Shown: positions 1 to 26,138 of the stretch, piece after piece
Layout of the letters: each line of letters starts with the position of its first letter
Numbering within the stretch: the stretch's first letter is position 1
Source of the DNA: a virus
Virus record (IMG/VR): IMGVR_UViG_3300002132_000124
Span: 1 to 26,138 of that record
DNA length: 26,138 nucleotides
Direction: 5' to 3' (one strand)
Notes under the pieces: model-generated
What the model was told of the DNA's origin: nothing
Database searches by the model: none
The model's input: only the letters and a program-made list of their open reading frames with translations
Translations under genes and position numbers: made by a program

Positions 1-92
1 CGAATAATTTTACTACATCGTTGTGCAAGCTCACCACATTCTTCCATAGTTAGAACCATAAGCTCTTGCAGTTTGTTTAGTGTACCCGGCAT
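1..92 (-). CDS. MazG-like nucleotide pyrophosphohydrolase, N-terminal fragment (cut by window edge)
   Basis: Only the first 30 or so residues are visible, starting MPGTLNKLQELMVLTMEECG. The segment MEECGELAQRC matches the first metal-binding helix (EExxE) of the all-alpha NTP pyrophosphohydrolase superfamily (MazG, dCTPase, PRA-PH). Such enzymes hydrolyse nucleoside triphosphates to monophosphate and pyrophosphate. The ATG shares one base with the stop of the upstream 61-aa gene (TAATG), which indicates translational coupling. The second half of the active site lies outside the window, so substrate class cannot be judged. A second MazG-fold gene lies at 869-1225. Confidence 0.6.
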   Translation of the reverse strand, partial: MPGTLNKLQELMVLTMEECGELAQRCSKII

Positions 93-277
93 TAGTCTTC
101 CTTAGGAGCATCTTCGTTAGTAGTTGCTGCTTTTTTTCGTTTACCGTAAAAGCTATACTGAAATTCAATTTCTTCACTTCGTTGGCCATATTCAAACTGT
201 TGAATTTTACCTCCGTTATCTAGAAATTCTTGTATTTCATCACTGTGTAGATTTTGTTTTCTTGGTGGAGGGTTCAT
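92..277 (-). CDS. Small conserved-type phage protein, unknown function
   Basis: 61 residues, not recognised as a named family. The middle part, SDEIQEFLDNGGKIQQFEYG, follows a pattern (a short helix, then FLxxGGKI, then an extended segment) that I recall from many small marine-phage proteins, but I cannot assign a role. The C-terminus is charged (KRKKAATTNEDAPKED). The start ATG overlaps the end of the DexA-like gene by 4 bases and the stop overlaps the next ATG by 1 base, so it sits in a tightly coupled operon between two nucleotide-metabolism genes. No membrane segment or cysteine pair is present. Confidence 0.7.
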   Translation of the reverse strand: MNPPPRKQNLHSDEIQEFLDNGGKIQQFEYGQRSEEIEFQYSFYGKRKKAATTNEDAPKED

Positions 278-810
278 CGTTTTAGTCCTAACTCTTTATA
301 TGCAATTTGAATTGCTTTTGATTGATAGTATGCATCGGCTAATGCATTGTGCAGATCAGTCTGCATTGCTTTGCGTGGATCAGTCTGACAACAGCCAAAA
401 AGTGTTCTAGAATCCCGTATAATCCAGAAGTTCCACGGAATCGGCTTTGCAGCGCGGCGGAACATGTCTTCCAGTATGGTATAGTCAAAACCGTAACCTT
501 GTCCCCATAATGTATCAACACCAACGACCCACTTGTTAACTTGACGTAGAGCCTCATCTACGCTAACTGCACCAGTCTGGTCAAATGCTTCTTCCATAAT
601 GGCAGGATCTTGTTTGCCCCACCATTCAATTGTACTGTCACTAGCAGTACGCCCAAGAGTATCTTGTTCGTCAATGCTAATTTTTAGGTAAAGTTCTGAG
701 TGAGGTTCGCTGTCATCCAGCGGATTAAACTTAACTGCACCTAGCGATAGGACAGTTGCAGTTGGACTAGTATCAATAGTCTCTAGATCGATAGTGCCAT
801 GTGTAGCCAA
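274..810 (-). CDS. dexA: DexA-like 3'-5' exonuclease (DEDDh, Rv2179c-like family)
   Basis: 178 residues. The DEDDh catalytic set is visible: D8 and E10 in IDLET, D109 in GQGYGFDYTIL, and H154 with D159 in HNALADAYYQ. STIEWW at 59-64 and RDSRTL at 132-137 also match T4 exonuclease A (DexA), although this protein is shorter than T4 DexA (about 227 aa). Family members degrade single-stranded DNA or RNA from the 3' end. The start is a TTG codon (808-810): AAGGAG lies 7 bases upstream, no ATG fits, and the catalytic Asp is at residue 8, so a later start would destroy the active site. A sigma-70-type promoter at 837-865 is placed to drive it, and the ribosome site lies in an inverted repeat (816-863). 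Confidence 0.9.
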   Translation of the reverse strand: MATHGTIDLETIDTSPTATVLSLGAVKFNPLDDSEPHSELYLKISIDEQDTLGRTASDSTIEWWGKQDPAIMEEAFDQTGAVSVDEALRQVNKWVVGVDTLWGQGYGFDYTILEDMFRRAAKPIPWNFWIIRDSRTLFGCCQTDPRKAMQTDLHNALADAYYQSKAIQIAYKELGLKR

Positions 811-815
811 AAGAA

Positions 816-863
816 AACTCCTTAATCATTATATACATTATAGCATATAGTAACTAAGGAGTC
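816..863 (-). promoter_or_regulatory. Inverted repeat that can hide the exonuclease ribosome-binding site
   Basis: The minus-strand arm GACTCCTTAGTTA (863 to 851) can pair with TGATTAAGGAGTT (828 to 816). That makes a 13-bp RNA stem with three G-U pairs and a 22-base loop (829-850). The second arm contains the whole Shine-Dalgarno sequence of the TTG-started exonuclease gene. The first arm overlaps the -35 box and the loop holds the -10 box, so RNA started at this promoter contains only the second arm. Pairing was found by eye; no folding energy was calculated. Confidence 0.7.
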
Positions 864-865
864 AA
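837..865 (-). promoter_or_regulatory. Sigma-70-type promoter for the DexA-like operon
   Basis: On the minus strand, TTGACT (865 to 860), a 17-base spacer and a perfect TATAAT (842 to 837). The expected RNA start near 830 leaves a short leader carrying the AAGGAG site before the TTG start at 810. It lies in the 58-base gap between two genes, which supports a real early/middle host-polymerase promoter. Confidence 0.8.
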
Positions 866-868
866 GTA

Positions 869-1225
869 TTATTTTACAAATTGTGCTAGTTCAGGTGCAG
901 TCCAGCCTTCGGGCTTTAGTACTTTACCGTCTGCACGTTTAATTACTTTGCCTGTTGTAGGGTCTATTTTGGCAAAGTTAGTTCGCATAACTTCGTTCCA
1001 CGCTGCTTCGCCATCCCAACCAGCTGCTCTGATAGCACCGATGGTGACAACTAAGATGTCTACAAGTGCATCAAGTTGCTCTACACGATCACCTGCAAGA
1101 ATGGCATCTTCTAGTTCGCCTGTTTCTTCTGTAATTAAATCAAGATACATAACATAGTTGTCAATACTAGGTGTTTGATCACACGCTTCATGGAAGTCGT
1201 TTACGTCTTTAAATGGATTTGTCAA
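869..1225 (-). CDS. MazG/PRA-PH-like nucleoside triphosphate pyrophosphohydrolase
   Basis: 118 residues. The metal-binding signature of the all-alpha NTP-PPase superfamily is intact: E33, E34 and E37 in TEETGELEDA, then E49 and D52/D56 in VEQLDALVDILVV. The C-terminal part (KRADGKVLKPEGW) resembles the tail of phage phosphoribosyl-ATP-pyrophosphohydrolase-like proteins. The enzyme probably removes pyrophosphate from a nucleotide in the infected cell; the substrate cannot be read from the sequence. The start is TTG (1223-1225), with AGAGG five bases upstream and no suitable ATG. The gene follows the GroES gene by 15 bases and precedes the DexA-like gene, from which it is separated by a promoter. 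Confidence 0.85.
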   Translation of the reverse strand: MTNPFKDVNDFHEACDQTPSIDNYVMYLDLITEETGELEDAILAGDRVEQLDALVDILVVTIGAIRAAGWDGEAAWNEVMRTNFAKIDPTTGKVIKRADGKVLKPEGWTAPELAQFVK

Positions 1226-1240
1226 TTTTGCCTCTTAATA

Positions 1241-1645
1241 TTATTGATTTATAAATGAACCGGGGTCCACAGTAGCATGAGCACCGTCATTGTATTCTGC
1301 TCCGATATAAATGTCATTTGGTTTCTCTTCAGAATAACCAATAACACTTTCAGTTTCTACCATACGCAATTCTACTTCGCCTTCTGGAGTTTCTACTGTA
1401 AATGCTCTAGTCCAACGACCGTGTTCGATTAGAATCCAATGACCGATATTATAATCATCTTTGTTGCGTGGACCCTTTGAATAAACTTTTGCCCAACGTG
1501 GGTAAATTCCTCGTGTAGTACCGTCGTCGTCTTTAATGATTAGACCACCTGTGGTCTTTTGTTCACCAAAAAACATGTCAGATACAATTACACGATTGCC
1601 TACTGCTGCTACATTGCCTTTAATTTTACTTAATTGGATACCCAT
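1241..1645 (-). CDS. 31: T4 gp31-like GroES co-chaperonin
   Basis: 134 residues, longer than bacterial GroES (about 97) and close to T4 gp31 (111). GNRVIV at 16-21 is the first beta strand of the GroES fold. The glycine- and threonine-rich stretch at about 25-46 (FGEQKTTGGLIIKDDDG) is the mobile loop that contacts GroEL. IGHWILIEHGRWTRAF at 67-82 is the following barrel strand. In T4, gp31 replaces host GroES so that GroEL can fold the large major capsid protein; the same role is likely here. The ATG shares one base with the stop of the upstream 102-aa gene, and GGAG lies 6 bases before it. Confidence 0.9.
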   Translation of the reverse strand: MGIQLSKIKGNVAAVGNRVIVSDMFFGEQKTTGGLIIKDDDGTTRGIYPRWAKVYSKGPRNKDDYNIGHWILIEHGRWTRAFTVETPEGEVELRMVETESVIGYSEEKPNDIYIGAEYNDGAHATVDPGSFINQ

Positions 1646-1953
1646 TATTTACTCCGTGGTATAAAGTTGCCGTTGTCGTCTTCTTCCCATTCAGCAGATT
1701 CCGATGCCGAGGGTTGATTTTTTGCTACAGGCTGTTCTTCTATTACACCTGGATTAGATTGGTAGTAATCTTTAAGTAGTTCTTCTTTTTTACGAACAAT
1801 TTTTCCACCTGCACCAAGCTGATCGCCACGTGCATTTACACGAGCATTGCCTACTGCTGGAGTCAGTTCATTACGTTGACGTAGCATATCCATATCAACA
1901 ATTTTACCGTTCGCACTTCTGTGGACTTTACGTCCTGGTTGTTTCATTGCCAT
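1645..1953 (-). CDS. Conserved-type marine T4-like phage protein, unknown function
   Basis: 102 residues, hydrophilic, no membrane segment. The middle part, NELTPAVGNARVNARGDQLG followed by AGGKIVRKKEELLKDYY, is a pattern I recall from uncharacterised proteins of marine T4-like phages; no function is known to me. The C-terminal third is acidic and probably disordered (SAEWEEDDNGNFIPRSK). The first of two close ATGs was chosen because AGGAGG lies 8 bases upstream, one of the strongest ribosome sites in the window. It ends in a TAATG overlap with the GroES gene, so the two are translationally coupled. Confidence 0.75.
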   Translation of the reverse strand: MAMKQPGRKVHRSANGKIVDMDMLRQRNELTPAVGNARVNARGDQLGAGGKIVRKKEELLKDYYQSNPGVIEEQPVAKNQPSASESAEWEEDDNGNFIPRSK

Positions 1954-1981
1954 TTTAATAGCCTCCTAGTTATATACTTAC

Positions 1982-2503
1982 TTATCTCAGGAACTCTCTC
2001 CAATCCAGGTCAAACTGGATTGAATCAATTCTGTGTACACCTATTAAGTATAGCACATAACTTGCTACACTACTACCTCTACCTACACCCCAAACGATGT
2101 TATTTTCACGCATAAAGTCTACAAGATACTTCATATAGCATAACAGTGGCAACATTCCACGATCGTCAAATGCATCAAATTCTTCTGTCAACCGTTGCTT
2201 CTTTTCTATAGTATCGCATTGCGCTAAACAAAAGTCGTATATAGGATATGTTTTATATTTTTCAGGCATAAACCATTCTGACTGTAACGCACCGTCAAAG
2301 GTCTTTTGATCTACATCTAAGGGAATATATTTTGTAAGTTCGGGGAGGTATTGTTCACGCATTGCTGCGTTAAACTTTTCTATATCATCTGAAGGATCAC
2401 ATAGTACTACATGACACTTGTCAACATGACCACTATAGATCATATCAACGAGGTTGCGGTTATTGAAACGTGGAATACCTAGTTCATCTGTTTTCATAAG
2501 CAT
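1982..2503 (-). CDS. Stand-alone DNA polymerase III alpha (DnaE) palm-like fragment
   Basis: 173 residues. Residues 139-173 (GVGRGSSVASYVLYLIGVHR and on to DLDWREFLR) align with the bacterial DnaE palm segment GPGRGSAAGSLVAYALGI..ID...(F/Y)DLLFERFL. The preceding 55 residues (TIEKKQRLTEEFDAFDDRGM...YLVDFMRENNI) resemble the helical stretch before it. In DnaE the catalytic aspartates (PDFDIDF) follow within about 10-15 residues, but this gene stops right after WREFLR, so it cannot be a polymerase alone. No PHP, fingers or catalytic remainder is present next door. The start has no clear Shine-Dalgarno sequence; a second ATG two codons later is possible. Function unknown. Confidence 0.75.
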   Translation of the reverse strand: MLMKTDELGIPRFNNRNLVDMIYSGHVDKCHVVLCDPSDDIEKFNAAMREQYLPELTKYIPLDVDQKTFDGALQSEWFMPEKYKTYPIYDFCLAQCDTIEKKQRLTEEFDAFDDRGMLPLLCYMKYLVDFMRENNIVWGVGRGSSVASYVLYLIGVHRIDSIQFDLDWREFLR

Positions 2504-2507
2504 ACTA

Positions 2508-2538
2508 ACAGTTTAACTGATATTGATTAAACTGTCAA
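2508..2538 (-). promoter_or_regulatory. Inverted repeat and weak promoter-like boxes before the DnaE-like fragment
   Basis: ACAGTTTAA (2535 to 2527) and TTAAACTGT (2516 to 2508) form a perfect 9-bp stem with a 10-base loop, extendable by wobble pairs. There is no T-run, so it is not a typical intrinsic terminator. TTGACA (2538 to 2533) is followed after 17 bases by TAAACT (2515 to 2510), which matches the -10 consensus at only four of six positions. The RNA start would fall close to the ATG at 2503, giving a nearly leaderless message. Confidence 0.45.
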
Positions 2539-2749
2539 GTCCTGATTTGCCGTTTTGTTGTGTTTGTTGGAGATATTGTTTTGCACGTCTTGCTCGTGAC
2601 TCTTCTCGATACATGTCTAGTATCGCAGAAATTTGCTCCTGCACTTGAGGATTATGTGTCATGAAATACTTACGCTGAAGATCGAGCATTTTATTCTCTA
2701 CTTCAGCATCAGTTAGCTGATCAAAACTGTCAACTAGCGGATTGAACAT
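2513..2749 (-). CDS. Small helical protein, unknown function
   Basis: 78 residues, mostly helical by composition: LTDAEVENKMLDLQRKYFMT, then a NPQVQEQISAILDMYREESR-type helix with many Arg and Gln. I recall short proteins of this type (MFNPLVD... start) in marine T4-like phages but know no function. It begins with a TAATG overlap with the 187-aa structural gene, so it probably belongs to the late structural transcript. The hairpin at 2508-2535 covers its stop codon. Confidence 0.7.
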   Translation of the reverse strand: MFNPLVDSFDQLTDAEVENKMLDLQRKYFMTHNPQVQEQISAILDMYREESRARRAKQYLQQTQQNGKSGLDSLINIS

Positions 2750-3312
2750 TAACTAAATGTTCCGATATAGTTAGCAAACACTGTAATGCCGCCGTTTATA
2801 GTCCAAAAATCAATTATAACAGGAGTAAAAGTCGATGTTACTGAAATAGTATCACCTGTAAATACTCCATTACCATCAGTTATAACTGAACCAGTAGCAC
2901 TTGCAAGTGTAACAGTACGTGGAGTACCGTCACCAGTTAGTTGTAACCGTAGTTTACCCATTACGCCGCTTGTTGGCCAGCTACCAATAGTTGCTACTAA
3001 GTCACCATTTGCTTGCAATGTTTGATAGTGCCCTTGCTCCCAATCAATAGGCCAAGCTCCACTACGTGCTGCATTAGAATATACTGTTTCGGTGTTCTTT
3101 TTAAGTTCAGCTTCACTAATTACACTACCATTAAAGTTGTTATCTGCATCTAATTTTGCAGCACTACTTTGTAATGTTGTAATTTCGCTCGCTGCTTGTT
3201 CTAGTGCAACCTTAGTCACACTGAAATTTGTACGAAATCCTTGACTATCGTTGTCTTGTCCAGCTACTGGATAAGCAGCGTCGAACCCCACTGTACTAAT
3301 TGTACTTGCCAT
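2749..3312 (-). CDS. Virion structural / fibre-associated protein
   Basis: 187 residues. The N-terminus (GQDNDSQGFRTNFSVTKVAL, then EQAASEITTLQ) is a helix-forming module of a type common at the start of marine T4-like phage structural proteins. The C-terminal half (about 85-187) is rich in Gly, Thr and Val and looks all-beta (TGDGTPRTVTLASATGS). No enzyme motif is visible. AGGAG lies 9 bases before the ATG and a late box lies at 3333-3340. It is the last large gene of the fibre block in the direction of transcription. A small adaptor or tip protein of a fibre or the baseplate is the likeliest role; this is inference. Confidence 0.75.
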   Translation of the reverse strand: MASTISTVGFDAAYPVAGQDNDSQGFRTNFSVTKVALEQAASEITTLQSSAAKLDADNNFNGSVISEAELKKNTETVYSNAARSGAWPIDWEQGHYQTLQANGDLVATIGSWPTSGVMGKLRLQLTGDGTPRTVTLASATGSVITDGNGVFTGDTISVTSTFTPVIIDFWTINGGITVFANYIGTFS

Positions 3313-3332
3313 ATTTTATATCTCCTGTATCA

Positions 3333-3340
3333 TATTTATC
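3333..3340 (-). promoter_or_regulatory. Late promoter box GATAAATA before the 187-aa structural gene
   Basis: Matches the T4 late -10 consensus TATAAATA at 7 of 8 positions. It lies 20 bases before the ATG at 3312, in the short gap after the Ig-repeat gene. Confidence 0.65.
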
Positions 3341-3344
3341 TTTG

Positions 3345-6125
3345 TTAAGTGTTGAATTCGTAATTTGCGAATAATACGTATTGCTCCTGCGAAACACCTT
3401 CGGAATTATCTATAACATACCTATCGATATCTAATTCGTATTGTCTAAAATCAATGTTGTAAAAATCGATAGTATTAGCAATAATTTTTGCAGTTCCTGT
3501 TTTACAGTAACACAATGGAATAGCATTAACAAACCCTAGTTCAGTTATTGTATCTTCCTGCGATGTCCTCATCCATAGTGGTAAGAAATTCTTTTCAGTT
3601 TCGCCTATACTCTTGATAGCTGCTCGCATATGTGTCATATTAGATATGTAACGAGTTGTATCATTAGTACCGTCTATAAGTATAGCATCACTATCAGAAG
3701 TAATTACATTAGTAGGCCATGGTCTGTATTTGTTACTTTCTATCACGCCGGGTGTAAATGGTATGTTTACAGAATACCCTGCTTGGTTAATAATCTCTAA
3801 TATACTTGTTACTGGTAAGTTATAAATTTCATTTCTGCCGTTAATATTTAACAAGTCGATCCATTTTACTACAACATCACCGTCTTCTCTAGTAGTAATT
3901 GTAACTTCAGAAAACTCACTTGCATAGGTATCGTTAATGTCAGTATACCTTGCACTGTTTACTAAAACTTTATCAGGGTTTTTAATTTTTATTTGTGTAG
4001 CAACTTTTTGATTTTTCTTAGTAGATTGTTGTGGATCAATTACTTCTAAATAGACTACTTCGTAAACTACATCTTGAGTACCGGGTGTTTTAGCAACCGC
4101 GGTTTTTACGCTACCAATTTTAAGATTACGTCTTTTATGATTTTTTGCAGTTGCAGCTACAAATTGATCTATAGCTTTCGCCTCTATTCCTGCGTATGCA
4201 AGTATTTTAATTTTAGTTTGAATACCAAAATTGGGATCGTTTGGTCGATATAGATACTGTGGAAGGAATATCTCTGCATTGTTTACAAAATTAAGGAACG
4301 CACTACGCTGTACTCTAGGCAACAACGGTTGTAAAAAAACATTACTATATTGTTTATTATCTGGATCGGAAAGACTAACAGTAAATATTCTTTCAATTGC
4401 ACTAAATCCGAATTGATCCTGTGATTTAATTGTAAAATTATATGTACGGTCGAGTGTAGTAGTATTTCCGTCTAACTGCATCTGTTGACTGTCAAATACA
4501 GTTAATCCTAGTTGTAGCTCTGTACCAAAACTGTTTACCTTACCAATTAATTCACCACTTAATGATAGTGTTAATCCTGGAGGCAATGTACCAGATGTTA
4601 CTGTGTACAGTAACGTAGCATTTGGTACTGTTGTAGTTGCCTTAACACTTAATGTACTAATGTAATTGGCGCTAAAAAATCCTAAATTACTAGGAGTAAT
4701 CCACTTTATAGTTGAATCAACTTCACCTAATAGTTTTACAACAAACGTCTTCGTACTAACGGTATTTTCTGTTTCAACAATAGCAATTGTGCCAAAATTA
4801 ATACTAGTACCTTTATTAAATGCAGTAATTAATGCGTTGTTTAATGTTAATGTATCATACGCAGTATTACTAGTATTAATATTCTCAACAATGTATGTGT
4901 ATCCTGCTACAGTAAATTCTTTACCTATTACATATTGTGAATATGCATCAAACTTACTGGTCTTAAGTTGTGATGTTCCAGGATTTGCTCCTTCATATAC
5001 ATATTCTATTAATTGTACAGTGTCGACATCGTAACCAATACGCTGTGCTGCGACCGAAAATTTATATTCTCGTGTTACCGCAGGCTGATAAGGGACTCTA
5101 CCTGCAATTTCGCCCGTAGTAGTATCGAGTGTTAACCCAGGCGGAAGTATACTAGCACTATTATCATCATTAAGCGATGTTTGATAATAACTAACTACTC
5201 CTGATAGTGTATTAGGATCTATAACATCGAGAATCAAAGTAACATAATTGTCAGCTCGTCTGTAACCAAAGTCTCTTGGCGTTAACCAAATTGGCACTCT
5301 GATATGTGTGTTGTCTGCACTAAAGATGCCAGTTCCGACTTGCATAACAGTAGTATCTGATCTAAAGAAATCATCACCGACAACATATAATTTAAATGTA
5401 CGACTTGTAATAGAGTCACCGTCACTTACACTAACTACGAACTCGTAAAAGCGATTAAGTTTCTTAGGAGATTGAGTAGGGGTGCTTAGATCATAAATTG
5501 TAGTATCATAATAGAAACTGTCAAACCCGTTTGAACTCGGAACACTCCAGTCATATGCACTGGTGGAGCCTGAATCATATCCTGCATCATCATAAAACCC
5601 AGACGCTGCCGCCTTTTCTATTGCAAGAATTGGCTCAACAATGCCAACTAATTTACCATCTTTAGTTAATTGAATACCCGGGGGCAATGTTCCGCCTTTT
5701 GCTGGAATAAAATACTCAAGTACTTGTCCGGCAGCAGTATCAGTGTCTATTACTTCTAATTGGAAATCTACAGGTGCGCTGTCTAATATATAGTAGGTCC
5801 CGTTATTTCCAGCTGCTAATAAATCTGCAGGAGTTTGCCAAACTGGTATATCGGCACCCAGTACCGTTATTTTAAATGTTCTATCACTAATTTGTGAATT
5901 ATAGGTTGCTCTAAGTACAAATGTACTAATCGTCTCTCTTGCAACTTCTATTGGAGTTCCTGCTATTGTATTATTAGTTAATCTTAATCCTGCAGGCAAA
6001 CTTCCACTTATTATTTTAACAGTTGCACCTGATTCTGAAAGTGGTAGTGCTAACGGAGCAACTGTTACTTGCTCGTCGAGAGTGCCAAGACTGTCACCGT
6101 TATTGCTTGTCCAAAAGTTTGCCAT
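3345..6125 (-). CDS. Large structural protein with putative-Ig (He_PIG) repeats
   Basis: 926 residues. Four copies of the He_PIG signature LPPGLxL...GxIxG are visible: LPAGLRL at 43-49, LPPGIQL at 147-153, LPPGLTL at 327-333 and LPPGLTL at 514-520. Each is followed by an Ig-like strand pattern ending in F.V.V or F.L.A. The spacing is irregular because long loops are inserted (for example residues 165-225, rich in Asp, Ser and Tyr). From about 600 to 926 a different domain follows (FLQPLLPRVQRSAFLNFVNN onward), with no family I recognise. Ig-like repeats in phage virions usually bind weakly to cell-surface sugars or extend baseplate and fibre parts. A late box lies 22 bases before the ATG. Confidence 0.8.
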   Translation of the reverse strand: MANFWTSNNGDSLGTLDEQVTVAPLALPLSESGATVKIISGSLPAGLRLTNNTIAGTPIEVARETISTFVLRATYNSQISDRTFKITVLGADIPVWQTPADLLAAGNNGTYYILDSAPVDFQLEVIDTDTAAGQVLEYFIPAKGGTLPPGIQLTKDGKLVGIVEPILAIEKAAASGFYDDAGYDSGSTSAYDWSVPSSNGFDSFYYDTTIYDLSTPTQSPKKLNRFYEFVVSVSDGDSITSRTFKLYVVGDDFFRSDTTVMQVGTGIFSADNTHIRVPIWLTPRDFGYRRADNYVTLILDVIDPNTLSGVVSYYQTSLNDDNSASILPPGLTLDTTTGEIAGRVPYQPAVTREYKFSVAAQRIGYDVDTVQLIEYVYEGANPGTSQLKTSKFDAYSQYVIGKEFTVAGYTYIVENINTSNTAYDTLTLNNALITAFNKGTSINFGTIAIVETENTVSTKTFVVKLLGEVDSTIKWITPSNLGFFSANYISTLSVKATTTVPNATLLYTVTSGTLPPGLTLSLSGELIGKVNSFGTELQLGLTVFDSQQMQLDGNTTTLDRTYNFTIKSQDQFGFSAIERIFTVSLSDPDNKQYSNVFLQPLLPRVQRSAFLNFVNNAEIFLPQYLYRPNDPNFGIQTKIKILAYAGIEAKAIDQFVAATAKNHKRRNLKIGSVKTAVAKTPGTQDVVYEVVYLEVIDPQQSTKKNQKVATQIKIKNPDKVLVNSARYTDINDTYASEFSEVTITTREDGDVVVKWIDLLNINGRNEIYNLPVTSILEIINQAGYSVNIPFTPGVIESNKYRPWPTNVITSDSDAILIDGTNDTTRYISNMTHMRAAIKSIGETEKNFLPLWMRTSQEDTITELGFVNAIPLCYCKTGTAKIIANTIDFYNIDFRQYELDIDRYVIDNSEGVSQEQYVLFANYEFNT

Positions 6126-6147
6126 ATATACTATTCCCTATATAGCA

Positions 6148-6155
6148 TATTTATC
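6148..6155 (-). promoter_or_regulatory. Late promoter box GATAAATA before the 926-aa structural gene
   Basis: Seven of eight matches to TATAAATA. It sits in the 36-base gap between two genes and 22 bases before the ATG at 6125. The same eight bases and the following TG occur before the 187-aa gene. Confidence 0.65.
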
Positions 6156-6161
6156 GAAAAA

Positions 6162-6863
6162 TTATAATGTACCGTAATCAGACACTAATGAGCTCGGAGC
6201 AGTAATTGAGCCGTAGTCAATTGTAGTGGCTCTAAACAATAGTTCTATACTCGTTGTTATGTTATCAGATATTAAACCGTAGTCTGCGCCACTAACAATT
6301 CTATCTAGCTCACTTACATTAACACCATTAACTGTACCAGTTAATGCTCCAACAACTGAAGTTGCATTGACTGCGGTTGCATTTAGCGTCCCTACATCAT
6401 TAATATTAAATTCGTTAGCATCAAGAGCAGCTCCCAGTGACGGATTTTTATCCTGAAAGATTAAATCTGTAGCATTAATTGCGACAGTGACATTACTACC
6501 TGACAATGAAGTATCAATGTTTTGCCCACCATTGATACCAAACTGTCTACCTGCACCTGACAGACTTAGAGTGCTTCCGTCAGTCCTAACAGTAATATTA
6601 CCATTGTTAGTAATTGTAATGCTTGTACCGTCAGCAGTAAGTGACATATTATCACCTGCAATCAGACTTCTAAAGTTTAGCGTAGTGGCTTCTTTAGTAT
6701 AAAATACTCCAACCCCTGTGCCTAAGTTTGCTGCATTATTTTGCGGCACAACTCTTGCATCAAGTTCGGTAAAGTTGTTGTTAACCTTAACAAATGCCTG
6801 ACGGAGATCATCGCCTGTGCCATCGTTTGCTATATTGCCTACATTAATTCTTGATATGGTCAT
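6162..6863 (-). CDS. Tail-fibre-like protein with NDGTGD N-terminal module
   Basis: 233 residues. The first 37 residues (INVGNIANDGTGDDLRQAF, then VKVNNNFTEL) match the N-terminus of the 3002-aa protein at 9644-18652. This looks like a shared attachment or trimerisation module. The middle is low-complexity, Asn/Thr/Ser/Gly-rich beta sequence typical of fibre shafts (NITVRTDGSTLSLSGAGRQF). The C-terminal 45 residues contain DYG three times (ADYGLI, IDYGSI, SDYGTL), a short repeated motif that may form the tip. GGAG lies upstream of the ATG and a late box lies in the end of the protease gene. Confidence 0.8.
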   Translation of the reverse strand: MTISRINVGNIANDGTGDDLRQAFVKVNNNFTELDARVVPQNNAANLGTGVGVFYTKEATTLNFRSLIAGDNMSLTADGTSITITNNGNITVRTDGSTLSLSGAGRQFGINGGQNIDTSLSGSNVTVAINATDLIFQDKNPSLGAALDANEFNINDVGTLNATAVNATSVVGALTGTVNGVNVSELDRIVSGADYGLISDNITTSIELLFRATTIDYGSITAPSSLVSDYGTL

Positions 6864-6876
6864 TTTTTTATCTCCG

Positions 6877-8475
6877 TTATATCTTATTTATTGTTATGTT
6901 ATTCATAGTAATCGGCACAGGATTAGTAAATGGGGTCTTAAATATTCTGTTCGGACCGCCTTGTACACTATCTTGATCGTCCCAGTTATCTGTAACACCG
7001 TCATATAATAATCCTTGAGTAGCATTATTATGCAGGTACGTTTTCATTTGTGCAGGAAGCATGCCCGGATTAGCTTCTAGTATAGTAGCAGCCATTCCAG
7101 CAACATTTGGTGATGCCATGCTAGTACCGGAAATCTTCATTAATTTATACGATGCATTTAATGGACTATTAACAGTTATAACACTAGCCTCGGTACCGTC
7201 TGTTAAATCGCATCCACCAGATTTGTCAGTACTAGCTCCACTCATTATACTTGTACCAGGAGCATATATATCTACGCCAGGCCCTGTACAACTTGATTCA
7301 GATTTGTGTTCTAAACCACCAAAGTAGGTAATATCCATATTGCCTACCATAAATGCATTGGTACTATATGGGCTTGATCCTCTATGATAAAACTCGTTGC
7401 CTGCTCCTAAGTTAACTGTATTGTTCCAATCCTGATCGCCATCGGCGGCAATATAATAATAACTGTTACCGGCAGCGATACAAACGTGTACGCCTTCGTC
7501 TATTAGTTCTTCTAAGTCTGCATCTACAGATCCTACACGAACATTAACTCTTCTAGTTGTTGGTGTTGCAGGAATAATACCTGCATTTGCCCAAACTTCA
7601 TTTGATGTACTAAAACTAGCATCACCATAAGTCCATGCTGCTCCTCTAAACGTGCCCGATACTATACTAGATCGTGTTCCGCCGTATCCCCAACTCATAT
7701 TAACAACAGTAGGACGTTTGAATCCGGTTGCAGGATCTATGGGTTTATTTCTGTGCCAAAGTTTAACAACATCAAAACAATTAGTAATACTAATACCAGT
7801 GCCACTATCTCCCGATCCTTCCAGGCCGTCGACCTTTAATGCGTAAATGCGAGCATCTCTTGCCCATCCTTGAGTGCGACCTGCTATTGTGCCGCCGACG
7901 TGTGTTCCATGTCCATGGTAATCTCTATAATGATTTGCACTTTGCGTACCTGATAATCCACTTTCAGTATACCAATTTATTTGTTGCACTCTACTAACAC
8001 CATTAGCATCTGTAAACTCTGGATGATTAACACTTAACCCACTGTCGTGAACTACAATGTCAACGCCTGTGCCTGTTAAATTGTAATTAAAGTCTTCTAG
8101 AATAACTACTCCGCCGCCCCATTGATCAGGACCGTATGATCCTCTGATCATCCCCCAATTTAAATCATTTGAAAAAGTTCCTGTACTTTTCCTCCACGTT
8201 CCGCTCTGGACAGCATTTCGAACAAGTTCAATATCGTCACGTTGCTCTGGCGGAATTTCAACACTATAAATTCTTGAGTCTGTTGCTAGTGTTGCTGCTT
8301 CTTCATCTGACAACGAATAGTGACAGCTTCGTAAGCTACCATCTCTATTATTAACTATGTTAACACGTCTAGTAGGAACAAATCCGTCATCTTCACTTGC
8401 ATTTTCAATCTGATCCCAAAAAGCATCATAATCGACTCCTTTTTTAAGAACTACAATGTATTCTTTTTCAGACAT
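6877..8475 (-). CDS. Subtilisin-like serine protease (peptidase S8) with I9-like propeptide
   Basis: 532 residues. The full S8 triad is visible: D144 in VVHDSG, H189 in HGHGTHVGG, and S452 in ISGTSMASPNVAG. The oxyanion-hole Asn is N337 in AAGN. Residues 5-78 (EYIVVLKKGVDYDAF ... RIYSVEIPPEQ) look like an inhibitor-I9 propeptide, which in the family helps folding and is then cut off. There is no signal peptide, so it acts in the cytoplasm or as part of the virion. It sits between two fibre genes with gaps of 10-13 bases and no promoter box of its own, so it is co-transcribed with the 372-aa fibre gene. It could process fibre or baseplate proteins, or digest host surface proteins; both are inference. 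Confidence 0.9.
   Translation of the reverse strand: MSEKEYIVVLKKGVDYDAFWDQIENASEDDGFVPTRRVNIVNNRDGSLRSCHYSLSDEEAATLATDSRIYSVEIPPEQRDDIELVRNAVQSGTWRKSTGTFSNDLNWGMIRGSYGPDQWGGGVVILEDFNYNLTGTGVDIVVHDSGLSVNHPEFTDANGVSRVQQINWYTESGLSGTQSANHYRDYHGHGTHVGGTIAGRTQGWARDARIYALKVDGLEGSGDSGTGISITNCFDVVKLWHRNKPIDPATGFKRPTVVNMSWGYGGTRSSIVSGTFRGAAWTYGDASFSTSNEVWANAGIIPATPTTRRVNVRVGSVDADLEELIDEGVHVCIAAGNSYYYIAADGDQDWNNTVNLGAGNEFYHRGSSPYSTNAFMVGNMDITYFGGLEHKSESSCTGPGVDIYAPGTSIMSGASTDKSGGCDLTDGTEASVITVNSPLNASYKLMKISGTSMASPNVAGMAATILEANPGMLPAQMKTYLHNNATQGLLYDGVTDNWDDQDSVQGGPNRIFKTPFTNPVPITMNNITINKI
6885..6892 (-). promoter_or_regulatory. Late promoter box AATAAATA inside the end of the protease gene
   Basis: Seven of eight matches to the T4 late consensus. 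It is embedded in the codons for the last residues of the protease (TINKI) and lies 21 bases before the ATG of the 233-aa fibre gene. Confidence 0.55.
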
Positions 8476-8485
8476 GTGGCCTACC

Positions 8486-9604
8486 TTAAATTAAGTTAGC
8501 CCAAGCACCATTTTCGTAGCCTTGGAATTTGTTATCGGTTGTGTTATAAATCATATCGCCATTTTGTGCTGCCAATGCATTACGTTGTGTAGTAGTAAAA
8601 CTGGCTAAACGTAACGGACTACTTGTGACAATAACTGCGTTTGCGGCAGTTAGTTCTAAATTGTTTGCAGATACTATTTCTGAACTACCTACACCTCCTG
8701 AACTAAATGCTCCATTAACAGTTACATCATTAAATGTTACATCGTCAGTTGTGTTTAACGTTTGGTCAAAGCCCGCACCTCCTGTGGCAGTTATAGTAAC
8801 AGCACCTGTTGCCTGGTCAATTGTAATACCTGTTCCTGCGACAATTGACGTTACACCACCACCTCCGGCTAACCCTGTAACAGTAACATCAGTAAAATCT
8901 ACACTACCGCTTAGATATAAATCTTTAAATTTATGAGTAGGAGAACCTAAATCGTAAACACCATTTGCCCCCGGAACAACATTGGTTTTAATAGTATGAT
9001 CTAAGTTAAATGCAGCAAGTATACTGTCAATCATTAGTGTTGAATCGTCAGCAAATACACTACCGACTAAATCACCAGTGTTGTTAACATCAACTGTGAT
9101 TAATCCATTTGATAAATCTGCTGCTGTCACATATCCTGCATTGTTAAACAGCGTACTAATATTAGCACCTGGTTGTAGTGCAGTTCCTGCTAATGCTCCT
9201 TGCACACTTGTAGCAGCATCAGTAATGCCGTATCCTGCAATTGTAGTTGGAATAGCAGTTAAGTCACCAAATGCAACAGTAGTCAAATATCCAACGTTAT
9301 TAGTTAATAGCCCAATATTGTCGCCGGGTACTAGTACATTTAAGTCATCTAATAAATCACTAAATTGCGTAGGACGATTACTTAAATCATTGTAACTACC
9401 TGTCACCGCAACTGTTGCAAGTTCTGTGCCACCTTTTTTAATACTTGTAGCACTTAGTACACCTGCTGCAACAGTACCACTAGCAGTAACATCAGTTACG
9501 CCAATAATACTGTTACCTGTAAGTTGTAGATTATCTCCACTGGGTATTTCTTTTAGTTTGTTGCCATCAGTTGCGTCAACTATTAGTGGATATCTATTTG
9601 CCAT
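8486..9604 (-). CDS. Tail-fibre protein
   Basis: 372 residues of typical marine T4-like fibre sequence. The N-terminus (YPLIVDATDGNKLKEIPSGD) is followed by VTDVTASGTVAAGVLSA. A central segment reads NGVYDLGSPTHKFKDLYLSG, and a glycine-rich stretch (VTGLAGGGGVTSIVAGTGIT) follows. The C-terminus from about 331 (RLASFTTTQRNALAAQNGDM, then IYNTTDNKFQGYENGAWANL) is a tip type found on many phage fibres. GAGGA lies before the ATG and a late box lies at 9626-9633. The protease gene follows after 10 bases. Likely role: a short or side fibre involved in host recognition. Confidence 0.85.
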   Translation of the reverse strand: MANRYPLIVDATDGNKLKEIPSGDNLQLTGNSIIGVTDVTASGTVAAGVLSATSIKKGGTELATVAVTGSYNDLSNRPTQFSDLLDDLNVLVPGDNIGLLTNNVGYLTTVAFGDLTAIPTTIAGYGITDAATSVQGALAGTALQPGANISTLFNNAGYVTAADLSNGLITVDVNNTGDLVGSVFADDSTLMIDSILAAFNLDHTIKTNVVPGANGVYDLGSPTHKFKDLYLSGSVDFTDVTVTGLAGGGGVTSIVAGTGITIDQATGAVTITATGGAGFDQTLNTTDDVTFNDVTVNGAFSSGGVGSSEIVSANNLELTAANAVIVTSSPLRLASFTTTQRNALAAQNGDMIYNTTDNKFQGYENGAWANLI

Positions 9605-9625
9605 GTGTATTTTCCTCGCTTAGTG

Positions 9626-9633
9626 TATTTATT
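9626..9633 (-). promoter_or_regulatory. Late promoter box AATAAATA before the 372-aa fibre gene
   Basis: Seven of eight matches to TATAAATA, in the 39-base gap after the giant fibre gene and 21 bases before the ATG at 9604. Confidence 0.65.
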
Positions 9634-9643
9634 TGCTTTGCCA

Positions 9644-12600
9644 TTATACTCTGCCCACAACTGCTTCAACTGTTCCACGATCACTATCAGTCTTAACTCC
9701 AACTGCTTTACCAATAACTGTTCCTACTTTTGGATCATTATCAACAACAGCATAACCTGGTATTGAACTTGCAATTAACATATCACCTTTGGCAACTGCA
9801 CCAATTACATTAACTGGAACACGACCTTGTAATGCTACACAAGTTTTAATACCTGGGCAACCTGCGTTCATGATATAAGCACTTTGATCACTTACTACTC
9901 CAGCAACTCTTGTTGTACGGTGTGTGGTGCTTTCGGTAACTTCTTTATCACCACCAAATACCAGTACAGTACCTACAGCATATTCACGATCGCCTTCATA
10001 GTATTCTGCCAAGTCAGCGTAGGTTGCTTGCATACGTGATCCAGCAGTTAAACTCCAGTTACCTGTAATAGTACCTGCTGTTGCTGCTGCACCAGTTGTA
10101 ATATTTGTAGTAGTTACACTGCCGCCTGTTGTAACAGTTGTAGTTGAACCTGCGGTAGATGCCGTTGTAGCATTACCGCTCAGTGCCGCTGTAATTGTAC
10201 CAGCACTAAAGTTGCCGCTTGCATCTCGTAATACAATTGTACTAGCAGTGTTTGCTGTTGCTGCTGTAATTGTAGCCGAGTTTGCTTGGCTTGTAATTGT
10301 ACCAGCATTACCAGATACATCACCAGTTACATTACCTACAACTGCTCCTGTAAATCCTGCACTGGTTATTTTACCGTATACTAAGCCGTTAGTAACAAAT
10401 GTAATAGTGTCTGCACCACCAGCAGCAAATCCAGTACCTGCACCTAGTCCTATACCAGTCCCAGTTGAATTTTTCTCTCCAGGCGCTTCAATAAAACTAC
10501 TGTAAATCCAACGCGATGCTATTGCACTTGTTTCTGCAGCAGCACCACCGCCAACTGTACCAAATGTACTGTTCGCTTGGAAAGTACTCTCAGTAGGAGC
10601 AACTGCCATATCGCCGACTTTAATATTACCGCCAGTGTTTATTTGTGGCTTGCTTGCTCCGCTTGCCGTTAAAATTATGCCTTGTGCAGGAGTCTTAAAC
10701 GATATTGTTCCTGAAACTTCTGTTAATACTTCGTATGTGCTTGTACCACCAATAATAAGTGCAGTTGCTTGTAGCTTACCATCTGCTGTTCGTTTGGCAA
10801 TTGAGCCATTAGTATTATCAGTTGCAACTGCTGTAATACCGTAAACGCCGGATGCAGTTTGTATTAATGCATTACCGTTCGTAGCTGCTGTTGTAACAAA
10901 GTCACCGTCAGCTAAACCCCCACCCTCGTCAACGACTGTACTAAATGCAACTGCACTTGCTACGCCCGTACTAGCTGCATTACGTCCAATAACACTATCA
11001 GTAACCATAGTTGGAAGTTCAGCATAACTTACACCGCCGGCTTTAATACCTACAAAGCCATCAGTAATTTCAAAGTTAGCCTCATCAAAACTTGCTAGTC
11101 CACTTGCTGCTTGTTTTTGTGCTGCTGTTCCTGTCGGAGCAGCCGCTGCCGTTCCTGCAATAGTCATTGCTAGTTTACTTTGAGCAATAGCTGCTGCATT
11201 ATTAACATCGCTGTTGATAATAGCTTGTGGTTCAATTTGTAAATTAATTTCGGTATTAGTACTACTACGAGTTACAGTAATATTAATATCACTGGTAGTT
11301 GCTTCAACTGCGTTAGTGAATTCATCTACTGGATTTTCTAATACTGCTGCTGTTGTACTGCCGGGGGATCCAACAACGCCGTTGTTAATTGGACTTGCAG
11401 TTGTACTAAACTCACCTACTGTTGTTAGTGTGTAAGTAATAATTCTAATGTTAGCATTTAATACTTGATCAAATCTTGATTCAAGAGCAACAACAGTACC
11501 TTGTGCAGTGCCGTCGGTAATAGTTCCACCTACTGTAAACAAACCAGGAGTTTCTGGAGTAGTTATTAGTCTACGTTTGCCTGTTGGAACTAATATTTGT
11601 TTAGCAACATTGCCTGCTGTAACTGCGTGAATTGTAATGTTTCTTAGATCGTCTAATTCGTCGTAGTTACTAACGGCCTGAACAACATAATCTTTAGTAG
11701 TTGCATCATTGTCATTAGTTGGATCTAACAAGTTTTTAATTTGCTTGCTGTTAGCATTTAAGTTAGCTTCTAGAGGAGTTGATCCGTCAAGTGCTAAGAA
11801 GCCTGGAGCATATCTACTTGTACCAGTTAATTGCGCACTGCCATTATGTCCTAATCTACGACTTACATAGTTTGCAACTGCTTTTTCTGTAGGAACAGCA
11901 GTATCTGATAAGTCTGTAAATAGTTCATCGTTGGAGAACTCGTCAATTGTAACACCTTCTTTAAAGCCCAGCGATGCTGCTCTTGAAATACCAACGTCCC
12001 CAGCAAAAGTAATACTACCAGTTGATTGGTCAACAACAAAGTACTTACCTACACGGAAGAATCCGTCGTTATCACTACTGATAAAGAATACTCTACCTTT
12101 GCGTCTTTCCCATACTTGTGCTTTACTTGCATCATCTTGATCAGTATATGCTCCTGCTTTGGCCGCTATGCCACCAATTGGTTGACCTAACAACACGTTA
12201 GGATAGTTACTGGTGTTAAATCCACCAGTACCAATTTCAGTAAAGTCGTGTCCTGTTGCACGAAGTAACGATATTGCAACTGTAATTTCAGCAGTTGAGC
12301 CTGCAGGCAATCCACAAATAATCGTTCTTCCTGTTGTAGGCGATAATTTAATACCAGCAGTAGCATTGCCATCAACGTCAGTTCCTGCAACTAGAGCAGT
12401 CTCGATATACCAAACACTATCAGTAGTAACCCAACGTCCTCCACTAGTATATGCAGTATACCCAGCACCATTTAGTGTATTAGTTACTCCAGCATCGGTG
12501 TAAAGTGCAAATGTGTTAGTTGTCACATCGCCAACATAATAACTGGTGTCATTTAATATAGTAGTACCACCGACCGAGTCAAATTCAACTCGATTTCCGT

Positions 12601-15600
12601 TGCTTAATCCGTGCCCTATACTTGTAATTACTACTGGATTTACATTTGTTACTCCGGTAATAGCACCGTATGTCATTGGACCATAATTAATAACTTGCTG
12701 TATTCTTCCAGCATATGCAAAAATCATACCACCAGTATAACCAACGTCTCCAGGTACTTTAATTGTTTGAAGTGCCGCATCTGTAGACTGCTGAACAATA
12801 CGTACTGCATCCTTTGCACCTAATTTCTCAATTGCTAGATACGTGTCAGTTGTAGCGCCACCAAGTGTTCCGCCACCTGCAGGAGCACTTATTGATTTGT
12901 TTACGTAATCAATAGTAGGAACTACATAAGCGTAATCAGTATCAAATACTGCTTTAACTTCTGAAGCATTTAAATTCTGATTCTGATCATCTTTATTTGT
13001 AAAACTTGTACTTCTATATGTAGCAGTGTCGCTTTCGTCAAAGTTAATAGCAGTACTAGGGCGCTCAGTTATATCCTGTGTACTAACGCCGGTAAAAATA
13101 ACGTTTTCGCCATGTCTGTATTCAATTATATCATCATGATTCAATGATCCTTGTAAGTCTGGAAAATAATCTAAGTTTGAGCCAGTTTCTTGAATAGTTA
13201 ATCTATAAACATTATTACTAAATGTACCAGCTGTATTAGTAAACAATGTTACAATGTTTAAAATTACATCATTGGTGTTGTCAACGCCACCGATGTCTGC
13301 TCCGGATATTGTTATAGTATCGCTTGGAGCATAGTTAGCTCCTACATTAGTAATACCAGTAACAGTAAGTACTCCACTTGCTACTGTAACACTAAACACA
13401 GCACCTGTGCCTGAGCCTGTACTAGACTCTTGTGGCACATTCAAATATGTACCATCTGATCCTGGGGTTCCTGAACTATATGCTACTGCTTGTAAACCTG
13501 TTACAACTACTGCTCCACTGTCTCCGGCAACGCCATCACCGTTAGGATCTGATAAGTCTTGTATGTTAGTAATTTTATAGTTTAAGCCACCAGTAGCACC
13601 ACCGTGGTCAATATATATAAATGCGTTTCTTAGTGGTGCCTCTTTAAAGTCATATAATGTGATACTAGTATCGCCTAATACGTTTGTATATCCACCGTAA
13701 GTAAATGCTTTAACAGGCTGAACCATGTTACGTAATGTAGTAACTTGATCTGGAATTTCGTTTGGATCAGCACCTTCTGCAACTAGACCAAAGTTACCGT
13801 AACCATTTGACCCGTTAAGCGAGCGTATCTCAGAACCATTTGATGCATAATATGCAGCATGACAATAGTATGTAAACATACTAACCATCTCAGAGAACGC
13901 ACCGTTGTTAGTTACAAGTCCATAAGATAGATCGTTAATTTGAGTAAAGTCATTGCCAAGTATACTTCTATTACCAGCACTTTGTAAGAAGATGTCTTGG
14001 ATAACGTCATTAGCGTCGTGTCCTGCATCACCTATGTCGTCTGTACCTGTGAAATTCCATCCGCTACTAGTATTTGAACCTGGATCAAGATATATAACAG
14101 CTCTACCTAACGCACTATCATAGTTTGAAATAGCGTTAACTTGATAACGCTGGCCTTGGTAATAGAACGGCGCTGGAAGTTCTGGTAATCTTAATTTAAG
14201 ACCTTGTGCCTGTCCGCTTACGTCTTGACTTTCAACATACAATGTGAATGCAGTTAGCGGTATTGAACCGTTAGCATCAGTATAGTTACCTGAATTTTGT
14301 AGAACACGCATTGGTATATTACCAGCAAACGCATCAACGTACATACCACCGCGGAATGCTTTCTTATTTTCACTCTTTGCAAAACACGATGCAGATTGAA
14401 TGAATGGTGACTTAGTTAGAATTTGACCTTCTGGGTCAAGTACGCACATAAATCCGCCGTGTCCTTGTGCAGTAACGTTTCTAATAATAGTAGCATCGTC
14501 TAACATGAACACATCCATGCCTTGTGCATCATTGCGTTTAGGTGGATTATAATTTGCATCAAACGCAAATACAACTGTATCAATTAATCCGCCCACCATA
14601 CTTACACTACTGTTAACAGGTTTCCATAGCAGGGTATTAGTTAGCTGTTGGTATTTAACACTTAGTATATCAGTATCTTCATCACTTGCTACTGCTACAT
14701 GAGTTTTTAATGCTCTATAATATAGTGCTCCTTTCTGGACAAACGCACCTTGGAGATACGAAACACCTGCGGCCCAGGCCGGTTCTGCATCACCTAAACT
14801 TATGTTTGGATCGTAATCGGTTCCAACATTCTTAGTTGGAGCAACACCTAGAAGTAATTGTCCGGCAAGTGTAGCTATATGATTAATTGCTGCTGTTGTT
14901 TGGGTTTCCTGTCCGGCAAATCCTGAACTAACGTAACCTGACCAATATTGACCTTGATTTTCTAATGAGTATTCTCTACCACCTAATAATAGATCTTTTA
15001 CAAGTCCGTCTACAATGTACCCAGTGTCTCTGCGACATTTAGTTTCATTATATGTAAAGTTTGCAAACGTAGTATCAATATAAGTTATAAGATTGTTTAT
15101 TGTTGTAGTAGCACCTGCAACAATGCCTGCTTGTCCGAGGGTGTATTCTGACGCTGCCCATGCAGTACTTGGATATACTGTGCTTGCTATTCCTGATATT
15201 GTATCAGCTGCAATAACATCTTCAATAATTTGTACTAGTGCGTCAACTTCAGATGCTTCTGTTGCTGTTGCTGCTGTACCAAAAATATTCTGGCTAACAA
15301 CTACTTGTAATGCAGTAACAGTAGCTTCAGTAACCACTGCACTTGCTATAGTTGCTAAACGTTGATATGCTCCTACAGTAGCAGCTTGTTGACCTGCACC
15401 TAATTGACTTGCTGCACCAACAAAATATGCTAGTGCATTTGTTATAGTTGCAGTATTACCACCATATAATACGTCATAGCTCAATGCATCAACAATATAT
15501 CCAACGTCTCTTGAACACTTAGCTTGATTCATTGTATCATAAACAGCATTATGATTTACGTTTATGTATTCTAATACTTCTGCTTTTATAAATGCTTTGT

Positions 15601-18600
15601 TTACTTGTAATTGCGCCGATGCATTTACTTTATTTACATCGCCGGCAGTTGGTGCAGGAAATACTAATGCATTAGCAGACGTATCTGTACTTACAACGCC
15701 ATTATTGATAATATCAATAATTTCATCAAATCCTGCATTAGATCTAGCTACAGCATTTGCACTTCCGCCATTGCCTGTAATTAATGTTGCTGCTGCTGTT
15801 TTTAAATATCCAATAGCAGCAAGAGTAGCAACAACTTGTGAGCCAATTGCAACATATGCATTTGCACGTTGATATGCAAGTCCAGCGGTTACACTATTAT
15901 AATTAGTTCCTAATGCTACATCATACCCAACTGCTTCTAAGATAATCGCACTATCTCTTCTACATTTTGCTTCGTCATATGTTAATGATGGAAATGTACT
16001 GTTGATATAATAAATTACTTCATCTTGAATGAATTCTTTATTGGCCTTCATTATTGCCGCAGCCGTTTCGTATTTGCCAAGGTTGTTAATAGCAGTGCCA
16101 ACATTTACTGGCTTAGTGTTGTCAGTTAGATAATGATACCCGAAGTACCCTTGCGTTTGACCAATTTGGTTAACAAACGGTGTTCCTGTTGTTGTTACAG
16201 TTAGTCCGTCAAATTCTTTATCTCTATAAAAATATGTATTTGCGTACACACTCTGTGATTGTCTACGCTTAGGACGAACAATTACTCGTCTAAATTCATC
16301 ACCTTTTAGTGATACGTTTTTAGAAAGTTTGATTGGATAATCTTCTTCGTATATACCTGTTTCAATTCTAATAAGAACTTGTTTTGCCTTTACATAGTTA
16401 CCGAGTTCAATTTCCTCACCAGTATCAAATTCAATAGGTGATAATAACTGCATAAAGAATGTAGTTGAATTAGTATCTTGTGAGAATGTAACAATACGTG
16501 CAATTGCACCTGTACGTTTACCTCTAAGTACTTTACCTGGAATAGCATCTGTGTTATCAGGATTTGTTTGATCTAATTCTCCACTAGTACTATTTGTAAG
16601 TTCGAGTGTGTATCTATTACCAAACGAAACATCAGAACCTGCTGCAATTCCGTTTGTAATGATATTTCTTATTAAACTAACATTGTTTGTAACTGATGCA
16701 GCGCCGCTTGGTTCTGCCCCGCCGGCGCTTCCGTCCCATACTTGTGCCTGACTAGTATCTTGTGCAAATTTAGTCTGATATCTTAAACCAAGATTACCAC
16801 TAACAAACGGAGTAAATGCACTATTATCATATATAGTAGTTAATTCAACATCTGTATATAGTTCAAAACTACTAGAATCAATAACTTTTACGTATGCAAA
16901 TTTGCCTTCAATTTCTGTCATACCGGCAATATTATCAAATGTTACTATATTCGAATTCTGCAATCCGTGATTAGTTGTAGTAGTAACTAAAGACGGTGTA
17001 ACCCCTATACTTCTAACTATATCATCTATAGCTTTTTGATTGTACAATGTATTTTGTAAAAGAGAGCTTGTTATTAATGATCCTAAGAAAGCAAAGCTAT
17101 CACTAGTTTGTTCTAACTGAGATGTAATAGCAATTTTACCACTTACGCTGGAATAATAACGTTCTGCTGCTGTTCTAGATAGATAGTTTGCATTACTACC
17201 GCGTTCGGCATCGATTCTAAGACTATCAACAATTAAGCCTAAGTCGCGCTCACAGGTTTCAATTTTATATTGAAACCCGGGATAAGTGTATGCAATGTAT
17301 CCAGTTACTTCTGAAATAATAAACTGCTTGTTTAATCTTAAATTTGCACTAGTAATAACATTCACACCATTTTCAACACCTGCACTAATTGTCGTGGTAG
17401 GTGTAGTAGAATTTGAGTGTGTTAGTGTTTGGAAATATGGTCCAGGTTCTTCCGGAGCAGTTCTAATTATTTCTGCTGCTCTACGTGCTGCTGCGTTAAT
17501 AGTTCTAAATGCATATGTTAGAGAGGTACCTTCTTTACCATTAGGAACACCTTGCATAGTGTCGTCCCCGATTGTACTAACGTTTAATACGGTCGGACTT
17601 GAGTAAGAAGTATTGTCTACATAATATTTTGTTGCGGCTTGTAAGTCGGAAGGATCGTTAGGAGCTCCGTCACCTGCTAAGTCGCCTGGGTGGTCGTGTA
17701 GATACAACGTACCAGTCATTGTATCACCTTGTCGTCTTGTGATACTAGTTCTAGGCATTGCTACATCTGATAAGAAATTGCCCGATAGTGTTTGGTCGTA
17801 TCCGCTGTCTACTATTGTGTGTACATCGCCCGATGCAATTGTTCCTGTAACACTAATTTTGTTAGCGGCCGCTTCAAGGGCGCTTTCTGTTGCTGCGTAT
17901 TCAGCAGTAGCATAAAGTGCAAACTGGTCGCCTGTTACATATCTAATGAAATATTCTACACCACTAGTAAGCGCCGCCGGATCAGTATCTTCTGCATTGA
18001 ATATAAATCCAGTGCCGTTAGCGCCACTGTCGTAACCGTGTCCGGATATAAACAAATTACCATCAATGTAATTTGTAATAGTTAAAGTATACTGTGCAGT
18101 AGATGCTGGCTCAGCAGCAACACGCACTGGCAATCCACTAGTGATATATCGTCTATCGGCATACCCCTTAGTAATAACAAGATCATCAATTGTATAACTA
18201 CTAGTTCTGCCTGGCTGTGAGTTAAGTTGTGTAGCAGCACTTTCTGAAATAGCAACGCCGGCAATACCGAAGTTTGCAGCAGAAAGATGTCCACCTAATG
18301 TTGGTTTAATATTATCGTCAACTAGAGCACTAAATGTTGTTGATAATATAATTTTTCCAGGAACACTAATTACGTCAGCAGTAATACTATCGGGCTGTAA
18401 TGCATCTAAATCACTATTACTTCCAATTTCACTGTATATAATTGCAGTCCCGGAAGCATCTGTTGTAATAATTTTTCCAGCTTCAATTGTTGCAGGTGTA
18501 TCACCTAGTGTGGTAAAACTAATCTGTCCACCTTGTCCAAAGACTGCGTAAATTTCTTGGAAGTTTTCATTTACTTTGCGAAACGACTCGCGAATACTAT

Positions 18601-18652
18601 CGCCTGTGCCGTCATTACCTTCAGTGCCGATGTTTACATCTTGTTTTGCCAT
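9644..18652 (-). CDS. Giant 3002-residue tail-fibre protein
   Basis: An uninterrupted 9-kb reading frame. The N-terminus (VNIGTEGNDGTGDSIRESF, then RKVNENFQEIY) is the module shared with the 233-aa fibre protein. Around 304-346 there is TRRQGDTMTGTLYLHDHPGD...AATKYYVD, a common fibre motif that includes an HDH. Four repeats centred on C467, C897, C1046 and C1206 read (N)KxFIxxEVxxYI...C.RDxGxIVDAL. Residues 765-795 (TGIYEEDYPIKLSKNVSLKG) resemble a pectate-lyase-like beta-helix entry, and 1378-1440 (MDVFMLDDATIIRNVTAQGH) continues it. The long middle is Ala/Thr/Gly-rich shaft. The last 129 residues (from YADLAEYYEGDREYAVGTVL) form a separate C-terminal domain seen on phage fibres. CGGAG lies before the ATG; the IscA-like gene is 11 bases upstream. 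Confidence 0.9.
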   Translation of the reverse strand: MAKQDVNIGTEGNDGTGDSIRESFRKVNENFQEIYAVFGQGGQISFTTLGDTPATIEAGKIITTDASGTAIIYSEIGSNSDLDALQPDSITADVISVPGKIILSTTFSALVDDNIKPTLGGHLSAANFGIAGVAISESAATQLNSQPGRTSSYTIDDLVITKGYADRRYITSGLPVRVAAEPASTAQYTLTITNYIDGNLFISGHGYDSGANGTGFIFNAEDTDPAALTSGVEYFIRYVTGDQFALYATAEYAATESALEAAANKISVTGTIASGDVHTIVDSGYDQTLSGNFLSDVAMPRTSITRRQGDTMTGTLYLHDHPGDLAGDGAPNDPSDLQAATKYYVDNTSYSSPTVLNVSTIGDDTMQGVPNGKEGTSLTYAFRTINAAARRAAEIIRTAPEEPGPYFQTLTHSNSTTPTTTISAGVENGVNVITSANLRLNKQFIISEVTGYIAYTYPGFQYKIETCERDLGLIVDSLRIDAERGSNANYLSRTAAERYYSSVSGKIAITSQLEQTSDSFAFLGSLITSSLLQNTLYNQKAIDDIVRSIGVTPSLVTTTTNHGLQNSNIVTFDNIAGMTEIEGKFAYVKVIDSSSFELYTDVELTTIYDNSAFTPFVSGNLGLRYQTKFAQDTSQAQVWDGSAGGAEPSGAASVTNNVSLIRNIITNGIAAGSDVSFGNRYTLELTNSTSGELDQTNPDNTDAIPGKVLRGKRTGAIARIVTFSQDTNSTTFFMQLLSPIEFDTGEEIELGNYVKAKQVLIRIETGIYEEDYPIKLSKNVSLKGDEFRRVIVRPKRRQSQSVYANTYFYRDKEFDGLTVTTTGTPFVNQIGQTQGYFGYHYLTDNTKPVNVGTAINNLGKYETAAAIMKANKEFIQDEVIYYINSTFPSLTYDEAKCRRDSAIILEAVGYDVALGTNYNSVTAGLAYQRANAYVAIGSQVVATLAAIGYLKTAAATLITGNGGSANAVARSNAGFDEIIDIINNGVVSTDTSANALVFPAPTAGDVNKVNASAQLQVNKAFIKAEVLEYINVNHNAVYDTMNQAKCSRDVGYIVDALSYDVLYGGNTATITNALAYFVGAASQLGAGQQAATVGAYQRLATIASAVVTEATVTALQVVVSQNIFGTAATATEASEVDALVQIIEDVIAADTISGIASTVYPSTAWAASEYTLGQAGIVAGATTTINNLITYIDTTFANFTYNETKCRRDTGYIVDGLVKDLLLGGREYSLENQGQYWSGYVSSGFAGQETQTTAAINHIATLAGQLLLGVAPTKNVGTDYDPNISLGDAEPAWAAGVSYLQGAFVQKGALYYRALKTHVAVASDEDTDILSVKYQQLTNTLLWKPVNSSVSMVGGLIDTVVFAFDANYNPPKRNDAQGMDVFMLDDATIIRNVTAQGHGGFMCVLDPEGQILTKSPFIQSASCFAKSENKKAFRGGMYVDAFAGNIPMRVLQNSGNYTDANGSIPLTAFTLYVESQDVSGQAQGLKLRLPELPAPFYYQGQRYQVNAISNYDSALGRAVIYLDPGSNTSSGWNFTGTDDIGDAGHDANDVIQDIFLQSAGNRSILGNDFTQINDLSYGLVTNNGAFSEMVSMFTYYCHAAYYASNGSEIRSLNGSNGYGNFGLVAEGADPNEIPDQVTTLRNMVQPVKAFTYGGYTNVLGDTSITLYDFKEAPLRNAFIYIDHGGATGGLNYKITNIQDLSDPNGDGVAGDSGAVVVTGLQAVAYSSGTPGSDGTYLNVPQESSTGSGTGAVFSVTVASGVLTVTGITNVGANYAPSDTITISGADIGGVDNTNDVILNIVTLFTNTAGTFSNNVYRLTIQETGSNLDYFPDLQGSLNHDDIIEYRHGENVIFTGVSTQDITERPSTAINFDESDTATYRSTSFTNKDDQNQNLNASEVKAVFDTDYAYVVPTIDYVNKSISAPAGGGTLGGATTDTYLAIEKLGAKDAVRIVQQSTDAALQTIKVPGDVGYTGGMIFAYAGRIQQVINYGPMTYGAITGVTNVNPVVITSIGHGLSNGNRVEFDSVGGTTILNDTSYYVGDVTTNTFALYTDAGVTNTLNGAGYTAYTSGGRWVTTDSVWYIETALVAGTDVDGNATAGIKLSPTTGRTIICGLPAGSTAEITVAISLLRATGHDFTEIGTGGFNTSNYPNVLLGQPIGGIAAKAGAYTDQDDASKAQVWERRKGRVFFISSDNDGFFRVGKYFVVDQSTGSITFAGDVGISRAASLGFKEGVTIDEFSNDELFTDLSDTAVPTEKAVANYVSRRLGHNGSAQLTGTSRYAPGFLALDGSTPLEANLNANSKQIKNLLDPTNDNDATTKDYVVQAVSNYDELDDLRNITIHAVTAGNVAKQILVPTGKRRLITTPETPGLFTVGGTITDGTAQGTVVALESRFDQVLNANIRIITYTLTTVGEFSTTASPINNGVVGSPGSTTAAVLENPVDEFTNAVEATTSDINITVTRSSTNTEINLQIEPQAIINSDVNNAAAIAQSKLAMTIAGTAAAAPTGTAAQKQAASGLASFDEANFEITDGFVGIKAGGVSYAELPTMVTDSVIGRNAASTGVASAVAFSTVVDEGGGLADGDFVTTAATNGNALIQTASGVYGITAVATDNTNGSIAKRTADGKLQATALIIGGTSTYEVLTEVSGTISFKTPAQGIILTASGASKPQINTGGNIKVGDMAVAPTESTFQANSTFGTVGGGAAAETSAIASRWIYSSFIEAPGEKNSTGTGIGLGAGTGFAAGGADTITFVTNGLVYGKITSAGFTGAVVGNVTGDVSGNAGTITSQANSATITAATANTASTIVLRDASGNFSAGTITAALSGNATTASTAGSTTTVTTGGSVTTTNITTGAAATAGTITGNWSLTAGSRMQATYADLAEYYEGDREYAVGTVLVFGGDKEVTESTTHRTTRVAGVVSDQSAYIMNAGCPGIKTCVALQGRVPVNVIGAVAKGDMLIASSIPGYAVVDNDPKVGTVIGKAVGVKTDSDRGTVEAVVGRV
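14972..17332 (-). repeat. Four divergent protein-level repeats in the giant fibre
   Basis: Units of about 47 residues lie at 441-487, 871-917, 1018-1067 and 1181-1227 of the fibre protein (about 17192-17332, 15902-16042, 15452-15601 and 14972-15112). The shared pattern is an amphipathic helix FIxxEVxxYI, a short linker, a Cys, an Arg-Asp pair, then GxIVDxLxxDxxxGG. The copies differ at DNA level, so they are old duplications. The single conserved Cys per unit could bind metal or form crosslinks; this is inference. Confidence 0.75.
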
Positions 18653-18663
18653 TTTATGCTCCG

Positions 18664-19026
18664 TTAAATTGCTGGCTCAGCCAGTTTATCCATATCAAAA
18701 TTTACGCTAACACCACAGCCGCATGCGGACTTTGCGTTAGGATTTCTTATCTCAAAGTTTGCGCCGATCAGTGATTTCACATAATCGACTTCGGTTCCTA
18801 TTAAAAACATTATACTTGTAGCACCAACGACAAATTTGCCTTCGCCTGCATCTAATACAATATCTTTGCTATCTATTTCTTGTTGTGTAGCAACAGTGCC
18901 CCAGTCATATTCAAAACCGGCACAGCCACCACCTTTAAGGTTTAAACTAATTGCATAGCAGTCATTCTCTTTACATAGTGTATTGATCTGTGTTTTAGCT
19001 ACTTCAGTTAGTGTACAAATAGTCAT
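18664..19026 (-). CDS. IscA/HesB-like iron-sulfur carrier protein
   Basis: 120 residues. The A-type carrier signature is complete: C35 in GGGCAGFEYDW and C102 and C104 in SACGCGVSVNF near the C-terminus. These three cysteines hold an Fe-S cluster or iron in bacterial IscA, SufA and ErpA, which pass clusters to target proteins. The start MTICTLTEVAK was chosen because AAGGAG lies 5 bases before this ATG; a longer frame reaching to 19122 has no ribosome site and would add an atypical Lys/Asn/Ile-rich extension. A late box lies 19 bases upstream. The giant fibre gene starts 11 bases after the stop, so the two are probably one late transcript. IscA-like genes are known in marine phages and are usually viewed as auxiliary metabolic genes. 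Confidence 0.9.
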   Translation of the reverse strand: MTICTLTEVAKTQINTLCKENDCYAISLNLKGGGCAGFEYDWGTVATQQEIDSKDIVLDAGEGKFVVGATSIMFLIGTEVDYVKSLIGANFEIRNPNAKSACGCGVSVNFDMDKLAEPAI

Positions 19027-19045
19027 TTTAGCTCCTTGCTGTATG

Positions 19046-19053
19046 TATTTATT
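19046..19053 (-). promoter_or_regulatory. Late promoter box AATAAATA before the IscA-like and giant fibre genes
   Basis: Seven of eight matches to TATAAATA, 19 bases before the ATG at 19026 in a very AT-rich gap. It is the only promoter-like box seen upstream of the giant fibre gene, so it probably serves both genes. Confidence 0.6.
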
Positions 19054-19086
19054 ATTTAATTTTATAATCTTAATGTAAATATAGTT

Positions 19087-19374
19087 ATGTTTATAAAAGA
19101 ATTTAAAGAAGAGTCTCGGCACGTTCGTAAGAGCAAATTAGGAACAGAGCATCCTTATACTCGTATGTGTACTTACGCTGTATTTAGGTGTGATAATTGT
19201 GATGCAGAGTTCGTGCGTCCGCGAGGAAGTATGGATCCTAAACGATTAAACAATAACTATTTTCATGTTTGTAGTGAGTGTGATGCAAAGACGTTTGCCC
19301 AAAGAAAAGGCGTAGAACGCAAACAAGTTTGGAATATGAGTGCTAGTAGTTCTACACCAATTGGGAAACTTTAG
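19087..19374 (+). CDS. Small zinc-ribbon protein (plus strand)
   Basis: 95 residues. Two CxxC pairs are visible: CDNC near 34-37 (VFRCDNCDAEF) and CSEC near 62-65 (HVCSECDAK), 25 residues apart. This is the usual layout of a treble-clef or zinc-ribbon fold, often found in phage HNH-type or DNA-binding proteins. No H-N-H catalytic motif is visible. The rest is basic (RHVRKSK, KGVERKQ), which fits nucleic-acid binding. There is no clear Shine-Dalgarno sequence. A TATAAT at 19063-19068 could be a -10 box, but no -35 fits. It diverges from the IscA-like gene and converges, with a 4-base overlap, on the 55-aa membrane protein gene. Confidence 0.7.
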   Translation: MFIKEFKEESRHVRKSKLGTEHPYTRMCTYAVFRCDNCDAEFVRPRGSMDPKRLNNNYFHVCSECDAKTFAQRKGVERKQVWNMSASSSTPIGKL

Positions 19375-19538
19375 TCTTCTTTTTTGTAAAGTGTCCATGC
19401 ACCATATGCTATAGCGCCGTAAGCTGCTAGTTTAGCAAACGGTCCTGCAATTAGAACAACTACGCCAACACCGATAAGCATTGCGCCGTCCCATGTTGTA
19501 CGTTCTTCAAGTCTACTTGTAATCCATTTCTTAATCAT
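19371..19538 (-). CDS. 55-residue single-membrane-span protein
   Basis: A short gene. It reads MIKKWITSRLEERTTWDGAM, then a hydrophobic stretch at about 20-48 (LIGVGVVVLIAGPFAK, then LAAYGAIAYGAW), and ends TLYKKED. One long or two short membrane helices are possible, with charged ends. AAGGAG lies 7 bases before the ATG, a strong ribosome site, which makes it credible despite its size. Small phage membrane proteins of this form include holin-like and superinfection-exclusion proteins, but nothing here identifies a function. It is convergent with the zinc-ribbon gene (4-base overlap) and divergent from the 67-aa gene. Confidence 0.7.
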   Translation of the reverse strand: MIKKWITSRLEERTTWDGAMLIGVGVVVLIAGPFAKLAAYGAIAYGAWTLYKKED

Positions 19539-19553
19539 AATGATTCTCCTTGT

Positions 19554-19561
19554 TGTAAATA
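19554..19561 (+). promoter_or_regulatory. Late-type box TGTAAATA for the plus-strand AT-hook gene
   Basis: Seven of eight matches to TATAAATA on the plus strand, 23 bases before the ATG at 19585. That spacing matches the minus-strand late boxes. The same eight-base variant occurs on the minus strand at 24057-24064. Confidence 0.5.
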
Positions 19562-19584
19562 CTTATCCTTAAGGAGGAAACATT

Positions 19585-19788
19585 ATGTTTAATTGGATTA
19601 AAGATCTATTTGTATCAAAGCCGGCACCAGTTACTGGTTGGCCTTTTCCTACACAAGAAGCAGCAAACATTTCTACTGCTCCGAGTATAGTACAAGAACC
19701 TGTAGTTGCAACGCCTAAGAAAAAAGCACCTGCTTCTAAAAAGCCTACTGCTCCTAAAAAACGTGGACGCAAGCCTAAGAAGGTCTAA
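19585..19788 (+). CDS. Small lysine-rich AT-hook-like protein (plus strand)
   Basis: 67 residues. The N-terminus (MFNWIKDLFVSKPAP) is amphipathic. The C-terminal 25 residues are strongly basic: KKKAPASKKPTAPKK and then RGRKPKKV. The RGRKPKK core resembles an AT-hook, a short motif that binds the minor groove of AT-rich DNA, and the stretch also resembles histone-H1-type tails. AAGGAGG lies 7 bases before the ATG, which favours this strand over the antisense frame. Possible roles are DNA condensation or a regulator, both inferred from composition only. It ends 14 bases into the convergent coiled-coil gene. Confidence 0.75.
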   Translation: MFNWIKDLFVSKPAPVTGWPFPTQEAANISTAPSIVQEPVVATPKKKAPASKKPTAPKKRGRKPKKV

Positions 19789-20059
19789 TCATACCTTTTA
19801 ACTGTTCAATTGCAGTTTCACAGCGAGTTAGCTTACGTTCTAGGACGGTTATAGCTGCTCGCTGTTTCCTTGACTGCTCTTCCAAACTTTGCACATAACG
19901 CTGTGTAGGAATCTGTTGTTCCATACCATTCTCAGCTATCATAGTAAAGTGATCACTACCTTGTGCTTTCAAGCCGCCACTAACACGATTTGGATTCTTA
20001 TCCGAACTCTGGCTCTGCTGCGGTTTGTTGCGTCCGTACATTTTGTTTAGATAACTCAT
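19775..20059 (-). CDS. Small protein with C-terminal coiled coil, unknown function
   Basis: 94 residues with the start at 20059 (MSYLNKMYGRNKPQQ). This start was preferred over an in-frame ATG at 20092 because AAGGA lies 7 bases upstream and because the late box at 20077-20084 lies between the two ATGs, so late RNA contains only the shorter start. The first 45 residues are polar (PQQSQSSDKNPNRVSGG). Residues about 55-85 (RYVQSLEEQSRKQRAAITVL, then ERKLTRCETAIEQLKGM) form a probable coiled coil. A late structural or assembly protein is plausible, but I do not recognise the family. Confidence 0.7.
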   Translation of the reverse strand: MSYLNKMYGRNKPQQSQSSDKNPNRVSGGLKAQGSDHFTMIAENGMEQQIPTQRYVQSLEEQSRKQRAAITVLERKLTRCETAIEQLKGMIRPS

Positions 20060-21092
20060 TGTCTTTTCCTTCGTAGTATTTATACAGCTCAATGCTGGCT
20101 AAGTTCTTGCATTTGCTCTCCGCCATGATATCTGCGTAGGGTAGAAAACTTAGTGCCCAATCATTTGTAGCGTTGTTAGGATACCAATCGCTGTGCGCAC
20201 GTAGCTTGCCTTTCTTGTAACCTGCTTCTAGTAATGCTGGAAAGTCTGGCTTAGTATTTGTATCAATATCACCTACCCATTCTGCACGACTATAGCTGTA
20301 GTGTATTGCAGGGCGCACACCGCGCCAGCTATCAATTACACGTTTGAATCTATCGTCAGTTGGTAAGATGTATTCGTTTTCACGACATAGATGATGATGC
20401 AAATCTAGCACCAAAGCGAGATCGTTTGCAAGCTCAAGACTGTCTGCAATTCCCCATTTGTTTTCGTCGTTTTCGATTGTAATAGTGTTTCTTGCTTCCG
20501 GCGAGAGGCGTTTAAGGGCAGCTTTGATACCGGCTGGACCTTGGCGCCCACTGATGTGGACATTACACTTGAAGTCTTGAAACTTGCGGCCGTAGCCCAT
20601 CCACCTGATGATGTCCGTATGGTACTCAAATTCTTCTATGCTCCTATCTACTATTCCAGCGTCATCGCTAGCCAGCACAGTGAACTGACCAGGATGCATA
20701 GAAAGGCGAACATCCAACGCACGAGCTGTAGCTCCCACTTCTGCAAATCTTCTTTCACAATAGTCTCTAACATGGGGAAGCCGCCAATACCAGCTCCAGT
20801 CACGCTGAGTGTAGACAGGCAAGCAATCGCTGCCGAGTCGTACCATCCTAAGGCCTTGCGGCAAAGTTCCAACATATTCAATTAACCTTTTGTAAGCAGC
20901 AATATTGTGTTCCATAATGTCCCACAAGCGTTGCTCTGCAATTTCTTTAGTCTGTCTGTTCAACCATTGTACTGTAGTCGACTTAGTATTTAGTGGCCGC
21001 TGAATTTCTTCTAGAAGTTTTTTAGGTTGAGTTTGATCTGGGTGCATGTACTTGCATGCAAAGCCAATACGCTCATAAGTCGAACATGTCAT
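19998..21092 (-). CDS. uvsE: UV damage endonuclease UvsE/UVDE
   Basis: 364 residues from the ATG at 21092 (MTCSTYERIGFACKYMH), chosen over a longer frame because AAGG lies 8 bases upstream and family members begin close to this IGFAC segment. The TIM-barrel metal-site motifs are in order: H133 in SMHPGQF, H158 in EYHTD, NVHISG at 177-182, E207 in ENDE, D230 and H233 in DLHHH, H264 in IHYS, H300 in AHSDWY, and E325 in MAESKCKN. The enzyme nicks DNA 5' to UV photoproducts, which fits a phage of sunlit water. The residue two before H264 is Ala, where I recall a modified Lys in the Thermus enzyme. Its 3' end overlaps the coiled-coil gene and holds that gene's late box. Confidence 0.9.
   Translation of the reverse strand: MTCSTYERIGFACKYMHPDQTQPKKLLEEIQRPLNTKSTTVQWLNRQTKEIAEQRLWDIMEHNIAAYKRLIEYVGTLPQGLRMVRLGSDCLPVYTQRDWSWYWRLPHVRDYCERRFAEVGATARALDVRLSMHPGQFTVLASDDAGIVDRSIEEFEYHTDIIRWMGYGRKFQDFKCNVHISGRQGPAGIKAALKRLSPEARNTITIENDENKWGIADSLELANDLALVLDLHHHLCRENEYILPTDDRFKRVIDSWRGVRPAIHYSYSRAEWVGDIDTNTKPDFPALLEAGYKKGKLRAHSDWYPNNATNDWALSFLPYADIMAESKCKNLASIELYKYYEGKDNELSKQNVRTQQTAAEPEFG
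20077..20084 (-). promoter_or_regulatory. Perfect late promoter box TATAAATA inside the end of uvsE
   Basis: Eight of eight matches to the T4 late consensus, 17 bases before the ATG at 20059. It shows that the coiled-coil gene is expressed late and supports its shorter start. Confidence 0.75.
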
Positions 21093-21291
21093 ATTTTTTA
21101 CCTTGTGCCTTAAGTTCTTGCCAATTAGTAGGATATCTGTAATCACCGTTTAGCAAATGTGTGCCTGAGTTTTGTAGTGCATATTGCCAGCTAGCCCACC
21201 AACCGTATTCTGGGCTCAGCTTTTTGTACCATCTTACAAATAGTATAACACGCTTTTTAATGTTTGTCAACGCCAATTGTCTACCACCCAT
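21073..21291 (-). CDS. Small aromatic-rich protein, unknown function
   Basis: Up to 72 residues. The centre, RWYKKLSPEYGWWASWQYAL, is rich in Trp and Tyr, and the protein ends YRYPTNWQELKAQGKKYDMF. It reads like a real protein but matches no family I know. The start is uncertain: the ATG at 21291 overlaps the glycosyltransferase gene by 25 bases and lacks a Shine-Dalgarno sequence, and TTG codons shortly after are alternatives. It ends with an overlap of about 20 bases into uvsE, suggesting coupling. A strong sigma-70-type promoter lies inside its first third, so this gene itself must rely on RNA from further upstream. Confidence 0.55.
   Translation of the reverse strand: MGGRQLALTNIKKRVILFVRWYKKLSPEYGWWASWQYALQNSGTHLLNGDYRYPTNWQELKAQGKKYDMFDL
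21242..21270 (-). promoter_or_regulatory. Sigma-70-type promoter upstream of uvsE
   Basis: TTGACA (21270 to 21265), a 17-base spacer and TATACT (21247 to 21242) on the minus strand. The -35 is perfect and the -10 matches five of six. The start near 21235 is about 140 bases before uvsE and lies within the 72-aa frame. Confidence 0.7.
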
Positions 21292-22103
21292 GGATCTTTA
21301 CAATGTTCAGGATTAGGATCTCCGTGGAACACACATACGCAACAATCTGAGTTTGGAACCACATGTTCGATTGTTGTCAATTCTCGTGTACCTCGAGTGC
21401 CACGACCGAGTAGTTTACTTTTACGCACTTCCCACTTCCAACTTTGGATCCAACTGTCCGGGTATACAGTTGCAGGATTATTTCTAGTTGCTTCATAGAG
21501 GTGGTCTTGATCTCCAAAGTGCTTACGTTGCACTGCGATTGGATCGCGAGAAAAGTCTTTCCAGACATAATCCAATTCTCCAGTTTTAAATCTTACAACA
21601 CTGCTGTTGTACTTCTGCCACTGTGGCCGCATTACTCTAGTAAAGTCTCTAATTGTACACCATTTTGTTGGTTCGTACATAAAAAGTTTATCAATATTAT
21701 TACTAATAACAACATCTAGATCCAGATATAACACTGTGCCTTTTAACGGAAGATCATTTGAAAACATGTAAGGTTTACACCACCACCCTTTTAATCCAGG
21801 GGGTAGTGGAATTATTTTAACGTTCGGATCTAATCCGTTTGTATCTTCAGTTAAGCATACAAACTCGTAGTCTATTGTACAATTACGTTTAACCATATTG
21901 TACAACCGATTAACATAATCGCTAGAATACTTTGTACCATGTTTTAAGCATAGTACATAGTGTTTATCTTTAATTAATGGATTAGAGTTGTAAGGCAAAT
22001 CATAAAGTCCAGTTTCCTGATCAAAATCTGCAAGCTCTTGTAAAGCCTTTTCACGGGCCTTACGAAGTTTGCGTTCTTCTTTAGACTCGGTCCAGTTCTT
22101 CAT
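21267..22103 (-). CDS. Glycosyltransferase (GT-A fold, GT8-like)
   Basis: 278 residues. After a charged helical N-terminus (about 1-27), the fold starts at HYVLCLKHGTKYSSDYVNRL, with the sugar-nucleotide metal motif DLD at 128-130 in VLYLDLDVVI. GDQDHLY at 197-203 and FHGDPNP at 259-265 match the acceptor and C-terminal metal motifs of GT8-like enzymes. It would move a sugar from a nucleotide sugar to a protein, DNA base or glycan; the acceptor cannot be read from the sequence. The ATG overlaps the stop of the QueD-like gene by 4 bases (ATGA), so both are translated from one message. Phage glycosyltransferases often modify phage DNA or virion proteins, or host surface glycans. Confidence 0.8.
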   Translation of the reverse strand: MKNWTESKEERKLRKAREKALQELADFDQETGLYDLPYNSNPLIKDKHYVLCLKHGTKYSSDYVNRLYNMVKRNCTIDYEFVCLTEDTNGLDPNVKIIPLPPGLKGWWCKPYMFSNDLPLKGTVLYLDLDVVISNNIDKLFMYEPTKWCTIRDFTRVMRPQWQKYNSSVVRFKTGELDYVWKDFSRDPIAVQRKHFGDQDHLYEATRNNPATVYPDSWIQSWKWEVRKSKLLGRGTRGTRELTTIEHVVPNSDCCVCVFHGDPNPEHCKDPWVVDNWR

Positions 22104-22576
22104 TCAGCAAATGATATCTTTTGAACTTGAAAGGGTGTGTAGATTGCCGAGTTAGCACCATGCTCTGAACACTCTGCTGATTCACACCAGCAACGTCCAT
22201 TAGACATTTCTTTAACTAATGCATCTGCAAAACGCCATGCATGTTCTGCAAACTTCTCTGCACCAACTCCGTCCATTACTACAACCTCTGCTAACCCCAT
22301 GTTTTCAAGTTCAGCAAATTTGTACAAGAACGGATCTTCACGATCGATTACAGTCTTGTGATCAAAACTATCTTCTAGCCAAGCCTTCAAAGGTTTTAGC
22401 CCGCCAAAGTCTACTGCCCAGTTTTTGTTATCTAATTCTTTACAACCAAATGTAAATTTAAATGCTAAACTGTAGCCATGTAGCAAATGACAATGTGAAT
22501 GTTCTGCGTTAGGTTGCCGGAACACTGCACTAAGCCCAATTTGATGTCCGTATGTTTTTGTCGAATAGTAAGCCAT
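22100..22576 (-). CDS. QueD / 6-pyruvoyltetrahydropterin synthase-like protein
   Basis: 158 residues. Family signatures: SHCHLLHGYSLAFKF at 27-41 and VDFGGLKPLKAWLEDSFDHK at 55-74. QueD turns dihydroneopterin triphosphate into 6-carboxytetrahydropterin on the way to 7-deazaguanine (queuosine-type) bases; PTPS uses the same fold for tetrahydropterin. The canonical HGH zinc pair reads HGY here (H33, Y35), and the earlier AAH zinc histidine seems to be SAVF, so zinc binding may differ. A Cys/His-rich insert lies at 129-140 (CWCESAECSEHG). A strong sigma-70-type promoter and a perfect late box lie upstream. Such genes are common in marine T4-like phages. Confidence 0.8.
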   Translation of the reverse strand: MAYYSTKTYGHQIGLSAVFRQPNAEHSHCHLLHGYSLAFKFTFGCKELDNKNWAVDFGGLKPLKAWLEDSFDHKTVIDREDPFLYKFAELENMGLAEVVVMDGVGAEKFAEHAWRFADALVKEMSNGRCWCESAECSEHGANSAIYTPFQVQKISFAE

Positions 22577-22581
22577 TTTAT

Positions 22582-22600
22582 ACTCCTAAGTTAATGGAGT
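22582..22600 (-). promoter_or_regulatory. Short hairpin over the QueD-like gene's ribosome-binding site
   Basis: On the minus strand, ACTCC and GGAGT flank a 9-base loop (ATTAACTTA). The second arm contains the Shine-Dalgarno sequence 7 bases before the ATG. The stem has only five pairs, so it would be weak, and it would be present in RNA from both upstream promoters. Confidence 0.35.
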
Positions 22601-22608
22601 GTGCGGAA

Positions 22609-22616
22609 TATTTATA
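22609..22616 (-). promoter_or_regulatory. Perfect late promoter box TATAAATA before the QueD-like gene
   Basis: Eight of eight matches to the T4 late consensus, 32 bases before the ATG at 22576 and downstream of a sigma-70-type promoter. The gene can therefore be read both early and late. Confidence 0.75.
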
Positions 22617-22649
22617 GAGGGTCGAACACCTAGTCCTCTTACAATATAC

Positions 22650-22678
22650 ATTATATTACAAACTACTTATCTTGTCAA
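22650..22678 (-). promoter_or_regulatory. Consensus sigma-70 promoter before the QueD-like gene
   Basis: TTGACA (22678 to 22673), exactly 17 bases, and TATAAT (22655 to 22650): a perfect match to both boxes with optimal spacing. It overlaps the last codons and stop of the DUF115-like gene. Confidence 0.85.
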
Positions 22679-23237
22679 CCGTTACGTTAGGATATTTCCA
22701 GGCTTTTGGTAATTCAAACGCATCATTATGTACAACAAAACTAACTTTTGGATAGCATTTAAAAACCATTCCTATTTGATGTATCCAATATCTAGGATCT
22801 ACTGCTCGTTTGTTCGCGTCGTCGTAGTTGCTAGTGCCCTTGTACACGTTGTTTACAGTTTGCGTAGGACTGTACAAGTCAAAGCCTATTAAACGCACTG
22901 TAGGGCCCTTACACAGCTTTGCAGCCAGCAATACAGCATACGGACCGCTGCCCCATTGAAAGGGTTCGTCCCATCTTTCGGTTCCGTTATAGGGAAGTTT
23001 TGGAACAGCTCGAATCCGTTTAAATTGGTTATATTGAGCTAACCAATCTTGTCTAGTGTATACTAGTGCATAATCGTTTATACTATTATCAATTGCTTCG
23101 TTAACCATTCTACGATCAACACTCACTAAATGATCCATAGCGTAATCGCGATAAATTGCATTGCAGCCTATTTTGATGCCACTTAAATCATTAATGTTTA
23201 TAGAGGTGCGACTTTCACCGTTGCCGAATACATACAT
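22656..23237 (-). CDS. DUF115/MAF-like protein, possible sugar-handling enzyme
   Basis: 193 residues. The opening YVFGNGESR and KIGCNAIYRDYAMDHLVSVD at 22-41, then WGSGPYAVLLAAKLC, LIGFDLY and YWIHQIG, resemble the family around DUF115 and flagellin-modifying MAF proteins, where a glycine-rich loop starts a Rossmann-like fold. I recall similar uncharacterised proteins in marine phages. Its place beside a glycosyltransferase suggests a linked glycan function, but no catalytic residue can be named. The ATG lacks a good ribosome site and follows the previous stop by 8 bases. A second ATG just upstream is out of frame. Confidence 0.6.
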   Translation of the reverse strand: MYVFGNGESRTSININDLSGIKIGCNAIYRDYAMDHLVSVDRRMVNEAIDNSINDYALVYTRQDWLAQYNQFKRIRAVPKLPYNGTERWDEPFQWGSGPYAVLLAAKLCKGPTVRLIGFDLYSPTQTVNNVYKGTSNYDDANKRAVDPRYWIHQIGMVFKCYPKVSFVVHNDAFELPKAWKYPNVTVDKISSL

Positions 23238-23245
23238 ACATCTAT

Positions 23246-23707
23246 TTACTCTACTAAAAGTAATATGTTATCGTAGGTTTGGATTTTTGTTGTTTGGAAA
23301 ATTAAATGATTGCATGTAAATTCTCCTGTAATTGATACTCGCCAATCCCCAGGAATCATATCTTTAGGCTTTTGTAAACTCCAAGTGTTGGGTACATTTT
23401 CGCCAGGTCGTGTATTTCTTACATACTGTTTTGTAAATTTGTCTAATGTTAACTTATCATCATCCTTGTATGCTACACCATAAACACGAGTACTTGCACA
23501 TTCATGTTTTTTAGAACCCATCATTGCAAATTCTATCTCTTCGCCCGTGACTGGATTATTTGTAATTTCAATTTTAATATCTTGAAACACAAATGCATTA
23601 TCAAATTGCATATAAGATATGCCTAGGGTAACAAGTGTTACCATACTAATACCACTTATTATATTAGCAATTGCCCTTGTTATTATAAATCGGTTACTTA
23701 TCGTCAT
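23246..23707 (-). CDS. Membrane-anchored protein with one N-terminal span, unknown function
   Basis: 153 residues. A hydrophobic helix at about 8-32 (ITRAIANIISGISMVTLVTL) is followed by a soluble, probably all-beta domain of about 115 residues with two cysteines (HECAST and GEFTCNHL). The topology, a short inside tail, one span and an outside domain, is like that of T4-type holins and many anchored envelope proteins, but no sequence similarity is recognised. Its start lies within the last 14 bases of the upstream two-span membrane gene, so the two are coupled and may form a complex. Confidence 0.7.
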   Translation of the reverse strand: MTISNRFIITRAIANIISGISMVTLVTLGISYMQFDNAFVFQDIKIEITNNPVTGEEIEFAMMGSKKHECASTRVYGVAYKDDDKLTLDKFTKQYVRNTRPGENVPNTWSLQKPKDMIPGDWRVSITGEFTCNHLIFQTTKIQTYDNILLLVE

Positions 23708-24020
23708 TTCTTAATGCCTTTACTTGTTTGTGTATTTCAACAAACTCTGTTTTTACTTCAAGTAAATTTTGGCTTGCCCTTGCCAAAGTTTTTATTAATT
23801 GTCTTATTGTGTAGATAGTCCAAAACCACCAAGTGGCTGCGGTCATAGCAAATAGACCAATCCCTGTCCAAAATGCTGTTGCAAAACTTATAATGCCTAG
23901 TGCTACTAATCCCATAGCAATAACTAAAAATACCGTGGGAACTAATCTAGCAAATAGATCCCATCTTTCTACTTGCATTTCTATACGTTTGTGATAGGCT
24001 TCTTCTTCTTGTATATTCAT
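23694..24020 (-). CDS. Small two-span membrane protein, unknown function
   Basis: 108 residues. Charged N-terminus (MNIQEEEAYHKRIEMQVERW), two hydrophobic spans at about 27-47 (VPTVFLVIAMGLVALGIISF) and 50-70 (FWTGIGLFAMTAATWWFW), then a helical, charged C-terminal tail of about 35 residues that could be a coiled coil. Both ends would lie on the same side of the membrane. AAGGG lies about 11 bases before the ATG and is partly covered by a hairpin. A late-type box lies at 24057-24064. A lysis-related or membrane-remodelling role is possible but not shown. Confidence 0.7.
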   Translation of the reverse strand: MNIQEEEAYHKRIEMQVERWDLFARLVPTVFLVIAMGLVALGIISFATAFWTGIGLFAMTAATWWFWTIYTIRQLIKTLARASQNLLEVKTEFVEIHKQVKALRNDDK

Positions 24021-24034
24021 AAAATTGTGTTCCC

Positions 24035-24065
24035 TTACACTATTATAGTGTAAAGATATTTACAC
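24035..24065 (-). promoter_or_regulatory. Two overlapping, mutually exclusive hairpins before the membrane-protein pair
   Basis: On the minus strand GTGTAAA (24065 to 24059) can pair with TTTACAC (24054 to 24048) around a 4-base loop. Alternatively TTACACTA (24053 to 24046) pairs with TAGTGTAA (24042 to 24035) around a 3-base loop. The two share the central TTACAC, so only one can form at a time. The second hairpin reaches the AAGGG ribosome site. No T-run follows, so it is not a standard terminator. Confidence 0.6.
24057..24064 (-). promoter_or_regulatory. Late-type box TGTAAATA before the membrane-protein pair
   Basis: Seven of eight matches to TATAAATA, 36 bases before the ATG at 24020, within the first arm of the upstream hairpin. 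The spacing is longer than for most late boxes in this window. Confidence 0.45.
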
Positions 24066-24093
24066 TCATTACTGAGATTATTAAACTCGAGCT

Positions 24094-25200
24094 TTATGAA
24101 CTTATCTGTCCGAAGGGCTTCCATTCGCCTGGGGTGCCTTCTCTAATGCATACCCAACCTACGTATCCTGTTGGTTTAGGACTACTGTTCCAAACAATAT
24201 CACCTAGTGCATATGATCCTGAAGTTGGGTGGCCTGTACCTACTTCAAACTTCTTACCCTGCATACGGATAGGTCCAGCAGTAGTAATGTCAGCGTCACT
24301 TGCAAAGTTTTTAACACCTACACCAATTTTGCCGTTAAACACTGCTTTAGATGCAAATACTACATCTCCACTTGGTTCAATACTAATGCGTTTAGTATCG
24401 TCAGTAACAATGTCTAATCCACTAGTAGTCCAAGTACCAATTTTAAATCGGTAGTCATCAGTTGCATCAATTAAAAATTCGTGGTCTAAACTTGCAATAC
24501 TAAATGCACCGTTTGGCTCACTAATGCCCAACCCTAACCGCATACTATCAGCATCATAGAAGATATGTTCGTCAACAGTTAATGCACCGGCTACTCTTAG
24601 TGAGTCAAGTGTACCTACACGCTGTAGATTACTGTTAACAATTCCTAACCCTATACTGTCTTCGCTTATTACAGTTTGATTGGCAATGCGATATTCCTTA
24701 CCTTTAGAAATATCAATTGTTTCACTACTAAACAATCTGTCCGGACTGCCTTGCATAGTTAGCTGTCTAGTATTTCCAGCACCTGTCCAAATTAATCCTT
24801 TGCTATAGATGTTACCACCTTCTGCTTTGAATTCTAAAGGACCTGTTCTTTCGTTTCTTACATCAGCACTAATCTCATCTACGTGTAATTTAGTTGCAGT
24901 AATCTCACCTTTAACAGTTAAGCTACCTTCAATTGTCAACGGGTTAACAATAGTGTTAACACGCAATACCGTAATAGTAACGCCATCGTTACCAACAAGT
25001 AACGTTGATGCAGTTGCAGTATCTTTAATACCAGTACTTGCAAAGTTAGTAATTACTCCACCGTTAATCTTATTACCTGATAATTGTCTATCAAGTATTT
25101 CAGCTTTTGGTGCAGGCTGTTTAGATATTGCTTCTACTGCTGCACTTACGGCAGCAAAGCCATTTCTCATTTCTATTAGTTTATTTTCCATATCGCTCAT
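24094..25200 (-). CDS. Tail-fibre-like protein
   Basis: 368 residues. N-terminal helix (MENKLIEMRNGFAAVSAAVE), then fibre-shaft sequence with repeated short beta units (VNTIVNPLTIEGSLTVKGEI, NGKIGVGVKN). The C-terminus from about 325 (GHPTSGSYALGDIVWNSSPK, then GYVGWVCIREGTPGEWKPFG) resembles the receptor-facing tips of many phage fibres. It lies apart from the main fibre block, next to membrane and sugar-modifying genes. The start codon lies in the second arm of a perfect 15-bp inverted repeat. AGGGA in the loop is the only ribosome site seen. Confidence 0.8.
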   Translation of the reverse strand: MSDMENKLIEMRNGFAAVSAAVEAISKQPAPKAEILDRQLSGNKINGGVITNFASTGIKDTATASTLLVGNDGVTITVLRVNTIVNPLTIEGSLTVKGEITATKLHVDEISADVRNERTGPLEFKAEGGNIYSKGLIWTGAGNTRQLTMQGSPDRLFSSETIDISKGKEYRIANQTVISEDSIGLGIVNSNLQRVGTLDSLRVAGALTVDEHIFYDADSMRLGLGISEPNGAFSIASLDHEFLIDATDDYRFKIGTWTTSGLDIVTDDTKRISIEPSGDVVFASKAVFNGKIGVGVKNFASDADITTAGPIRMQGKKFEVGTGHPTSGSYALGDIVWNSSPKPTGYVGWVCIREGTPGEWKPFGQISS

Positions 25201-25240
25201 TGTGATAAATCCCTGCTGTTACAGTATTTATCACAATGAG
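25196..25240 (-). promoter_or_regulatory. Perfect 15-bp inverted repeat covering a fibre gene start, with late box in the first arm
   Basis: CTCATTGTGATAAAT (25240 to 25226, minus strand) and its exact complement ATTTATCACAATGAG (25210 to 25196) are separated by 15 bases. The second arm contains the ATG of the fibre gene (25200 to 25198). The first arm contains most of the late box at 25225-25232. RNA reading through from upstream would fold and pair the start codon; RNA begun at the late box lacks the first arm. Confidence 0.8.
25225..25232 (-). promoter_or_regulatory. Late promoter box GATAAATA before the 368-aa fibre gene
   Basis: Seven of eight matches to TATAAATA, 24 bases before the ATG, and the same variant as at 3333 and 6148. 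Confidence 0.65.
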
Positions 25241-25247
25241 TTATAGA

Positions 25248-26138
25248 TTAAGATACCTTTAGTAGGATAGTATCGATGTTAATACGTCCATTCATCCTAG
25301 TATCTACTGCACTAATGTTATCAAGGAATGTACGCAACGCTACTTTGCCAGCTGCTTTGAATGCTTTAAGTTGTTCATCTGGCTTACGCAGTGTCTTTTG
25401 AATACTAAGTTCTTCGTTGTATCCAATAATAGTAGTGCCTTTAACCTGCAAGCCACTTGTGCCACGGCCCATTCCTGTTGGATCAATATTAGTTGCAACA
25501 TACTTGCCCAACTTGCGTGTCTTAACATTAAATGTCCATAGCTCGTTTGCACCCACAACATCTACAGGATTAACACTTGCAAGTTTGTACTTGTCGTCTA
25601 GTTTCAAGAACTTCAACTTAGTAATTAACTTATCTGCACTCTTTGGCTTGGCAATACGCGGCTTGCGTGTAGCTTTTGACGCATCAATAATGTAGTCAAG
25701 TGCTTGCATCAAGTTTTCAATTGCACTTGTGTATTTTGCAATGTCTGCTTTCTTAAGATGTGTGTAACCTTCTTTGAGCTGTGCCCACATATCTGCTTCA
25801 AGCTCAGTCATTTTCTTTAACTGACCGGCAGTAGGCATACGATCTAGTTCTTCAAAGTCTAACAGTTCTTTTTCAAAGAATGTTTTCATCTTACGAGCGT
25901 GTGCTTGTGTAGTACCAGCTTTGCTAAAATGTACTTTAAAGTCAAATCCTTTTGGATCAAAGCCTGGCTTGTCTGTAATAAAGCCTTCTAACCATTCTTC
26001 AATAGGTTCAGCAGTTGCCCACGCTTGATCTGCAATGCGTTCTTGGATAGTAGGAACATATACTTTAGAACTTGCTTTTTCGTCTATTTTTGCTTTAGCA
26101 ACTTCTTTAGCACCGCCTGCGATTGTTTTTTCTAGCAC
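25248..26138 (-). CDS. Unknown protein, N-terminus cut by window edge
   Basis: At least 296 residues; the first codon seen is GTG and the frame is open to the edge, so the true start probably lies outside. The first 150 residues are helical and charged (RIADQAWATAEPIEEWLEGF, then AHARKMKTFFEKELLDFEEL and a long Lys-rich helix region). A C-terminal part of about 120 residues is more beta-like: KYKLASVNPVDVVGANELWT, then TRKLGKY, VKGTTIIGYNEE, KTLRKP and ending GRINIDTILLKVS. I recall similar uncharacterised proteins in marine T4-like phages but no function. It ends 47 bases before the fibre gene start, and its read-through RNA would enter the 15-bp inverted repeat. Confidence 0.75.
   Translation of the reverse strand: MLEKTIAGGAKEVAKAKIDEKASSKVYVPTIQERIADQAWATAEPIEEWLEGFITDKPGFDPKGFDFKVHFSKAGTTQAHARKMKTFFEKELLDFEELDRMPTAGQLKKMTELEADMWAQLKEGYTHLKKADIAKYTSAIENLMQALDYIIDASKATRKPRIAKPKSADKLITKLKFLKLDDKYKLASVNPVDVVGANELWTFNVKTRKLGKYVATNIDPTGMGRGTSGLQVKGTTIIGYNEELSIQKTLRKPDEQLKAFKAAGKVALRTFLDNISAVDTRMNGRINIDTILLKVS

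Follow-up and report, generated by a model that had tools for sequence, protein, structure and literature searches.

A probable late-promoter/hairpin translation gate at the start of a fibre-like gene in an uncultured T4-like phage

Late promoters embedded in hairpins that control translation are known from phage T4 and related phages. In the T4 gates, which include e, soc, 49 and I-TevI, 'SD and/or AUG' are sequestered in the early RNA (PMC3014915). Gene e is a late gene behind an early unit. The hairpin of its early RNA pairs both the Shine-Dalgarno (SD) sequence and the AUG, and late promoters are located in the 5' arm (PMC3014915). Soc and gene 49 are late genes that are present on early transcripts and have a sequestered initiation region (PMC3014915, PMC2988022). 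I-TevI, I-TevII, I-TevIII, segB and Aeh1 mobE possess a late (or middle) promoter whose position prevents its RNA from folding into the inhibitory hairpin (PMC2988022). A locus that resembles these systems in the properties listed is located in a 26-kb fragment from an uncultured T4-like phage (the window, i.e. the entire stretch of DNA analysed).

The gene in question encodes a 368-aa protein with matches to phrog_6002 (virion structural, 6e-11), phrog_2617 (short tail fibre C-terminus, 2e-9) and phrog_23059 (tail fibre, 5e-8). Based on these modest profile matches, the product is probably a fibre-like virion protein. A megablast of the region against annotated phages yielded no matches. The elements of the locus are, in the order of transcription:

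25248 to 26138, minus strand: upstream gene, predicted to be early (open reading frame and match to phrog_11903), with the stop codon at 25250-25248; truncated by the window edge
25226 to 25240, minus strand: 5' arm of the hairpin, CTCATTGTGATAAAT, exclusive to the read-through RNA (sequence, fold)
25225 to 25232, minus strand: putative late promoter box of the T4 type, GATAAATA, with seven of its eight bases within the 5' arm
25218 to 25220, minus strand: predicted late transcription start, about 5-7 nt past the box, placed according to T4 late promoter geometry
25213 to 25224, minus strand: inner 4-bp stem CUGU/GCAG in the loop (fold), which pairs part of the SD in the read-through RNA
25210 to 25215, minus strand: SD-like CAGGGA, read directly from the sequence
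25196 to 25210, minus strand: 3' arm of the hairpin, ATTTATCACAATGAG, containing the ATG at 25200-25198 (sequence, fold)
24094 to 25200, minus strand: presumably gated gene for the 368-aa fibre-like virion protein (open reading frame and PHROG matches)

On the minus (coding) strand, the order is CTCATTGTGATAAAT-ACTGTAACAGCAGGG-ATTTATCACAATGAG, i.e. two perfect 15-mers with 15 nt between them. The initial annotation had described two mismatch-free 15-base arms, one with the fibre ATG and the other overlapped by a late promoter. This description was borne out, with the arms at 25196-25210 and 25226-25240, the ATG at 25200-25198 and the promoter box at 25232-25225. The hairpin is the only perfect stem of at least 10 bp (loop 3-30 nt) in the window, and 6 Mb of composition-matched Markov-1 sequence contained no stem of more than 13 bp. 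An 81-nt segment folds with -27.6 kcal/mol compared to -9.1 +/- 2.4 kcal/mol for shuffled sequences (z = -7.8), and none of 200 shuffles was as good. It is the strongest hairpin of the window and far exceeds chance expectation. The motif ATAAATA occurs eight times in the window. Since all eight matches share the gene strand and lie 17-32 nt 5' of an ATG, they are credible T4-type late promoters. The remaining seven late-type promoters in the window are not associated with a significant hairpin (z between -1.1 and +1.8). The next gene has in its upstream region (window 24000-24070, minus strand) two overlapping, mutually exclusive hairpins, AGTGTAAA..TTTACACT and TTACACT..AGTGTAA, directly followed by an SD-like AAGGGAA. 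Its box is the non-canonical TGTAAATA.

The fibre hairpin is probably a late-promoter/hairpin translation gate. We infer early read-through, a late 5' end and translational silence, which would act together as follows: At an early stage of infection, RNA polymerase would start at the upstream gene's host-type promoter and continue into the fibre gene, and the start codon of this read-through RNA would be buried in the 15-bp hairpin and not translated. Later, RNA polymerase with the phage late sigma factor would initiate about 6 nt past GATAAATA. In T4 late promoters, about one helical turn separates the TATA box from the downstream start (PMC2988020), which places +1 within the hairpin loop at about 25218-25220. 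The late RNA would lack the 5' arm, so that the AUG and its surroundings would be open. Folding of the two RNAs is consistent with this. The initial annotation had suggested that the fold of the read-through RNA be computed; in our models, its AUG is hidden with a probability of being unpaired of at most 0.002 at all upstream lengths tried (30-300 nt). In the late RNA model, this probability is 0.74-0.90 for starts 5-8 nt past the box, and the SD is partly paired with the downstream coding sequence. T4 gene e served as positive control: In the same folding, its SD and AUG are buried and its behaviour matches. Pairing of the start codon 'rather than' the SD had been regarded as a peculiarity of the new locus. 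This is no real difference, since the T4 gates are described as sequestering 'SD and/or AUG' (PMC3014915), T4 e pairs its AUG, too, and the SD is part-paired here.

The case for early read-through comes from the gene neighbourhood and from relatives. DNA ligase, RNase H and phosphoesterase genes, located further upstream, constitute an early-type neighbourhood. Downstream follow the fibre gene, queD, a glycosyltransferase gene and other genes bearing late boxes. The window ends short of the position of the upstream gene's promoter, which is known from complete copies in relatives. Its typical form is TTGAC(A/T)-17-TATA(A/C/G)T, located about 30-45 nt 5' of the ATG. Of 81 relatives whose upstream open reading frame is complete, 64 have a good sigma-70 match, including all nine hairpin representatives; several of those lacking it have reading frames whose internal start looks mis-assigned. 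The closest relatives of the window have a 12/12 consensus, and L002, L006 and L018 carry TTGACA-17-TATAAT 36-40 nt 5' of the ATG. In L212, a single 12/12 match is located at 14862-14834, and no terminator-like site was found on the promoter's strand before the fibre gene. Judged by its sequence context, the upstream gene is of the early type. With a sigma-70 promoter and early-type neighbours upstream and late boxes downstream, an early gene appears to run directly into a late gene. Protection of the fibre gene from early read-through, as originally suggested, is hence supported by the folding of both RNAs, by a near-perfect host-type promoter upstream without a terminator and by the recurrence of differing hairpins (see below). 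In the relative L007, a dense tRNA cluster was seen by eye upstream of the ligase/early gene (L213:10900-13300, a 179-kb contig).

Whether relatives keep the pairing with compensating changes had been posed as a check, and they do so in part. The close relatives L001-L006 (88-100% identity) keep a stem of 13-15 bp, with 13 bp in L006. L007 (63%) keeps 9 bp, TTGATAAAT/ATTTATCAA, in which both sides of one pair have changed. By contrast, the pairing is absent from L008-L012 (53-57% identity), although gene and promoter are present. Compensatory change is scarce inside the window's own family. In the cultured phages PA5oct, phiM12, BUCT-ZZ01, DLP6, OC and Cr30, which have distant homologues of the upstream gene, the junction is absent.

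A broader comparison was anchored on the upstream gene and comprises 89 distinct junctions, 86 of which have a late box at the homologous place and an open start. They fall into three classes. In class (a), a gap separates the stop codon from the box (window/L002/L006, L064/L068, L171/L185, L018, L049, L163). In class (b), the stop codon overlaps the box (TGATAAATA) and the ATG is located 4-5 nt past the box. Class (c) has the same overlap plus a 16-34-nt leader with an SD. The stems of class (a) include a perfect one of 14 bp in L064/L068, 11 bp in L171/L185 and 9 bp in L018. Their arm sequences are mostly unrelated between groups: The L064 arms, GCTCATACATGTAT/ATACATGTATGAGC, have no relation to those of the other groups, and only L049 and L163 are partly alike. 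In all nine class (a) representatives, the pairing partner of the AUG is located 5' of the start site, and the median probability of an unpaired AUG is 0.006 in the read-through RNA vs 0.825 in the late RNA. When upstream halves were swapped among junctions, the class (a) value was 0.32 compared to an observed mean of 0.15, and the fraction of swaps as low was 2e-4. In classes (b) and (c), the AUG is hidden no better than with swapped halves (fractions 0.31 and 0.72); small stems at these overlap junctions were rejected as AUG-hiders on the basis of these fractions. AUG-pairing hairpins with z < -2.5 were found at 9 of 10 class (a) junctions, at 3 of 76 overlap junctions and at 7 of 55 other late starts on the same contigs; two of these seven are class (a) loci missed by the filter. 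All swap and hairpin tests treat the junctions without phylogenetic correction. Over all junctions, the total fold energy is -12.67 for cognate halves and -9.88 +/- 0.29 for swapped ones, and overlap junctions, too, fold somewhat better than swapped ones. Since the control late starts also do so, evidence was restricted to the AUG-specific test. On the tree of the upstream protein, the gap label requires at least five changes, two of them forced by strong branches. Apparently, the AUG-hiding hairpin arose several times at this gene boundary, and the sequences suggest a rule: The hairpin occurs at junctions whose late promoter is free of overlap with the upstream stop codon. Plausibly, translation termination on the promoter would cause the ribosome to melt any hairpin at this place, so that the overlap phages rely on something else.

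Three other explanations have to be weighed. The hairpin might be a terminator or a 3'-end stabilizer of the upstream early gene with an incidental overlap of the start codon. It does adjoin the upstream stop codon, and the gap locus L133 has at this place, after the upstream stop and before the late promoter, an intrinsic terminator (AAAAGCGGACTTAGGTCCGCTTTTT) that replaces the hairpin gate. However, the stem in the window is A+T-rich and not followed by a U run, L212 lacks terminator-like sites on this strand and the stem covers the AUG in every gap group. This makes a terminator very improbable. Translational coupling without a time switch is a second option, in which ribosomes terminating at 25248 would open the stem and re-initiate on the fibre gene. 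The distance from the stop codon to the stem is only about 7 nt, so that a terminating ribosome could melt the outer pairs, and in most relatives the stop overlaps the promoter, with a leaderless-type ATG about 12 nt further. Coupling would, however, predict the opposite of the observed distribution, as hairpins are found at distant stop codons and not at overlapping ones (9/10 vs 3/76), and a dedicated late promoter is located inside the hairpin; we consider coupling very improbable. Two face-to-face late promoters, with a symmetry that belongs to the DNA, are likewise very improbable: The plus strand has GATAAATC in the other arm and true GTGATAAATA pairs exist elsewhere, but the second box lacks the last A, a credible rightward gene is absent, the repeat continues over ATGAG past any promoter and a second box is missing from the hairpins of L064, L018 and L171, which are unrelated in sequence.

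The true pairs are found in L235, L236 and L247, whose perfect inverted repeats consist of two face-to-face GTGATAAATA boxes between divergent genes, with an open ATG near both sides in most copies. They probably represent bidirectional late promoters. A pattern scan of IMG/VR for the window's hairpin yielded its own family, a similar but unrelated start in L227, face-to-face promoters and chance-looking palindromes. A late sigma factor of the gp55 type, as the proposed late-promoter/hairpin gate would employ, is encoded by two relatives, G006 and G010 (phrog_12791, E about 1e-78). G010 (357 kb) combines it with an 11-bp gate, the L174/L171-type hairpin. A gp55-like sigma factor was not detected in the 26-kb window and the other records searched, most of which are probably fragments. 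The search for a gp45 clamp with T4-based models (PF02916, phrog_223) had no matches, and its positive control was silent, too.

In 52 of the 86 junctions, the ATG is located 4-5 nt past the box and has no SD (5 nt, n=47; 4 nt, n=5). Spacers of 6-15 nt between box and ATG do not occur among the 86. If +1 is placed as in T4, the late mRNAs with spacers of 4-5 nt would be leaderless. Loci of this type include L020, L022-L026, L036-L051, L064 and L068; the fibre gene of the window has a leader and does not belong to them. A full-text literature search with partial coverage found nothing on point about leaderless T4-like late genes. In L064, L068 and L163, hairpin and leaderless AUG are combined. 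The gene directly after the fibre gene in L002 (3248-3270) carries a hairpin, CGTCTATAAA-TAC-TTTATGGACG, with TATAAATA inside and the ATG 4 nt past the box. This is possibly another gate, a leaderless one. As a tentative generalization, late genes behind early genes might be usable solely via a late-promoter 5' end, and a single homologous junction might use three interchangeable devices for this purpose: a hairpin that hides the AUG and contains the promoter, a leaderless AUG at +1 that is inert when internal, or a terminator.

Based on sequence and modelled RNA folds, the hairpin at the fibre gene joins the T4-type late-promoter gates e, soc, 49 and I-TevI. The box lies in the 5' arm of the hairpin, the AUG is predicted to be hidden in the read-through RNA and free in the late RNA, and the gene is located behind an early unit without a terminator, as seen in relatives. 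Its likeness to soc and gene 49 is one of arrangement. In contrast to the present locus, T4 gene e has two late promoters and encodes a lysis enzyme (lysozyme) instead of a fibre-like protein. I-TevI, I-TevII, I-TevIII, segB and mobE encode mobile endonucleases, whereas a structural gene of an uncultured phage group is concerned here. New are the gene, the phage group and the rule that ties the hairpin to the separation of stop codon and promoter. With this rule, the reason why phages protect late genes from early read-through can be put to the test. If the leaderless pattern is real, T4-type late transcription commonly yields leaderless mRNAs in these uncultured phages. Judged by the comparison of 86 homologous junctions, a regulatory device previously described for few T4 genes appears to have been lost and re-made with new sequence under the stop-codon rule.
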